This document shows positions 1-64,000 of a stretch of DNA of 64,000 bases, piece after piece. Location of the stretch: contig JAIOYW010000001.1 in assembly GCA_021740915.1 (NCBI GenBank), positions 62,001-126,000 on the forward strand, given 5' to 3'. The notes beneath the pieces were generated by a model that made no database searches, was not told the DNA's origin, and saw only the letters and a list, made by a program, of their open reading frames with translations. A program made the position numbers and the translations under genes. Each line of letters begins with the position of its first letter. The first letter of the stretch is position 1. The stretch comes from Ignavibacteriales bacterium. GTDB lineage: Bacteria > Bacteroidota > Ignavibacteria > Ignavibacteriales > Melioribacteraceae.

Positions 1-1
1 A

Positions 2-2362
2 TCAGCGATAGACGGGACATTCAAAATATCAACCGATCTTGAAGAGTTTTCTATCCAAGTTACCTATATTGGCTTTAACCCTCTGAAAATCAGATTGAAT
101 GAAAAACAATTTGGATCACCACTAATCTTAAGATTGAAACCTACTATAATCGGTAGCCAGACAGTCCTTGTGAGTGCCGCCATTAATGAGAATAACGATA
201 AACCAGCATCATATGCAACCATTGGGAAAGAAGAACTAAGGACGCTCTATCAGCATCAGGATATCCCGGAGTTACTTAGTTTAATGCCTTCTGTGACATT
301 TTACTCTGAAGGTGGGAGCGGAATTGGATATAATTACATTAGCATAAGGGGATTCGATCAAAGACGAATATCAGTTGCCATTAATGGCATACCACAAAAT
401 GATCCCGAAGACCATAATATTTATTGGTTAGATATGCCTGACCTCTTAGGTTCAACTGGTTTAGTGCAGGTTCAGAGAGGTTCCGGATCCGGAGCTATTG
501 GTTTTCCCTCTGTTGGAGGATCCATAAATATTATTACAAATCCTCATTCTTCAAAACCTTCAATGAAATACTTCACGGGATTAGGAAGTTATAATTTCAG
601 AAATTATGGGCTTGAACTATCAAGTGGACTGCTAAATAATAAGTATTCTTTTTACACAAGGATATCAAAAGTTATGAGTAGTGGATATCGCGAGAACAAC
701 TGGATTAAATATACTCCATACTTCATATCTGCAATGAGATATGATAAATATATCACAACGCAATTGAATATCTATGGAGGATTGATCGAGGATGGTTTGA
801 CATATACCGGTCTTCCAAAATTTGCAATTAAAGACCAAGCGCTAAGAAGGAATAACTTTTCTTATTGGGAAAGTAATGATGAAAATTATACATATACTGC
901 AAAAAGACGTCCAGAGGAAAAAGAAAATTTTTCACAACCCCATTTTGAACTGCTTAATGAGATAAAAATTAATGATAATTTAACAATAAACTCCAGCTTG
1001 TTTTTAATTCTCGGTAACGGATATTTTGACTATGATGGTTCATGGGCAAATTATTCTTATTTCCGGCTTAGCAATGATTATGGATTTGACATACAAGGCG
1101 ATCCTGATACATTGTACCTTCAGAATACGCTGATTAGGGCTCAGGTTGAGAATAAACAATGGGGCTGGATTCCAAGAATAAAATATATTTTCTCAGAGAC
1201 AGAGTTAATTCTTGGAGCTGAATTCCGTGATCACAGTTCGAAACACTGGGGCAGAATAGAATATGCTGGTGGAATCCCCGCCGAAGTACCTCAAAATCAT
1301 CAATATTATTATTACGAGGGTGGAAAAAAGATTGCCAATCTCTTTGCTCATTCCCGGATCAATCTTTCGGAACGAATCCGGCTTTTAGCAGAAATTCAGA
1401 TTGCGTATCATGAATATTCAATTCGCAATGAAAAGTATTTAACAAATAATTTTTCAATTGATGGATTGTATATGAATCCTCGAATGGGAATAAATTATTC
1501 GTTTACGGATAATATTTCGGGATATCTGAGTTTTGCAAGAGTTACAAGAGAACCAAGATTAAAAAACTATTACGATGCTGCCGAATCAAGTTATCCTGGA
1601 GTAATCCCTCAGTTTAGTAAACGCAACGACGGCTCTTATAATTTTAGTGATCCTATGGTTTTACCTGAGAGCATGAATAGTTTTGAACTGGGTATCAATT
1701 CTCAAAGCACAAACATCGATTTTGGGATAAATACCTACTTAATGCTTTTTGAGAATGAAATCGTGACAAATGGACAGCTTGACCGATTCGGACAACCTGT
1801 CACTGGAAATATGCCGAAAACAATACATTATGGATTAGAAGGATCACTCCGACTTATCCCTTTGAATGGGTTGGAGATACTCTTAAATGGAGCAATAAGC
1901 GAAGATTATATTTACAATGGCGGCAATTTTATCACTTATTACGATGTAACAAGTTATTCATACAGAACAATTTATATTGATCTAAAAAATAATCGTTTAG
2001 CCGGTTTCCCCGAATTTAGTTTGAGCTCTGTTATTACATATAAAAACGAAAATCTTGCGGCATCTCTGGTTAACCGGACAGTTGGACAGTTTTACAGTGA
2101 TAATTATGCCTATGGTTTGAGTGATTTGAACAGACAATATCCTGGTCTCGCGGATTATTCTGATAATATTGTTGAGACCTTTAGTTATTTTGACCTGCTT
2201 TTGAATTATCGTTTTAATAATCTCCCATTTAGTGAACAATTATCAATTAAGCTAAAAGTATCAAATATATTTAATTCTTTACACGCGGCATATGCGATTG
2301 GGAAGGAATTTTTCCCTGGTCCGGAACGAAATTTTATTCTTAGTCTGGAAGCTGGTTTATGA
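2..2362 (+). CDS. TonB-dependent outer-membrane receptor, 5' end outside window (probable thiamine receptor)
   Basis: The reading frame is open from base 2, so the gene starts upstream of the window and the first visible codon is not its start. The first roughly 40 residues look like the end of a carboxypeptidase-regulatory-like beta-sandwich domain. A plug domain follows (IRGFDQRRISVAINGIPQND, QVQRGSGSGAIG), then a long beta-barrel rich in aromatic residues up to the stop. This is a TonB-dependent receptor, which imports a substrate across the outer membrane using proton-motive force from TonB-ExbBD. It overlaps the thiamine pyrophosphokinase gene by four bases (ATGA), so the two are translationally coupled. 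From that context the substrate is inferred to be thiamine or a precursor. A TPP riboswitch, if present, would lie upstream of the window and cannot be checked here. Confidence 0.9.
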   Translation, partial: SAIDGTFKISTDLEEFSIQVTYIGFNPLKIRLNEKQFGSPLILRLKPTIIGSQTVLVSAAINENNDKPASYATIGKEELRTLYQHQDIPELLSLMPSVTFYSEGGSGIGYNYISIRGFDQRRISVAINGIPQNDPEDHNIYWLDMPDLLGSTGLVQVQRGSGSGAIGFPSVGGSINIITNPHSSKPSMKYFTGLGSYNFRNYGLELSSGLLNNKYSFYTRISKVMSSGYRENNWIKYTPYFISAMRYDKYITTQLNIYGGLIEDGLTYTGLPKFAIKDQALRRNNFSYWESNDENYTYTAKRRPEEKENFSQPHFELLNEIKINDNLTINSSLFLILGNGYFDYDGSWANYSYFRLSNDYGFDIQGDPDTLYLQNTLIRAQVENKQWGWIPRIKYIFSETELILGAEFRDHSSKHWGRIEYAGGIPAEVPQNHQYYYYEGGKKIANLFAHSRINLSERIRLLAEIQIAYHEYSIRNEKYLTNNFSIDGLYMNPRMGINYSFTDNISGYLSFARVTREPRLKNYYDAAESSYPGVIPQFSKRNDGSYNFSDPMVLPESMNSFELGINSQSTNIDFGINTYLMLFENEIVTNGQLDRFGQPVTGNMPKTIHYGLEGSLRLIPLNGLEILLNGAISEDYIYNGGNFITYYDVTSYSYRTIYIDLKNNRLAGFPEFSLSSVITYKNENLAASLVNRTVGQFYSDNYAYGLSDLNRQYPGLADYSDNIVETFSYFDLLLNYRFNNLPFSEQLSIKLKVSNIFNSLHAAYAIGKEFFPGPERNFILSLEAGL

Positions 2363-3015
2363 AAAAAGCCCTGATTATTGCAAATGGAGATCCGGTTAGC
2401 AAAAGATTGATATCGAAGTTGAAGTCAAATGGATATAACTATATCACTTGCGCTGACGGGGGAGCAAATACATTAAGAAAAACCGGACTGTATCCTGATG
2501 CAATTGTAGGCGATTTTGATTCTGTTACTAAGGAAAATCTCGATTATTTTCGGGAGTTTTCAGAAATTATTCGACTGGAAAGGCAGGACGATACTGATGT
2601 TGAAAAATCCTTAAAAATTTTAATTTCAAAAGGATTCAGCCGAGTAATATTACTCGGAGCAACCGGCGACCGCATGGATCATACCATTTGTAATATAGGA
2701 ATAGTGCTGAAATATTTTGATGAAATTAAAGTACTTCTTATACACAGAAAATCCATTCTCACACCATACACAGGGGAAGCAATTTTAAATACTGTTCCGG
2801 GAGAGACAATATCTTTTTACGGGTTCGACAGTAAGGTTCGTATCTCCGGCACCGGACTATATTATCCATTGCAAAATTGTAATCTGAATATCAGTCAAAG
2901 TGAAAGCACCAGCAATGTCGCTACAGGGAATAATGTTAATTTAATGATTGATAACGGAGTTATTCTTGTAATAAGAGACTTAAAATTGGTTCTTGATAAT
3001 GACTTCCTTAGCTGA
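2359..3015 (+). CDS. thiN: Thiamine pyrophosphokinase
   Basis: The 218-residue protein transfers pyrophosphate from ATP to thiamine, giving thiamine diphosphate in the cytoplasm. Family motifs are clear: CADGGAN near residue 31, DAIVGDFDS near residue 47, QDDTDVEKS near residue 75 and LLGATGDRMDH near residue 99. The C-terminal part is the small beta-rich thiamine-binding domain. The ATG overlaps the stop of the upstream TonB receptor by four bases, and the gene's own end overlaps the symporter start. The order receptor, kinase, transporter points to salvage of external thiamine: uptake across both membranes followed by trapping as the diphosphate. The enzyme call is firm; the salvage role is inferred from context. 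Confidence 0.92.
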   Translation: MKKALIIANGDPVSKRLISKLKSNGYNYITCADGGANTLRKTGLYPDAIVGDFDSVTKENLDYFREFSEIIRLERQDDTDVEKSLKILISKGFSRVILLGATGDRMDHTICNIGIVLKYFDEIKVLLIHRKSILTPYTGEAILNTVPGETISFYGFDSKVRISGTGLYYPLQNCNLNISQSESTSNVATGNNVNLMIDNGVILVIRDLKLVLDNDFLS

Positions 3016-4429
3016 AATTGATCTCCTGATCATATTAGTATTTTTTGGAATTGTTCTTTTAATAGGCTTTTCAAGTAGAATAACTGATACTTCCAGAAGC
3101 AACGATTATATTTTGGGTGGAAGGAATGTTGGAATTATCGTATTTGTCCTTATCAATGTATCCACCTGGTACGGTGGAGTCCTTGGCATCGGGGAGTTCA
3201 CATATAGTTATGGCTTATCAAGTTGGTTGACACAGGGAATGCCATACTATTTTTTTGCACTTCTGTTTGCATTCTTATTAGCCGGGAAAATCCGTAGGAC
3301 TGAATACTTTACTATCTCAGAAAAAATTGCGAGTGTATATGGGATTAAAACTGCCAGGAATGCAGCAATACTGGTTTTTATACTTGTTAATCCGGCTCCT
3401 TATCTCTTGATATTTGGCACACTTTTGAGTGTGCTGACAGGTTTGCAAACCACAATTACAATGCTGGTTGGGATTTTTGTCTCAATTATTTACCTTATCA
3501 AATGGGGTTATCGGTCAGATATCAGAACAGATATTTTTGAATTTTTTGTAATGTTTATCGGCTTCGGTATTACTCTTTGGTTATTAATAACAAATTTTGG
3601 AGGAGTACATTTTCTTAGAGCTGCTCTTCCAGAACAGCATTTAAATTTAACTGGCGGGTTGCCACCACTCTATATTATTGTTTGGTTTTTAATTGCTCTG
3701 TGGACATTTGCTGATCCCGGGTTTCATCAAAGGTGTTATGCTGCAAAAACTCCTGCTGTCGCAAAATATGGAATCATTATCTCCATATTCTTATGGTTCA
3801 TCTTCGATTTTCTTACAACCGGTGTTGGATTATATGCAAGAGCTCTGCTTCCTGAGATTGACCGACCAGCATCGGCATTCCCTTTACTTGGGCTCCAAAT
3901 ATTAAATCCTGGTATTCGGGGTATATTTTTTGCGGCGATGTTTGCGACCGTTATGTCAACTCTAAATAGTTATTTTTTTATGAGTGGTGTGACATTTGCG
4001 AGGGACATAGTATTATGGAAAGATAATCCAATGCACCGGGAAAATAAGAGTACACGGTGGATAAGGATTGGTATTGTTATAAGTTCAATAATTGCTTATT
4101 TGATCGCTGTATCTGTCGATTCTGTGATTGGCATTTGGTATCTCGCCGGCAGCATTGTAATTCCGCCTTTACTTTTTCTAATAGTCTCATCATACTTCGA
4201 AGCACTTAGAATACCAATTAAATATGCAAATGTACAGATGTTCCTGTCTCTTTCCCTCGGTCTAATCTGGCATATTCTTAGAGTGACAGGAACGTTAGGT
4301 AATTTACTTGAAATGATCGAACCAATGATAATGGGATTGTTGACTGCTTTTACAGTATATATTTATGCAGTAATGCGTAGAAAAAAGGAGCCGGTCGAAA
4401 GATCGGCTCCCAAAAAATTAGGGCAGTAG
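2999..4429 (+). CDS. Sodium:solute symporter family transporter (candidate thiamine permease)
   Basis: The 476-residue polytopic membrane protein has about 12-13 hydrophobic helices and the general look of the SSS/SSF family (LGGRNVG after helix 1, a helix 2 beginning [18 protein letters not shown], and [15 protein letters not shown] in the middle). I chose the ATG at 2999, which overlaps thiN by 17 bases; a TTG at 2993 is the only earlier option. The family co-transports sodium with sugars, amino acids or vitamins. The substrate cannot be read from the sequence. Position behind a TonB receptor and thiamine pyrophosphokinase suggests thiamine or a pyrimidine/thiazole precursor. The last codons contain the transcription terminator of the convergent arginine decarboxylase gene. 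Confidence 0.85.
4381..4410 (-). terminator. Intrinsic terminator of the arginine decarboxylase gene, inside the symporter CDS
   Basis: Bases 4387-4396 and 4401-4410 form a 10-bp stem (one G-U pair) closed by a GAAA tetraloop. On the minus strand the stem is followed by six T residues (4386-4381). It begins 8 bases after the minus-strand stop codon at 4418. On the plus strand no T run follows, so it works in one direction. The stem also encodes the last residues of the symporter. Confidence 0.85.
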
Positions 4430-4963
4430 AATTGCGGCTGAGACTACCGTAGTCCAAAGTCCATTTTTATCACCCTTAGCAGACTGGGTAATATTAAAGG
4501 TATTGACAATTTGTCCGGACATCTTAAAAACCTGTTCCTTTTCATTCCAGGCTTCATCCGAATTAAAATCGATCCCAAGTGTTGTGGCAAGCATAGAAGC
4601 TGCGAGATCCTCAGCATAATCACCTGAAACTTTTTCTGTTTCTCCGTATGGATGATGTTCTGAAAGATAACCATACATAGACTTATCCGTAGGTATCGCT
4701 ACGCCAATAGAGGAAGAGATAAGTCTATTAGGTTCATTGGTCGCAATCCGGGCCATCACAGCGTGTACTATCTGCCCTGGCTTTAGCTCCTGTAAACCCT
4801 TTTCGACTGTTATTCGTCTGCACCCTACAGGATAAATACTACTTACCGAAACAAGATTGTATTTTTCAATCTTTGCATCGCGAAGCGCTGTTTCAAATGA
4901 TGCCAGATACTCCTTGTGCTTTCCGACACCTTTCGTAAAAAAGATTTTCTTTGGTACGTACAA
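4418..4963 (-). CDS. Pyruvoyl-dependent arginine decarboxylase
   Basis: The 181-residue protein converts arginine to agmatine, the first step of polyamine synthesis by the agmatine route. It belongs to the PvlArgDC family: an N-terminal [10 protein letters not shown], then [13 protein letters not shown], where the family proenzyme cleaves itself between two serines (here Ser41-Ser42) to make the pyruvoyl cofactor. [10 protein letters not shown] and the EHHPYGETE segment also match the family. Length is normal. It sits 14 bases behind tyrS on the same strand and ends in a clear terminator, so it is the last gene of a long minus-strand train. No other polyamine gene is in the window. Confidence 0.92.
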
Positions 4964-4977
4964 TTTACATTCACCTC

Positions 4978-6213
4978 TTATTTTATATGAATTAGTTTAT
5001 AATATTTTCTCTTCCCGGATTTGAGTATTTTTCCGTTAAGGTCAGAGAAAGTTATTTTAAAATCTAAATGCTTAATGTCATCCAGATATACAGCGCCTCC
5101 CTGACATAATCTCCTGGCTTCACTCAGAGATGAAACACTGCCAGAGAGCATTAACAGATCAGCAACACTGAATAATTCTTTATCGGAAGGTAATAAAATT
5201 TCAGGAATATCTTCAGGTTTTTCCTTATTAGATATTACACTGTCAAAATATTTTTCTGCTTCTTCAGCCTTTTCTTTAGAGTGATACATTTTTACTAAAA
5301 TTTTTGCGAGTTCAACCTTAAGTGATTTTGGATTAATCGTCGGATCGGAGAGCTTCTCTTTAATTGCCGGCAAGTCAGTAGCCGGTATCTCTGATGCCAG
5401 TTCAAAGTAAGGAAAAATTAATTCATCCGGAATACTCATAGTTTTGCCGAAAATATCGTTCGGTGATTCATCAATCCCAATATAATTATCGAGAGATTTG
5501 CTCATTTTATTAAAACCATCTGTTCCGAGCAGTAGCGGTAAAGTAATAATAACCTGTGGTGAAATATCGTTTTCACGCTGAATATCTCTGCCCACAAGTA
5601 AATTGAATTTTTGGTCAGTTCCTCCTAACTCAATATCGCTTTGTATAGCGACTGAATCCTGAGCCTGAGCAAGCGGATATAGAATCTCATGCATACTAAT
5701 TGGACGGTTGTCGTTCATACGCTTTGTGAAATCATCCCTTTCGAGCATTCGGGCAACAGTATATTTTGATGTAAGCTTAATAACATCAGCGAAATTCATA
5801 GGAGCAAGCCACTGGGAGTTATAGACTATTTTTGTCATTTCTTTCGAAAGAATTTTAGTAGCTTGTTCAATATATGTCTTTGCATATTCTCTGGTCTCTT
5901 CGAAAGAGAGGGGAGGACGTGTAGTATTTTTGCCTGTCGGGTCACCGATCATGGCGGTGAAATCGCCGATAATAAGAATCGCCTGATGACCAAGCTGCTG
6001 GAATTCAGCTAATTTTCGAAGCACGACAGAATGGCCGAGGTGAAGGTCAGGTTTTGTCGGGTCACACCCGAGTTTAATATTGAGGGGCTGGCCTTTTTTT
6101 AACGAATTTTCAATTTTACTAATAAGTTCCTCTTCGGGAAGTATCTCTACTGTTCCTCTGCGGATTACATCTAACTGTTCATTTAACGATGGGAATATAT
6201 TTTTACTAATCAA
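4978..6213 (-). CDS. tyrS: Tyrosyl-tRNA synthetase
   Basis: The 411-residue class I synthetase charges tRNA-Tyr. The HIGH-type motif is HLGH at residues 58-61, inside [18 protein letters not shown], and the second signature is KMSKS near residue 235. GGTDQKFN and the tyrosine-binding region are present. The C-terminal 65 or so residues ([17 protein letters not shown]) form an S4-like RNA-binding domain. The sequence resembles the TyrRS subclass with the HLGH motif (often called type 2, TyrZ-like). The ATG lies 18 bases after smpB, and the pyruvoyl arginine decarboxylase starts 14 bases after its stop. No T-box or other leader is possible in such short gaps, so regulation must come from upstream. 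Confidence 0.96.
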
Positions 6214-6231
6214 ATCGATACCATATGTTTA

Positions 6232-6684
6232 TCAAAACTTTCTTTCCTGATCCCGTTTCTGATCTTTTTTTGCAATATCCTCCCTCTTATCATAAATCTT
6301 TTTCCCTTTGGCAAGCGCAATTTCAACTTTAACTTTCCCTTTGGAAAAATATAATTTGAGGGGAATCAGAGTCTGACCTTTTTCGTCAATACCCTTTTTA
6401 ATTTTTCGAATCTCATTTTTATTCAGAAGCAATTTTCTTCTTCTGACAGGGTCATGATTAAATCTGTTACCCTGCTCATAGATATTAATATGAAGATTAA
6501 TCAGCCAGACTTCACCATTTCGAATTTCAGCATAACTATCAGTAATGTTAACTTTTCCCTGCCTTAGTGATTTAACCTCTGTTCCGACAAGCACAATCCC
6601 GGCTTCATAAGACTGCAGGACTGTGAATTCAAATCTGGCTTTCCTGTTTATAACAATGATTTTTTGTGCAGGAGAATCAGCCAT
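6232..6684 (-). CDS. smpB: SsrA-binding protein SmpB
   Basis: The 150-residue protein binds tmRNA and delivers it to stalled ribosomes in trans-translation. Matches to the family include an N-terminal NRKARFEF, GIVLVGTEVKSLRQGK, the NLHINIYEQGN segment with NHDPVRRRKLLL, and a lysine-rich C-terminal tail (KKIYDKREDIAKKDQKRD) that enters the ribosomal A site in characterised SmpB proteins. The start overlaps the end of the upstream MFS transporter gene by eight bases, so the housekeeping genes smpB and tyrS appear to be read from the sugar-utilisation transcript or an internal promoter. The tmRNA gene itself is not in the window. Confidence 0.96.
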   Translation of the reverse strand: MADSPAQKIIVINRKARFEFTVLQSYEAGIVLVGTEVKSLRQGKVNITDSYAEIRNGEVWLINLHINIYEQGNRFNHDPVRRRKLLLNKNEIRKIKKGIDEKGQTLIPLKLYFSKGKVKVEIALAKGKKIYDKREDIAKKDQKRDQERKF

Positions 6685-7927
6685 TTTTCTCTAAAAGCTT
6701 ATCGTCCTTTACAAAAAGCCATAGCACAGCAGAAATAGCAAGTGAAATAGTGCTGATATAAAAAACGATTGTTTTATCAGCAGCATTTTCGATGACTTTG
6801 CCAAGTATTAAAGTTACTATTAATTGTGGAAGCACAACTGAAAGGTTGAATATTCCCATAAAAAATCCCATTCTCGATTTATCAGCTTTTTCACTCATAA
6901 TAGCAAAAGGAAGGCTTACAATCGCAGCCCATCCTATTCCAACAATACCCATGTAAATATATAATTGAATTGCAGAAGCAGAAGTCGTTGCAATCAGCGC
7001 ATACCCGATTGTCATAAATACGAGGGCAAGAATATGAGTTCTGACGCGTCCCAATTTTTCTGTGAGAGGTTCGAGTACGAAAACGGGCAGAAGGAATCCT
7101 ACACTTTGCAAAACTGCATTTGCGATAGCCCAGATTTGTCCCGTCAAATCAGAATCTTCCGGTGAAAGATACTGCTGAATATAGGGGACCGCATAAACAA
7201 ACATTGTAAAAACGCCAATCCAGGAAAAAGCATGGGCGAAATATATTTTCAAAAGTGATGTCCAGTCAGCCTTAAAAGCAGGAGCATCTGGATTATCTTT
7301 TTCTGAAATATTAAGATCTCTTGGTTCTTCGATTAAGAATATTGGAATAAGTGAAAAGGTTAGAACAAGAATTACTCCAAAATAGATCAGGATATAATTT
7401 CCAAAAAGTGCACCAACCACACTGGAAAGAACACCGAAAAATCCGGAAATAGTCTGCATCCATGTGAAGCCCTTTGTTCTTTGAACGCCTTCAGGCGTGA
7501 CATCGGCAATTATTGATCTAGTGGGATTAAAACTTATATTTATCGAAAGATCAAGTGTTAAAGCTACGATTATCGCAATAATCAGGATTTTGTCAATCCC
7601 GGAAATTGCCATTATTGCATCAAGATTAGGTAATGCAAGCAACATAGCACCTGCCAGAACGCCGCCAATGATGATGAAGGGTTTCCTGCGACCTCCCCAA
7701 AACCAGACTTTATCGGAAATATAACCGACAACTACCTGTCCAACAATACCTGCTATCGGACCGGCAGCCCAGACGATACCTATCTCATGAATATCGAGAT
7801 GATACTTTGTAATAAGTATCCACGAAAGAACAACGATCTGAATTGAAAGAGCAAATCCCATAGCCGTTGACGGCAGACTCAGGACAGCATAGAACGAGTT
7901 AGTAAGTTTCTTTTGAATATTCAGCAT
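6677..7927 (-). CDS. MFS sugar transporter (sucrose/maltose-type, SLC45-like)
   Basis: The 416-residue membrane protein has 12 predicted helices. The loop between helices 2 and 3 carries GYISDKVWFWGGRRKPFI, the GRRKPF signature seen in plant sucrose-proton symporters, SLC45 proteins and bacterial relatives. Helix 1 begins FALSIQIVVLSWI. The family imports disaccharides, usually with protons. Immediate neighbours are maltodextrin-type ABC permeases and a secreted alpha-amylase-family enzyme, so maltose, maltodextrin or sucrose is the likely substrate. A 61-base gap separates it from the permease gene upstream on the same strand, and it overlaps smpB by eight bases. Confidence 0.85.
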   Translation of the reverse strand: MLNIQKKLTNSFYAVLSLPSTAMGFALSIQIVVLSWILITKYHLDIHEIGIVWAAGPIAGIVGQVVVGYISDKVWFWGGRRKPFIIIGGVLAGAMLLALPNLDAIMAISGIDKILIIAIIVALTLDLSINISFNPTRSIIADVTPEGVQRTKGFTWMQTISGFFGVLSSVVGALFGNYILIYFGVILVLTFSLIPIFLIEEPRDLNISEKDNPDAPAFKADWTSLLKIYFAHAFSWIGVFTMFVYAVPYIQQYLSPEDSDLTGQIWAIANAVLQSVGFLLPVFVLEPLTEKLGRVRTHILALVFMTIGYALIATTSASAIQLYIYMGIVGIGWAAIVSLPFAIMSEKADKSRMGFFMGIFNLSVVLPQLIVTLILGKVIENAADKTIVFYISTISLAISAVLWLFVKDDKLLEKNG

Positions 7928-7988
7928 AGAGATGCCTTATTTAAAATAAATAAACATTCAATATAATATTTAGGCAGATTAATTTAAA

Positions 7989-8825
7989 TTATCCTTTTAC
8001 ACTCCCTAATGTCAGTCCGGAAACCAGCCATTTGCTAAGGAAAATAAAGAGTGTAACTACCGGGATACTGACAATCAAAGATGCCGCAGCATATAGTCCC
8101 CATTCAGTGCCAAGTCGGCTTTCGAAAGATTTTAATCCGAGAGGAAGTGTGTATAAATTAGTATCCTGAATAACCTGAGCAGCAACAATATATTCGCTCC
8201 ATGCCGTCATAAAAGAGAAAAGTGCAGTGATAACCAAAGCAGGAGCAGCCAGTGGAAATATTATTTTGTAGAATGCCTGCCAGCGGTTACATCCATCAAT
8301 CCTCGCACTCTCCTCTAAACTAAAAGGTATTGTATCATAGAACCCTTTCATCTGCCAGACGCAAAAAGGTAATGCAGTAGCTGAATAAACAATTATCAGC
8401 CCAAAATAACTATTGATCAATTCAAGTTTGATAAGCATTATGTACATTGGGAGCAAAAGCATCGTTGCCGGAAACATCTGAGTTGTAAGGATACCAAGCA
8501 TACTTAATTTTTTTCCAATAAATTCAAACCTTGAAAGAGCATAACCCGCCGTCGATGCCAATGCGACACCTGTTAAAGTAACTACAGCAGAAACTAAAAA
8601 TGAATTCCACATCCATAAAAGGAATGGTTTGTCGCTGAAGAGTGCAGCATAAGCATCAAATGAAGCATTTTCCGGAATAATTGCCAGCGAAGTTGAGAGC
8701 AGTTTATCTCCGGGTCTAATTGATATGGTAAATACATTTATTATTGGGTAAAGACTTATAAGAGTGAAACCAATAAGAAAAATATATGTGAGCGAATTAA
8801 AAATTATTTTCTTTTTGTCTTTCAT
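7989..8825 (-). CDS. ABC sugar transporter permease, MalG type
   Basis: The 278-residue inner-membrane protein has six helices and the EAA loop that contacts the ATPase (FSLEESARIDGCNRWQAFYK). It is typical of MalG/CUT1 carbohydrate permeases, including the C-terminal LFIFLSKWLVSGLTLGSVKG. The ATG at 8825 has a good ribosome-binding site (GAGGT, about five bases upstream). Ten bases separate it from the fused binding protein-permease upstream. Together they would form the membrane part of a maltodextrin-type importer. No ATPase (MalK/MsmX-like) gene is present in the window, so that subunit must be encoded elsewhere and may be shared. Confidence 0.93.
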   Translation of the reverse strand: MKDKKKIIFNSLTYIFLIGFTLISLYPIINVFTISIRPGDKLLSTSLAIIPENASFDAYAALFSDKPFLLWMWNSFLVSAVVTLTGVALASTAGYALSRFEFIGKKLSMLGILTTQMFPATMLLLPMYIMLIKLELINSYFGLIIVYSATALPFCVWQMKGFYDTIPFSLEESARIDGCNRWQAFYKIIFPLAAPALVITALFSFMTAWSEYIVAAQVIQDTNLYTLPLGLKSFESRLGTEWGLYAAASLIVSIPVVTLFIFLSKWLVSGLTLGSVKG

Positions 8826-8835
8826 GCTAACCTCA

Positions 8836-11055
8836 TTAATAAACTGATTCTGTAGCCCTGGTCTTCCTTAAAAAAGTCACACCGAAGGCAAGTAATATGA
8901 GAAATATTACCATACTGAATGCTGCTGCGAAACCATAACGATAAAAATTAAATGCCGCTTTATAAACGTATGAAACCAGTATATGAGTTTTATCAGATGG
9001 TTCTCCGGCATTACTTACCAGCCAGACTACATTGATGCTGTTAAATGTCCAGATGACACCAAGTGTTATAGCAGGCAGCATGACCGGTCTGATAAGAGGA
9101 ATAGTAATGTTTTTTAATTTATGAAACCATTTAGCGCCGTCAATATCTGCTGCTTCATATAATTCCTGCGGAATACTTTGCAAACCTCCGAGGGCAATAA
9201 TCATCATAAAAGGAAAACCAAGCCAGATGTTAGTTATAATAACTGCAACAAATGCTTCCATTGGAGATTTCAGCCATTCCACCGGTGACATAAATAAAAA
9301 GTTTGAGATTAAAAGATTAATTGCGCCGTATTCATAATTGAACATACCACGCCATGTCAGAGCCACAATGTATTGTGGAATTGCCCAGGGCAAAATCAAA
9401 AGTACGCGGAAGATTTTTGAGCCCGGAAGATTCTTATTCAATAACAACGCGAGAGAAACACCTATGACAACATGAAAAGTAACATTTATGGTTGTCCAAA
9501 CGATAGTTTTCAGAAAAATAGAATAGAATTGCGGCTCCCTGAAAACATTTACATACTGGACAAAACCAACAATACTCCAATCCTTCATATGTGAAAGATT
9601 CATGTTGGAAAAGGATATTACAATATTATATGCAAATGGATAAAATATGACTGCGACCATAACTATTAATGCAGGGAGTGCAAAGATATATGCAAGACCA
9701 TCTTTTTTAAGATTACTGAAGAAAGCTGATATGCTTCTTCGAAGCATAAATATACTTACAACCACTATTGCGATCAGTAAAATCTGAACTATCAATCCGC
9801 CGACAGGATCATCATAACTTTCACGCAAATCCTTAATGTTTTTAAGAGTGTTTTTCTGCATCTCAGCAGCAGCCTTTTCTGGGCTAATATTTCCACTCAG
9901 AGCTGCCTGATACACGGGACGCATTGCATTCCAGATTGCCCTCATTTCTGTTATTATTGGCAGTGCAGTCCCAAGATCAATCTGTTTTTTTGAATTGATC
10001 AGAATTGGATCATTGATGACGGCAGAGTCTGCAAAAACTTCCTTTCGTGTAGGTAAAGTCTTTGTTGCCAGAGCTGTTTTAATCTGATTTGCAGGTTCAA
10101 AAATTTTCTCTAAGAGTTTTTTGATCAGATATATTTTGTCTGGCGAAACATTTTTATTAATAGAGTATCCCTTAGGGGCAACCGTAGGGGAGCAGTATTT
10201 TCCTGTTGCATCAATCATCGGCAGGGGAGATATTCCATAGTCTATACCAGCAGCACCATAACCCGACCAGGACCAGTCGCCATTAATTATCATAGCCGCT
10301 TTACCCTCCTTGAAAAGGGCATCGGATACTTCGTAGTCGGCTTCATTAGGAATAATTTTATATTTATCTCTCAAATCCTGAATAAAACGAAGGGCATTAA
10401 CCATCTCCGGTGTATTTAGCGTCGGGAAATTTGCTGAATCTAATACCCATCCGCCAAAGCCTGTTAGAAAAGGAATAAAAAAATAGGGCTCTGTATAATT
10501 CCATACAAGCCCATATTGATCAATTCTACCGTCATTATTCTGATCGATCGTTAACTTTTTTCCAATATCGATCAATTCACCTGAACTTTTCGGGGGAGTC
10601 GGGACAAGTTTTTTGTTATAAACAAGAGTTAAATGATTTCCAAGCTTATCTGCGATTTGTAGCAGGTGCCCATTAACATAGATGAGTGCTTTTGAATCAA
10701 AATTACTTAAATATTGAGAATTAAACAGGTCATTCATAGGACGGAGTACATCGATTTCGGAGAAAGGTCCAATCTGATCGGCGGGACCATAAACAAGATC
10801 GGGGCCATAACCGCCAATCGATGCAACGATGAAGTCAGACCTCATTTTTTCAGTTTCCTGAAATACCTGTGTGACTGTTACTCCCGGATTCTCACTCATG
10901 AATTCATCAAGCTGTTCCTGGAGAATTGCTGTCTCCTCAGGCCGCATAGTGTGCCATATCAGTATTTCATCCTTGTTATTCTGCTCACTGCAATTAGTGC
11001 TTAATAGTGATAGAAAAAACAATAAGAATGCTATTCTAATTCTGTTAAAATTCAT
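8836..11055 (-). CDS. Fused sugar-binding protein and MalF-type ABC permease
   Basis: The 739-residue protein joins two normally separate subunits. Residues 1-21 are a signal sequence ending in LSTNC, a lipobox-like site with an unusual Asn before the Cys. Residues 25 to about 400 are a CUT1 solute-binding protein (ILIWHTMRPEE, GYGPDLVYGPAD, EGKAAMIINGDWSW, GISPLPMIDATGKYC). A helix at about 417-440 then crosses the membrane and leads into a MalF-like permease with further helices and an EAA loop near 640-665 (LYEAADIDGAKWFHKLK). The predicted topology is consistent: receptor outside, permease in the membrane. Reading frame and spacing show no frameshift, so the fusion looks genuine. It partners with the MalG-like gene directly downstream. 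Confidence 0.9.
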   Translation of the reverse strand: MNFNRIRIAFLLFFLSLLSTNCSEQNNKDEILIWHTMRPEETAILQEQLDEFMSENPGVTVTQVFQETEKMRSDFIVASIGGYGPDLVYGPADQIGPFSEIDVLRPMNDLFNSQYLSNFDSKALIYVNGHLLQIADKLGNHLTLVYNKKLVPTPPKSSGELIDIGKKLTIDQNNDGRIDQYGLVWNYTEPYFFIPFLTGFGGWVLDSANFPTLNTPEMVNALRFIQDLRDKYKIIPNEADYEVSDALFKEGKAAMIINGDWSWSGYGAAGIDYGISPLPMIDATGKYCSPTVAPKGYSINKNVSPDKIYLIKKLLEKIFEPANQIKTALATKTLPTRKEVFADSAVINDPILINSKKQIDLGTALPIITEMRAIWNAMRPVYQAALSGNISPEKAAAEMQKNTLKNIKDLRESYDDPVGGLIVQILLIAIVVVSIFMLRRSISAFFSNLKKDGLAYIFALPALIVMVAVIFYPFAYNIVISFSNMNLSHMKDWSIVGFVQYVNVFREPQFYSIFLKTIVWTTINVTFHVVIGVSLALLLNKNLPGSKIFRVLLILPWAIPQYIVALTWRGMFNYEYGAINLLISNFLFMSPVEWLKSPMEAFVAVIITNIWLGFPFMMIIALGGLQSIPQELYEAADIDGAKWFHKLKNITIPLIRPVMLPAITLGVIWTFNSINVVWLVSNAGEPSDKTHILVSYVYKAAFNFYRYGFAAAFSMVIFLILLAFGVTFLRKTRATESVY

Positions 11056-11065
11056 TGGATATTCC

Positions 11066-13114
11066 CTATCGGATTTTTACCAAAATGAATGAGTAAGGAT
11101 TCAATATTAATCCCTCCAAACAAAAATATTCTTTTTGATCTTTAACATTAAGTTCTATTAGCCCGGCATTATGAGAGAAAATAGATTCTGCTGAATGAAA
11201 TTGGATTGTTTCAGATTTCTTAAACTCAGGGTTTTCGTAAATTTCTGAAGAATTATTAATGATTATGAATAATTTTTCATTCTCGTTATAACGAAGAAAA
11301 GCAAGCAGTTCCGAATTTTTGTGTTCTAAAAAAAAGAGTGAATTCGTTTTTGAATCATTTCGTTCACTTAGCGCTGTATATTTTTTTCTGAGGGAAATTA
11401 AATTCCTTGTAAAAGTGAGAGCAGAACCCGATTTCAGGTAGTTAGCTGATACTTTATCCCATTCCATATTTTGCCTAACGTTTTCAGGCGGGAGTTTGCC
11501 TTCAAACATTAATTCATCCCCATAATAGATCATTGGTGTGCCTGGTAATGTAAATGTAATAAAATTCATTATCAGATATTTAGCTGTATCAGATCCTGCG
11601 AAAGTAAAGGCTCTGTTATTATCATGATTTGCCAGAAAACGTGTCATTTGAAATCCTGAGGGATAAATTTCTTTTTCTTCAAGAATCCGTTTTTGAATAC
11701 TATTCAAATCATTAGACTTAATGTACTTTTCTAAAGAGTAATAAAACGGATAAGCGAAAAGCATATCAAATTCTTCTTTGAAGAAAGGAATAAGGAAAAA
11801 TGAATTATCCCAGACTTCACCAAGTAAAAGAGTCGAAGGCGAAAATGATTTAATTTCTTTACGGAATCGGTTCCAGAACTGATGTGGAACCTCTTTGGCA
11901 GCATCACAGCGGAATCCGTCCACACCATCAGAGAAGTCACCATTTTGATCAGGATCGAGCCAGAATTTTGCAACTTTAATAAAATAATCCTGTACTTCGG
12001 GATTACTAAAATCAAGTTTTGGCATTTTTCTTTCAACCCCAAAATGATTCCAGTCAGAATTTTCAATGTTTAAAAACTGATACCATGGGGTGAAAGAACT
12101 GGCAGGATTTTTATATGCATTCTGAAAAAATTTATGAGTGCTATCGGTGTGATTTATAACGAAATCCATAACTACTTTAATTCCTTTTGAGCGGGCAGCT
12201 TCCAAAAATCGAAGGTATTCTTCAAAAGAGCCATAATCTTTTTCGATTGAATAATAATCGACAACATTATAACCATGGTCTGTCGTAGATTCATTCCAGG
12301 GCATTAACCATAAAGTATTAATACCTAAGGTATCTCTAAGGTATCCGAGCCTTGAAGTTAAGCCGTTAAAATCACCGATGCCATCGCCATTGCTATCCAT
12401 AAAAGTTCTTATAAAAATCTCATATATCACTGCTGAATCGTAAAATACCGGAGTTGTAATCTCTTTTATGAAGCGATCCAGAAAAAAAGTACTAGTAATT
12501 CCGTCATTATGATTACCGTCCATATCAGAAAATTTCAGTATTATCCGATGCTCGCCATCATTTAAGCTATCGGGCATCGATGCCGTTAATAAAGAATTAT
12601 ATTCATCAAAAGTAAATGCTATTTCTTTTCCATCAAGCGACATAGCAATACTGGCGGGATTGATAGGACTTTTGTCCGATGCAAGTTTTATTATGATTTT
12701 ATCCAAATCTTCAATACGTTTATTATGTGGAGGAGTTATTGAAGCGATATAAGGAGCACCATATTTCTGAGGCACAATAACTCCATTCCGCCACTCATCT
12801 TCAGTAATATCAGGTGCATTAGGATCAGTCATCCATAAAGAATCATTTAAAACAATTTTATAATGGTACTCAATACCTGATTCAAGCGGAACAGTTACAG
12901 CCCAAATCCCAGGCTCATCAGTTTTTTGCATTGTGTATTGATCTTTATTCCAATTATTAAATGTCCCTGCAACAGCTACAGAATTTATTAAAAAATCAAC
13001 CTGCGATTCAGAGAGAAAAAAACGAGTCCCATCGGGGACGGGTACAGGAGGGTATTTCTGGGCATAAATACTTTGGAAAATAAAAAGTAAAATAATTATC
13101 GGTACTTTTTTCAT
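11066..13114 (-). CDS. Secreted GH13 alpha-amylase family enzyme with N-terminal CBM48-like domain
   Basis: The product cleaves or rearranges alpha-glucans outside the cytoplasm. A signal peptide (about 19 residues, ending SIYAQ) is followed by a CBM48/AMPK-like glycogen-binding domain (VAGTFNNWNKDQYTM), an Ig-like linker and a TIM-barrel GH13 catalytic domain. All four GH13 regions are present: DFVINH, DGFRCDAAKEV with the Asp nucleophile, LLGEVW with the acid/base Glu, and FLANHDNNR with the third Asp. I chose the ATG at 13114; a GTG at 13123 would add three residues. It ends 11 bases before the fused sugar-importer gene, so product uptake is coupled to it. There is no T9SS sorting domain at the C-terminus, so it is probably periplasmic or outer-membrane associated. 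Confidence 0.92.
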   Translation of the reverse strand: MKKVPIIILLFIFQSIYAQKYPPVPVPDGTRFFLSESQVDFLINSVAVAGTFNNWNKDQYTMQKTDEPGIWAVTVPLESGIEYHYKIVLNDSLWMTDPNAPDITEDEWRNGVIVPQKYGAPYIASITPPHNKRIEDLDKIIIKLASDKSPINPASIAMSLDGKEIAFTFDEYNSLLTASMPDSLNDGEHRIILKFSDMDGNHNDGITSTFFLDRFIKEITTPVFYDSAVIYEIFIRTFMDSNGDGIGDFNGLTSRLGYLRDTLGINTLWLMPWNESTTDHGYNVVDYYSIEKDYGSFEEYLRFLEAARSKGIKVVMDFVINHTDSTHKFFQNAYKNPASSFTPWYQFLNIENSDWNHFGVERKMPKLDFSNPEVQDYFIKVAKFWLDPDQNGDFSDGVDGFRCDAAKEVPHQFWNRFRKEIKSFSPSTLLLGEVWDNSFFLIPFFKEEFDMLFAYPFYYSLEKYIKSNDLNSIQKRILEEKEIYPSGFQMTRFLANHDNNRAFTFAGSDTAKYLIMNFITFTLPGTPMIYYGDELMFEGKLPPENVRQNMEWDKVSANYLKSGSALTFTRNLISLRKKYTALSERNDSKTNSLFFLEHKNSELLAFLRYNENEKLFIIINNSSEIYENPEFKKSETIQFHSAESIFSHNAGLIELNVKDQKEYFCLEGLILNPYSFILVKIR

Positions 13115-13203
13115 GACAACCACATTAAGTTATTTTGAAAACGAAAATAATATTTTTCCTGATTATTTCTTATTTTAAGTCACAATAAAAGGCAGAGTCT
13201 GTG

Positions 13204-14040
13204 ATGATTAAATGTTTTATTTTTATGCTTATTCTATCAGTTATCATTTGTGGGCAAGGCAAAAGCCCTCAATTTCTTGCTGATGAGCAACTACAAAACG
13301 GAGAGCACCATACAAATCATTTTGAGGCATTTTCAAGTGCATTGCCTGAATATAATAAATATGTACTGAAAGCAATTGATATTGTTCAATCAACCGCTCC
13401 GGACGGCGGAGGTTATTTTACCGGAATTAAGGCGATTCCGCCTGAAGCTCCAATCGGTTATGATATTAAATTATTCGGTGCTGAATTAATCAATCTTGAA
13501 CGGACAACTAGTTACTGCAGTGGTGCAACCTATTCAGCATTTATTGAAGCACTGAATCTAATATTCCCTAATGGAAATACTCGGCTTTCCTCTGACCAGT
13601 ACGAATCATTAAGGATGCAGGAAATTGACGGAAGCCGGAGAGAGGATCATATTAAATTCTGGGGCAAATGGAATGCGGACGGTTATGGAAATGACTTTGC
13701 ATTGAGGCAGTACTCCGGTTGTGGAGAGAGAATTAGTCCCCGCGAAGCACTTCCAGGAGATTTCATGAATATTCAGTGGAAGAAAGGATTCGGCCACAGT
13801 GTTATATTTCTTGGATGGCAGGTGGCAGAAGATGGTTCACTAAATCTTGTGTATTGGTCGAGTCAGAAGGGAACAAATGGGCTAGGTGATGCAATTGTCC
13901 CAGTTTCGAGTATAAAGGAATGTGTTTTCATAAGACTCACTAATCCTGAAAATATTTTCAATTTTAATGTAAATAATGATATTGATACTGATGTAAAAGG
14001 AGACTTAGTTATTTTCGGGGATGATAAGAATGTACTATAA
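13204..14040 (+). CDS. Secreted protein, possible NlpC/P60- or CHAP-like cysteine hydrolase
   Basis: The protein has about 278 residues and an N-terminal hydrophobic signal. I do not recognise a specific family. Two segments resemble papain-fold amidases: TSYCSGATYSAF with Cys105 at the start of a helix, and a later GDFMNIQW followed by GFGHSVIFL with His198 leading a beta strand. That Cys-helix/His-strand order is the pattern of NlpC/P60 and CHAP peptidases, which cut peptidoglycan or amide bonds. The ATG at 13204 is preferred; a GTG lies three bases earlier. It faces the amylase gene across a 89-base divergent gap and overlaps the next gene. The peptidase assignment is tentative. Confidence 0.6.
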   Translation: MIKCFIFMLILSVIICGQGKSPQFLADEQLQNGEHHTNHFEAFSSALPEYNKYVLKAIDIVQSTAPDGGGYFTGIKAIPPEAPIGYDIKLFGAELINLERTTSYCSGATYSAFIEALNLIFPNGNTRLSSDQYESLRMQEIDGSRREDHIKFWGKWNADGYGNDFALRQYSGCGERISPREALPGDFMNIQWKKGFGHSVIFLGWQVAEDGSLNLVYWSSQKGTNGLGDAIVPVSSIKECVFIRLTNPENIFNFNVNNDIDTDVKGDLVIFGDDKNVL

Positions 14041-14818
14041 ATCGCTCATTTTTTTGATATTGATTCTTTCTACAGCACTTTTCCCTCAGGGTAACTACAT
14101 AGACCATTCAGAGACGACCGGAGAACTTTCTGACACTGACCTATTTAATACTGAGATGGGTAATTACGACGGATATACATTACCACTTAATAAGGATGAA
14201 TTTGTAGATGTGATTCTTTATTCAGAGAGTATGGTCCCGGATCTTCTTCTTGTTTCTCCTTCTGGAAAAACTTATCCTGTGGAGAATAAAAACGGGATTG
14301 GTTTATTATCATTCAGAAAACAGATCGATGAAGGGGGAGACTGGATAGTTTATGTTTTCAGTCATAGAGGAGGTAGAGGATCTTATTTCTTAAGTACTTC
14401 ATTTGCAGGACCAACTGCTCTAAATTTTCCAAAATCATCTTCAATTTGTGAGCAGATAGATTTTTTGGCAATGCATTCGCGTGCACGTTTTATCTTTTTG
14501 GAAACTGATAATCCCGAAAATTCGCCTTCAATCTCCAGCAGTTTAGGGCATGAGATTAATTCAGAGGAAAATTACTATAAGGCATTATTGTACAAAAGCG
14601 ACAGCCTTAATTCTGCAACTCATGCTTTTTCAGAGATAGAAAAAGTTATAAAATGTAATGGCTGGAGTAAACAAGGCAGCGTTAAAGCAGGCATTATTTT
14701 ATTCTCAAAATTATCGGATGGTTTTAAACAAAATTTTAAGTTAGAACTTAATACAAATGTCTTGAATGGCGACACTCATTATGTGGTTGAATTAATAATC
14801 AGCGGAAAATTTGAATAA
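14030..14818 (+). CDS. Secreted protein of unknown function with PPC-like beta domain
   Basis: The protein of about 262 residues has a clear signal peptide (YKSLIFLILILSTALFPQG). Residues 30-130 read like a bacterial pre-peptidase C-terminal (PPC) type beta-sandwich: DTDLFNTEMGNYDGYTLPL, VDVILYSESMVPDLLLVSPSG and GGDWIVYVFSHRGGRGSYFLS. The remainder shows no motif I know. I prefer the ATG at 14030, with GGGG about nine bases upstream; an ATG at 14021 is also possible. Either start overlaps the end of the preceding secreted hydrolase-like gene, so the two are probably co-translated and act together outside the cytoplasm. Confidence 0.65.
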   Translation: MYYKSLIFLILILSTALFPQGNYIDHSETTGELSDTDLFNTEMGNYDGYTLPLNKDEFVDVILYSESMVPDLLLVSPSGKTYPVENKNGIGLLSFRKQIDEGGDWIVYVFSHRGGRGSYFLSTSFAGPTALNFPKSSSICEQIDFLAMHSRARFIFLETDNPENSPSISSSLGHEINSEENYYKALLYKSDSLNSATHAFSEIEKVIKCNGWSKQGSVKAGIILFSKLSDGFKQNFKLELNTNVLNGDTHYVVELIISGKFE

Positions 14819-15013
14819 GGTTTATTTTCTTTGAAGAAACTCTCTCATAGTACCAAATTGTAGTTTGTTTTGGAAATATTGAACAAAAATTATGATAAAA
14901 TGTGATTCTGAAAAAGGTTTTTATATGAATTCAGTAGCAAGAATATTGAATCGCAATACTTTCCGGAGTCTTAATTATATATTTCAGATTAATTAGAAAA
15001 AATATTGAGAAAA

Positions 15014-15472
15014 ATGAAAAACATTCTATTTGTCTGCTGGGGTAACATTTGCAGATCACCTGCTGCTGAAGGAATTTTTAAATATATTTCTGAGTACCAT
15101 AAAAGGAGTGACCTCCACATTGATTCAGCAGGAATAATTGACCACCACGCCGGAGAAAAGCCTGATTCACGTATGGTTGCCCACTCCAAAAAACGCGGCT
15201 ATGATCTCAACTCGTATTCAAGACCGATTTTAAAGCAGGACTTCTTAACATTCGATCTAATCCTTGCAATGGATGATCTGGTTTTTCAAAGTCTTATTGA
15301 GATTGACTCTGTGAATTCGGATAAAGTAAAAAAGATGGCTGATTATCTGACAAAAAGCAGCTATAAAGAAATTCCGGATCCATATTATAGCGGTGCCTCC
15401 GGTTTTGAGTTAGTATTGGATTTGCTTGAAGATTCCTGTTCTAATTTGTACAAGCAGATAGATGAACACTGA
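15014..15472 (+). CDS. Low-molecular-weight protein-tyrosine-phosphatase family phosphatase
   Basis: The 152-residue protein contains the LMW-PTP P-loop near its N-terminus, CWGNICRSP, a C(X)5R motif with nucleophile Cys8 and Arg14, and the general-acid loop DPYY near residue 124. The ATG at 15014 is used; a TTG at 15005 is the alternative. It overlaps the fructosamine-kinase gene by 11 bases. Published work on bacterial fructosamine-3-kinase homologues found LMW-PTP relatives in the same operons that act on sugar phosphates formed during deglycation (ribulosamine 5-phosphate, erythrulosamine 4-phosphate). That makes a sugar-phosphatase role at least as likely as tyrosine dephosphorylation here. 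Confidence 0.9.
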   Translation: MKNILFVCWGNICRSPAAEGIFKYISEYHKRSDLHIDSAGIIDHHAGEKPDSRMVAHSKKRGYDLNSYSRPILKQDFLTFDLILAMDDLVFQSLIEIDSVNSDKVKKMADYLTKSSYKEIPDPYYSGASGFELVLDLLEDSCSNLYKQIDEH

Positions 15473-16307
15473 TCATTTATCCAGACTTCTTGGTGAGAGG
15501 ATTATTAGAATTGAGCAAATTAGCGGAGGATGCATAGGGCATTCTGTTCTTGCCGAATCTCAAAATCGCAAAAAATATTTTGTAAAGAGATATAATGACA
15601 ATAAACCAGGTAGAACATTAAGTGAAGCTGAGGGATTAAAAGAACTAGCAAATACGAAAGTAATCAGAGTACCCGAGGTTTTTCTTGTACAGGAAGATTA
15701 TATCGTTCTTGAATTCATTGAAAGTGGACAAAAAGTATCAGGTTTTATGCAGAATTTCGGCAGAGCTTTAGGAGAACTGCATAAACACGTTCATAAATAT
15801 TTTGGCTTCAGGGTGGATAATTTTATCGGCGAAACATTTCAGTCAAATTCACAAAGCGAGGACTGGCTGAATTTTTATCGTGAAGAAAGGCTTATGTATC
15901 AATTCCGATTATTGGAACAAAAAGGATATGCCGATACTGTTATAAGGCGGTCTTTCTCAAAATTACTTGATAAACTCGATTCAATCATCATTTCGGAAGA
16001 TACAACACCTTCCTTAATTCACGGTGACCTATGGTCGGGCAATTATATGATCGACAATTATTCGAATCCGGTGCTCATTGATTCTGCGGCTTATTATGGT
16101 GATAGAGAAGCAGATATTGCTATGACCAGACTTTTTGGCGGATTTGATGACGATTTTTATTCTGCCTATAACGAAAATTACGCAATGGCACCCGGATACG
16201 ATTACCGTGAAAAAATATACAAACTGTATCACTTATTGAATCATTTGAATATTTTTGGCTATGGTTATTATAGTCAGGTACTTTCCACGATGGAGTTTTA
16301 TTTGTAA
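15462..16307 (+). CDS. Fructosamine/ribulosamine 3-kinase family protein
   Basis: The 281-residue protein has an aminoglycoside-kinase-like fold. FVKRYN near residue 45 holds the ATP-binding Lys, HGDLWSGNYM near residue 187 is the catalytic loop (HGDLWxGN is typical of the FN3K family), and LIDSAAYYGDREADIAM gives the metal-binding Asp plus the FN3K-like YYGDREAD segment. FN3K-family enzymes phosphorylate ketoamines on glycated proteins, which destabilises the adduct and repairs the protein. It overlaps the LMW phosphatase gene upstream by 11 bases and is followed one base later by the patatin gene. Bacterial members mostly prefer ribulosamines or erythrulosamines in published assays; this protein's preference is unknown. 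Confidence 0.92.
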   Translation: MNTDHLSRLLGERIIRIEQISGGCIGHSVLAESQNRKKYFVKRYNDNKPGRTLSEAEGLKELANTKVIRVPEVFLVQEDYIVLEFIESGQKVSGFMQNFGRALGELHKHVHKYFGFRVDNFIGETFQSNSQSEDWLNFYREERLMYQFRLLEQKGYADTVIRRSFSKLLDKLDSIIISEDTTPSLIHGDLWSGNYMIDNYSNPVLIDSAAYYGDREADIAMTRLFGGFDDDFYSAYNENYAMAPGYDYREKIYKLYHLLNHLNIFGYGYYSQVLSTMEFYL

Positions 16308-16308
16308 A

Positions 16309-18813
16309 ATGTTGAAGCAGACAGTAAAATTTGTGAAATTATTGTGTTTATTTTATACCATAATGTCGCTTCAGGCAATGAGCCTGTCAGGTTGGACAGT
16401 GTCTAGGTCCGATTCAGTTAGAGGGATAGTTGCACTTGATAAAAAAATTGCCGAATTTGAAAAAAAGGGGATCAAGCCTAAAATTGGACTTGTACTTTGT
16501 GGAGGAGGGGCTCTTGGTTTTGCACATATCGGTGCTCTGAAAATAATTGATTCACTGCAGATACCAGTTGATTATATTGTTGGCACCAGTATGGGCGGGA
16601 TATTAGGAGGACTTTATTCAATTGGTTACCGTGCAGATGAATTAGAGGAACTTGCGACAGGTCTGAATTGGATAGAATTATTTTCTGATCAGCCTAAACG
16701 CGAAAATCTACCTTATTTTGAAAAATCTGTCACCGGTAAACATCAGATAAACTTGAGAATGGATGGTTTTTCCCCTGTGCTCCCAACCGGACTTATTTAC
16801 GGACAGAACATAAATCTAAAGTTATTGAATCTAACTGAAAGTTATGAGGGCGTTCAGAATTTCGATGATTTTCCGGTGCCATTCAGATGTGTCGCAGCAG
16901 ATCTTATCACGGCGAAACAAGTCGTACTTTCTAATGGCTCACTTGCGCGTGCTCTTAGGGCAACGATGTCTATACCAACAGTATTTGCTCCGGTTTCATG
17001 GGGCGATTCTCTCCTGGTTGACGGGGGTGTTGTAAATAATTTCCCTGTTGATGTAGTTAAATCAATGGGGGCGGATATTGTGATAGGGTTAAACTTAAAA
17101 TATCCGGATAAGATGGCTGAGGATTTTAAGTCTTTTCTTGATGTGATAGATAGAACGGTTGATATTCCACGACAGGCAGTAAATAATGAAAACATCAGAA
17201 ATACTGACATTTATATCGAACAGGACATATCAGGCTATTCTTTAGGAGATTTTGATCAGGAAAAAATTAAAGGGATTATCATCAGAGGTGATCTGGCAAT
17301 CAGGAAAAAATTAGATAAGCTTTTTCAGCTTAAAAAACTATTTGAAAAAACGAAAATGATTTTCGAAGATGAAAAAACAATAACGGGGAAAAAAATTACC
17401 AGAATAATGCCTGTTAGTAAAAATTATTTTGACCGCGAATTGTTTTACAAGATTTTGCCCTTAAAAAAAGATGATATACTGTCCAAAGCTGATATTGTTA
17501 AAAGAGTTGCTGAAAGTAATTTGAATTCACATTTCAAAATTGAGGATATTAGCTTCAATTCAGTTTCAAAGGACGCCGTGGAACTGACGATTAGAATTGA
17601 GCAATTAAATCCTCCAATAATATTTGGTGTGAATATTCTTGGTAATCGTGAACTTGATTTTAGCTTTATCTATAATAATCTTGGCATGAAACCTTCAGAA
17701 CCGCTTTCAATAAATACTTTAGTGGAGCGATTAAGGGAATTATATAACCTCGGATATTTTGAAACTATCAGTTATGAAATTAAACAGCGTGAATCAGGTT
17801 TTATAGATCTTAATATCAATATTCATGAAAAAGAAATGAGCCGGCTTTCTTTAGGGTTCCGTTATGACGACTATTATAAGCTTGTTGGACTTCTTAGTTA
17901 TGAAACCACTTCATTCCTTATTCCAGGATCGCGATCTGAAATCGACTTGCAATTTGCAGGACTTTATCGTTTCAGAGCAAAATATTCTTACCCCTCCCGC
18001 TCACTCGATCGCCCGGTTGTGCCTTTTATTTTTATTAAAAACAAAAGTATTCCGGTAAATATTTATTCTGAATCAGGTGATATTGTAGCTTTATATGGTG
18101 ACAGATCATTTATTTTTGGCGCCGGATTAGGTTTTCAGGCTGGAAAATCGGGCTACCTGGAAGTAAATTATGCCTATGAAAAAATTAATACCACTCCTGA
18201 TGTTGCACTCGTGATTGATCCGGGAGTATTTCCTAAATGGAATGATCGTTTAAAAAGAATTGACGTGAGCCTGAACATAGACGCACTTGATGATATACTC
18301 GTTCCAAAACGTGGTTTTATGATTGGAATGGAAGCTGAAATGTCAACTTCAAATCTTGGGAGTGAGATAAGCTATAGTCGATTTGAAGGTTTTTTTGATT
18401 GGTACAAAATGTTATCAGGTAGAATTTTACTAAAACTCCATGGCGACATTCAAAGGGTGTGGAAAGATATCCCGGTATATAAGTGGTTTTTTAGCGGCGG
18501 TCCTCAGAGTTTCGTCGGCTATGACTATACTCAGATTGCAGGGACAAGATTTTATAAAATCAGAACTGATTTAAATTATTTTCTTAAAGAAAATTTTGCA
18601 CTTAAGGTTGTGTTTAATTCGGCGTTTGATTATAACTTAAATCTGCCTGCATTACCATTTAAAGGCGGCCCAATTTACGGATACGGTGCCGCAGTCGAGT
18701 TTAATTCCATTCTCGGGAATTTCCAGTTAATGTTTGCGAGAGGTTACAAATCAATTTATCAAAGGACACGATGGAGAAATTTGATATATTTTACTGCCGG
18801 AGCAAAATTTTAA
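16309..18813 (+). CDS. Patatin-like phospholipase with POTRA and outer-membrane beta-barrel (type Vd-like)
   Basis: The 834-residue protein starts with a signal peptide. Residues 60 to about 260 are a patatin lipase domain: oxyanion loop GGGALGFAHIG, GTSMG with nucleophile Ser94, and DGGVVNNFPV near 237 with the catalytic Asp. A POTRA-like segment follows (FGVNILGNRELDFSFIYN, NLGYFETISYEI) and then a BamA-like 16-strand surface-antigen barrel to the end (FFSGGPQSFVGYDY). This matches PlpD-type, type Vd secretion proteins. I use the ATG at 16309, directly after the fructosamine-kinase stop and in front of the signal peptide; an earlier frame start at 16255 lies inside the kinase gene and would spoil the signal. 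Confidence 0.92.
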   Translation: MLKQTVKFVKLLCLFYTIMSLQAMSLSGWTVSRSDSVRGIVALDKKIAEFEKKGIKPKIGLVLCGGGALGFAHIGALKIIDSLQIPVDYIVGTSMGGILGGLYSIGYRADELEELATGLNWIELFSDQPKRENLPYFEKSVTGKHQINLRMDGFSPVLPTGLIYGQNINLKLLNLTESYEGVQNFDDFPVPFRCVAADLITAKQVVLSNGSLARALRATMSIPTVFAPVSWGDSLLVDGGVVNNFPVDVVKSMGADIVIGLNLKYPDKMAEDFKSFLDVIDRTVDIPRQAVNNENIRNTDIYIEQDISGYSLGDFDQEKIKGIIIRGDLAIRKKLDKLFQLKKLFEKTKMIFEDEKTITGKKITRIMPVSKNYFDRELFYKILPLKKDDILSKADIVKRVAESNLNSHFKIEDISFNSVSKDAVELTIRIEQLNPPIIFGVNILGNRELDFSFIYNNLGMKPSEPLSINTLVERLRELYNLGYFETISYEIKQRESGFIDLNINIHEKEMSRLSLGFRYDDYYKLVGLLSYETTSFLIPGSRSEIDLQFAGLYRFRAKYSYPSRSLDRPVVPFIFIKNKSIPVNIYSESGDIVALYGDRSFIFGAGLGFQAGKSGYLEVNYAYEKINTTPDVALVIDPGVFPKWNDRLKRIDVSLNIDALDDILVPKRGFMIGMEAEMSTSNLGSEISYSRFEGFFDWYKMLSGRILLKLHGDIQRVWKDIPVYKWFFSGGPQSFVGYDYTQIAGTRFYKIRTDLNYFLKENFALKVVFNSAFDYNLNLPALPFKGGPIYGYGAAVEFNSILGNFQLMFARGYKSIYQRTRWRNLIYFTAGAKF

Positions 18814-18856
18814 CGACAAAGGATAATGTTGATTGTTTTGAGAAAGATATTAGTAA

Positions 18857-19519
18857 TTATGTAATTTGGTTTATTTTTTTCGCGATAAAATATATTATTT
18901 CCGCAGTTAATCCCCATAATGTTCCATACTTAGTTTTATAAACGAACACTCGGTGCTTTTTACCACCCCATGATCTGCCATAACGTGGTGGTAAATCGAG
19001 TTCGTGGACTGGAAAAGTTAGATTTTCAACCCCATTTTTATCTATTTCGAATGGGGAAACGTTTAATCTTACGTGATATTTTTCCGGTTCATTTTCAAGG
19101 AAGTAGGAGAATGGCAAGGTAAAGATTTTCTCGACCTCTCTTTTATCAAAATTTGTAATTCTTTCGAAATCGATGACTAAACTGCCGAGTATGGGATCAA
19201 TCATCACACCTATTGGCGAGATAAGTTTGTGATACCTGCCTATGACAGAAATCTGATCTTTTGATATTCCTAATTCTTCGACTGTTTCTCTGACTGCAGT
19301 TGCGACCGGATCGTTCGAATCAGATTTATCAAATGCGCCTCCCGGAAAACAAATTTCACCGGATTGTCTTATCCCATCAGCCCGTTTTTCAAAAAGGACA
19401 TGTGTTTCACCTGCAACTTCAATAAAAGGCACCAGAACAGCAGATTGAAAATACTCTTCCTGATTAATCAGGTACGGGATTTCATTTGTGAGTGTTATTA
19501 ACTGATCGAGATACTTCAT
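18857..19519 (-). CDS. NUDIX hydrolase, CoA-pyrophosphatase (NudL) like
   Basis: The 220-residue protein hydrolyses a nucleoside diphosphate linked to another group. LFEKRADGIRQSGEICFPGG followed by ATAVRETVEELGI is a NUDIX box of the NudL/YeaB subgroup, where the usual G-x5-E glutamate is not conserved and the second half (REtxEELG) is intact. NudL proteins cleave coenzyme A and derivatives, which makes CoA the most likely substrate. The ATG abuts the stop codon of the AAA+ gene upstream with no gap, so the two form an operon. It converges on the patatin gene. Confidence 0.87.
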   Translation of the reverse strand: MKYLDQLITLTNEIPYLINQEEYFQSAVLVPFIEVAGETHVLFEKRADGIRQSGEICFPGGAFDKSDSNDPVATAVRETVEELGISKDQISVIGRYHKLISPIGVMIDPILGSLVIDFERITNFDKREVEKIFTLPFSYFLENEPEKYHVRLNVSPFEIDKNGVENLTFPVHELDLPPRYGRSWGGKKHRVFVYKTKYGTLWGLTAEIIYFIAKKINQIT

Positions 19520-22500
19520 TTATTCCGAAATGTTTTCATTACTCAAACTCATAATATCATCAATATTGATGATGGTAAGATCCTGTTCAGTATAATTGTT
19601 CAGCCCTGCTATTCTTGTTTCCTGTTTCTGAATTGCTTTGTGTAAAATATTTCTTGCGGTTCGGGCATTGCCGAAGTTATTATCTCGCTTTTCATAGAGA
19701 TCGGTCAGTATTTCAAGCAGCAATTGCAGCGCCCCCTCATCAAATTGATATCCATTCGAAGCTGCCATTTCAACAATAATTTCCAATAATTGCCTGGGTG
19801 AATAATCCTCGAACATAAAGTAATTAGTAAAACGGGATTTTAAACCGGGATTTGATTCAAGAAATTGGTTCATCTCATTTGGATATCCTGCGACAATTAC
19901 GATCATATCATTTTTATAATCTTCCATTCTTTTAAGCAGAGCATCAATGGCTTCCTGACCATATTCAGAAGCACTGCGGCTGAGAGTATAGGCCTCATCA
20001 ATGAATAATGTTCCGCCAAGAGCACTTTTTATAACCAAGTCGGTTTTTATTGCGGTTTGACCTTGAAATCCAGCTACCAGGTTTGAGCGGTCAACTTCAA
20101 CCAGGTGTCCTTTTTCAAGTAACCCAAGTTCTTTGTATATAAGGCTTAAAAGTCTGGCAATTGTTGTCTTTCCGGTTCCAGGATTCCCAAGGAAGACTGA
20201 ATGGAGGCTCTTATCAACTATCTTTAATCCTTTCTCCTTGCGAGCCTGGGCTATCTTCAGTCCGGCAACAATCTGCTGAACTGATTGTTTCACAGAATCA
20301 AGCCCTTTCATAGAATTTAATTTTTTAAGATAATTTTCAAGTTTCTGCGGGTCACCTTTGACATCATACCGCTTAGCTTCTCCGGCAGTATCTACTGAAT
20401 CCTTTAAATCCTCGATTGTAACCTGTTTCTGGTCTATTTCAGCCCGTTTTTCCTTATCGAGATCGGCAACACGCAATGTAAGCCGTTTTACAGCAGCGTC
20501 AGTGAAATTTCGAACTACCCTTGCATTGCCAAACTTCTCATCACGCTTCCTGTAAATTTCATTAAAATATCTGTTCATATATTGGAGTGCATTGTCAGAA
20601 AGTGAGAGACCAGCTCCGGAAAAGATTTTAAGGGCAATATCGGACATTTCGTCAGGTGTGTAATCTTCAAATATAAGAGTTTTTGTAAAACGCGATTGAA
20701 TTCCGGGATTTGATGCGATAAAATTATTCATTTCGTTTGTATAGCCTGCAGCTATAACAATAAATTTACCTCTATCATCCTCCATTCTTTTTAACAAGGT
20801 ATCTATCGCTTCCTTGCCAAAATCATTCTCACTTCCTTTGCGTGCCAGTGTATATGCTTCATCAATAAAAAGTGTCCCTCCAAAAGACATATCAATCATT
20901 TTAGTGGTTTTTTCAGCAGTTTGACCAACATAGCTTGCTACAAGACCCTGCCGGTCCGTCTCCACAAGATGCCCTTTGGGAAGAATTCCAAGAGCAGCAT
21001 AGATTTTGCTGAGAATTCTTGCAACCGTTGTCTTTCCTGTTCCGGGATTACCCAGGAACAGGACATGAGAAGAAAATCTTATCTGTAAATCTTCACCTTG
21101 ATCTATGTAATACCTTGCAAGTTTTATTGTTTCATGGATATCTTTCTGAACCGACCTTAAGCCGACCAACTTATTAAGATCAGCTATTGCTTCAGAGAGC
21201 GCTTCTTCATTGACAGGTACCTGAAATATTTTACGGGAATCTTTCGTGAGTAGGAATTTAATGTCGTCAGGAATAATCGAGGTGATTGTTTCTTTTGTTC
21301 TTTTTTCTTCAGGAAGAGAGATGTACCTTCTTGAAAGCTGCATTTTTGCATCTTCAAAAAATTTCCTTACGAGACGGGCATTACCAAAAGTTTTATCTCT
21401 TTTACGATAAAGATCAATAAACTCTTTTTTTAAAATATCCAATCCTTCGGGATCAATTTTATAATCTTCTTTATCCACCATGTTTTGGAAAATTGTTATC
21501 ATCTCATCGGGAGTATAATCCTCGAAGTTGAAGAAATGAGTGAACCGTGATTTCATGCCTGGATTCGAATTCAAAAACTCGTCCATTTCTTCAGGATAAC
21601 CTGCTGCGATGACACAAAAATCACCTTTTTTATCTTCCATTCTTTTGAGCAGAGTGTCAATCGCTTCCTGTCCGAAATCCTGTCCCTGTGAACCTTTTTT
21701 TACTAAAGCATAAGCTTCATCAATAAACAAGATGCCACCCATAGACTTTTGAATTATCGCTTCAGTTTTCTGTGCAGTCTCACCAATATATTGTCCGACA
21801 AGCCCGGCGCGGTCAACCTCAACAACATGTCCTTTTTCAAGCAATCCCATAGCGCTGAAAATATTACCAAAAAGTCTGGCTATAGTAGTTTTGCCCGTCC
21901 CGGGATTTCCGAGAAACACAGCATTTACTGCTATTTTACCAACACTTTTTAAACCAAGCTTTTCTCTTTCCTGAAGAAACTTGAGATATGAGATAAAGTC
22001 TCTGACAGCGTTTTTAACACTTTGCAAACCAGTGAAACTGTCAAGCTCTTCGATCAGTTCTTCGAGTGATTTTTGTTTCTGTGGCTCAATAATATTAGTT
22101 GAATCAGGAGAAATGTCTTCTTTTTTCTTCTGTTCTTTTCCATTCCCTTTATTTTCATCAGGCACTAAAATGTTTGCATCTCCGATGTAATAGTATTTAT
22201 CAAGTACTCTGACTCCCTCAAAAAATATCTCGACTTTCCCTTGTCCAGGTTCCCAATGAGAATCAGAGTCAATGCCAATGGTCTGAGCAAAAATTATTGC
22301 GTCCCAACCAAGTTTAGCGCTTACACTAAAGTCATTCGATGCAATCTGCTGTCCGTTATGGTGCCATTTAGCAAGGCACTTAAAAGATTTACTCTCTGTT
22401 TCGAAGAATGGGTTATTGAAGATTACCTCAACCCCGATTTGTTTCACTGCGGAAAAGTCAAACTCAGTGTAATAAGTTCTGGTGCCCTTTGCCTGATCTT

Positions 22501-23416
22501 CTCTCACATCGAACATTTTTGCAGAAAAAATTTCCGCGTACTTATTTGAGTAAAAAAACGCCTCGGATTTTCTCTGGTTTTTTGGAGCAATAGTGATCTC
22601 TTTTGGGGCTGCGGGTTTGAGAGTTTCTTTTTCTGCTTTTTTTTGCGAAGGCTGAGTGTAATATATCAGGTTTTTGTATATCTCAATAAATCTTTTATCA
22701 TTCCGCAGTTTGAGATGCACTCTTTCAGCAAGATCAAGAGCCTGCCTGAATTGAAACTGAGAATAAAGCGATTTCAGTTTGATTATTTCAGCTTCTTCCC
22801 AAAACTCAATTAATTTTGATTGATCCAGAATTCTGCCTGCAACGAAGAGAGCGAACCAGGTCTCATTTTTCTCAATTGCTTTAAAACATTCTTTAAGAAT
22901 TGAACTGCAGATTTTTGGTGATATTGAAATCTTCCCGCTGTTTAATTCAAATGCAAAAACATACCAGTTTTTAATTTTATTGAATTCGGCAGATGTCTGC
23001 TGTTTAACAGTTGGGGAGTTCAGCAGTTTGAGAGCTTCATCAAATTCTCTTTTTGCCGCATGAATTCGTGCTTTTAATAAAAATGATTGGTATAGTAAGA
23101 CTTCCTGTTTTTCAATCGAGTCATCAATTAAAGTCTGGGCTGAATCATAAATGCCTAAACGTGTAAGGACAAAACTTCTGTAAACCTCCGCAACAGACTG
23201 GTTACCCATTACATTCAGTGAAGCATCAGAGTATTCCAATGCTCTTTGCGGATCGCCATTCTCAAGTAATGCCCAGGCATAAAGGACGAGTGTTTCGGCG
23301 TTATCTGGCCGTAAGCGTATTAATTCCTCTGCCTCTATCAGGGCTTGTTTGTGCCTTCCTTCAAATAATAGGTTTTGAAGTTTTATTATCTTTTTTTTCT
23401 GTTCGCTTATTGTCAA
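19520..23416 (-). CDS. Large TPR protein with three tandem CbbX/SpoVK-type AAA+ ATPase modules
   Basis: The protein has 1298 residues. The N-terminal 250 residues are tetratricopeptide-like helices (ALIEAEELIRLRPDNAETLV). Residues about 290-430 form a beta-rich domain I cannot name (YYTEFDFSAVKQIGVEVIF, KCLAKWHHNGQQI). Three AAA+ modules of the CfxQ/CbbX/SpoVK type follow, each with Walker A GNPGTGKTT (near 501, 786 and 1073), Walker B LFIDEAYxL, GQEAIDTLLKRMED-type segments and NARxxRxF-type sensor regions. CbbX proteins remodel Rubisco; other relatives have varied or unknown targets, and no Rubisco is present here. The TTG at 23416 is the first start in a frame closed by a stop at 23435-23437. 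All three modules keep their ATPase motifs, so none looks dead. Confidence 0.88.
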   Translation of the reverse strand: MTISEQKKKIIKLQNLLFEGRHKQALIEAEELIRLRPDNAETLVLYAWALLENGDPQRALEYSDASLNVMGNQSVAEVYRSFVLTRLGIYDSAQTLIDDSIEKQEVLLYQSFLLKARIHAAKREFDEALKLLNSPTVKQQTSAEFNKIKNWYVFAFELNSGKISISPKICSSILKECFKAIEKNETWFALFVAGRILDQSKLIEFWEEAEIIKLKSLYSQFQFRQALDLAERVHLKLRNDKRFIEIYKNLIYYTQPSQKKAEKETLKPAAPKEITIAPKNQRKSEAFFYSNKYAEIFSAKMFDVREDQAKGTRTYYTEFDFSAVKQIGVEVIFNNPFFETESKSFKCLAKWHHNGQQIASNDFSVSAKLGWDAIIFAQTIGIDSDSHWEPGQGKVEIFFEGVRVLDKYYYIGDANILVPDENKGNGKEQKKKEDISPDSTNIIEPQKQKSLEELIEELDSFTGLQSVKNAVRDFISYLKFLQEREKLGLKSVGKIAVNAVFLGNPGTGKTTIARLFGNIFSAMGLLEKGHVVEVDRAGLVGQYIGETAQKTEAIIQKSMGGILFIDEAYALVKKGSQGQDFGQEAIDTLLKRMEDKKGDFCVIAAGYPEEMDEFLNSNPGMKSRFTHFFNFEDYTPDEMITIFQNMVDKEDYKIDPEGLDILKKEFIDLYRKRDKTFGNARLVRKFFEDAKMQLSRRYISLPEEKRTKETITSIIPDDIKFLLTKDSRKIFQVPVNEEALSEAIADLNKLVGLRSVQKDIHETIKLARYYIDQGEDLQIRFSSHVLFLGNPGTGKTTVARILSKIYAALGILPKGHLVETDRQGLVASYVGQTAEKTTKMIDMSFGGTLFIDEAYTLARKGSENDFGKEAIDTLLKRMEDDRGKFIVIAAGYTNEMNNFIASNPGIQSRFTKTLIFEDYTPDEMSDIALKIFSGAGLSLSDNALQYMNRYFNEIYRKRDEKFGNARVVRNFTDAAVKRLTLRVADLDKEKRAEIDQKQVTIEDLKDSVDTAGEAKRYDVKGDPQKLENYLKKLNSMKGLDSVKQSVQQIVAGLKIAQARKEKGLKIVDKSLHSVFLGNPGTGKTTIARLLSLIYKELGLLEKGHLVEVDRSNLVAGFQGQTAIKTDLVIKSALGGTLFIDEAYTLSRSASEYGQEAIDALLKRMEDYKNDMIVIVAGYPNEMNQFLESNPGLKSRFTNYFMFEDYSPRQLLEIIVEMAASNGYQFDEGALQLLLEILTDLYEKRDNNFGNARTARNILHKAIQKQETRIAGLNNYTEQDLTIINIDDIMSLSNENISE

Positions 23417-23546
23417 GGCGCAAAATATTCTGAATTATTTGTTCAAATTACAAAAAAAAAGATCAAAATTTTTATCAGAATTGCTCCTCAGTGCAACTTT
23501 TCAGGAAAATACAAGTCTAAAGATTTAAATATTCGCAGGAGGCAAA

Positions 23547-24194
23547 ATGTATAGGATTCAGAAGTATTTACTTACTGTAACAGTATTCTTAATTATCCTT
23601 TTCATCTCGGCAAATTTTGACGCTGGAATTAATGCGGAGACAGAAAAGCGAGATCTGGAAAAGTTTAATAAAGTAGAACTTGCAGGTGCATTTAATACGA
23701 GAATTATTATATCAGATCACTTTTCGATTAAAATCGAAGGCAATAAAAAAGATATTGCTGAAGTTATTACTGAAGTTTCCGGAAATGTATTGGAAGTGAA
23801 GATGGACTGGAGTTACAGACAGCGTGATGAAATAAATCTTGTTATATACACAAAAAGTCTGGAAGCACTAGTTTGTTCCGGTGCAAATAAAGTTGAAGCC
23901 ACAGACCTTAAATCGGATGAGTTTAATCTTGAGGTAAGTGGTGCAGGAGATACGAAGATTGCCGGAGAATGCAGGAATTTCACAGTTTCTATATCGGGTG
24001 CAGGTAATCTGGAAGCCGCTGACTTTAAAGCAAAGAAAGTGCATATCAGCATTTCGGGAGCAGGTAATGCTGAGATTTATGCAGCCGAGGGAATTGATGC
24101 TACAGTTTCCGGTGCATCCAAATTAATTTATTATGGAAATCCTAAGGATGTTGATACTGATATTACAGGCGCGAGTGTTATTAAATCCAAGTAG
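23547..24194 (+). CDS. Exported GIN-domain (DUF2807) protein
   Basis: The 215-residue protein has an N-terminal signal (YLLTVTVFLIILFISANF) followed by a beta-helix-like GIN domain: the start FNKVELAGAFNTRIIISD and then repeating VSGAG-type turns (SGANKVEA, VSGAGDTKI, ISGAGNLEA, ISGAGNAEI, VSGASKLIY, ITGASVIKS). This family, called putative auto-transporter adhesin head GIN domain, is abundant in Bacteroidota and has no settled function. A strong AGGAGG ribosome-binding site lies five bases before the ATG. It precedes purK with a 50-base gap, and I see no functional link to purine synthesis. Confidence 0.85.
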   Translation: MYRIQKYLLTVTVFLIILFISANFDAGINAETEKRDLEKFNKVELAGAFNTRIIISDHFSIKIEGNKKDIAEVITEVSGNVLEVKMDWSYRQRDEINLVIYTKSLEALVCSGANKVEATDLKSDEFNLEVSGAGDTKIAGECRNFTVSISGAGNLEAADFKAKKVHISISGAGNAEIYAAEGIDATVSGASKLIYYGNPKDVDTDITGASVIKSK

Positions 24195-24244
24195 GAGGAT
24201 TTATTATTACTTCTTATATTTATGACTTCAAAATCAGATAAGTT

Positions 24245-25375
24245 ATGGATATTCGAAGAATTGGAATTCTGGGAGGCGGTCAATTAGCAAAAATGACCGC
24301 TTCTGCCGCCTACAGATTAGGATTCGAAACTGCAATATTTGAGAAGTTTATTGACTCTCCCGCCGGGGTAATGACAAAATATGATTTCGGAGGTCTTCCG
24401 GATGACGAAATCAGTCTCAAAAATTTTCTTTTTTTCTCTGACATAATAACACTCGAAAATGAATTCATCGATTCCAATTTTCTTGCATCAATTGAAAGCC
24501 AGGGAAAAAAAGTTCTCCCTTCATCTCACACAATTTCACTGATCCAGGATAAATATATTCAGAAGCAGACACTTCGTGCAAAAGGTATTCCTGTGGGAGA
24601 CTTCATGCTTGCAAATGGGAAACTGGATTATGAAATTCTCTCAAAAAATCTTGGGAATTGTTTCATTCTTAAATCGCGGACGATGGGTTATGATGGTTAT
24701 GGTAACAGGGAAGTGGATAATGATTCAAGTTTTCAGCAATCCTACGATAAATTAATATCAAGGACACATGGCTTATTTGCTGAAAAAAAAGTGCTATTCG
24801 AAAAAGAATTGGCAATAATGTTAGCCCGGTCAAAGAACGAGTTTGTTCTTTATCCTGTTGTTGAGACTATTCAGAAAAATCACATCTGCCATACAGTTAT
24901 CGCTCCGGCACAGATTCCAAAGAAGGCTTTGAATGAAATAAAGGAAATTGCTATAGAAGCTGTGAAAGCAGTCGGAGGCATTGGCATCTTCGGGATTGAG
25001 CTGTTTTATAATGATAATGAAATATTAGTTAATGAGATGGCTCCGCGCCCTCACAATTCTGGCCATTATTCCATTGAAGGATGTAGAACATCGCAATTTG
25101 AAAATCATGTGAGATCCGTTTTGGAACTTCCGCTTGGAAATCCTGATCTGACTGCTCCTTATGCCGTTATGATCAATCTTCTCGGGAAAAAGAATAATAG
25201 CAGATCACCCGGAAATTATCATGAGATATTATCTGAAAAAAATGCACATGTGCATATATACGGGAAGGCGGAATCCAGAATTGGCAGAAAAATGGGTCAT
25301 ATCACAATGACCGGAGATAGCCTATCAGACATTTTGGTAACACTAAACAGACTTGAAAACTTAGCAGATTTTTAA
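24245..25375 (+). CDS. purK: 5-(carboxyamino)imidazole ribonucleotide synthase
   Basis: The 376-residue ATP-grasp enzyme carboxylates AIR to N5-CAIR with ATP and bicarbonate in purine synthesis. The N-terminal [23 protein letters not shown] in the ATP-grasp domain, and [17 protein letters not shown] with ALE-type metal-binding residues are all family signatures. Length is normal. purE starts two bases after its stop, giving the classical purK-purE pair. The ATG at 24245 has no obvious ribosome-binding site, which is common in this kind of genome. Confidence 0.96.
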
Positions 25376-25377
25376 TT

Positions 25378-25866
25378 ATGAAAAATAACGTGGATGTTGG
25401 TATTATTATGGGCAGTGATTCCGATCTGCCAACCATGAAAGAAGCAGCTGATATTTTGACGAAATTCGGGATCAGTTATGAAATTAAAATAATTAGTGCT
25501 CATAGAACTCCTGACCTAATGTCGGAATATGCAAAATCTGCAAAAACACGCGGATTGAAAGTAATAATTGCAGGAGCTGGCGGAGCTGCTCATCTTCCCG
25601 GGATGACTGCATCCTATACGACGCTTCCTGTTATCGGGGTCCCGGTTAAGAGTTCCAACTTAAATGGTATTGACAGTCTGCTTTCCATCGTTCAGATGCC
25701 AGCCGGAGTTCCAGTTGCCACAGTTGCAATCGGGCAGGCTAAAAATGCAGGAATTTTAGCGGCAAAAATTCTGGCAGTATCCAATACTGAACTTGGTCAG
25801 AAGATTGAAGACTATATGATAGAAATTGCAAGGGAGTCTATGGAAAAAAATTCGAAATTGATATAA
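25378..25866 (+). CDS. purE: N5-CAIR mutase
   Basis: The 162-residue protein converts N5-CAIR to CAIR, the step after PurK. It shows [12 protein letters not shown] near the N-terminus, SAHRTPDLM with the catalytic His, [13 protein letters not shown] and [25 protein letters not shown], as in class I PurE. Having PurK next to it confirms the class I (mutase) type rather than AIR carboxylase. It starts two bases after purK and ends in an intrinsic terminator, so purKE is a closed transcription unit. Confidence 0.97.
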
Positions 25867-25893
25867 TAATTCTCTGAGAATTATTTGTTTTTT
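25865..25893 (+). terminator. Intrinsic terminator after purE
   Basis: A 9-bp A/T-rich stem (25865-25873 with 25877-25885, loop of three bases) overlaps the last two bases of the purE stop codon and is followed by TTGTTTTTT. The stem is weak in GC but perfectly paired, and the T run is long. Confidence 0.7.
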
Positions 25894-25913
25894 ATCTTAA
25901 GATTTAGATATGA

Positions 25914-26912
25914 TTAACTAATATGGCTGTCTGGATTTATTGGCTCACCAATTAATTTTTCAGAATCCCATTCCGGTTTAGATTCAAAAGCAAACTTTCT
26001 ATCATTGCAGTTCTGGTAATTGCAAAATTTGCATAGATCATATGTGCAATAATCGATATGTACTCTTAATTCTGCAGTACTAATTTCTTCCCTGATTTTT
26101 TTTAGAATTAATTCTTCTTCCGTATGAGTTTCCCTGATCGTAAGATAGTATGGCATAGTAAGATGAAAATCGACAAATACTTTGTCCGAAGATGCCCAGA
26201 ATCTGAAATGGTGAAGGTCGATCCAATAATCCTTTCTTTCCCGAATCAATAAGTTGACAAGTCTGGATAAGGTCTGATCATCGGTCTCGTTCATCAGACC
26301 ACCTACAGACTCCCTAATGAGTTTTGTCCCTGTAAAAAGAATATTTATTGCTACAAAAATTGCCATAAGCGCATCAACAATTACATACCCGCTTAATATT
26401 ACTATAATAAGCCCAAGAACAACTCCCAGGCTTGTAAATGAGTCGGTAAGAACATGTTTCCCATCTGCAATAAGTGTTAATGATCTAGTCTTCTTTCCTT
26501 GTCGAATGAGATAAAATCCAAGAAAACCATTTATCAAGCCTGCCGCAAAAATTATTATTGTGCCGGTATTAAGAGATTTTGGATCAAATCCAAAAATAAT
26601 ATCGTGAACAGCCTTGTAGATTATTACAATTGCAGCAATATTAATGAGCAATCCTTCGAGCCCTGCGGAGAAATATTCAACATTGCCATGTCCATAAAGA
26701 TGGTTTTTGTCAGCAGGTTTCGCACTGAGAAAAATGCTATAGAGCGCAACACTTGTTGCCATCACATGGACGACAGATTCGGCAGCATCAGAGAATATTG
26801 CGCTTGAACCAGTAATAAAATAGGCGAATAATTTAAAGGCAAACATACCAAAACCCACAGAAAGCGAAATATATGCAGCCTTTTTTTTCATCCTGAGGTT
26901 TTCTCTGTCCAT
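25914..26912 (-). CDS. Cation diffusion facilitator transporter with cysteine-rich C-terminal tail
   Basis: The 332-residue protein has about six helices with CDF metal-site motifs (SSAIFSDAAESVVH in helix 2 and DGKHVLTDSFTSLG in helix 5), then the cytoplasmic ferredoxin-like domain (DYWIDLHHFRFW). CDF proteins export Zn, Fe, Mn or similar ions in exchange for protons. After the normal domain come about 45 extra residues with CTYDLCKFCNYQNC, a C-x4-C-x2-C-x4-C cluster that could bind a metal. The ATG at 26912 has AGGTGG about six bases upstream; a longer frame to 26975 has no support. It converges with purE. Confidence 0.88.
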   Translation of the reverse strand: MDRENLRMKKKAAYISLSVGFGMFAFKLFAYFITGSSAIFSDAAESVVHVMATSVALYSIFLSAKPADKNHLYGHGNVEYFSAGLEGLLINIAAIVIIYKAVHDIIFGFDPKSLNTGTIIIFAAGLINGFLGFYLIRQGKKTRSLTLIADGKHVLTDSFTSLGVVLGLIIVILSGYVIVDALMAIFVAINILFTGTKLIRESVGGLMNETDDQTLSRLVNLLIRERKDYWIDLHHFRFWASSDKVFVDFHLTMPYYLTIRETHTEEELILKKIREEISTAELRVHIDYCTYDLCKFCNYQNCNDRKFAFESKPEWDSEKLIGEPINPDSHIS

Positions 26913-27126
26913 AGTCCACCTGAGTGTTAATAATTTAAATATAGAATATACATGAAATTCAAATGTCAAAATCAATAAACTACAATGTTTTAGGGTCTAA
27001 AGGATGGATGCAAGACTTGGAAAATCAAATTCAGCTTTCTTATTGTTAGGAATAAAAAGTTAAACCAAAAAACTCTTTTATAATTAAGAAATTGTAAAAC
27101 AAAGATTTAGAAATAATTTTCTGATT

Positions 27127-27142
27127 TGGCATAGATATTGGA
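27127..27142 (+). promoter_or_regulatory. Candidate sigma-54-type promoter for the hydrogenase operon
   Basis: The sequence TGGCATAGATATTGGA matches the -24/-12 consensus TGGCAC-N5-TTGCA well in the -24 element (TGGCA) and spacing, but carries TTGG instead of TTGC at -12. It lies 33 bases before the first hydC start. The gap from 26913 to 27174 holds no gene. No sigma-54 activator is encoded in the operon, so the call rests on the motif alone. Confidence 0.3.
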
Positions 27143-27174
27143 TGAGAATTTCCAATTATTATTAATCAAGGTCG

Positions 27175-27660
27175 ATGATGCACCAGGAAATATTCAATAA
27201 ATATACGGCTAAAGACAGGGGTAACTTAATTGCGCTTTTACAGGATGTACAGGAGATATACGGATATCTGCCGGAAGATGCTCTCCAGGAAATAGCAGGA
27301 TTTTTAAACATGTCCTTAAGTGCAGTTTATGGGGTTGCGACCTTTTATAATCAATTCAGATTAAGACCGCTCGGTAAAAATGTAATAAGGGTATGCAGAG
27401 GTACTGCCTGTCATGTGAAAGGTTCTGCAGATGTACTCATGGCATTAGAACTGGAATTGGGAGTAAAAGCCGGAGAAACAACCCGTGATAAACTCTTCAC
27501 GTTAGAGACTGTTGCCTGTATCGGCGCATGCAGTATTGCTCCTGTGATAAATATTAATGAAGAATATTACGGCAGAGTTACCGTAAAAGAAGTTACGAAA
27601 ATAATAGGAAAATATATAAAGGCAGAAAAAGCAGCAATCAAACAGCCTGTTAATGTTTAA
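27175..27660 (+). CDS. hydC: NADH-linked [FeFe]-hydrogenase subunit, NuoE-like (first set)
   Basis: The 161-residue protein belongs to the NuoE/24-kDa family with a thioredoxin-like [2Fe-2S] domain. Cluster ligands are CRGTAC (C-x4-C) and CIGAC (C-x3-C). It relays electrons in trimeric hydrogenases such as HydABC of Thermotoga and Hnd of Desulfovibrio. The ATG at 27175 is followed at once by ATG 27178, which has better spacing from AAGG at 27168-27171. The next gene begins 11 bases after its stop. It is the first gene of a ten-gene operon and about 160 residues long, like a standard HydC. A paralogue lies at 35714. Confidence 0.92.
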   Translation: MMHQEIFNKYTAKDRGNLIALLQDVQEIYGYLPEDALQEIAGFLNMSLSAVYGVATFYNQFRLRPLGKNVIRVCRGTACHVKGSADVLMALELELGVKAGETTRDKLFTLETVACIGACSIAPVININEEYYGRVTVKEVTKIIGKYIKAEKAAIKQPVNV

Positions 27661-27671
27661 AGGATTATTTT

Positions 27672-29660
27672 ATGAAGAATTTTTTTGAATTAGTTTATGG
27701 TGATGGCAGACAGTATAATCCTGCGGAGGTTATCCCGGAATTTATAACATGCTGTTCGGGTGCGCCGTTAAACACAATAAAAAGAGAAAAAGAACCGGAT
27801 ATATTAAACCACCTCAATTATCTGACACACAAAGTACATAAGAGACCTTTAATTTTTATCGGTATGGATACCAGCGGACTTGCAACGGGTTCAGGAAAAG
27901 TGAAAGAAGCAATTGAAGCAGGATTGACCGAAATGAAAATTGAAGCCGAAATTATACCTACAGGAGGATATGGATTCGGGGTTATCGAACCAAGTGTTGA
28001 TATTAAATTGCCCGATGGTGAAAGAATAATTTATGCCGCAATCAAACCCACAGATGTTCCGGCGCTGCTAAAAACTACGATCGAGGAAAAAAAAGTTTTC
28101 AGTCAGAAGGCTTTTGCCACTTACGGTAAAGGGGATAGTAAATTACCGAATCTTATGGATACCCCTTACTTCAGAAGACAATTAAGAATTGTATTGAAGA
28201 ATTGCGGTGCCATTAATCCAGAATCAATTGACGAGTATATAGCATCCGGAGGATTCAAAGGACTTGATAAAGCCCTTCGGCGTCTTACTCCTGAAGAAGT
28301 TGTGAATGAGATAAAGGAAAGCGGCTTGAGGGGAAGGGGAGGCGGAGGATTTCCCACGGGAACGAAATGGGAAATGGCTCAGCGAAACAAAGCAAAGCAG
28401 AAATATATTATCTGTAATGCTGACGAAGGCGATCCTGGTGCATTTATGGATCGCTCAGTTCTTGAAGGAGACCCATTCAAATTAGTGGAAGGAATGATAA
28501 TCGGAGCATATGCTATTGGTGCATCATTTGGTTACATTTATTGCCGTGCTGAATATCCACTTGCAATCAGAAGACTGGAAAAAACCATTCAGCAGTGTAA
28601 AGACTATGGATTGTTGGGAGAAAATATTCTTGGTTCCGGTTTTAATTTTACTCTGAAAATTAAGAAAGGTGCGGGCGCTTTTGTTTGTGGAGAAGAAACA
28701 GCTCTAATTGCATCAATTGAGGGTAAACGCGGCATGCCAAGACCGCGTCCGCCGTATCCTTCTGACTCAGGTCTCTGGGGGAAGCCCACAGTTATTAATA
28801 ATGTTGAAACTTTTGCTAATATTTCTTCAATAATAAGTAATGACGGAAAATGGTTCGCCTCAATTGGAACAGAAAAAAGTAAAGGTACAAAAGTATTCGC
28901 ACTCAGTGGTAAAATACAGAATTCAGGACTTGTGGAAATTCCGATGGGCATCTCATTAGGTGAAGTTGTTTTTGATATCGGCGGAGGGATTCCGGATGGT
29001 AAAAAATTCAAGGCAGTTCAGATTGGAGGACCATCAGGAGGATGCCTTCCTGAATCGGTGATGAATACTCCGGTAGATTATGAATCGCTTAAGACTGTCG
29101 GTGCAATGATGGGATCCGGCGGCTTCGTCGTTATGGATGAAGACACATGCATGGTTGACGTTGCAAAGTTTTTCCTAACATTTATACAAAATGAATCTTG
29201 CGGAAAATGCGTTCCCTGCCGTGAAGGCACGAAACGAATGCTCGAAATTGTTGAAAGAATAAGCAGAGCTTATGGAAAGAATTCTGACAGGAATGAACAA
29301 TTACAAAGGTTTAAAGGGATTATTTACCTTAAAAGATTAGCTGAAGTTATTAAAGATACTTCCCTCTGCGGTCTCGGGCAAAGTGCCCCGAATCCCGTTC
29401 TATCTGGTCTTCATTATTTCAAGGACGAATATGACGAACATATATTTGATAGAAAATGTTCTGCAGGGGTTTGTAAGGAGTTGCTTACATTCACTATTAA
29501 TCAGGAGACTTGCACAGGCTGTGGTCTTTGCGCCAGAAAATGTTCTGCAGAGGCGATAATCGGTGATAAAAAACAACCTCATCTTATAATTGAATCTAAA
29601 TGCATTAAGTGTGGAATGTGTGTGGAAACCTGTCGCTTTGATGCTATAATCGTTAATTGA
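27672..29660 (+). CDS. hydB: NADH-linked [FeFe]-hydrogenase flavin subunit, HydB type (first set)
   Basis: The 662-residue NuoF-like protein binds FMN and NAD(H). Domains in order are an N-terminal thioredoxin-like segment (residues 1-120), the 51-kDa core with GRGGGGFPTGTKW, NADEGDPGAFMDR and GAFVCGEETALIASIEG, the [4Fe-4S] site ESCGKCVPCREG with CGLGQS, and a C-terminal ferredoxin domain with two [4Fe-4S] motifs (CTGCGLCARKC, CIKCGMCVETC). This full set, with the C-terminal ferredoxin part, is the arrangement known from electron-bifurcating HydABC enzymes, which use NADH and reduced ferredoxin together. A gap of 11 bases to hydC and 10 to hydA shows tight coupling. Confidence 0.93.
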   Translation: MKNFFELVYGDGRQYNPAEVIPEFITCCSGAPLNTIKREKEPDILNHLNYLTHKVHKRPLIFIGMDTSGLATGSGKVKEAIEAGLTEMKIEAEIIPTGGYGFGVIEPSVDIKLPDGERIIYAAIKPTDVPALLKTTIEEKKVFSQKAFATYGKGDSKLPNLMDTPYFRRQLRIVLKNCGAINPESIDEYIASGGFKGLDKALRRLTPEEVVNEIKESGLRGRGGGGFPTGTKWEMAQRNKAKQKYIICNADEGDPGAFMDRSVLEGDPFKLVEGMIIGAYAIGASFGYIYCRAEYPLAIRRLEKTIQQCKDYGLLGENILGSGFNFTLKIKKGAGAFVCGEETALIASIEGKRGMPRPRPPYPSDSGLWGKPTVINNVETFANISSIISNDGKWFASIGTEKSKGTKVFALSGKIQNSGLVEIPMGISLGEVVFDIGGGIPDGKKFKAVQIGGPSGGCLPESVMNTPVDYESLKTVGAMMGSGGFVVMDEDTCMVDVAKFFLTFIQNESCGKCVPCREGTKRMLEIVERISRAYGKNSDRNEQLQRFKGIIYLKRLAEVIKDTSLCGLGQSAPNPVLSGLHYFKDEYDEHIFDRKCSAGVCKELLTFTINQETCTGCGLCARKCSAEAIIGDKKQPHLIIESKCIKCGMCVETCRFDAIIVN

Positions 29661-29670
29661 GATAAATACC

Positions 29671-31416
29671 ATGGAAAAGAAATTGATTGAATTAACAATA
29701 AATAATATAAAAGTTAGGGCTGAAGAGGGAATGACAATCCTTGAAGCCGCGAAGTCGGTCGGTATTCATATCCCTACATTATGTCATATGAAAGATTTAT
29801 TCCCCACTGGAGCATGCAGAATATGCGTGGTTGAAGTGGAAAAAATGAGAGGATTAATCCCATCATGTGCATTTCCGGTAATGGAAGGAATGGTTGTTCA
29901 GAGTAACACTCCGAGAGTGAAAACAGCTAGAAAAACAATTGTTGAATTACTGATCGAAAATCATCCACAGGATTGCCTTGTATGTGTCAGAAATAAAAAC
30001 TGCGAACTTCAGGATTTATCAGAGATTTACGGTGTCAGGGAGCATCGATATGTTGGCGAAAAGAAAGACCACGCTATAGATATATCAAGCGCATCAATGG
30101 AACGTGATCCCGCAAAATGTATTCTTTGCGGAAGATGTGTGCGAACCTGCAACGAAATACAAAAAGTCGGAGCAATCGATTTTACAAACCGCGGCTTTAG
30201 TAGCAATGTGACCACACCCTATAATAAAGGATTAAATATCAGCGATTGTATTCTTTGCGGACAGTGTATTCTTGTATGCCCGACTGCAGCATTACGTGAG
30301 AAAAGTCATGCTAAAGAAGTAGCAAATGCTCTGATAGATAAGAAAAAATATGCCGTCGTTCAGATCGCTCCTGCAGTGAGAGCAAGTTTAGGCGAGGAGT
30401 ATAATCTTCCCTTAGGCACAAATGTTACAGGACAGATAATCACTGGACTGAGAAGATTAGGTTTCCGGAAAGTTTTTGATACCAATTTTGCCGCTGATCT
30501 TACTATTATGGAAGAGGGGACAGAACTTATCAAAAGGATTGGTAAAAATTCTAATTTGCCGATGTTTACTAGCTGCTGCCCGGGATGGGTCAAATATATT
30601 GAACAGAATCACCCGGAATTATTACATCATGTATCAACCTGCAAATCTCCACATGAAATGGAAGGTGCTGTACTTAAAACATATTACAGCCAAAAAATGG
30701 GCATCGATCCTAAGGATATGTTTGTTGTGTCAATAATGCCATGCACGGTTAAAAAATTTGAATCTGACAGACCTGAATTAGCAGAAGAGCATATTCCTGA
30801 TGTTGATGCTGTCCTTACAACAAGAGAACTTGTAAGACTATTTAAAATGTCGGGCATCGATTTTAATGATTTGCCTGAAGATAAGTTTGATGATCCACTT
30901 GGAGAATCAACTGGTGCCGCTTCAATTTTCGGAATGTCTGGAGGAGTTATGGTTGCGGCATTAAGGACTGCTTACTATAAACTTGCAGGTGAGGAACTGA
31001 AGGATATCGAGTTTGCTAATTTACGTAGTTCTGAAGGCATAAAAGAAGCTTCTATTAATATTAAGGGTACCGAGATAAATATTGCAGTTGTAAATGGCAT
31101 TGGGAATGTTGGACCCGTAATAGAAGAAATAAAAAATGGCTGCAGTAAATATCATTTTATCGAAGTTATGGCGTGCCCCGGAGGGTGTATAAATGGCGGC
31201 GGCCAGCCTATTCATCAGAAAACAGACAAGGTTAGAAAACGGGTTAGTGTGCTGAATGAGATTGATCAGAAAACAACTCACAGAATGTCACATGAAAACA
31301 GTGGTGTTATGAAGTTGTATGATGAGTTCTTAACTGAACCGAACAGCCCAAAATCTCATGAATTACTTCATACAACTTATACTGACAGAAAAGAACTTTT
31401 AAGAAAAAAGAACTAA
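29671..31416 (+). CDS. hydA: [FeFe]-hydrogenase catalytic subunit, HydA type (first set)
   Basis: The 581-residue subunit makes or oxidises H2 at the H-cluster. The N-terminus is a NuoG-like [2Fe-2S] domain (CHMKDLFPTGACRICVVEV), then a His-Cys [4Fe-4S] site (HPQDCLVCVRNKNC), then two [4Fe-4S] motifs (CILCGRCVRTC, CILCGQCILVC). The H-cluster domain has all three consensus loops intact: TSCCPGW at residues 300-306, MPCTVKKFE and EVMACPGGCINGGGQP. The C-terminal small-subunit-like segment ends HELLHTTY. It should be catalytically competent if the HydEFG maturases, not in this window, exist elsewhere. Together with hydC and hydB upstream it forms a trimeric NADH-linked hydrogenase. Confidence 0.95.
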   Translation: MEKKLIELTINNIKVRAEEGMTILEAAKSVGIHIPTLCHMKDLFPTGACRICVVEVEKMRGLIPSCAFPVMEGMVVQSNTPRVKTARKTIVELLIENHPQDCLVCVRNKNCELQDLSEIYGVREHRYVGEKKDHAIDISSASMERDPAKCILCGRCVRTCNEIQKVGAIDFTNRGFSSNVTTPYNKGLNISDCILCGQCILVCPTAALREKSHAKEVANALIDKKKYAVVQIAPAVRASLGEEYNLPLGTNVTGQIITGLRRLGFRKVFDTNFAADLTIMEEGTELIKRIGKNSNLPMFTSCCPGWVKYIEQNHPELLHHVSTCKSPHEMEGAVLKTYYSQKMGIDPKDMFVVSIMPCTVKKFESDRPELAEEHIPDVDAVLTTRELVRLFKMSGIDFNDLPEDKFDDPLGESTGAASIFGMSGGVMVAALRTAYYKLAGEELKDIEFANLRSSEGIKEASINIKGTEINIAVVNGIGNVGPVIEEIKNGCSKYHFIEVMACPGGCINGGGQPIHQKTDKVRKRVSVLNEIDQKTTHRMSHENSGVMKLYDEFLTEPNSPKSHELLHTTYTDRKELLRKKN

Positions 31417-31417
31417 A

Positions 31418-33427
31418 TTGAAAACTGATCTTTCGACAGGAATAGTTAGCACAATATCTCAGAAATGCCGCCGCTGTTACTCATGCGTAAGAGATTGCCC
31501 GGCAAAAGCTATAAGAGTTGTGCACGGACAGGCTTTTGTATTAAGTGACCGCTGCATAAGTTGCGGGCACTGTGTAAAAGTCTGCTCTCAGGAAGCAAAA
31601 AGTGTTGAAAGTGATGTCGAGAAGACAATTCAAGAGTTACTTAAAAGCAAAAATGTGGCTGCAATAGTTGCGCCGTCATTCCCAGTTTCTTTTCCGGACA
31701 ATTACAAAAAATTTCCTGCGGCACTAAGAAAAATAGGTTTTGGTATAGTTGCTGAAACAGCATTTGGAGCTGATCTTGTCAGTAAGAAGTATCAGGAAAT
31801 ATTTGAAAATAATCACAATTCAGTCGTCATTAGTTCACCTTGTCCTGCTGTGATTAATTTTATAGAGAAATTTCATCATGAACTAATTCCGAATCTCGCC
31901 CCGGTTGTATCACCAATGATTGCGATGGGAAGATACATGAAAGAAAATTACGGCCCTGATCTAAAGGTTGTTTTCATTGGTCCGTGTATTGCAAAAAAAA
32001 GTGAATATGCCAAATCAGAAGTATCGGATGCAGTGGATGCTGTTCTGACTTTCAAAGAAATAAAAGAAATACTAAAAATATTTGACGTAAAACTCGAATC
32101 GCTTGAAAATTCTTCATTCGATCCTCCGTATGCCAACTTAGGTAAAACTTACCCGCTTGCCGGAGGGCTGCTCAAAACCTCAGAAATATCAAATGATCTG
32201 TTAGCGAAAGAAGTTATAGTAGTCGAAGGGATGAAAAATGTGGAAGAGATCTTCGACGAATTAAAAAATAACAGAATTAATGCAAGGTTTATTGATATTC
32301 TTTTTTGCGAAGGTTGTATTAATGGTCCTGCTATAGACAGCGAATTAAACCGTTTTGCAAAAAGAGAGAAAATAATAGAGTATGTGGATAGTACAATTCA
32401 GCATGTGGATAAAAATGTTTGGAGGAGCGACCTTTATAATAGTAGAGAATTAAAATTAAGCCGAACATTTCGTAATCGGAATCAGAGGCGTCCAATGCCA
32501 CCAGATGATAAAATAAAAGAAATATTAAGTTCATCGCATAAATACACAAAACAAGATGAACTGAATTGCGGCGCTTGCGGATATCCAACCTGCCGGGAAT
32601 ATGCAATCGCTATAGCAAAGGATCTTGCAGAACCTGAGATGTGTCTTCCATTCCTGATAGAAAAACTCGAAAATGCCTATCTGGAACTGAAAGAAACACA
32701 GGATCAACTTCAGAGTGCTGAAAAACTTGCATCAATTGGGCAATTAGCAGCAGGAATAGCACACGAAATAAACAATCCCCTTGGGACGATAATGCTTTAT
32801 ACTTCTATGATTAAAAGGGAATTGGAAAAATGTGATAAGTCTGAACAATCTATTGAAGATCTGAGACTAGTGATTGAAGAAGCAAACAGGTGTAAAAGTA
32901 TCGTAGCCAATCTGCTGAATTTTGCACGTCATGGAAAATTAAAAATCGCCAAAATTGATATTGTAGGATTAATTCATGAAGTCCTCAGGATAATAAAAGT
33001 AAGACAGGACTCTGAATCAGTTGTATTTAATTTTAATGAAAATAAGTCGATATACATTGATGGAGATCAAGACCAATTAAAGCAGGTTCTGATAAATATA
33101 ATCTCCAACGCCGTTGAATCAATGGAAGAAATACAGGTAAAAATAATTACTATTATCGTTAGTAGCAGTAAAGAAAATTGCAGCATAGAAGTGAAGGATA
33201 CAGGAACAGGGATAAGTGAAGAAAATCAGAAAAAATTATTCACACCTTTTTTTACTACCAAGAAAATGGGTAAAGGAACCGGATTGGGTCTTGCCATTTC
33301 GTACGGTATTGTCAAGATGCACAGAGGTGATATAACAGTTAAGAGTGAACCAGGTTTCGGCAGCACATTCGGTCTAAGATTACCAGTCACTCAGTCACAA
33401 CATATTCAGATTTTACAGGAGTTATAA
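31418..33427 (+). CDS. H-cluster-domain sensor fused to a histidine kinase (HydS-like)
   Basis: The 669-residue protein has four parts: two [4Fe-4S] motifs (CRRCYSCVRDC, CISCGHCVKVC), an [FeFe]-hydrogenase H-cluster domain (about 70-330), a four-cysteine Fe-S domain (CGACGYPTC, about 385-410) and a histidine kinase with the HEINNP box (His449) and an ATPase domain (GTGISEENQKKLF, GKGTGLGLAIS). The H-cluster loops are altered: SSPCP (139-143) replaces TSCCP, GPCIAKKSE replaces MPCxxKKxE, and CEGCINGP (297-304) replaces ACPGGCxxGGG. Loss of the proton-relay cysteine resembles known sensory hydrogenases, so sensing rather than catalysis is inferred. The start is TTG, one base after the hydA stop. 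Confidence 0.88.
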   Translation: MKTDLSTGIVSTISQKCRRCYSCVRDCPAKAIRVVHGQAFVLSDRCISCGHCVKVCSQEAKSVESDVEKTIQELLKSKNVAAIVAPSFPVSFPDNYKKFPAALRKIGFGIVAETAFGADLVSKKYQEIFENNHNSVVISSPCPAVINFIEKFHHELIPNLAPVVSPMIAMGRYMKENYGPDLKVVFIGPCIAKKSEYAKSEVSDAVDAVLTFKEIKEILKIFDVKLESLENSSFDPPYANLGKTYPLAGGLLKTSEISNDLLAKEVIVVEGMKNVEEIFDELKNNRINARFIDILFCEGCINGPAIDSELNRFAKREKIIEYVDSTIQHVDKNVWRSDLYNSRELKLSRTFRNRNQRRPMPPDDKIKEILSSSHKYTKQDELNCGACGYPTCREYAIAIAKDLAEPEMCLPFLIEKLENAYLELKETQDQLQSAEKLASIGQLAAGIAHEINNPLGTIMLYTSMIKRELEKCDKSEQSIEDLRLVIEEANRCKSIVANLLNFARHGKLKIAKIDIVGLIHEVLRIIKVRQDSESVVFNFNENKSIYIDGDQDQLKQVLINIISNAVESMEEIQVKIITIIVSSSKENCSIEVKDTGTGISEENQKKLFTPFFTTKKMGKGTGLGLAISYGIVKMHRGDITVKSEPGFGSTFGLRLPVTQSQHIQILQEL

Positions 33428-33834
33428 TGTCAATACGTGAAAAAATAAAAAAACTATTAATAGTTGATGATGATATCGATCTACTTGAACAACATAAAAT
33501 GCTTATGGAGTCCAAAGGATTTAAAGTGGTAACAGCAGAAAGCGGAAAACAAGGATATGATGTATTTCTACATGAAAAACCAGATGCGGCAATTGTGGAT
33601 TTGATCATGGAAGAGAGCGATTCAGGTTTTGTGCTTTGTCACAGAATTAAAAGGACTGAATACGGTAAAAAAATACCTGTTTTTATGCTGACTTCGGCAA
33701 CTTATGAAACTGGTTTTAAGTTCAGTGCAGCCACAGATGAAGAAAAGGAATGGATCAAATGCGATGGAATAATAAATAAACCTGTCGTTGTGGAGGAATT
33801 GCTTCAGAAACTGGAGAATTTTTACTCTAAATAA
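33427..33834 (+). CDS. Single-domain response regulator
   Basis: The 135-residue protein is one receiver domain with nothing else. LIVDDDID gives the acidic pocket, Asp58 in AIVDLIM is the phosphorylation site, TSAT is the conserved Thr/Ser loop and INKP the conserved Lys. Its ATG overlaps the last base of the sensor kinase stop (TAATG), so the kinase is its likely phosphodonor. It has no DNA-binding or enzyme output, so it probably acts by protein contact or as a relay within the same block. A 23-residue insertion-like stretch before the Lys (KFSAATDEEKEWIKCDG) also occurs in shorter form in the other receiver of this operon. Confidence 0.9.
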   Translation: MSIREKIKKLLIVDDDIDLLEQHKMLMESKGFKVVTAESGKQGYDVFLHEKPDAAIVDLIMEESDSGFVLCHRIKRTEYGKKIPVFMLTSATYETGFKFSAATDEEKEWIKCDGIINKPVVVEELLQKLENFYSK

Positions 33835-33835
33835 A

Positions 33836-35320
33836 ATGGATACAGAAAAAATCCCCAGAGTCCTTGTCGTTGATGATGAAAAAGGACTCAGGGTCGGAAC
33901 TGGAAGACTGCTTGAAATGGAAGGATTCAGTGTACAGACTGCTGAAAATGGAACCGAGGGTATCCTTCTGGGAACCAGGGAGGACTTTGATCTGGCCATC
34001 ATTGATATGAAAATGCCGGATATTGATGGAATTGAGGTACTCCGAAAAATTCGAAAATCTAAACCAAACACTGTTTGTTTTATCGCTACCGCTTATGCAA
34101 GTTATGAAACAGCAATAGAAGCTACCCGTATTGGAGCATTTGGATATATTCCAAAGCCTTTTTCACCAGAGGAATTAATTCAGCAGCTAAATAAGGGATA
34201 TTCTCAAAGGTTGTTATTACTTGAATCGGAGAAGCTTAAAAAAGAGAGAGAAGAAAATCTACTTGAACTTGCTGGAGAAAAGAGCAGATTAAATGCTATA
34301 ATTAATGCAATAATCTCCGGTGTTATCGTTGTGAATAAAACAGGAGAAATAGTTTATTTCAACCATGCCGCAATAAAAAATCTTAATCTTGATGAATTGA
34401 ACATCGGGGATCGGTATGAAGAAAAAATGCCTCAAAAGGTAAATGATCTGATTGAAGAAATTATTAGTTCTGAAATAAAAACACAAAAATCATTAGCCAT
34501 TCAAATCGAAATAATTAAGCCCAACGAACTTATAGCTGAGATAATTTGTACGCCTGTTTTGCATCCTGATGGATCATTTGCAGGTGTTGTTCTTGTGATT
34601 AGAAATATCACGGAAATGAAAAAAATTGAAATAATAAAATCACAATTTATTTCAATGGTTGCTCATGAACTTAAAACTCCGGTTGCAGCGGTTCAAGGCT
34701 TTCTAAACATTCTAATTGATGACCGCTTTAATATCGGCTATGAAAAGCAGAAGGAATATCTTTCACGCTCAGTCGTAAGGCTGTCCTCCCTATTAGATCT
34801 TGTCAATGATCTGCTAGATATTTCCCGAATGGAAACAAAAAGTAAAAAGCGGGAGATAGAAAAGCTTAATGTTCCTGAGATCATTGATAATTGTATAATT
34901 ACATTAGAATTAGAGATAAAAAAGAAAAGCATCAGGATTATCAGAAATACACTTCAGCAGGAATGCAATCTTTTTGCAGACAGCAATGAAATTACCAGAG
35001 TCTTCACAAATCTGCTGAGCAATGCGATTAAATACAATAAGGACAAAGGCAGTATTTCAATTAATATTGAAGAGAACAAAAACTTCATTATTGCACGGAT
35101 TGAAGACACAGGAATTGGTATGAAACCTGAAGAGAAGGATAAGTTATTTCAAGAATTTTTCAGGGCAAAGAATGAAAATACCAGAGGGATAAGCGGAACG
35201 GGTTTAGGTCTTACGATTGTCCGCCGAATAATAGAATCTTATCATGGGAAAATGGAAGTTGAAAGCACCTATGGTATTGGAACAGCGTTCACAATTTATT
35301 TACCAAAATCATATAAATAA
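33836..35320 (+). CDS. Receiver-PAS-histidine kinase hybrid
   Basis: The 494-residue protein begins with a receiver domain (VLVVDDEKG, phospho-Asp57 in AIIDMKMPDIDG, and a PKPF Lys motif). A coiled coil and a PAS domain (about 145-250, SGVIVVNKTGEIVYFNHAA) follow. The C-terminal histidine kinase has H-box AHELKTP with His277, and ATPase boxes ending GTGLGLTIVRRI. There is no transmembrane segment, so it is cytoplasmic. The ATG at 33836 lies two bases after the previous stop; a start at 33788 would overlap the previous gene and add an unrelated N-terminus. An N-terminal receiver lets it receive phosphate from the H-cluster kinase upstream. Confidence 0.9.
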   Translation: MDTEKIPRVLVVDDEKGLRVGTGRLLEMEGFSVQTAENGTEGILLGTREDFDLAIIDMKMPDIDGIEVLRKIRKSKPNTVCFIATAYASYETAIEATRIGAFGYIPKPFSPEELIQQLNKGYSQRLLLLESEKLKKEREENLLELAGEKSRLNAIINAIISGVIVVNKTGEIVYFNHAAIKNLNLDELNIGDRYEEKMPQKVNDLIEEIISSEIKTQKSLAIQIEIIKPNELIAEIICTPVLHPDGSFAGVVLVIRNITEMKKIEIIKSQFISMVAHELKTPVAAVQGFLNILIDDRFNIGYEKQKEYLSRSVVRLSSLLDLVNDLLDISRMETKSKKREIEKLNVPEIIDNCIITLELEIKKKSIRIIRNTLQQECNLFADSNEITRVFTNLLSNAIKYNKDKGSISINIEENKNFIIARIEDTGIGMKPEEKDKLFQEFFRAKNENTRGISGTGLGLTIVRRIIESYHGKMEVESTYGIGTAFTIYLPKSYK

Positions 35321-35331
35321 CGGAGAAAATA

Positions 35332-35703
35332 ATGGCACTTATCGCAATTATTGATGACGACCCGGATATCATTGAAGCCAGTACATTGGTTTTACAGTCA
35401 AAAGGGTACGACACTGTTTCAGCTAGTAATCCAACTGATGGTTTTAAGAAAATCATGGAATTGCAGCCACAGTTGATAATTTTGGATGTAATGATGGAAG
35501 AACCCGACGATGGTTTCTTCCTTGCACAGAAACTGAGAAGGAATAAGATAACAACTCCTATTCTTATGTACACATCTGTGTCAAAGACAATCGGATTTGA
35601 ATATGCTGCTGGTGAGATGGTTCCTGTTGACGATTTTGTTGAGAAACCGATATCGCCTGATGAACTATTAAACAAAGTTGAAAATCTTCTAAAGAAAAAA
35701 TGA
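35332..35703 (+). CDS. Single-domain response regulator
   Basis: The 123-residue lone receiver has IIDDDPD as the acidic pocket, Asp52 in ILDVMMEEPDDGFF as the phosphate acceptor, a YTSVS switch loop and VEKP as the conserved Lys. It lies 11 bases behind the receiver-PAS-kinase and 10 bases before the second hydrogenase set. As with the first receiver there is no output domain. It is the third receiver in this block and could be the end of a phosphorelay or bind a partner directly. Confidence 0.9.
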   Translation: MALIAIIDDDPDIIEASTLVLQSKGYDTVSASNPTDGFKKIMELQPQLIILDVMMEEPDDGFFLAQKLRRNKITTPILMYTSVSKTIGFEYAAGEMVPVDDFVEKPISPDELLNKVENLLKKK

Positions 35704-35713
35704 GGGTAAAATC

Positions 35714-36187
35714 ATGTTGGTAATGGAAAAAAACCAATTAACAGAAGAGATTGAAGTCCTCATTAAAAAATATGGTAAGGAACGTTCATCTCTAATACCA
35801 ATTCTGCAGGATATCCAGAAGCAGCATTCGTATATTTCAGACTATGCGCAGCAGGAAGTTGCCAGACTGCTTGATATTCATCCGGTGGAAGTGTTCAGCG
35901 TAATTTCTTTTTACGCTTTCCTTAATTCATCTCCCAAGGGCAGAAATATTGTGAGGTTATGTCAGACAATAACCTGTGATCTTGCAGGGAAGAAAAATGT
36001 TGCGAGTGCTATAGAGAGAGAACTCGGAATAAAATTCGGCCAGACGACCCCTGATAACAAAATAACTCTCGAATATGCAAATTGTTTGGGAATGTGTGAT
36101 GTCGGACCGGCAATGATAGTTAATGACAGAGTCTATTATAAGTTAGATCCTGAAAAAGCAGTTTCCATAATTAATGAGATAAGGTAG
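35714..36187 (+). CDS. hydC: NADH-linked [FeFe]-hydrogenase subunit, NuoE-like (second set)
   Basis: The 157-residue NuoE-type protein has [2Fe-2S] ligands CQTITC and CLGMC. It is a diverged paralogue of the subunit at 27175, not a close copy: the motifs between the ligands differ. Alternative starts are ATG 35714 and 35723; 35714 has GAGGG about eight bases upstream. Gaps of 10 bases on each side tie it to the signalling genes before it and the NuoF-like subunit after it. It should relay electrons within the second trimeric hydrogenase. Confidence 0.9.
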   Translation: MLVMEKNQLTEEIEVLIKKYGKERSSLIPILQDIQKQHSYISDYAQQEVARLLDIHPVEVFSVISFYAFLNSSPKGRNIVRLCQTITCDLAGKKNVASAIERELGIKFGQTTPDNKITLEYANCLGMCDVGPAMIVNDRVYYKLDPEKAVSIINEIR

Positions 36188-36197
36188 GAGAGAAAAA

Positions 36198-37397
36198 ATG
36201 GAAGAAAAAAGAAAAGGCGCAGTTCTCTTTTCGGATTACGAAAGGGGATCTGCAATAAAAAAACTCCGTGACTTATCAAGAGAAGACATATTATTTGAGC
36301 TCAAGGAATCGAAGCTGAAAGGCAGAGGCGGAGCCGGATTCCCGACTTCAACTAAATGGATGCTTACTGCTGCTGCGAAATCAGATATCAAATATGTTGT
36401 CTGTAACGCAGATGAAGGTGAACCAGGAACCTTTAAGGACCGTGTATTACTTATGGAGTATCAGGCGCTTATATTTGATGGAATGGTAATAGCCGGATAT
36501 ACAATTGGTGCAAAAAACGGAATCGTTTATCTGAGAGGTGAATATTCCTATTTACTTGATTCACTTGAAACATATCTGATGAAAATGAGGGAAGATAACC
36601 TTCTTGGAAAAAACATTGCTGGAAAAGAAGGATTCGATTTTGATATAAGCATCCGGCTAGGTTCAGGAGCATATGTATGCGGTGAAGAGACTGCATTGAT
36701 CGAATCTCTGGAAGGGCACAGGGGAGAAGCAAGAAACAGACCGCCTTATCCGGTGAATACAGGATATCTTGGAAAACCCACTACGGTTAATAATGTCGAA
36801 ACTTTTGCTTCTGTCACCCACATTGTAATGAAAGGAGGCGAATGGTTCTGTAAACATGGAACGGATAAGTCAACCGGCTCAAAACTATTTTCAATTTCAG
36901 GCGATTGTTCCAGACCGGGTGTATATGAACTTCCGTGGGGAACAACTATCCAGGAATTGCTTGATATCGCAGGTGCTGAAAACACAAAAGCCGTTCAGGT
37001 TGGCGGGGCTTCAGGAATATGTCTTCCAAAATCTCAGTTTGACCGGAAATTAGCATATGAGGATGCTGCAACAGGCGGCTCAATCATGATCTTCAATGAA
37101 GAAAGAGACATGATTCATATCATGAATAACTTTATGGAGTTTTTTGTTGAAGAAAGTTGCGGTCAATGCACTCCATGCAGGATCGGAAATGCAAAATTGC
37201 TGGAAGGAGTTAAAATGCTTGAATCTGGCGAATACACATTTAAGTATATCAATAAATTAAAGGAATTAGGACAAACAATGCAGGTGGCCTCCAAATGCGG
37301 ATTGGGCCAGTCAAGTTCAAATGCGTTCCTGTCTATTCTTGAAAACTTTAAGGATGAGATTTTTAATGTCCGGAAGGGAGGAAATCATGGAAACTAA
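36198..37397 (+). CDS. hydB: NADH-linked [FeFe]-hydrogenase flavin subunit, short NuoF-like (second set)
   Basis: The 399-residue protein has the NuoF core alone: GRGGAGFPTSTKW, NADEGEPGTFKDR, GAYVCGEETALIESLEG for FMN and NADH, and ESCGQCTPCRIG with CGLGQS for one [4Fe-4S] cluster. Compared with the first HydB it lacks both the N-terminal thioredoxin-like domain and the C-terminal two-cluster ferredoxin domain. A strong AGGAGAG site precedes its ATG. The missing C-terminal domain is one that bifurcating HydB proteins have, so this set may work with NADH alone. That reading is inference. Confidence 0.92.
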   Translation: MEEKRKGAVLFSDYERGSAIKKLRDLSREDILFELKESKLKGRGGAGFPTSTKWMLTAAAKSDIKYVVCNADEGEPGTFKDRVLLMEYQALIFDGMVIAGYTIGAKNGIVYLRGEYSYLLDSLETYLMKMREDNLLGKNIAGKEGFDFDISIRLGSGAYVCGEETALIESLEGHRGEARNRPPYPVNTGYLGKPTTVNNVETFASVTHIVMKGGEWFCKHGTDKSTGSKLFSISGDCSRPGVYELPWGTTIQELLDIAGAENTKAVQVGGASGICLPKSQFDRKLAYEDAATGGSIMIFNEERDMIHIMNNFMEFFVEESCGQCTPCRIGNAKLLEGVKMLESGEYTFKYINKLKELGQTMQVASKCGLGQSSSNAFLSILENFKDEIFNVRKGGNHGN

Positions 37398-39306
37398 AGA
37401 AGCATCAAGGGCTCCCGTTAGCCAGAAAGCACATATTATTGAAAACAAGGATTTCGAAGGAAAAATAGGCGGTACTGTTTCTATTGAAATTAATGAGAAA
37501 AAAGTACAAGTTCCGCTTGGGACGACAATCCTCGACGCATGTCGAAAAAACAATATCCATATCCCGACTCTTTGCCACCATGAAGATCTTTGCGTTGCAG
37601 GCGTTTGCAGGATTTGTGTAGTTGAAGTTGAAGGTATGAGAACACTTCAGGCTTCATGCGCTTTTCCGATTACTTCTCCGATAAAAATCAAAACCTCAAC
37701 ACCGATGGTTAGGAAAGCGAGAAGGCACATTATTGATCTTTTATTGAGTGAGCATTACGGAGAATGTTATTCATGTGTGAGGAACAATAATTGTGAACTT
37801 CAGAAACTCGCTAAGGAATACGGCGTTGACAGTTATACTTTCGGGCATGTCCAAAAATCGAAATATCCTGTAGATAATTCCAGTTTCTCTGTTATAAGGG
37901 ATATTGATAAGTGTATTCTCTGCAAAAGATGCGTCCGCACTTGTATCGACCTTCAGGAAGTAGGCGTGCTTGAAGCTGTTCATAGAGGACATGATACACA
38001 TATCAACACATTTATGGAAAAAGATCTTGCTGATGTTGTTTGTATTAACTGTGGTCAATGTATTAATCGTTGCCCCACTGGTGCATTGCATGCTAATGAT
38101 CCTTCAGATGAAATATGGGATGCTATCGATAATCCTAAAAAACATGTGGTAATTCAGACGGCACCATCTCCCAGGGCGGCAATCGGTGAAGAATTTGGTT
38201 TAGGCGCCGGACATTCGATGACATACCAATTAAACAGCGCTCTAAGGAGAATTGGTTTCAATGCGGTTTTCGATACTAATTTCACCGCAGATCTCACGAT
38301 CATCGAAGAAGGTACAGAACTTATTCTCAGACTCTATAAGGCAGTGGTTGAAAAAAATCCTCAGATAAAACTGCCACAATTTACATCTTGTTCACCTGGA
38401 TGGGTAAAGTATCTTGAACATTTCTACCCTGAATATATTGATAATCTTAGCTCTGCTAAATCACCACAGCAAATGTTTGGATCTTTACTGAAGACTTTCT
38501 ATGCACAGAAGAGAGGAATCAATCCGGAGGATATTGTTTCGGTTGCAGTAATGCCTTGTTCTGCAAAGAAATTCGAATGTAACAGACCAGAAATGACTGA
38601 TTCCGGTTATAAAGACGTTGACTATGGATTAACTACTCGCGAATTGGCAAAAATGATAAAAGAAGCCGGGATTAATCTTCCGGAGATGCCGAAAGAACAC
38701 TTTGATGATCCATTCGGTGATGCTTCAGGAGCAGGATTGATTTTTGGAGCGACAGGTGGAGTAATGGAAGCAGCGATAAGAACAATCGTGGAATTTGTTC
38801 TTGGAAAGAAAACAGAAGATGTTTTTGAAAAGGCGAATGTTCTGCCGGTTCGAGGATTTGAAGGCATAAAATATGTCGAGTTACCGTTAGGTACTGAAAT
38901 GGGACCTGTGCCGGAAATAATCAAGCATCTCGTTCCAAACTGGGATTGGTTGAAGGGTGTGACACTGAAAGTAGCTGTTGCACATGGAACTGCCAATGCC
39001 AAGAAAATAATGGAAGACATTAAAGCTGGTGGAAAATTCTCAGAATGTCATTTCATTGAATTTATGGCCTGTCCAGGTGGGTGTATTGGTGGAGGCGGGC
39101 AACCTATACCAACAAGCCCTGAGATACGCAAAAAACGTGCTGAAGCTATTTATGCAGAAGATGAATCACTCGAACTAAGGAAATCGCACGAAAATCCAAA
39201 TGTGGTCAGGATTTACGAGGAATACCTTACTGATGGACCGTGTGGTCACATTTCGCATAAACTTCTTCATACACATTATAAACCAAGAGGCAGATATATC
39301 GCTTAA
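37387..39306 (+). CDS. hydA: [FeFe]-hydrogenase catalytic subunit, HydA type (second set)
   Basis: The 639-residue paralogue of the subunit at 29671 has a NuoG-like [2Fe-2S] domain (CHHEDLCVAGVCRICVVEV), a His-Cys site (HYGECYSCVRNNNC) and two [4Fe-4S] motifs (CILCKRCVRTC, CINCGQCINRC). The H-cluster loops are TSCSPGW at residues 333-339, MPCSAKKFE and EFMACPGGCIGGGGQP. Loop 1 has Ser336 where the first HydA has the second Cys. The ATG at 37387 has GGGAGG about seven bases upstream and overlaps the NuoF-like gene by 11 bases; an earlier in-frame ATG at 37321 lies deep inside that gene. It is about 60 residues longer than the first HydA, partly from insertions in the C-terminal domain. Confidence 0.93.
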   Translation: METKEASRAPVSQKAHIIENKDFEGKIGGTVSIEINEKKVQVPLGTTILDACRKNNIHIPTLCHHEDLCVAGVCRICVVEVEGMRTLQASCAFPITSPIKIKTSTPMVRKARRHIIDLLLSEHYGECYSCVRNNNCELQKLAKEYGVDSYTFGHVQKSKYPVDNSSFSVIRDIDKCILCKRCVRTCIDLQEVGVLEAVHRGHDTHINTFMEKDLADVVCINCGQCINRCPTGALHANDPSDEIWDAIDNPKKHVVIQTAPSPRAAIGEEFGLGAGHSMTYQLNSALRRIGFNAVFDTNFTADLTIIEEGTELILRLYKAVVEKNPQIKLPQFTSCSPGWVKYLEHFYPEYIDNLSSAKSPQQMFGSLLKTFYAQKRGINPEDIVSVAVMPCSAKKFECNRPEMTDSGYKDVDYGLTTRELAKMIKEAGINLPEMPKEHFDDPFGDASGAGLIFGATGGVMEAAIRTIVEFVLGKKTEDVFEKANVLPVRGFEGIKYVELPLGTEMGPVPEIIKHLVPNWDWLKGVTLKVAVAHGTANAKKIMEDIKAGGKFSECHFIEFMACPGGCIGGGGQPIPTSPEIRKKRAEAIYAEDESLELRKSHENPNVVRIYEEYLTDGPCGHISHKLLHTHYKPRGRYIA

Positions 39307-39317
39307 TTATTTGCTTT

Positions 39318-39343
39318 GCGGCTGTCTCGAAAGAGACAGCCGC
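39318..39343. terminator. Strong hairpin between convergent hydA and yceI-like genes
   Basis: An 11-bp perfect stem (39318-39328 with 39333-39343) is closed by a GAAA loop. It sits 11 bases after the hydrogenase operon stop and 14 bases beyond the end of the minus-strand gene. Neither strand has a T run after it, so it is a terminator-like or 3'-protecting hairpin rather than a classical one. Confidence 0.5.
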
Positions 39344-39357
39344 AGGCGTTAACTTAT

Positions 39358-40023
39358 TTAAAAGAAGGTTTTGTTTTTTTGATTATTAGAAGAGGATCCC
39401 ACAAGGCTTAATTCTATTTTTAATTTTCCGGCTGCATTCTTACCAATAATCTCATTCCTGATCCCAAAATCTACGAGCCTGATAATTAGGTTTGCTCTGA
39501 TTCCAAGTAAATTTCCGGATTCGATACTTCGGGTGAATTCATTTTCCTGAATATAAGTTGCAGAAAAGTCGGCAGTCACTTCACGAGTTACGCCTCTGAG
39601 AGTAAGTTTTCCTATTGCTATTCCTGATATTTTCTGTTCGTTCTCCCTTTTAACATCTGTGAGGCCTTCGATGGTAAAATTAATTTCCGGAAAATTTTTA
39701 GCCCAAAGCCAGGAAGAATTAAAAATTAAATTATCGGTAATATCAGAGCCTGTTTCAATAGATTTTACATCAAGTGAAAGTTTCCCTTTAAGTGAATTTG
39801 CAGGATTGTCAGGATCAAAGCTTACTTTTCCATGGATTCCTTCTGCAGAACCCTGAATTAGCTCAATTGGCGTTTTTACAGTGACAGTCGCCTGGTTCCT
39901 TCCGTTTTTACGATTGAATTCGAATGTTTGCAATTTCCCTTTTCCGGTATTATTTATAACCTGTCCAATTAGACAAGAAGTCAGGAAAAAGTTAAGAATA
40001 AGAATCGAATTAATAATTTTCAT
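39358..40023 (-). CDS. YceI family exported lipid-binding protein
   Basis: The 221-residue protein has an N-terminal signal with a good lipobox, FFLTSC (Cys17), so it is probably a lipoprotein. The rest matches the YceI lipocalin-like beta-barrel: SFDPDNPANSLKGKLSLDVKSIETG, FPEINFTIEGLTDV and GKLTLRGVTREV. YceI relatives bind long isoprenoid or lipid molecules in the periplasm; their physiological role is seldom known. It converges with the hydrogenase operon and diverges from the GH18 gene, so it is a single-gene unit. Confidence 0.88.
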   Translation of the reverse strand: MKIINSILILNFFLTSCLIGQVINNTGKGKLQTFEFNRKNGRNQATVTVKTPIELIQGSAEGIHGKVSFDPDNPANSLKGKLSLDVKSIETGSDITDNLIFNSSWLWAKNFPEINFTIEGLTDVKRENEQKISGIAIGKLTLRGVTREVTADFSATYIQENEFTRSIESGNLLGIRANLIIRLVDFGIRNEIIGKNAAGKLKIELSLVGSSSNNQKNKTFF

Positions 40024-40181
40024 AGCATTTTGATGATAGTATCTTTGAAAATTTTAATATAATTGACTGATAATTCGTAATAGAATTGAAAATAATCAAT
40101 ATTATGTGGCAGATTAATAAATATCAACCAGTCTTCTTGTTTATATTTACGTTTGTAATACTAAAAAATTCGTAGTTATTA

Positions 40182-41810
40182 ATGAAAATATTTTTTACAT
40201 TTTTCCTTATGTTAAGTTCAATCCTTATCAGTCAGGAAAAAATAGTTTTAGGGTATTATTACGCTGCAGCGCAATACTATCCTCAGAATAGTATAGATTT
40301 TAGCAAAATCACTCATATTGCGCATTGTTTTGTTTACCCGGATTCCTCGGGCGAATTGCACAGTGAACCAGGCTTCCAATATCCGGAATTAATTTCTGCC
40401 ACTCATCAGAATAATAAAAAAATTATTCTTGCTGTCGGAGGTTACGGATACTCAAATGCTTTCGGATATCTTTGCTCAGATCAGTTAAAAAGGGCACAAC
40501 TCGTTGATGACCTGGTTACTTACTGCGCCAACAATGGTTACGATGGTATTGACATAGATTGGGAATTTCCTAAACAGGCTGACCGTGAAAATTACGTTGC
40601 TTTTATTAGTGAGCTTAGAAGCAGGCTTATCCAGGCAGGAAAGAATATTCTCAGTATTGCTGTCCCTTCCTACGACTGGGAGAACGGATATAATATTTCT
40701 GAACTGAAAAATTATGTTGATTGGTTTGGGATTATGGCTTACGATTTTTACGGACCTTGGGAAAGTAAAGCCGGACATAATTCACCGCTCTATACTAATA
40801 ACAATCAGAGTTTTTCGGTGCAGAACAGTGTTATGATTCATCAGAATAATGGTATGCCGGCAAGTAAAATTGTTCTTGGTGTCCCTTTTTATGGATACAA
40901 ATACAAATCCCCGGATTTATATATGCCACATTCCGGAGCATCAACTGTAACATATGTTCAGGCGAAAAACTACAAATCTCAAGGTTGGAGTTATTATTGG
41001 GATAATGTTTCCAAAGCACCTTACCTCATCGATCCATTGCAGGAATTTGTTGTTTCTTATGAGGATACGCTGTCTCTGAAAACCAAAATGGGATTTATTT
41101 CGGAAAGAAATTTTAAAGGTGTGATGATTTGGAGTCTTGGTCTTGATTACGAGATGAACAAAACAGCATTACTTGACATTACTGAAAAATATTATTTAAA
41201 CCCTCCAACTTTACCGCCCCGCTATCCTGAACTTATTTCACCAATTGACGGGGCAACTGAGCTAGCAACAGATTTCATTTGTCAGTGGTCGGAAACGGAC
41301 TCGACTCTTTATTATCATCTGGAACTTGATGACGATCCCACCTTCCAGAATCCTGTATTAGATGAAAGCTCACTGAACCTGAGTTCTTTCTTTTTAAATG
41401 ACCTTAGCCCGGGTCATAAATATTACTGGAGAGTAAGAAGTCTAAACATAAAAGGTGCAAGTCTGTGGTCTGATATCTGGTCTTTCCAGGTCACAGAAGA
41501 TATAACAAAAAATAAAGATTGGTCAGCTAAAATACATAGCGGAATAGGAATCTGGGCTTACCCGAATCCGTTTAATAGTCAGGTAAGGGTGAAGTTTAGT
41601 GTACCTATTGCTTCTGAAGTGAAAATAACATTATTTGATATGACCGGAAGATCCCTATATAAATTAAGGGATGCTCAATATCAGCCGGGAAATTATTCTT
41701 TCAATGTGGATTTCAATTCTTTTAGCTCTTCTCTACCCAGTGGTATCTATTTTTTGCAATTATTAACAAATCAATATAACCGCGCTGTTAAATTGATATA
41801 TCTTAAATAA
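40182..41810 (+). CDS. Secreted GH18 chitinase-like enzyme with T9SS sorting domain
   Basis: The 542-residue protein has a signal peptide (first 18 residues). A GH18 TIM barrel covers about 20-345 with DGIDIDWE at 121-128 (acid Glu128), preceded by ILAVGGYG and followed by MAYDFYG. An Ig/fibronectin-like domain lies at about 350-445 (YYWRVRSLNIKGASLWSDIW). The C-terminal 80 residues (WAYPNPFNSQVRVKFSVP, GIYFLQLLT) are a type A sorting domain for the type IX secretion system. The likely activity is hydrolysis of chitin or another N-acetylglucosamine polymer at the cell surface. TACGTTTG at 40148-40155 resembles the Bacteroidota -7 promoter element (TAnnTTTG), though no -33 element is clear. 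Confidence 0.92.
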   Translation: MKIFFTFFLMLSSILISQEKIVLGYYYAAAQYYPQNSIDFSKITHIAHCFVYPDSSGELHSEPGFQYPELISATHQNNKKIILAVGGYGYSNAFGYLCSDQLKRAQLVDDLVTYCANNGYDGIDIDWEFPKQADRENYVAFISELRSRLIQAGKNILSIAVPSYDWENGYNISELKNYVDWFGIMAYDFYGPWESKAGHNSPLYTNNNQSFSVQNSVMIHQNNGMPASKIVLGVPFYGYKYKSPDLYMPHSGASTVTYVQAKNYKSQGWSYYWDNVSKAPYLIDPLQEFVVSYEDTLSLKTKMGFISERNFKGVMIWSLGLDYEMNKTALLDITEKYYLNPPTLPPRYPELISPIDGATELATDFICQWSETDSTLYYHLELDDDPTFQNPVLDESSLNLSSFFLNDLSPGHKYYWRVRSLNIKGASLWSDIWSFQVTEDITKNKDWSAKIHSGIGIWAYPNPFNSQVRVKFSVPIASEVKITLFDMTGRSLYKLRDAQYQPGNYSFNVDFNSFSSSLPSGIYFLQLLTNQYNRAVKLIYLK

Positions 41811-42029
41811 TAATCGGAATGGGATTCCTCATCATTTTTATAATCAGCGAGGATTTGTTTCCATAAAAATCGGCAATTGAATTATCTCCATTACTATTTA
41901 ATTTGACAAATTCCTATTATTATCCAGATGAATATATTAAATATTAATTGTTAATGAGAGCTGGTTTTATTAATTGGGATAATATTTGTATTGTTAGGCA
42001 TTGCATTATAATATTAGAGAGGTGTGGCG

Positions 42030-43316
42030 ATGAAACATTATGTAAAATTAGTTTTATGCTTTGTTATTTTTAGCAACTTGTCCTTTTCACAAGTAATAAT
42101 GCAGGAGGATTTTAACTACCCCGCAGGTGATACTCTAAACGATCATGGCTGGTTTGCCCATTCAGGTGTCGGACTGAATACTATACTTGTAGAAGATGGA
42201 AGTTTAGAATTTTCAGGGTACATTGGTTCTGGAATTGGAAATAAGGTTAAAGTGATTGGAGGCAGCGGATCCAGGGAAGACGTATCCAAAACATTTACGA
42301 CTGATTCTGTTCAGAATATTTATGTTTCGTTGTTATTCAAGGTAAATGCCGCCACGGCTACTGCTGATTATTTCTTCCACCTTCGTGACGAATTACCTAG
42401 CAGTACGATGTACCGCAGTCGTATTTTCGTCCAGGATGATGGTTCAGGTTTAAAATTCAAAGTGGGCTTAAGTAAAGCTTCTTCTTCGATTATCGAATAT
42501 TATCCAACAGCAATATCATATGGCTCCACAGTCCTTGCTATTCTAAAATACACTTATACTCAGGGAGCAAGCAACGATATTGTCCAACTCTGGATTAATC
42601 CTGCTCTTCCGGGCTCAGAACCGCCGGCAGATGTCACTGCTTCTGATGTAAATTCGGATATTATTATTGGCGCTGTCGCGCTTAGGCAAGGTGCACAGGC
42701 TTATAATGTACTTGTCGATGGATTAAGAGTAGCGTATCAGTGGAATGATCTGCCATTGCCGGTTGAACTCATCTCCTTTAATTGCAAACCCTCAGGTACT
42801 AATATATTTCTTTCCTGGGTAACTGCGACCGAAACAAATAATAGTGGATTTTATATTGAAAGAATGAAATCTGGAAATGAATATACTCCAATAGCCTTTA
42901 TTGAGGGAAGAGGAACTCTCTCTGAGAGCAGCAGCTATTCTTATCTGGATATTGCACCTGATAACGGGACGTATTTTTACAGGCTGAAACAAATCGACTT
43001 TGACGGCAGTTATTCATATTCTCAAGAGGTTAAAGCGATAGTGAATAATCTCAATGAATTTTCACTCTCACAGAATTTCCCAAACCCATTCAATCCAACA
43101 ACAAGAATCGATTATTATATTGGTATGAGATCACTTGTCAGCCTTAAAATATTTGATTTGCTCGGAAACCAGGTTGCATATTTAATAGATGAAATACTTG
43201 AACCGGGGAATTACTCCGTAACTTTTAATGCTTCAGGTTTCTCTTCCGGGGTCTATTTTTATCGTCTTGAAAATGAGTTGCAGTCCATAACAAAAAAGTT
43301 TACTATTATGAAGTAA
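42030..43316 (+). CDS. Secreted T9SS cargo protein, lectin-like beta domain
   Basis: The 428-residue protein has a signal peptide (KLVLCFVIFSNLSFSQ). The first 210 residues after it look like a beta-sandwich of the concanavalin type (EDFNYPAGDTLNDHGW, the NIYVSLLFKVNAA strand pair). A second Ig-like domain follows at about 250-335 (ELISFNCKPSGTNIFLSWVTATETNNSGFYIER). The last 80 residues are a T9SS type A sorting domain (SQNFPNPFNPTTRIDYY). I do not recognise a catalytic residue set, so binding or adhesion is the safest description. ATG 42030 has GAGAGG about seven bases upstream; a GTG at 42024 is less likely. A terminator follows the gene. Confidence 0.85.
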   Translation: MKHYVKLVLCFVIFSNLSFSQVIMQEDFNYPAGDTLNDHGWFAHSGVGLNTILVEDGSLEFSGYIGSGIGNKVKVIGGSGSREDVSKTFTTDSVQNIYVSLLFKVNAATATADYFFHLRDELPSSTMYRSRIFVQDDGSGLKFKVGLSKASSSIIEYYPTAISYGSTVLAILKYTYTQGASNDIVQLWINPALPGSEPPADVTASDVNSDIIIGAVALRQGAQAYNVLVDGLRVAYQWNDLPLPVELISFNCKPSGTNIFLSWVTATETNNSGFYIERMKSGNEYTPIAFIEGRGTLSESSSYSYLDIAPDNGTYFYRLKQIDFDGSYSYSQEVKAIVNNLNEFSLSQNFPNPFNPTTRIDYYIGMRSLVSLKIFDLLGNQVAYLIDEILEPGNYSVTFNASGFSSGVYFYRLENELQSITKKFTIMK

Positions 43317-43344
43317 CTTTCAAGAAAATATTAGGATTCATGCA

Positions 43345-43373
43345 GGCTGTTCAATAAGGGCAGCCTTTTTTTT
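43345..43373 (+). terminator. Intrinsic terminator after the T9SS cargo gene
   Basis: A short GC stem (GGCTGT at 43345-43350 with GCAGCC at 43360-43365, loop of nine bases) is followed directly by eight T residues (43366-43373). It lies about 29 bases after the stop codon. Confidence 0.8.
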
Positions 43374-43512
43374 GAAAAAGAAACAACATTAAATCTACTC
43401 AGTAACAGCCTTAAAGATAATGATATATCAAATCGACCTTAAAACGATTTAGAATTAAGAGTCTATTCAAAAATTTAATATTTTACTAATTGAATAATAA
43501 ATCAGTTATCAA

Positions 43513-45810
43513 TTGAAAAAAAATCAAATCAAAGTTTTCTTTCTAAATGCTTCTGTTCGAGATGAAAAAGGAATAATGGAAATTTCCATTTATGGGACTG
43601 ATTCAAATTCTCAACCCATAAAGATATTAATTACTAATCATAGTCCGATATTTTTCATTAAGCGAAATGAAGTGATTCCGGAGTATATTTCTTTTCACCG
43701 AAGACGCCGTCTCGAATTACGCAATCCGGAAGGTGAGTACATTGATGGATTATATTTCAAAGGATATCAGGAATTAAGAAACGCAAGTAAAAAGTTGCGT
43801 TCAGCAGGTATTCGGGTTTTTGAAACAGACATTGATCCAGTTAACCGATATTTAATGGAGAGATTTATTCATTCTTCTGCTATAATTGAAGGTGAATACA
43901 GATCAGATGGAAGAATGTTATGCTTTGAAAATCCAGCTATCAAGCCAACTGATTTTATACCTGATCTTAAAATTTTTTCATTTGACCTCGAAACTGATAT
44001 CAGTAATGGCGAAATTGTTTCATTTTCATTTCAGACGATTCATAAAAATTCGTCCATACAGGGGACTTATCTTATTACTGAAGAGGAAAGTGGAAATAAT
44101 AGCTATATCCGCTGTGGAAATGAAAAAGAATTAATCCAGCAGTTAATAAATGAGATTACCCTTCAGGACCCGGATATCATTACCGGCTGGAATATTTTTG
44201 GATTTGATCTGAAAATACTCATCAGCAGAGCAAAGTTAAATAGAATACAACTTACGATAGGCAGGGATTATGGGCTACTCTATTATAGAGTCACAACCAG
44301 AGGCTCTGACTATTATTCATTGCAGGGGAGAATTCTACTTGACGGAATTAAAGCCGTCCGTTCCGGTTTTTTTAATTTTGACGATTATTCTCTTGAAACA
44401 GTCTCCACGTTTCTGTTAGGAGAAGGCAAAAAAATAGATCCTTCAAAGAATAAGCTCCCTGAATTAAAGAGGATGAGATTTACGGCTCCTGATGAATTTG
44501 CTGAATATAACTTGCAGGATGCAATATTGGTCAATAGAATTCTGCGGAAATCCAGGATAATTGATCAGTTTATCGCACGTGCAAAAATATCAGGATTATT
44601 TATCGAAAACTTATCGTCGATGACAGATGCTTTTGATTTTATTTTTCTTCCAAGATTGCACAGGAAGGGATTTGTCTGGATTGATAAAGCTGACGTGATC
44701 GCTGGCTCCCATGCTGCCGGAGGCTATGTCTTCGAGCCAGCACCAGGAATTTACAAGGATGTAAGTGTACTCGATTTTAAGAGCCTTTATCCAAGTATTA
44801 TCAGAACTTTCAAGATTGATCCATATTCAAGATTTATGCATAATGTTTCCGAAATAAAAACTCCTAACGGAATTACATTTTCAAAACAGGAACATATTTT
44901 ACCAGATTATCTTGAATATCTTTTTGAACAGAGGACTGAGGCAAAGAGAAATAAGGATGATCAATTATCTCATGCAGTAAAAATCCTGATGAATAGTTTT
45001 TATGGTGTTATGGGTTCATATGGTTGCAGGTTTTATAACCCTGATCTTCCAAATGCAATCACAGGAACCGGACAATGGATTCTTCTGGAAAGCCGAATTT
45101 TCCTAATGAGTAAAGGGTTTGAAGTGATTTATGGCGACACTGACTCGTTATTTATCACTGGCAATCAAAATAATAGCAGGAGTACTGCGATTGCTGATGT
45201 TCTAAATGATTATTGGACAGAAAGAATCCGAAAGGAATTTGATTTGGTTTCATATCTTGAAATAGAATATGAAAAATTTTACGATAAATTTGTCCTTGCT
45301 CCCAGTAGAAGTGGTGAAACCGGAGCAAAAAAACGTTATGCCGGTTTAGTGATGAGTAGAGATGAGCCATCTCTTGAATTCACCGGGATGGAGTTTGTAC
45401 GATCTGACTGGACTGAACTTTCCCAGATATTCCAGGAAGGTCTCTATTTAAGAATACTTACTGAACGACCTTTTGAGGAATGGATAAGGGAATTTGTTCA
45501 AAAACTGTTTAATTCTGAATTAGACCACCTGCTCATTTACAAAAAAAGATTAAGGAAAAAGACAGAAAAATATGATAAAACCACCCCTCCTCATGTTAAA
45601 GCAGCACGGCTCATAGGTATTGAAAGTGGAACAGTAAGATACAGGATGACGACCAAGGGGCCTGAACCTCCGGGTTTTTCAAATTCAGCTTATGATTATG
45701 CGCATTACCTGGAAAAACAGATTAAACCAGTTGCGCAGGGGATACTAAGTCTTGTGGGAAAAGATATTGATAATATCATATCAAAATCAGGAGAAATATT
45801 ATTAATATAA
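43513..45810 (+). CDS. polB: Family B DNA polymerase (PolB, DNA polymerase II-like)
   Basis: The 765-residue protein has a 3'-5' exonuclease (FDLETD as Exo I near residue 157, the GWNIFGFDLK segment as Exo II, YNLQDA as Exo III) and a palm-fingers-thumb polymerase. The latter has DFKSLYPSI near 419 (motif A), KILMNSFYGVMGS (motif B) and YGDTDS near 539 (motif C). All catalytic acids are present, so it should polymerise and proofread. Pol II-type enzymes in bacteria act in damage tolerance and replication restart. The start is TTG, because the frame closes 13 bases upstream and the next Met is 20 residues in. No neighbour hints at a special role. Confidence 0.95.
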   Translation: MKKNQIKVFFLNASVRDEKGIMEISIYGTDSNSQPIKILITNHSPIFFIKRNEVIPEYISFHRRRRLELRNPEGEYIDGLYFKGYQELRNASKKLRSAGIRVFETDIDPVNRYLMERFIHSSAIIEGEYRSDGRMLCFENPAIKPTDFIPDLKIFSFDLETDISNGEIVSFSFQTIHKNSSIQGTYLITEEESGNNSYIRCGNEKELIQQLINEITLQDPDIITGWNIFGFDLKILISRAKLNRIQLTIGRDYGLLYYRVTTRGSDYYSLQGRILLDGIKAVRSGFFNFDDYSLETVSTFLLGEGKKIDPSKNKLPELKRMRFTAPDEFAEYNLQDAILVNRILRKSRIIDQFIARAKISGLFIENLSSMTDAFDFIFLPRLHRKGFVWIDKADVIAGSHAAGGYVFEPAPGIYKDVSVLDFKSLYPSIIRTFKIDPYSRFMHNVSEIKTPNGITFSKQEHILPDYLEYLFEQRTEAKRNKDDQLSHAVKILMNSFYGVMGSYGCRFYNPDLPNAITGTGQWILLESRIFLMSKGFEVIYGDTDSLFITGNQNNSRSTAIADVLNDYWTERIRKEFDLVSYLEIEYEKFYDKFVLAPSRSGETGAKKRYAGLVMSRDEPSLEFTGMEFVRSDWTELSQIFQEGLYLRILTERPFEEWIREFVQKLFNSELDHLLIYKKRLRKKTEKYDKTTPPHVKAARLIGIESGTVRYRMTTKGPEPPGFSNSAYDYAHYLEKQIKPVAQGILSLVGKDIDNIISKSGEILLI

Positions 45811-45811
45811 A

Positions 45812-45838
45812 ACGGGACCGGAATGGTTACCGGCCCGT
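45812..45838. terminator. Hairpin between convergent polB and phosphofructokinase genes
   Basis: ACGGG (45812-45816) and CCGG (45818-45821) pair with CCGG (45830-45833) and CCCGT (45834-45838), leaving one bulged A and an eight-base loop. It fills the 37-base gap between two convergent genes. No T run follows on either strand, so termination strength is uncertain. Confidence 0.45.
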
Positions 45839-45847
45839 ACATAATTA

Positions 45848-47053
45848 TTAATAATCACTCGTCATAATAAAGAGGGGTTTCGATTCAAAGCGCTTGTATT
45901 CAGGGCGTAATCTTTCAATATTATAGTATTTGGATATATCTACAACCTTTTTTGTACTTGTTACAACCTCGAGGGGTGCACTTGAATAACTTCCATTTCT
46001 CAGGGTAATCAATCTGCCGAAAGAACCTTCCATGATAAGGTCGAGTGCGATATTCCCGAAAGCCATTGGAACAATAGAATCGATGGCATCAGGATCACCA
46101 CAACGAACGAGGTAGCCTAATCTTTGATTTATAACATTAATGATTTTATTATCATTGTATTTGGGGGATAATTCTTTTAGTTTCAAGGAGACACGGTCGC
46201 CAATTCCACCTAATTTTTTATGCCCGAACATATCAGCTTCCTGACTCTCAAAAACCATATCACCGTCAGTGAACATTGCACCTTCAGAAACAAGAACAAC
46301 AGAATACCGGCTCGGGTTGGATTTCCTGTCATAAAGCATAAGTTCAGTTAATCTATCAATGTCGAACTTATGTTCGGGAATGACGCAACGGTTAGCTGCT
46401 CCAGCCATAGTCGGTAGTAATGCACTATAACCGGCATATCTACCAAAAACTTCAATAACAAGGAATCTTTCGTGCGATCCTGCGGATGTTCTCAGGCTAT
46501 GTGTAAGTTCAATTGTACGTGTTACACAAGTTGAAAATCCAATGCAATAATCTGTGCCTGGAACGTCATTATCCATAGTTTTCGGAATTGCAACAACTTT
46601 TACTCCTTGTTTATGTAAATGAACTCCATAACTTAAAGTATCGTCACCTCCAATAGGAATAAGGTATTGTATTCCTAACCATTCCAGGTTCTTCAACACT
46701 TCAGGTGTCAGATCATTTATCTCCTGATTATATGTATTTTTCAGATGCTCAGGTACGGCGGCTTTAGGAACATGGCTAGGTCTGGTCCTCGAAGAATGAA
46801 GAAAAGTCCCGCCAGTCCTGCCAGCCTTATTTACAACTTCTTCAGTTAGGATCAGGAAATTATCTTTATTATCATACTTTTTATCTCTGACCAGTTCAAT
46901 CAATCCTGCCCAACCACGTCTTAATCCAATCACAGAATAACCCTCGCGCAATGCTCTGATAGTCACAGCTCTTATCGCCGGATTTAATCCAGGCACATCA
47001 CCGCCTCCGGTTAAAATACCAATAACACCCTTCTTTGAATCAATGATACCCAT
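45848..47053 (-). CDS. 6-phosphofructokinase, pyrophosphate-type active site
   Basis: The 401-residue phosphofructokinase phosphorylates fructose 6-phosphate. GGGD (16-19), GGDDT (135-139) and PKTMDND (157-163) form the phosphoryl-donor and catalytic sites, and VEVFGRYAGYSA and SEGAMF bind sugar phosphate. In this superfamily a Gly after GGD (E. coli position 104) and a Gly at position 124 mark ATP use, while Asp and Lys at those places mark pyrophosphate use. Here they are Asp138 and Lys158, so PPi-dependent (reversible) activity is predicted. That would save ATP and fits an anaerobic lifestyle. The gene stands alone, converging with polB, with a 334-base gap upstream. Confidence 0.88.
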   Translation of the reverse strand: MGIIDSKKGVIGILTGGGDVPGLNPAIRAVTIRALREGYSVIGLRRGWAGLIELVRDKKYDNKDNFLILTEEVVNKAGRTGGTFLHSSRTRPSHVPKAAVPEHLKNTYNQEINDLTPEVLKNLEWLGIQYLIPIGGDDTLSYGVHLHKQGVKVVAIPKTMDNDVPGTDYCIGFSTCVTRTIELTHSLRTSAGSHERFLVIEVFGRYAGYSALLPTMAGAANRCVIPEHKFDIDRLTELMLYDRKSNPSRYSVVLVSEGAMFTDGDMVFESQEADMFGHKKLGGIGDRVSLKLKELSPKYNDNKIINVINQRLGYLVRCGDPDAIDSIVPMAFGNIALDLIMEGSFGRLITLRNGSYSSAPLEVVTSTKKVVDISKYYNIERLRPEYKRFESKPLFIMTSDY

Positions 47054-47387
47054 AAATATGCTCCGTTAAAAAAAATATTATTAACCTGCAAAAATAACCC
47101 TAATTTGCGTAATCTTCAAATAATAAATTCCGTACTCCACGACAAGATGACTAATAATATAAGGGGAATTTCATCGTGTGACTAAATTTATAAGATAAAT
47201 CGCAACTCAGTAATTATGACCTGATTATTACAACAGAATCTTTTGCTACTTGCAATAATTCTATGAAAATAAAATATTATTAAACAAAAAGTTAGACATT
47301 GAACGTACCTAAAAAATATTTCACCTCTCTGTTCAGTAAATAATTATTATTTAATTGTTATTTTTAGTATTCAAAAACACCTTAGTA
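47054..47387. other. Intergenic region between divergent pfp-like and CDF genes
   Basis: These 334 bases are strongly AT-rich and contain no open frame with coding character, no tRNA-like fold and no long inverted repeat that I can see. The region must carry the promoters of both divergent genes, but no motif is clear enough to mark. Confidence 0.5.
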
Positions 47388-48317
47388 ATGAGCAAAACTA
47401 TTGAAAAAGGTTTAACCAGCGTATTAATCGGTATCGGTGCAAGTCTCATTTTAGCAGCAATCAAAATACTTACCGGTCTTGCTGGGAATTCTTTTGCCCT
47501 TGTGGCTGACGGGATTGAATCCCTCTCCGATGTAATGTCTTCTTTGATTGTATTCGGCGGTCTAAAAATATCACAGAAACCCGCCGATTGGAATCACCCA
47601 TACGGACATGGTAAAGCAGAACCTATTGCAGCAGCAGCGGTTTCTATTGGTATGGTATTTGCTGCCATGATCATTATATATCAAAGCCTCCATGAAATAA
47701 TTACTCCACACCATGCACCTGCTTCATTTACTATTGTTGTCCTGATTTTAGTAATAATTACAAAAGAAATATTATTTAAAAGATTAATTAAAACCGGTAA
47801 TGAAATCGGGAGCATTGCTATTAAAAATGATGCCTGGCATCATAGGAGTGATGCGATCACTTCGGCTGCGGCAGCTATTGGGATTTCAATAGCTCTTATC
47901 GGGGGACCGGGATACGAGAGTGCTGATGATTGGGCTGCACTCTTTGCAAGTTCAGTCATTATCTTTAATGCAATCAAACTTTTCAGACCTGCAATGATGG
48001 AATTAATGGACCATCTGCCGGATGAAGATATCATAAATCAGGCGCAGGAATATGCGAAAACTGTTCCAGGAGTGGTTGCACTCGATAAATGCAGGATAAG
48101 AAAAGCCGGATTTGATTATTATGGCGAACTTGACGTTATTGTCAATGGGAGTATCTCTGTTTCCGAAGGTCATATTCTTGCACACAGAGTCAAAAACGAA
48201 ATATTGTCTTCGAATCTTGGATTTAAGGATATAATTATACATATTGAACCTGATGACGATGAACATCTTTCCAGAGCAGGAATTATAAAAACTGAGAATT
48301 CTAATCAAAATACTTAA
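47388..48317 (+). CDS. Cation diffusion facilitator family transporter (FieF-like)
   Basis: The 309-residue protein has six helices. The metal sites are DGIESLSDVMSSL (helix 2) and HHRSDAITSAAAAIG (helix 5), and the cytoplasmic domain ends with DIIIHIEPDDDEH. CDF proteins export divalent cations such as zinc or ferrous iron. It is shorter than the CDF at 25914 and lacks the cysteine tail, so the two are paralogues with possibly different metals. The ATG at 47388 is chosen; an in-frame start at 47355 would add a short hydrophobic stretch that is not family-like. A nuclease gene follows 42 bases later. Confidence 0.9.
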   Translation: MSKTIEKGLTSVLIGIGASLILAAIKILTGLAGNSFALVADGIESLSDVMSSLIVFGGLKISQKPADWNHPYGHGKAEPIAAAAVSIGMVFAAMIIIYQSLHEIITPHHAPASFTIVVLILVIITKEILFKRLIKTGNEIGSIAIKNDAWHHRSDAITSAAAAIGISIALIGGPGYESADDWAALFASSVIIFNAIKLFRPAMMELMDHLPDEDIINQAQEYAKTVPGVVALDKCRIRKAGFDYYGELDVIVNGSISVSEGHILAHRVKNEILSSNLGFKDIIIHIEPDDDEHLSRAGIIKTENSNQNT

Positions 48318-48359
48318 TTTTGGACAAAGTCTCGATATTCTGTAAAAAGCTATAGAAAA

Positions 48360-49157
48360 ATGAAAAAAACTACAAAAATCATTCTACTTCTTCTATTAGT
48401 GCTAATTACTTTCTTTCTGATTCTTTATTTCTCTCAAAGGCACCAGAATACTGCATCTGTAAAACCTGTAAGTTTAAAGGATTTAAATGGACTTGAGATT
48501 CCGGAAAGTCCATTTAATGAGCAAATAATAGCTCATGATTACTATACCATACAATATTCTGAGGAAAATGAGCAGGCGAGATGGGTCGCATACTCGTTAA
48601 CGGCAGATAATGTTTTAATAAATCTTAAAAGAGATGGTAATTTCATCTCTGATCCAAAAGTTACAACAGGATCGGCATTGAAAAGTGACTACACAAGGTC
48701 AGGATATGACAGGGGACATTTAGCCCCATCGGCAGATTTCAATTTTTCGATTGAGGCTATGCATCAGACTTATTATATGAGTAATATTTCGCCTCAAAGT
48801 CCAGCTCTCAACCGGGGAATATGGAAAGATCTGGAAAGTGAAATTCGTCAGCTCGCTATCGAACATAAGAAATTGTATGTGGTTACAGGGCCTATATTTC
48901 ACGATAATCCAAAAAAAATTGGTAAGAGTGGAGTATCAGTGCCGGATAGATTCTTTAAAACAGTAATTGATATTGAGGGCGATTCCTTCCATTCGGCAGC
49001 ATTTTTAATCCCACAGGATTATCAGGACAAAAATCTTAATAATTATATCATCTCAATCGATTCGTTAGAAAAAGTATCAAAACTTGACTTTTTCAGCCAA
49101 TTGCCTGACAGCATTGAAAATTATCTTGAGAGAGCATCTAATTTTTTAATCAAGTGA
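48360..49157 (+). CDS. DNA/RNA non-specific endonuclease, membrane-anchored or secreted
   Basis: The 265-residue protein begins with a strong hydrophobic segment (residues 5-24, IILLLLLVLITFFLILYF), a signal anchor or uncleaved signal. The catalytic domain is of the NucA/Serratia type: DRGHLAPSAD with His120 as general base, the preceding TRSGYDRG, and MSNISPQSPALNRGIWKDLE with the Mg-binding Asn. Such enzymes degrade DNA and RNA without sequence preference outside the cytoplasm, for nutrient use or defence. No immunity or inhibitor gene is visible next to it. Confidence 0.92.
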   Translation: MKKTTKIILLLLLVLITFFLILYFSQRHQNTASVKPVSLKDLNGLEIPESPFNEQIIAHDYYTIQYSEENEQARWVAYSLTADNVLINLKRDGNFISDPKVTTGSALKSDYTRSGYDRGHLAPSADFNFSIEAMHQTYYMSNISPQSPALNRGIWKDLESEIRQLAIEHKKLYVVTGPIFHDNPKKIGKSGVSVPDRFFKTVIDIEGDSFHSAAFLIPQDYQDKNLNNYIISIDSLEKVSKLDFFSQLPDSIENYLERASNFLIK

Positions 49158-49407
49158 TAACCCACAAAACCATGTCCCTCGTTACAAACTTTCATTCAAA
49201 AAAATTATATAAACTCTAATTAAGATAATAATTAGTAAATATTAACATCAACTGATAAGGATTAATAAAATGCGGGCCATTTAGCCTGAAGAACAGGTGA
49301 TTGAATTATGGATGTCTTTTCTTAAGTCTGATCAATTATTGAGCAAGTATTTAGCGTGAATATTCATCGGAGATAAATTTTGTTATTGTTTTTGCAATGG
49401 GAACAAA

Positions 49408-49429
49408 GGGCAGATTTTTTCACCTGCCC
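49408..49429 (-). terminator. Hairpin after the GHL10 family gene
   Basis: GGGCAG (49408-49413) pairs with CTGCCC (49424-49429) around an A/T loop. On the minus strand it is 26 bases after the stop at 49456 and is followed by TTTGTT. It is the only structured element in the 298-base gap between 49158 and 49455; the rest of that gap shows nothing I can name. Confidence 0.5.
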
Positions 49430-49455
49430 CATATAATTATTTATTTGAAGTAATA

Positions 49456-52305
49456 TTATTTAACCAAAATCATCTTGATTGTCCTTGAATGTCCCTCGAA
49501 ATATCTTGCATTAAGGAAATAGACTCCCGAAGGTAATCCCTCAGCTTCAAAACGAAATTCATAATGACCGGCAGGAAAGGTATCATTGGCAAGTGTGCTG
49601 ACCTTTTCTCCTGTAACGTTATAAACTTCAATAAGTAATTTAATCTCAATCGGAACATGTATGCTGAATTTTGTCTCAGGGTTAAAAGGATTAGGATAGT
49701 TTTGAGATATATAAAATTCCTGTGGATTCTCATTATCCGAAGATATGTCTGAAGTCCCACCAGTAAGATAATCGAGTATTTTGTTCATCAAACTGATTCG
49801 GGAATTTTCATTATAAACAGTTTCGAATGGAAATGCGAAGTGGACCAGAGCTCCCGGAGCAGTTCCGCCCGGAAATATGCCCTTATAGGTTACTCCCGCA
49901 CCATTGCTGCTTGTAGGCGCATTTTTGTAAAGCAATGCTATACTGCTCCCACCTGAAGTTGTAATTGCATCAGGCCAGAGAACATTAAATGACCCATGGG
50001 TTCCGTTATCAAAATTAAAATCGGGAATACCAGCAAATAATTCACCGTTGACAGGTGTGACTGTATAATATGTTGATGATGTATTTCCGGGAGCATCAGC
50101 AACGTATTTTGCTTTGAGATAATTATGATAAAAGTCTTTGTCAGCTTGTGTCGGATGTCCGGATTTTCCTTCGAGATCCCATCCGATTTCAGCGCCAGAT
50201 ACAAAAAGTTTACCCCCTCCTTTAAGGAAACTGGTCACCATTGCCTGTTCAGTCGGGTTGAAAGTATCATCTGCTGTACTTTCGTCTCCCAGAATCCAGA
50301 TAACGATCTCATAATCATTCAGATCCAACCTTGCTCCATAAACTGATTCATTCATGGTATAATCAAATGAGTAACCATTAAGTGCCAAAGGATTGGCATA
50401 TTCAAGAATGTAGTTAAATCTCGTGTTAGTTCCGCGGTCAAACCCATTAACTACAAGCACTTTCTGGGGGTTTGAGGAGGGTACTCCAGCAAAAAGTTTA
50501 TTTGAAAGCGATGAATAGCCTCTTTCATTAAATGCACGGGCTTTGAAATAATAAACCTGCCCCGCAGTTAAACCAGTGATAGTAATAATATTTTCAGACG
50601 AGGAAACTGAATCTGTGAACTGTACTCCGTCAGTGCTTATCAGAACAGTGTATCCGGTGGCATAAGCTGTTGTATCACACCATACTGTGAGTGTGGAGTC
50701 GTCAACACCTTTTACGCCAACCATATAAGGCGATTGCGGTGCAGGTGACGATATTAGCACAGGGTCAGTAATCACTGTATTTGAGGCGAAAGACTCATTC
50801 CAGTATCTGTTAATAGTTGTTGCAAAATAACGATATTGACCATTAAAATTATAAGCATCCTGAAACTGATCATCAACACTATGAGCTGTAGCAGTCAGGA
50901 TCAGATTAATTAATTGATCATTATTAGTGTCAAGAATATCATCTTCTGACCTGTAAAGTGCATACCAATATTTTTGATTGGCTGAAACAGGAGGAGTAAC
51001 ATAAATTCTGTAGTGTAATGAATCCATTTTTGTCAGAGAAATAGTTGGTGGTTCCTGAATTTCTGCCTGAACAATCGGTCTTACTTTAGTCTTTCTATTA
51101 AAGAAAAGTGATTTCGCTTCATTCCAGTAATTGTGTGTAACCCATGAACCATAACTGAAAAACTGATATCCGTCCGTCCAGGAAATCTGTCGGGTTGCTT
51201 CAACAATCTCTTTATGCTTGTACCATACATTGTTTTCATGAAGTATATAGGAGCCAGGTCCGATTGAATATAATCTGCCAGCATCAATGCCAGGTTGAAT
51301 ATATGGTTTCCAATCACTATTGAGATTATTTACGAATCCCGAACCAGTCGTCCAATGATAATGCATTGGAGTGAGCTGGTCAAGATAACCTTCAGAAAAC
51401 CACTTTGCAGCATCTTGAAAAACGACATAGTAGCCATTCCATCCATTTACACCGCCTTCACGGTGTTTACCGAGAGCCGCAGCAGATAATCTAACCCAGG
51501 GTTTTACTGCCTGGATGGAATCATGAAGCATTTTAACAAATTTATTGACTCCATCACGACGCCAGTCATCCCAATTAGAAAAACCTGCCGGCACACCTCC
51601 TGACGCCGGATGGTCAACATCGAAAATGTATCTTTTGTAGCCGGAAGGGCTCTTACCCATCTCTTCTTTTTGGTTAATGAATTGCCCGTCAAAGAGGATA
51701 TCCTGTTGAGGTGCAGGTATTGGTTTTGCCATGTCATCTTCATCATATTCATTCCAGCGGATAAAATCCAGATGAATCCCATCGACATCATAGTTATTGA
51801 CAATTTCCATCGCCACTTGTACAGTATATTCTCTGACTGCATCCAGACCAGGAGAGGCGCATCTGTATGAAGTCATATATTGCCCGTCCTCATTTGTACA
51901 AACCCATTCCGGGTGATTGGCTGCCGGAGTGCCAGGTACTGTGGAAGAAATATGGAAGCAATTAACCCATGCATGCAATTCCATTCCTCTTTTGTGTGCC
52001 TCTTGAATGGCATAAGCGAGAGGATCATAACCAGGATAAGATCCACCTGCATAAGAACCCCATGGCTCGAACGAGGAAGCATAATAAGCCGTACCACTTT
52101 GTCGGGCCTGCCATAATACTGCATTCATATTCGCTGCCTGATGGTCATCGAGTATTTGTTTAACTTTTGCTTTGTTTTGCTCGACCGTCCAATTTGGATT
52201 TATATGTTCCCAGGTAATAACCCAGGTTGACCTGAATTCTTCATTCTGGGCGATCAGTTTGAGTGACGATATTGATAGAGCGAGTATTAAAAAAATATAA
52301 CGCAA
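49456..52305 (-). CDS. Secreted glycosidase-like (GHL10/DUF187) multidomain protein with T9SS sorting domain
   Basis: The 949-residue protein has a signal peptide, then a GHL10 (DUF187) glycosyl-hydrolase-like barrel at about 22-400 (EFRSTWVITWEHINPN, MNAVLWQARQSG, YDVDGIHLDFIRW). A fibronectin-III-like domain follows at about 535-620 (GLTAGQVYYFKARAFNERGY). The next domain, about 630-850, is Rossmann-like (KVLVVNGFDRGTNTRFNYIL, EIVIWILGDES, GGGKLFVSGAEIGWDL) and resembles a GATase/ThuA fold without an obvious catalytic triad. The last 85 residues are a T9SS type A sorting domain (SQNYPNPFNPETKF). The GHL10 family is linked to peptidoglycan or other glycan cleavage, but the substrate here is unknown. 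It diverges from the trp leader. Confidence 0.88.
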   Translation of the reverse strand: MRYIFLILALSISSLKLIAQNEEFRSTWVITWEHINPNWTVEQNKAKVKQILDDHQAANMNAVLWQARQSGTAYYASSFEPWGSYAGGSYPGYDPLAYAIQEAHKRGMELHAWVNCFHISSTVPGTPAANHPEWVCTNEDGQYMTSYRCASPGLDAVREYTVQVAMEIVNNYDVDGIHLDFIRWNEYDEDDMAKPIPAPQQDILFDGQFINQKEEMGKSPSGYKRYIFDVDHPASGGVPAGFSNWDDWRRDGVNKFVKMLHDSIQAVKPWVRLSAAALGKHREGGVNGWNGYYVVFQDAAKWFSEGYLDQLTPMHYHWTTGSGFVNNLNSDWKPYIQPGIDAGRLYSIGPGSYILHENNVWYKHKEIVEATRQISWTDGYQFFSYGSWVTHNYWNEAKSLFFNRKTKVRPIVQAEIQEPPTISLTKMDSLHYRIYVTPPVSANQKYWYALYRSEDDILDTNNDQLINLILTATAHSVDDQFQDAYNFNGQYRYFATTINRYWNESFASNTVITDPVLISSPAPQSPYMVGVKGVDDSTLTVWCDTTAYATGYTVLISTDGVQFTDSVSSSENIITITGLTAGQVYYFKARAFNERGYSSLSNKLFAGVPSSNPQKVLVVNGFDRGTNTRFNYILEYANPLALNGYSFDYTMNESVYGARLDLNDYEIVIWILGDESTADDTFNPTEQAMVTSFLKGGGKLFVSGAEIGWDLEGKSGHPTQADKDFYHNYLKAKYVADAPGNTSSTYYTVTPVNGELFAGIPDFNFDNGTHGSFNVLWPDAITTSGGSSIALLYKNAPTSSNGAGVTYKGIFPGGTAPGALVHFAFPFETVYNENSRISLMNKILDYLTGGTSDISSDNENPQEFYISQNYPNPFNPETKFSIHVPIEIKLLIEVYNVTGEKVSTLANDTFPAGHYEFRFEAEGLPSGVYFLNARYFEGHSRTIKMILVK

Positions 52306-52465
52306 TTTTACTCCAAAGATTAATTAAATGAAATATAATGATTTCAGGAATTTAAAATGTTGATCAAAATCGGAAAATGGACTAATGATTTATTGTTTCC
52401 CATAGAATGAGTAATCTCTGGAACTGCAAAATATTAATGAAAATTGAGTTGTTCGTTTATTTCTC

Positions 52466-52497
52466 TTGACATTGTATTCAAATATTCTTTAGGTTTG
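52466..52497 (+). promoter_or_regulatory. trp: Candidate Bacteroidota-type promoter of the trp operon
   Basis: TTG at 52466-52468 (within TTGACA) lies 21 bases before TAGGTTTG at 52490-52497, which matches the -33 TTG and -7 TAnnTTTG elements of the main sigma factor of Bacteroidota. The start point would fall near 52502, at or just before the leader ATG, so the leader might be leaderless. The rest of the 52306-52465 stretch shows nothing I can mark. Confidence 0.4.
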
Positions 52498-52501
52498 TGC
52501 C

Positions 52502-52579
52502 ATGAATTTGATTACAACTAAAATATCGGCAATTTTTCAGAACTGGTGGTGGCAGGGAGGACATACTGCGGCCATTTAG
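52502..52579 (+). CDS. trpL: trp operon leader peptide
   Basis: A 25-codon frame from ATG 52502 to TAG 52577-52579 contains three consecutive Trp codons (residues 15-17, in QNWWWQGG). It ends 78 bases before trpE and is followed by a strong terminator hairpin. This is the arrangement of transcription attenuation: when Trp-tRNA is scarce, the ribosome stalls at the Trp codons and the downstream RNA folds differently. One alternative pairing is visible, TTAGTGAT (52576-52583) with ATCACTAA (52620-52627), which would disturb the upper part of the terminator stem. The Trp codons also pair partly with 52568-52574, giving a candidate pause hairpin. Confidence 0.85.
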   Translation: MNLITTKISAIFQNWWWQGGHTAAI

Positions 52580-52602
52580 TGATAATTAAATATTTAAAGT
52601 TT

Positions 52603-52640
52603 AAAACCCTTCTTGGTGGATCACTAAGAAGGGTTTTTTC
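52603..52640 (+). terminator. trp attenuator terminator hairpin
   Basis: AACCCTTCTT (52605-52614) pairs perfectly with AAGAAGGGTT (52626-52635). Inside, GTG (52616-52618) pairs with CAC (52622-52624) around a three-base loop, with a G-U pair between. A T run (52634-52639) follows. It lies 24 bases after the leader-peptide stop and 18 bases before trpE, exactly where an attenuator belongs. Confidence 0.9.
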
Positions 52641-52657
52641 GTTTAAGGGATGTTTTC

Positions 52658-54136
52658 ATGAGAAAAGAAGAATTTTTAGAATATTCAAAAATGTTTAACC
52701 TGATTCCAGTTTATAGAAGGTTGACTGCCGATTTTCTTACTCCGGTAAGTGCTTTCCTGAAATTACGGCAGAAAGGCACATTTTCCATTTTACTCGAATC
52801 AGTTGAAAGTATTGGAAGGCTTGCAAGATATTCAATTATTGCTTCGCGACCTCAAAAAATAATAAAATGTCAGGACCAGGAAACCTATATTATTGAAAGT
52901 GGTCATGTGGAACGAACGGAAACGGATATGTTTCAGACATTGAAAAAAATCCTCACCGGGATAAAAACTCCAAAAATAGAAGGTTTTCCTGATTTTGCGG
53001 GCGGGATGATTGGCTACATTGGATTTGAAACTGTTGCGGATATCGAGCCTGACGCCGGATTCCGGTTTAAACAATCAGTAGATTTTCCACTTGCTGTAAT
53101 TGGTCAATTTAATGATCTCGTTGTATTTGATCACTATAAACATCAGACCCTGATTATTAGTATGGCAAAAATCGAAGCTGATGCAGAATTAACTGACATA
53201 TACGACAATTCAGTAAAGAGAATTAAAGATATTGTATCTCAATTGAGTGCAGAGATCAGGTTCCAGTCAGATTTTCAAATATCAGGTGATCCTCCGGGAT
53301 TAGAGAATTCTGAGGATTTCAAATTGCTCGTTAAAAAAGCAAAAAAGCACATCTTCGAGGGAGACGTCTTCCAACTTGTTCTCTCAAAGAGATTCTCACG
53401 TGAATACACCGGGGATGAGTTCAGCGTCTATCGTGCGCTTAGGATAATCAATCCTTCTCCGTATATGTATTATATGGAATTTGGGGATGGAAGAAGTGTT
53501 ATTGGCACATCGCCTGAAGATCTTGTTAAGGTAAAGGGAAATACAGTCCAGATTTTGCCAATTGCAGGAACAAGAAGAAGGGGAACCGACGATGATGAAG
53601 ACAAAAAAATGGAAGAGCAATTACTGAGTGATCCCAAAGAAATCGCAGAACACATGATGCTTGTTGATCTTGCACGAAATGACCTTGGAAGAATCTGCAA
53701 ATATGGTAGCGTTAAAGTTGAAGAATTAATGAGAGTGCACAGATTTACTTATTTAATGCACCTTGTTTCAAGGGTATCCGGTAATTTGGATACTAATTCT
53801 GATTCGATTGATGCACTTAAATCTGCGTTTCCTGCCGGGACTGTAACAGGTGCCCCGAAAATTAAAGCAATTGATCTGATTTCAAAATATGAAGATGAAC
53901 CTCGATCTGTATATGCTGGCGCAGTCGGATATATTGATTTTAATGGAAACCTCGATATGTGTATTGCTATCAGGACATTATTTTGCAGTGGGAACAGGAT
54001 TATCTGGCAGGCTGGTGCCGGTATCGTTGCCGATAGCAATCCGGATAATGAACTGAAAGAGATATTAAATAAATCTGAGAGTATGGTGAGGGCGATTAAA
54101 TATGCGGAGATTATTGATGAAAATATTGATTATTGA
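52658..54136 (+). CDS. trpE: Anthranilate synthase component I
   Basis: The 492-residue protein makes anthranilate from chorismate and ammonia, the first committed step to tryptophan. FSILLESVES near residue 43 is the tryptophan feedback site (LLES at 45-48). The chorismate-binding core has DVFQLVLSKRF, the IGTSPEDLVKV segment, LPIAGTRRRG, HMMLVDLARNDLGR and the terminal QAGAGIVADSNP. The ATG at 52658 has AAGGGA seven bases upstream. It is read from the attenuated leader and overlaps trpG by 20 bases. So the pathway is regulated both by attenuation and by product inhibition. Confidence 0.97.
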   Translation: MRKEEFLEYSKMFNLIPVYRRLTADFLTPVSAFLKLRQKGTFSILLESVESIGRLARYSIIASRPQKIIKCQDQETYIIESGHVERTETDMFQTLKKILTGIKTPKIEGFPDFAGGMIGYIGFETVADIEPDAGFRFKQSVDFPLAVIGQFNDLVVFDHYKHQTLIISMAKIEADAELTDIYDNSVKRIKDIVSQLSAEIRFQSDFQISGDPPGLENSEDFKLLVKKAKKHIFEGDVFQLVLSKRFSREYTGDEFSVYRALRIINPSPYMYYMEFGDGRSVIGTSPEDLVKVKGNTVQILPIAGTRRRGTDDDEDKKMEEQLLSDPKEIAEHMMLVDLARNDLGRICKYGSVKVEELMRVHRFTYLMHLVSRVSGNLDTNSDSIDALKSAFPAGTVTGAPKIKAIDLISKYEDEPRSVYAGAVGYIDFNGNLDMCIAIRTLFCSGNRIIWQAGAGIVADSNPDNELKEILNKSESMVRAIKYAEIIDENIDY

Positions 54137-54704
54137 TAACTACGATTCCTTCACATACAATCTTGTTCAGATTCTTGGATCGCTTGCAGCAGAAGTCCTG
54201 GTTTTTAGGAACGATTCAATTTCCTTGAAGGAATTATCTGAACTGGAACCTGATGGAATTGTAATTTCTCCCGGGCCTGGCAGACCTTCTGACACGGGGA
54301 TTTGCAGAGATGCCATAATTCAGTTTGGTGATAGGATGCCCATTTTGGGCGTATGTCTCGGTCATCAGCTAATAGGCGAAATATTCGGAGGAGAAGTTGT
54401 GTATGCTCCCAGTTTGGTGCATGGGAAAACTTCAGAAATATCACATATTGGACGAGGAATATTTGCTGACATCCCACAAAAATTCAAAGCCGCAAGATAT
54501 CATTCTCTTATGGTAACCAAAACCTCCTTCCCGATAGAATTATTAATTACCGCGACCACAGAGGATGGAGTGATAATGGGTTTAAAACACCGCTCTCATC
54601 ATATTTATGGAATTCAGTTCCATCCGGAATCAATAATGACTGAGTTTGGAGATACTTTGCTAAAAAACTGGACAGATTTATGCTCACTGAATACATTAAA
54701 ATAG
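54117..54704 (+). CDS. trpG: Anthranilate synthase glutamine amidotransferase
   Basis: The 195-residue class I amidotransferase supplies ammonia to TrpE. MKILIIDNYDSFTYNL starts the protein, GVCLGHQ holds the catalytic Cys, and IQFHPES the His-Glu pair. The ATG at 54117 has GGAG about seven bases upstream and overlaps trpE by 20 bases; an ATG at 54102 is less likely. Because no separate pabA is visible it may also serve para-aminobenzoate synthesis, as in many bacteria. Confidence 0.96.
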   Translation: MKILIIDNYDSFTYNLVQILGSLAAEVLVFRNDSISLKELSELEPDGIVISPGPGRPSDTGICRDAIIQFGDRMPILGVCLGHQLIGEIFGGEVVYAPSLVHGKTSEISHIGRGIFADIPQKFKAARYHSLMVTKTSFPIELLITATTEDGVIMGLKHRSHHIYGIQFHPESIMTEFGDTLLKNWTDLCSLNTLK

Positions 54705-55696
54705 TTCTTAATAAAAAAAATCTTTCATTAGAAGAATCAAAAGAAGCCATGCGAATTCTGATGTCAGGAAATGCAGATAATATCTCGATCAGTGCTTTTC
54801 TGACAGCCTTAAAGATGAAAGGCGAACAACCCGAAGAATTAGCCGGATTTATAAGTGTTATAAGGGAAAATTCAATGAGATTGAATAGGGAATTTCCGGA
54901 GGCGATTGATGTTTGCGGGACAGGGGGCGATGATTCCGGTTCATTCAATATTTCAACTGCAACTTCATTTGTTGTGGCTGGTGCCGGAGTTCGGGTTGCC
55001 AAGCACGGGAACCGATCAATCTCCAGTAAAACAGGCAGTGCTGATGTCCTTACAGAATTGGGAGTGAATATTCATATGGATATTGAAACTTCTCAGAAGG
55101 CTCTCGAAGAAATCGGCATAACATTTCTTTTTGCACCTGATTATCATCCGGCGATGAGGCATGTTGCTGAAGTAAGAAGAACCCTTGCTGTAAAAACAGT
55201 CTTTAATCTTTTAGGACCATTGGCAAATCCTGCTGGAGTGAAAAAACAAATCATTGGAACGTATAGCAATGAATCAATGAAAACCATGTTTAATAGTCTG
55301 AGTTTTCTTGACAATGAGAGAGTGTCTGTAATTTGCAGCGAGGGACGATACGATGAAATAACGCTTACAGGTAAAACAAAAATAATGGAATATGATGCGA
55401 ATCAATCAAGGGAATACACCCTCCATCCGAAGGATTTTGGATTTGATAAAATCGACCCTTCAAAAATAAAAGGCGGCGATTCAAAAACAAATGCAAAAAT
55501 CATACTTGATATTCTGGAAGGAAATATTAAGAATGAGACTTATCAGGTAGTTATTGCAAATGCAGCACTTGCATTATATACGGAAAATGGGAAATCAGAT
55601 TTGAAATATTATGTTAGAGCGGCTGAAGAATCAATCCGAAGTGGTCAGGCTCTCCAAAAACTTAATGAACTGATAGAATTAGGTATATCAAAATGA
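54680..55696 (+). CDS. trpD: Anthranilate phosphoribosyltransferase
   Basis: The 338-residue enzyme joins anthranilate to phosphoribosyl pyrophosphate. CGTGGDDSGSFNIST and KHGNRSISSKTGSADVLTELG bind the substrates; FLFAPDYHPAMRHVAEVRRTL and FNLLGPLANP are also typical. It overlaps trpG by 25 bases and trpC by four (ATGA), so translation is coupled through the operon. Confidence 0.97.
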   Translation: MLTEYIKIVLNKKNLSLEESKEAMRILMSGNADNISISAFLTALKMKGEQPEELAGFISVIRENSMRLNREFPEAIDVCGTGGDDSGSFNISTATSFVVAGAGVRVAKHGNRSISSKTGSADVLTELGVNIHMDIETSQKALEEIGITFLFAPDYHPAMRHVAEVRRTLAVKTVFNLLGPLANPAGVKKQIIGTYSNESMKTMFNSLSFLDNERVSVICSEGRYDEITLTGKTKIMEYDANQSREYTLHPKDFGFDKIDPSKIKGGDSKTNAKIILDILEGNIKNETYQVVIANAALALYTENGKSDLKYYVRAAEESIRSGQALQKLNELIELGISK

Positions 55697-56478
55697 GTTT
55701 CATATCAGATATCCTTGAAGTAAAGCAGAATGAGATAAATCGTATCCAAAAAAGATTTACGAAAAATGATTTCGAATCGTTTGGATATTTTAATAAAGTT
55801 ACCAAAGATATCAGAAGCGTTCTAAACCCTGGATCATTTGGAATTATTGCTGAGATTAAAAAAGCCAGCCCCTCGAAAGGAATACTAATAAAAGATTTTG
55901 ATCACCGGGCTATATATAACAACTATAGGACCAATGGTGCAGATGCGGTTTCTGTTTTGACCGAAACACATTTTTTCCATGGTGATATTCAATACCTTGA
56001 GGATCTGGCACAAATTTCGGATATCCCTCTACTCAGGAAGGATTTTATAATTGATGAGCTGCAGATTTTCCAAACAAAAGCAATTGGAGCTGACATCATT
56101 CTGCTGATATGCGAAATACTTTCAAAACAACAGATTACTGATTTTACTGATATTGCAATGGGAATAGGTTTGAAGGTTCTTCTCGAATTTCATTCAGAAA
56201 AAGAAATGGAAAAAATTGATTTTGACAGAAACAAACTTATTGGAATAAATAGCAGGGATCTTTTTACTTTCGAGGAAGACCTCGGAAAAAGTATAAAAAT
56301 ATCGGAAAAATTACCTGAAAGTATCTTTCGTATAGCTGAGAGTGGATTGAGAGAAAAAAAGGATTTTATCAGAGTAAAACAAGCTGGATTTGGCGCTTTG
56401 CTTGCCGGCGAAATATTCATGAGATCACACAATATTGGGGATAAACTATCAGAAGTGAGGTCCTGGTGTGATTCTTAA
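55693..56478 (+). CDS. trpC: Indole-3-glycerol phosphate synthase
   Basis: The 261-residue TIM-barrel enzyme closes the indole ring. Motifs are IIAEIKKASPSKGIL with the catalytic Lys, LLRKDFIIDELQIFQ, LIGINSRDLFTF and ESGLREKKDF. It is a single-function protein rather than a TrpC-TrpF fusion, as trpF is the next separate gene. Overlap with trpD is four bases and with trpF eleven. Confidence 0.97.
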   Translation: MSFISDILEVKQNEINRIQKRFTKNDFESFGYFNKVTKDIRSVLNPGSFGIIAEIKKASPSKGILIKDFDHRAIYNNYRTNGADAVSVLTETHFFHGDIQYLEDLAQISDIPLLRKDFIIDELQIFQTKAIGADIILLICEILSKQQITDFTDIAMGIGLKVLLEFHSEKEMEKIDFDRNKLIGINSRDLFTFEEDLGKSIKISEKLPESIFRIAESGLREKKDFIRVKQAGFGALLAGEIFMRSHNIGDKLSEVRSWCDS

Positions 56479-57118
56479 AGTGAAAGTTTGTGGAATCACA
56501 AATATTGAAGACGCATTATTAGTTGAAAGCTGCGGGGCTTCAGGTGTGGGTTTTATATTTTATCAGGAAAGCAAAAGGTTCGTGACACCGGAGAAAGTGA
56601 AAGAAATTGATGAAAAATTATCGGATCATATACTTCGGATTGGAGTTTTTGTAAATACTAATGCCGATATAATAAATGAAATTTCGGATTTTTGCAATCT
56701 TAATATTGTTCAATTACATGGTGACGAACCAGATTCATGCTTAAAAGAAATTAATTTACCAATAATAAGAGCTTACCGGGTAGAGAGTAGTAGTTTCAAG
56801 TCGGTTGTCATTAATACTAGTTTTGTCAGCCTTTTTGATTCATTCTCAGATGGTCAATTCGGCGGCACAGGCAAGCAGTTTAGGTGGGACATAATACCGG
56901 AAGTTATTATTAATAAATCAATTTTGTCTGGGGGACTGAATATTGATAACCTTGAGCAACTGTTCAGAGATATCAGACCTGCGGCCATCGATATCTCTTC
57001 TTCGGTGGAAAAAACACCAGGAAAAAAGGACGAAAAAAAAGTAAAAGAATTTTTTAATAAATATCAAATACTAAGGAATAACTATGCTGATTTTGATGGA
57101 ATTAAATTCGACAAGTGA
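56468..57118 (+). CDS. trpF: Phosphoribosylanthranilate isomerase
   Basis: The 216-residue TIM-barrel enzyme converts phosphoribosylanthranilate to the ribulose form. KVCGITNIEDALL near the N-terminus holds the catalytic Cys, and VGVFVN-like (RIGVFVNTN), QLHGDE and the SGGLNIDN segment are family signatures. The start is GTG at 56468, with GAGG about seven bases upstream, overlapping trpC by 11 bases. The reading frame continues 35 bases past the start of the next gene. Confidence 0.95.
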   Translation: MILKVKVCGITNIEDALLVESCGASGVGFIFYQESKRFVTPEKVKEIDEKLSDHILRIGVFVNTNADIINEISDFCNLNIVQLHGDEPDSCLKEINLPIIRAYRVESSSFKSVVINTSFVSLFDSFSDGQFGGTGKQFRWDIIPEVIINKSILSGGLNIDNLEQLFRDIRPAAIDISSSVEKTPGKKDEKKVKEFFNKYQILRNNYADFDGIKFDK

Positions 57119-58100
57119 GGACGTAAAAAGGGTGAAAACAGAAGTAGAGCCATACGGATGCAAAGCGCATAAAATCGAGGGGACTCAAAATATCGCTCTC
57201 GGTATAACTGGAAACACTACAAATTTAAAAGAGGATAATTTAAGAAATCTTAAAGGGGTTACCGATGTTATAAGGGTCTCCAGAAAGTATAAACTGGTTA
57301 GCAGAATGATGAAGCCGGATGATACAAAAATCGAGATAGGCAATGATGTTATCGGCGGTAATGAAATTACTATAATTGCTGGACCATGTTCAGTTGAAAG
57401 CAGAGATCAGATATTTCAAATTGCCGAAACTCTCGCTAATATTGGGATAAAATTCATGAGAGCTGGTGCTTATAAACCCCGGTCAAGTCCTTACGCTTTT
57501 CAGGGAATGAAAGAAGAAGGATTATTACTCCTTGACGAAGTTAAAAGAGAATTTGGACTTAAAATAGTCACAGAATTATTGAATCCGGCTCATATCGATA
57601 GCGTAAAAGAAGTCGCCGATATTATACAGATTGGTGCACGAAACATGCAGAATTTTTCTTTGCTTGAAGAGGTTGGCCGAACAGGAATGCCGGTGCTTTT
57701 AAAAAGGGGACTATCTGCAACTATAGAAGACCTATTACTTAGTGCTGAGTATATTGTCAGCCAGAATAATTATAATGTAATATTATGTGAAAGGGGCATA
57801 AGAACTTTTGAAATATTTACGAGAAACACACTTGATCTGAATGCTGTCCCGGTCTTAAAATCAGAGACCCATCTTCCAGTTTTTGTTGACCCTTCACATG
57901 GTATTGGTATCTGGGATAAAGTGCCTGCAATGGCGATGGCATCTATTGCCGCAGGTGCAGATGGACTGATGGTGGAAGTGCATCCTTTCCCGCAGGCTGC
58001 TCTTTCGGATGGATATCAGAGCCTTACGCCGAAAAATTTCCATGCAATGCTTGAAAAACTTAAAACTCTTGCCGAAATAATGGAAAGGAGAATCAATTAA
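57084..58100 (+). CDS. aroF: 3-deoxy-7-phosphoheptulonate (DAHP) synthase
   Basis: The 338-residue type I-beta DAHP synthase joins phosphoenolpyruvate and erythrose 4-phosphate, the first step of the shikimate pathway. An N-terminal ferredoxin-like regulatory domain (residues 1-75) precedes the barrel, which has IAGPCSVES, FMRAGAYKPRSSPYAFQG, QIGARNMQNF and FVDPSHGIG with the metal site. It overlaps trpF by 35 bases and abuts trpB, so it is fully inside the trp operon. Its placement lets the same attenuator control entry into the shikimate pathway as well as the tryptophan branch. The N-terminal domain is the usual place for allosteric control. Confidence 0.95.
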   Translation: MLILMELNSTSEDVKRVKTEVEPYGCKAHKIEGTQNIALGITGNTTNLKEDNLRNLKGVTDVIRVSRKYKLVSRMMKPDDTKIEIGNDVIGGNEITIIAGPCSVESRDQIFQIAETLANIGIKFMRAGAYKPRSSPYAFQGMKEEGLLLLDEVKREFGLKIVTELLNPAHIDSVKEVADIIQIGARNMQNFSLLEEVGRTGMPVLLKRGLSATIEDLLLSAEYIVSQNNYNVILCERGIRTFEIFTRNTLDLNAVPVLKSETHLPVFVDPSHGIGIWDKVPAMAMASIAAGADGLMVEVHPFPQAALSDGYQSLTPKNFHAMLEKLKTLAEIMERRIN

Positions 58101-59306
58101 ATGGTTGATTTTAAAAGTTATGCTTTCCCGGATAGTAGAGGAAAATTTGGAATGTATGGCGGGAAATATGTACCAGAAATTTTAATCCCGGCATTGGATG
58201 AGCTGGAAGAGAATTATTCTGCATTATGCCGTGATGAGTCATTTCTTGCCGAGTTAAATAATTTACAGCAGGAATATAATGGGAGACCTACTCCGCTTAC
58301 TTTTGCAAAAAGACTAACTGAACATTTTAATGGAGCCAAGATATTTCTGAAACGTGAAGATCTTTGTCATACGGGTGCCCACAAAATTAACAATACACTC
58401 GGACAGATATTGTTAGCAAAGAAGATGGGCAAAAAACGAATTATAGCTGAAACCGGAGCCGGTCAGCACGGCGTTGCAACTGCTACCGTTTGTGCTAAAT
58501 ATGGATTAGAATGTATTATTTACATGGGTGCTGTTGATGTTGAACGGCAGAAATTGAACGTATTTAAAATGAAAATGCTCGGTGCAGAAGTGCGCTCTGT
58601 AAATTCTGGAACTGCAACGCTTAAAGATGCAACAAATGAAGCGATCAGAGATTGGGTTACTAATGTCGGGGATACATATTATATTCTTGGATCGGTCGTC
58701 GGGCCTCATCCATATCCAATGATAGTGCGTGATTTTCAAAAAATCATAGGTGAGGAGACCAAGGAGCAAATAATAAAGGCAGAAGGGAAATTGCCAGATA
58801 AAATAATCGCCTGTGTTGGAGGAGGTTCTAACTCTATTGGGATTTTCTATCCATTCCTGAAGAATTCCGAAGTACAACTAATAGGTGTTGAGGCTGCCGG
58901 GCTGGGCATTGAGACTAATAAGCATTGCGCAACTCTGACGAAGGGCAGAGCAGGGATTTTTCAGGGTATGAAAACATACCTCCTTCAGGATAAGGAAGGT
59001 CAGGTGAACGAAGTCCATTCAATTTCCGCGGGACTTGATTATCCGGGAGTTGGTCCCGAGCATTCTTTCCTGCATGATATTAAAAGAGTTAAGTATTTAA
59101 GTGCCACAGATGATGAGGCATTATCAGCACTTTTCTTGCTTTCAAAACTTGAGGGAATTATCCCGGCACTTGAAACGGCACATGCTCTCGCTGCTCTTGA
59201 AAAGATTATCATAGGGTCACATCCGGATCAGATTATTGTTGTTAATTGCAGTGGAAGAGGGGATAAGGATATGTTCAAAATATCAGAAGCCGGAGGGCTC
59301 GAGTGA
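58101..59306 (+). CDS. trpB: Tryptophan synthase beta chain
   Basis: The 401-residue PLP enzyme condenses indole with serine. HTGAHKINN contains the PLP lysine (near residue 95), [11 protein letters not shown] binds serine and indole, and GGGSNSIG grips the cofactor phosphate. It is the standard TrpB1 type rather than TrpB2. The ATG follows the aroF stop directly and the end overlaps trpA by four bases (GTGA), matching the fixed stoichiometry of the alpha2-beta2 complex. Confidence 0.98.
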
Positions 59307-60112
59307 TAAATCTAAAGAAATATATATCAGAACTGAATACGAAAAGTGAATTGGCGCTTTCAATCTTCCTGACCGCCGGATATCCAGATAAAAAAGATTT
59401 TATAAAAATTGCTGAACTGGTATATGAAAATGGCGCTGATTTGATGGAAATAGGTTTTCCTTTCAGTGATCCGCTTGCAGATGGAACTGTGATACAACGA
59501 TCTTCACTTGAAGCATTAAGATCCGGTTTCATTCTAAATGATCTGTTCAGATATGGTGAGCAATTAAAACTTAAGTATAATAAACCTTTAATTGCAATGG
59601 GATATGCCAACAGTATTGTGAACTATGGAAATGCTGATTTTTTTCGAGATGCCTTAAATGCAGGATTTGATGCGCTAATTGTTCCTGATATACCTTACGA
59701 TGAGTATGAAGATTTTTATGCGGATAATATCCCGAATTTGCCGGTGATCAATCTTGTGACACCAACATCTACCGATAAAAGGATCAAAGAAATTGATACT
59801 GTCACAGATTCTTTTATCTATTATGTATCTGTGAAAGGTACAACTGGTTTTAGACGAAACGTAAACCAACAGACCCTTGATGAAATGAAGCGTGTCAGGA
59901 GCATGATATCAAAAAATAAAATGCTCACCGGGTTCGGAATATCTTCTATAGAAGATATTAGCACTGTCTCCCCATATTGTGATGGGATTATCATCGGTAG
60001 TGCAGTAATTAAAAAAATAATGGAAAATCAGGATGAATATGAATCACTCTCTTATTATATCCGCGAGTTAAAATGCGCTACTACTAAAAGACATCAACAA
60101 AATATTGATTAA
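59303..60112 (+). CDS. trpA: Tryptophan synthase alpha chain
   Basis: The 269-residue TIM barrel splits indole-glycerol phosphate and channels indole to Trp[20 protein letters not shown] holds the catalytic Glu and Asp, and [14 protein letters not shown] and GFGISS bind the phosphate. The start is GTG at 59303, with GGAGG ten bases upstream, overlapping trpB by four bases. It closes the trp operon; no terminator hairpin is obvious in the 59 bases before the next gene. Confidence 0.96.
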
Positions 60113-60171
60113 ATTTTATTTTTAAATTATTAAAAAAATCTTTATATACCTTAGATATTCCGATTATATAG

Positions 60172-61329
60172 ATGAAGATCTACGATGTAATAATAGTTGG
60201 GGGAGGACCTGCTGGGTGTGCCGCTGCTCTCGAACTGGCTGATAAAGCAGCAGTTCTGCTTCTTGAAAAGTTTAAATTCCCGCGTTATAAAGCATGTGGT
60301 GGCGGTGTAACACCTCTGGTTTCAACGCTCCTCCCTTTTACACTGGCTGATACATGTGACACCTATTCAACCAGAGCCATCATAAAGTATAAACTTGATG
60401 GGACAGAATTTGTTGTTACTTCTGAAAAACCTTTCCTTTATTTTTACCGGCGCGATAGGTTTGATAATATGCTTTTTGAATTTGCGAAAAAAGCAGTAGA
60501 TGTTATCGAGGGGATGTCTGTCTCTGATATTATTGAAGATCGGGATAATTTTAAAATTATTACAGATTCCGAATCGTATAGAGGGAAATATGTTATAATT
60601 GCAGCAGGTGCAAATTTTAAAATTATCAGGAAACTATTTCCCGAAAATATTTATCTGAATTATTCAGCAAGCGAAATAGAATATTTTACCAACGAAACAG
60701 ATAATATTTCAAAAACTCCGGTCTTCTACCTTGGATATCCCTCGAATGGGTACTCATGGTATTTTCCAAAAAAAAATGGATATTCGAGGGGGGGAGGTGT
60801 TTTTGGGAAAAGCAAAGTTGATCTGGAAATATTTAATGCCTTAAGAATTCAACCATTATCAGAGCAGAGAGACCACAGATTTCAGCAGAGCAACTGGACA
60901 ATACCAATATTGAAAAGCGGCACAACACGTCGAAAAAATATTTTTCTATGCGGTGATGCTGCAGGTCTTGCTGATCCGCTTACGGGAGAAGGTATCCGCT
61001 TTGCTCTGATTTCCGGGAAAAGAACTGCTCAATTAATATTATCCGAATTACAAGGTGTTAGGACGGATAAACTTTTCGGAGAGATATACCAGGACATCAG
61101 GGAAGAGAACAGACTTGCATTTTTATTAGCCAAATATTTTTTTGGACATAGTCAATTAATGTCGTTTCTAATGAAAACAATGGGAAATGAATTAAGCCAA
61201 AGCTATCTTAATCTTGTAACAGGAAAAACTAACTATTATAAATTATTAAAAAATCATAAAAATTATTTTAAGATACTCAGGAAATCGATAACATATTTTT
61301 ATAAAAAAAGTCTCAACTCAATTTGTTAA
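60172..61329 (+). CDS. Geranylgeranyl-reductase-family FAD oxidoreductase
   Basis: The 385-residue flavoprotein has an N-terminal FAD motif VIIVGGGPAGCAAALEL, PRYKACGGGVTP (a Cys-Gly-Gly motif typical of the GGR family), and LCGDAAGLADPLTGEGIRFAL for the second FAD contact. GGR-family enzymes reduce double bonds in isoprenoid chains of chlorophyll, quinones or lipids. In a non-phototroph the substrate would be a menaquinone side chain or a lipid. No chlorophyll gene is in the window. It starts 59 bases after trpA and may be read from that operon or its own promoter. Confidence 0.87.
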   Translation: MKIYDVIIVGGGPAGCAAALELADKAAVLLLEKFKFPRYKACGGGVTPLVSTLLPFTLADTCDTYSTRAIIKYKLDGTEFVVTSEKPFLYFYRRDRFDNMLFEFAKKAVDVIEGMSVSDIIEDRDNFKIITDSESYRGKYVIIAAGANFKIIRKLFPENIYLNYSASEIEYFTNETDNISKTPVFYLGYPSNGYSWYFPKKNGYSRGGGVFGKSKVDLEIFNALRIQPLSEQRDHRFQQSNWTIPILKSGTTRRKNIFLCGDAAGLADPLTGEGIRFALISGKRTAQLILSELQGVRTDKLFGEIYQDIREENRLAFLLAKYFFGHSQLMSFLMKTMGNELSQSYLNLVTGKTNYYKLLKNHKNYFKILRKSITYFYKKSLNSIC

Positions 61330-61472
61330 ATATTATAAATAAAAGAGCTTATCGACAATAGTAAAATCATATTACTGATGAAGTTTTTAGATAGATATAC
61401 ATCATCAACAGGATAATTTTTATAATTATTTCTTGTTTCGTTAGTTTTAGTGCATGAATAACTGTAAATATT

Positions 61473-62399
61473 ATGTATGATATCATAGCATTAGGGGGAG
61501 GAATATCTGGACTTGCTTCCGCCAGAATTCTTCATGACTACGGGAACAATGTTATTGTTTTAGACAAAGGAAATAAACCTGGGGGCCGATTTGCAACCAG
61601 AAGGGTAGCAACCGAGGTCGGAAGTGATTATTTCTTTGATTATGGAATAACTACTTTTGAACCATTTGATTTTAATTGGTCAAAAGTAGCTGGTATTAAG
61701 GATTGTTTGGCAAAAGACACAACCGGGACATTTTCAAGTTTAGGGATGAGATCAATTCTTGAGCCGCTTGCTACAGGTCTTAAAATAAGAAACCGGACAA
61801 AAGTTGTAAAGATAGATTCTCTGGGTGGATTCTTTAAAGTTTTTGATGAAGCAGGCAATTCTTTTGATTCACATAAAATAATTCTAACTTTTCCTATTCC
61901 GCAATCACTTCAATTACTAATTGATTCAGGTATTGACATAGACAGTAAAATAAAATCAAGGCTTGAACTAATAAAATATTCCAGAGATGTTGTTATAATG
62001 ATCGCTTCCCGAAAAAATATCTGTGATCTAATCCCCGCCGGGTTATTCAAAAAAGTAATCGAGAATCATAAGAGGTTAAGAAACGCCGATAATTTTTGTT
62101 ACTCGTGTTTCCTGAATGAAGAATTTGTTGAGAGTGAGTTTGAAAATGACTCTGAATTAATAAAAAACAAAATTCTTGACCAGATAAAAATCCTCAGACA
62201 GGAAATTATCTATTCGTCAATACACAAGTGGAGATTTTCGAGAGTATCTAAACCAGATAATGATCCTTTTTTGAGATTAAACCCGAATAGTGAAATATTT
62301 CTCCTTGGTGATGCTTTCGGAACAGGAACAGCGTTTTCCGCTCTAACCAATGCGATAAGATTAGGCGAAATTATCAATTCTGAGATCGAGAAAAAATGA
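61473..62399 (+). CDS. Renalase-like FAD/NAD(P)-dependent amine oxidase family protein
   Basis: The 308-residue protein has a dinucleotide-binding GGGISGLASARIL at the N-terminus and KGNKPGGRFATRR, the GGRxATRR motif characteristic of renalase-like proteins. The C-terminal LLGDAFGTGTAFSALTNAIRLG completes the FAD site. Bacterial renalases oxidise misprotonated dihydronicotinamides; whether this homologue does so is unknown. It overlaps the next gene by four bases (ATGA), so the two are coupled. Confidence 0.85.
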   Translation: MYDIIALGGGISGLASARILHDYGNNVIVLDKGNKPGGRFATRRVATEVGSDYFFDYGITTFEPFDFNWSKVAGIKDCLAKDTTGTFSSLGMRSILEPLATGLKIRNRTKVVKIDSLGGFFKVFDEAGNSFDSHKIILTFPIPQSLQLLIDSGIDIDSKIKSRLELIKYSRDVVIMIASRKNICDLIPAGLFKKVIENHKRLRNADNFCYSCFLNEEFVESEFENDSELIKNKILDQIKILRQEIIYSSIHKWRFSRVSKPDNDPFLRLNPNSEIFLLGDAFGTGTAFSALTNAIRLGEIINSEIEKK

Positions 62400-62965
62400 T
62401 TGCAATCCTGAATTATTCAAGTACTACTGCCCAAAATATCAGGACAATTCTGGCAAAAAACGGCTTAGATTCAATTATTACTTTATCTGAGATGGAAATA
62501 TGTAAAGCCGAAAAAATTATTCTGCCCGATACTGAAAGCATTGAACACGCGCTTAAGAAATTAAGGATAACTAATCTGCTTAATTTGCTTAAAATATTAA
62601 AAAAGCCAGTCCTCGGAATTTTATCAGGATCAATGATCATGTGTGACGAAATAGATCAGTTAGTAATGCAGGGAATAGGTTTGATTCACCGAAAAGGCAA
62701 CGGGGTAGTTAATTACAACTTTTCTCCAAATGAGATTGACACTGGCAATACACCTTTATTAACAGGATACGATAAGCAATTATTTCAGGTCTCAAAATAC
62801 TGTGGGTTTATTGAAGCAGGAATTGGAACCGGCTCAAGAATATATTATGACAAAATCTGGTATTCAATGACAATTGAAGAACACAACGCATATGCATTAT
62901 TCGCAAATGATCAAAATGATTATTTAGTGGATACTGTTGTGAAGAATTTTGGACTTAGAGTATAG
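62396..62965 (+). CDS. HisH-like class I amidotransferase homologue lacking catalytic residues
   Basis: The 189-residue protein follows the imidazole-glycerol-phosphate synthase amidotransferase HisH over most of its length: MIAILNYSSTTAQNIRTILAK, then ILPDTESIEHALKKLR, KKPVLGILSGSM, and GIGLIHRKG. In active HisH the nucleophile elbow reads GICLGMQ; here it is GILSGSM (residues 74-80), so the Cys is gone (Leu76). The expected FHPEKS with the catalytic His and Glu is replaced near 158-166 (SMTIEEHNA). It cannot act as a normal glutaminase and may be structural or regulatory. It overlaps the renalase-like gene and no other his gene is near. Confidence 0.7.
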   Translation: MIAILNYSSTTAQNIRTILAKNGLDSIITLSEMEICKAEKIILPDTESIEHALKKLRITNLLNLLKILKKPVLGILSGSMIMCDEIDQLVMQGIGLIHRKGNGVVNYNFSPNEIDTGNTPLLTGYDKQLFQVSKYCGFIEAGIGTGSRIYYDKIWYSMTIEEHNAYALFANDQNDYLVDTVVKNFGLRV

Positions 62966-62996
62966 TTAATAAATTTGATAAATAAACTTATCCTGA

Positions 62997-63034
62997 TTTT
63001 AGAGACCGCACATTGGTATATGCGGTCTCTAAAA
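62997..63034. terminator. 14-bp palindromic hairpin between convergent genes
   Basis: Bases 62997-63010 and 63021-63034 are perfect inverted repeats of 14 bases around a 10-base loop. It lies between the HisH-like gene and the minus-strand YbjQ gene and is likely a bidirectional terminator. The four flanking T residues fall inside the stem, so no free T run follows on either strand. Confidence 0.6.
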
Positions 63035-63065
63035 TAGCGAATAAGTTAGACAGAAGCCTTAACGA

Positions 63066-63389
63066 TCATTCCGATAATACTACGGCAGTCCCGCTTGCCG
63101 AGACCATGAGCATACTTCCACCCTGACCAACAGTCTCGTAATCAAGATCAACCCCAATTACTGCATTGGCACCTTGCAATCTTGCTTCATCTATCATTTC
63201 TGAGACTGCAATATTTTTAGCATTACGAAGTTCTTTTTCATAGGCCTCAGACCTGCCTCCAACAATGTCGCGAATTCCAGCAAAAAGATCTTTAAAAATA
63301 TTTGCTCCAAGTATTGCTTCTCCCGTTACCAGTCCGATATATTTTACGACCTTTTTACCCTCAACCGTGTTCGTTGTGGTTATAAGCAT
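63066..63389 (-). CDS. YbjQ family (UPF0145) protein
   Basis: The 107-residue protein matches the small YbjQ/UPF0145 family: [50 protein letters not shown] and the closing SASGTAVVL. The family folds as pentamers in structures and was once called heavy-metal-binding, but its role is not established. GGAGG about six bases before the ATG gives a good start. It stands alone between a convergent neighbour and the divergent alanine racemase gene. Confidence 0.9.
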
Positions 63390-63507
63390 ATTTCCTCCAA
63401 TATTTTTGGTTAATTAATTCTTTCACAATAAAAAAAGTTCTGATTTCTTCAATAAAAAACATTTAAATATCTGTAAATTAAAGGATTATAAAAAATAATT
63501 ACTTATT

Positions 63508-64000
63508 ATGTACCGAATTACTTTTGCCGAGATCAATCTGGATGCCCTCTGTCATAATTATTCGCAGCTCAAAAAAATGAGCGGAAGCGAAAAATTAATG
63601 GCTGTTGTGAAGGCTGATTCATATGGTCATGGAATGATTGAATGTGTTAGGGCTTTGGAGAGCATTAACGCTGATTATTATGGAGTTGCTCTTTTAGAAG
63701 AAGCAGTTGAGTTAAGGGAATCGGGAGTTACAGAGAAACCAATCCTTTGTTTTGCACCTTTTAATCCTTCGTTTGCAACGATTTACAAAAGTCTTTCAAT
63801 AGATGCAACCATTTCGTCACCGGAAGAGTTAAAAAAAATAGTTGATCTGCCAACAGTAGATCAGCCCGGACTTCATATAAAAATCGATACTGGAATGGGA
63901 AGGCTTGGGCTCAGATGGAATCTTGCTGCGGAGTTGATTAAGGGTCTGTCATCAAATTTGAAAATAAATGGGATTTATACTCATTTTGCTGGTTCTGATG
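63508..64000 (+). CDS. alr: Alanine racemase, 3' end outside window
   Basis: The first 164 codons are visible; the frame runs to the edge with no stop. The N-terminus MYRITFAEINLDALCHNY and MAVVKADSYGHG (PLP Lys35) are the typical alanine racemase start. LHIKIDTGMGRLGLRW, near residue 130, is the conserved segment that follows. The enzyme makes D-alanine for peptidoglycan. It diverges from the YbjQ gene. The rest of the gene, including the catalytic Tyr in the C-terminal domain, is not in the window. Confidence 0.95.
   Translation, partial: MYRITFAEINLDALCHNYSQLKKMSGSEKLMAVVKADSYGHGMIECVRALESINADYYGVALLEEAVELRESGVTEKPILCFAPFNPSFATIYKSLSIDATISSPEELKKIVDLPTVDQPGLHIKIDTGMGRLGLRWNLAAELIKGLSSNLKINGIYTHFAGSD

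Follow-up and report, generated by a model that had tools for sequence, protein, structure and literature searches.

A tryptophan attenuator of the Ignavibacteriales whose antiterminator appears to take the loop and 3' strand of the terminator

The trp leader and its operon

The window, a stretch of 64,000 nucleotides, carries an operon of eight Trp and aromatic genes with trpE first. The gene assignments rest on NCBIfam models, two of them just short of or below the cut-off: TrpE scores 510.2 bits (just below the 517.7 of TIGR00564), and TrpF scores 199.6 (below the 215 of its model). The best matches of TrpE in named genomes are 51-55% identical, and bear the labels Melioribacter, Melioribacteraceae, Ignavibacteriales, Ignavibacteria, or Bacteroidota, which places the window on the Ignavibacteria side of Bacteroidota. 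A large divergent gene (49456-52305, − strand) encodes a probable secreted protein, whose C-terminal segment, ISQNYPNPFNPETKF..., we take to resemble a type IX secretion sorting domain. The elements of the leader and the genes that follow are these:

52466-52471, + strand: predicted −33 promoter element TTGACA (spacer of 19 between TTGAC and the −7 box)
52490-52497, + strand: predicted −7 promoter box TAGGTTTG, a match to the consensus TAnnTTTG, placed as in 38 of 64 leaders
52502-52579, + strand: leader peptide ORF of 25 codons, MNLITTKISAIFQNWWWQGGHTAAI, with three consecutive Trp codons (52544-52552) and tandem stops
52506-52522, + strand: candidate protector strand (region 1), whose partners in the minimum-energy fold lie within 52575-52591
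52575-52583, + strand: TTTAGTGAT, putative antiterminator arm (region 2); it overlaps the stop codon and covaries in relatives
52603-52618, + strand: terminator 5' strand (region 3), from the fold and the consensus helix
52620-52628, + strand: partner of the arm, made of loop bases and the upper terminator 3' strand (region 4)
52622-52639, + strand: terminator 3' strand with T run, from the fold and the consensus helix (95.5% of cells paired; 63 distinct rows)
52658-54136, + strand: trpE, which opens the operon (top NCBIfam model, TIGR00564 trpE_most; E = 5.5e-153)
54102-60112, + strand: trpG, trpD, trpC, trpF, DAHP synthase, trpB, and trpA (NCBIfam)

The leader ORF closes with TAG TGA TAA, all three in frame. 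The terminator forms 16 bp (52603-52618 with 52622-52637; loop GAU; T run 52634-52639) at −21.9 kcal/mol, whereas 200 shuffles average −7.4 (z = −5.98) and none of them is as stable; the same is true of the fold of 52503-52640 as a whole (z = −5.67; 0 of 200). Region 2 is complementary to the loop and upper 3' strand of this terminator (52575-52583 with 52620-52628, TTTAGTGAT with ATCACTAAG; shuffle p = 0.005), and starts 25 nt past the first base of the last Trp codon. Below, this pairing is written 2:4, and a pairing of region 2 with the terminator 5' strand 2:3. An initial annotation of the DNA, made from its letters alone, had pointed out the 25-codon leader with Trp-Trp-Trp, the near-perfect terminator hairpin with its T run, and trpE 18 bases after 52640, all of which recur here as described; its alternative pairing, 52576-52583 with 52620-52627, is likewise present, and extends by one pair.

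Conservation of the leader and its promoter

The search for TrpE covered 97 genomes from the window's family and order, a sample in which the window's genus has a single member. Each genome whose TrpE orthologue (E = 4.4e-138 or better) is present with its 5' end contributed one leader, giving 64 with the window included. Two C-terminal TrpE fragments were left out, as were the weaker matches, which were treated as paralogues (E above 1e-54), and the remaining 33 of the 97 genomes are counted neither way. The 64 genomes represent 46 genera; the shuffle p-values treat related genomes as independent.

In all 64 leaders, an ORF that begins with ATG, runs for 20-37 codons, and includes two to five Trp codons starts 150-287 nt upstream of trpE, and a hairpin with a T run (−13.0 to −25.3 kcal/mol) stands between that ORF and trpE. 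The Trp codons are adjacent in 58 leaders. Four others (L006, L011, L014, and L017) read W-A-W-F-W, and L123 and L124 have just two, which stand apart and might be there by chance. Relatives devoid of Trp codons and terminator, which the initial annotation had named as the evidence that would count against attenuation, did not turn up among the 64, with that reserve on L123 and L124. Judged by this comparison, trp attenuation is conserved through the order.

Clustered-Trp ORFs were also sought more widely. Within 400 nt upstream of TrpE, named genomes across bacteria have one at 27 of 80 loci, ten of which (L031-L039 and L058) come from the Ignavibacteria side. A further 84 loci, chosen from outside the order to spread over families, comprise 33 from other orders of the class and 51 from the rest of the phylum. 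Among the former, 12 have a plausible clustered-Trp ORF, and 21 have none or a doubtful one that lacks a terminator; among the latter, 40 have one (some doubtful) and 11 have none. Trp leaders, as recognized in sequence, are common in Bacteroidota but not universal, and are absent from several families of the window's class. At L162, L176-L184, L186-L190, and L192-L195, all of them loci of other orders in the class, trpE is preceded by neither a Trp leader nor a terminator, which implies some other mode of trp regulation in these genomes.

When 198 genomes of the phylum were scanned with a covariance model of the trp leader, matches appeared in 19 from the order (18 at E = 7.7e-7 or better, G067 at 5.4e-4) and, weakly, in 17 from outside it (best E 1.8e-5 to 8.8e-4). 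Thirteen of the model's many weaker matches in the 97 relatives were fetched: four are leaders of other genes, and nine are either ambiguous or similar in appearance to terminators of other genes.

The predicted promoter stands close to the leader ORF. An exact TAnnTTTG lies 2-15 nt upstream of the leader ATG in 38 of the 64 leaders (shuffled, 1.9%), and a box with at most one mismatch in 53 (shuffled, 23%). In 45 of these 53, the −7 box is preceded by TTGAC at a distance of 17-19 nt, a count given without a shuffle control for TTGAC. Where several ATG codons were possible, the promoter match aided the choice of start codon, which slightly favours the promoter count; for L111 and L138, whose starts were later changed by hand, the promoter distances are those to an earlier ATG.

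The same TAnnTTTG consensus is located at −12 to −5 in Flavobacterium psychrophilum (PMC9723704). If the box has that position here, the ATG of the window, 4 nt after its −7 box, puts the predicted transcription start at the A of the ATG. With the leader ATG so close behind the box, the trp message of the window is probably near-leaderless. This would be unusual for the phylum, since leaderless messages are reported at 5.5% in F. psychrophilum (PMC9723704) and 5' UTRs below 10 nt at about 3.7% in B. thetaiotaomicron (PMC7366714). The mRNAs of this phylum are described as naturally without Shine-Dalgarno sequences (PMC6847099), and a conserved sensor ORF apparently at the extreme 5' end of a message, in such a phylum, predicts efficient leaderless loading.

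Which strand of the terminator the arm takes

The segment between the last Trp codon and the terminator was searched for its best ungapped helix with either of two targets, and the result was compared with 200 dinucleotide shuffles of that segment. The targets are: for the 3' strand, the loop plus the first nine bases of that strand; and for the 5' strand, its last nine bases plus the loop. The 3'-strand pairing (2:4) reaches p < 0.05 in 47 of the 64 leaders, the 5'-strand pairing (2:3) in eight; the window has p = 0.706 for the 5' strand against 0.005 for the 3' strand.

The pairing can also be followed in a MAFFT alignment of all 64 leaders, built without reference to it. Eight 2:4 pairs hold in 80.4% of cells, and in 22.6-50.0% when slid by one to three columns, a contrast sharpened by the fact that the structure was drawn from the same sequences. 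Cells with both sides changed number 40, against 12.9 in shuffles, and the covariation score exceeds that of all 500 shuffles; four pairs carry such changes, a number that 297 of the 500 shuffles reach. The outermost pair (32-127) is kept in just 14 of 63 rows, and the 3' columns of 2:4 also covary with the terminator 5' strand (95.5% of cells paired). RNAalifold returns only the terminator from the alignment, as expected of two mutually exclusive folds.

The position of the arm is held as well. In 58 of the 64 leaders, spanning 41 of the 46 genera and including weak helices (the 4-bp helices of L006, L011, L014, and L017), the best arm begins 21-28 nt past the first base of the last Trp codon; 100 shuffled sets average 10.5 such leaders and never exceed 17, and six leaders fall outside the range. 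Counted from the stop codon, the starts of the 47 significant arms range from −16 to +13, with the exception of L123, whose arm starts at −26 and only 4 nt past the first base of the last Trp codon.

Fifty-five of the 58 leaders, those in which the displaced terminator segment is an ungapped helix (three were dropped), were scored further. Their arms lie inside the ORF in 16, across its stop in 28, and after the stop in 11, and occupy all three reading frames. That an arm may stand in any frame, and anywhere relative to the stop, points to a constraint on the RNA, with a distance that follows the Trp codons and not the peptide. A ribosome covers at most 12 nt 3' of the stop codon (PMC4833913). 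By the same measure, such an arm would be free when a ribosome stalls on the Trp codons, and a ribosome standing on the stop codon would cover just the first bases of an arm that lies 11-14 nt past it.

The 2:4 helix includes at least one loop base in 50 of the 55 leaders, and is stronger than the part of the terminator that it displaces in 54 (median difference 5.9 kcal/mol), a comparison that favours 2:4 in that the arm was picked as the best helix. For the window the margin is small (−12.7 for 2:4 against −11.5 kcal/mol for the displaced segment, loop cost excluded), and the intermediate 52570-52629 prefers to fold as the top of the terminator, so capture there would need help from kinetics. 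The initial annotation had thought the 8-bp pairing short, and that the switch might rely on another fold. The relatives speak otherwise, with that very pairing conserved and covarying, even if the window's own margin is narrow. The pattern suggests that the Ignavibacteriales trp antiterminator takes the terminator loop and 3' strand, not the textbook 5' strand.

The same test was applied to known and related leaders. E. coli trp gives p = 0.045 for the 5' strand and 0.97 for the 3' strand; its best 5'-strand helix, CGGGC with GCCCG, is the established antiterminator pairing. The E. coli and Ignavibacteriales elements share a leader with tandem Trp codons, an intrinsic terminator before trpE, and a competing pairing past the Trp codons. 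They differ in three respects: the distance of the arm from the first base of the last Trp codon (17 nt in E. coli against 21-28); the strand paired (the 5' strand in E. coli, the loop and 3' strand in Ignavibacteriales); and the leader ATG, which in Ignavibacteriales adjoins the promoter box and leaves no space for a ribosome binding site.

The His leaders of the order offer a nearer control. A His-rich leader precedes 27 of the 28 hisG loci found in 38 relatives (L301-L328), nearly always with a terminator. Twenty-five were scored (L304, L322, and L327 lack the leader or the terminator): p < 0.05 is reached with the 5' strand in 16, and with the 3' strand in three. The arm starts 16-24 nt past the last His codon in 15 of the 16 significant cases. 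The His and trp leaders of one order are alike in having a leader peptide with a run of the cognate residue and a terminator, and opposite in the strand favoured.

Trp leaders from outside the order fall on both sides. Of the 84 loci described above, 47 entered the test and 42 could be scored: 3' strand only, 8; 5' strand only, 17; both, 3; and neither, 14. Family f35 contributes three of its four loci to the 3'-strand group, so this geometry is not confined to Ignavibacteriales.

The trp operons of Corynebacterium and Streptomyces have predicted classical attenuators with double or triple UGG codons and terminator and antiterminator hairpins (PMC1262725). These organisms belong to another phylum, and the conserved complementary triple gGCC-rGCy-GGCC described for them is not found in the Ignavibacteriales alignment. 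For F. psychrophilum, which is of the same phylum and has TAnnTTTG promoters, “strong clues” are reported for leader-peptide attenuation upstream of amino-acid biosynthesis operons, in passages that name no trp leader and no geometry (PMC9723704). Among the matches listed from the open-access literature, none described a trp attenuator of Ignavibacteria, and none an antiterminator that takes the terminator 3' strand; an earlier description of either may exist.

The strongest competitor, still an unlikely one, is a textbook attenuator in which region 2 captures the terminator 5' strand and 2:4 is a by-product of the resemblance of region 2 to region 3. Precedent is on its side, with 5'-strand-only pairing in E. 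coli trp, in the His leaders of the order, and in 17 of the 42 trp leaders elsewhere in the phylum. So are the four W-A-W-F-W leaders, which can pair ACTGAG with CTCAGT of the 5' strand (p 0.075-0.214); their 3'-strand helix is a non-significant 4 bp, and they look more like the 5'-strand type. Moreover, CAGGGAGG with CCTTCTTG (−14.1) is energetically the best helix of the window with any part of the terminator. However, CAGGGAGG, which is cited without a shuffle test of its own, begins 3 nt past the first base of the last Trp codon, where a stalled ribosome would cover it, and for this position the helix was set aside as the antiterminator. The upper 5'-strand helix is significant in just the eight leaders, and far from it in the window. 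Finally, the loop bases in the 2:4 helix would not be produced by resemblance to region 3.

A model of the switch, and other leaders

The preferred reading, with 2:4 as the antiterminator, makes the element probably a ribosome-mediated trp attenuator built on competition for the terminator 3' strand. From the ORF with its Trp codons, the terminator, and a 2:4 complementarity held at a fixed distance, a cycle of stalling, occlusion, and strand capture can be proposed, and with it a response to tryptophan. Polymerase would start at the leader ATG or a few bases before it, and a ribosome would load on the near-leaderless message. When Trp is plentiful, the ribosome would reach the stop codon and cover region 2 (52575-52583); regions 3 and 4 would then form the terminator, and transcription would end. 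When charged tRNA-Trp is scarce, the ribosome would stall on the Trp codons and leave region 2, just beyond its footprint, free to pair with 52620-52628, in the loop and upper 3' strand. Closure of the terminator would then be blocked, and trpE to trpA would be read. Without translation, region 1 may hold region 2, for termination by default.

The term “classical”, used in the initial annotation, suits the logic of this scheme (a ribosome on Trp codons; terminator versus antiterminator) but not its apparent geometry, in which the loop and 3' strand are paired and not the 5' strand. The textbook antiterminator wins by capturing the terminator 5' strand before the 3' strand is synthesized. An arm that enters a forming hairpin through its loop would place other demands on timing and strand displacement.

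Region 1 is a probable protector in part of the order. In the window, the minimum-energy fold of 52502-52600 has z = −2.37 (five of 200 shuffles are as stable), and region 1 taken as a single ungapped helix has p = 0.71. Among the 64 leaders, a helix of region 1 with region 2 reaches p < 0.05 in 23, the longest being 19 bp (L118), and 22 of these 23 helices share at least one base with the arm. As a general switch, the protector helix was rejected as too patchy.

These helices and the window fold might be taken to mean that the protector and the terminator make up the whole switch, with no antiterminator and a stalled ribosome that acts by pausing or Rho, for example. This is very improbable: the 2:4 pairing occurs in more of the leaders, stands at a better position, and covaries, and a helix that overlaps the arm in 22 of 23 cases fits a role in hiding it. 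Least credible of all is control by a different regulator (a TRAP-like protein, a T-box, or a Trp repressor) with the leader ORF incidental, given that each of the 64 leaders has both an ORF with Trp codons and a terminator, although an additional regulator would be compatible with the present evidence. The window's genome has no match to the TrpR family and none to TRAP (PF02081), which a control search did find in Bacillus subtilis. No Rfam family matches the window at gathering score; lax thresholds yield 22 chance-like, sub-threshold matches with no T-box and no Trp leader family among them, the sole amino-acid leader being His_leader at 18.2 bits against 49.

Attenuation by competition for the 3' strand, our favoured account of the window, may be one form of something broader. 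We think it reasonably likely, though with less assurance, that two attenuator geometries are interchangeable, one taking the 5' strand and the other the 3' strand through the loop. They would share a ribosome ruler, with the arm mostly 12-28 nt past the last regulatory codon, and the strand captured would have changed repeatedly under an unchanged sensor: 3' in the trp leaders of Ignavibacteriales, 5' in their His leaders, and 3' for trp in some other Bacteroidota families. The model gives a testable second way to build the attenuator switch, and the Trp and His leaders within one order make a natural side-by-side comparison.

Several other loci in the relatives carry amino-acid-rich leaders. 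L289 (genome G063) has a mixed Phe/Tyr/Trp leader, STYYFNFTWSFYGF, with the same design of arm and terminator, upstream of a DAHP synthase gene. At L288 (G004), a genome in which no TrpE orthologue was found, a Trp leader and terminator precede trpB (TIGR00263). The leader ORF MSQKFYSISICCCSSCIFVSLRSGIL and a terminator lie upstream of a cysteine synthase gene (cysK, TIGR01139) at L293 (G088). As a candidate operon, ilvB has a nearby terminator at none of 23 loci, and a branched-chain-rich ORF, by a loose pattern, at five of 23. The window's genome, rated 100% complete, has no hisG match, and no match above cut-off to acetolactate synthase or the metY family; it may be an auxotroph for His and the branched-chain amino acids that has kept trp.

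Leader ORFs with runs of Met or of Met and Cys (CCCCMMM, MMMCMM, and MHMMM, for example) precede O-acetylhomoserine sulfhydrylase (metY-type) genes at L299 (G076), L329, L335, L341, and L345; a simple pattern finds them at four of 22 metY loci, with L299 in addition. They are candidate methionine/cysteine attenuators. L345 has two such ORFs in tandem. Finally, a conserved ORF of 44-58 codons (MTxEELxxxxxAIEExxxxxxxWxKDYxYSxxTNE) stands before the trp leader, about 200-440 nt upstream of trpE, at L007, L012, L016, L021, L022, L024, L112, and L114.
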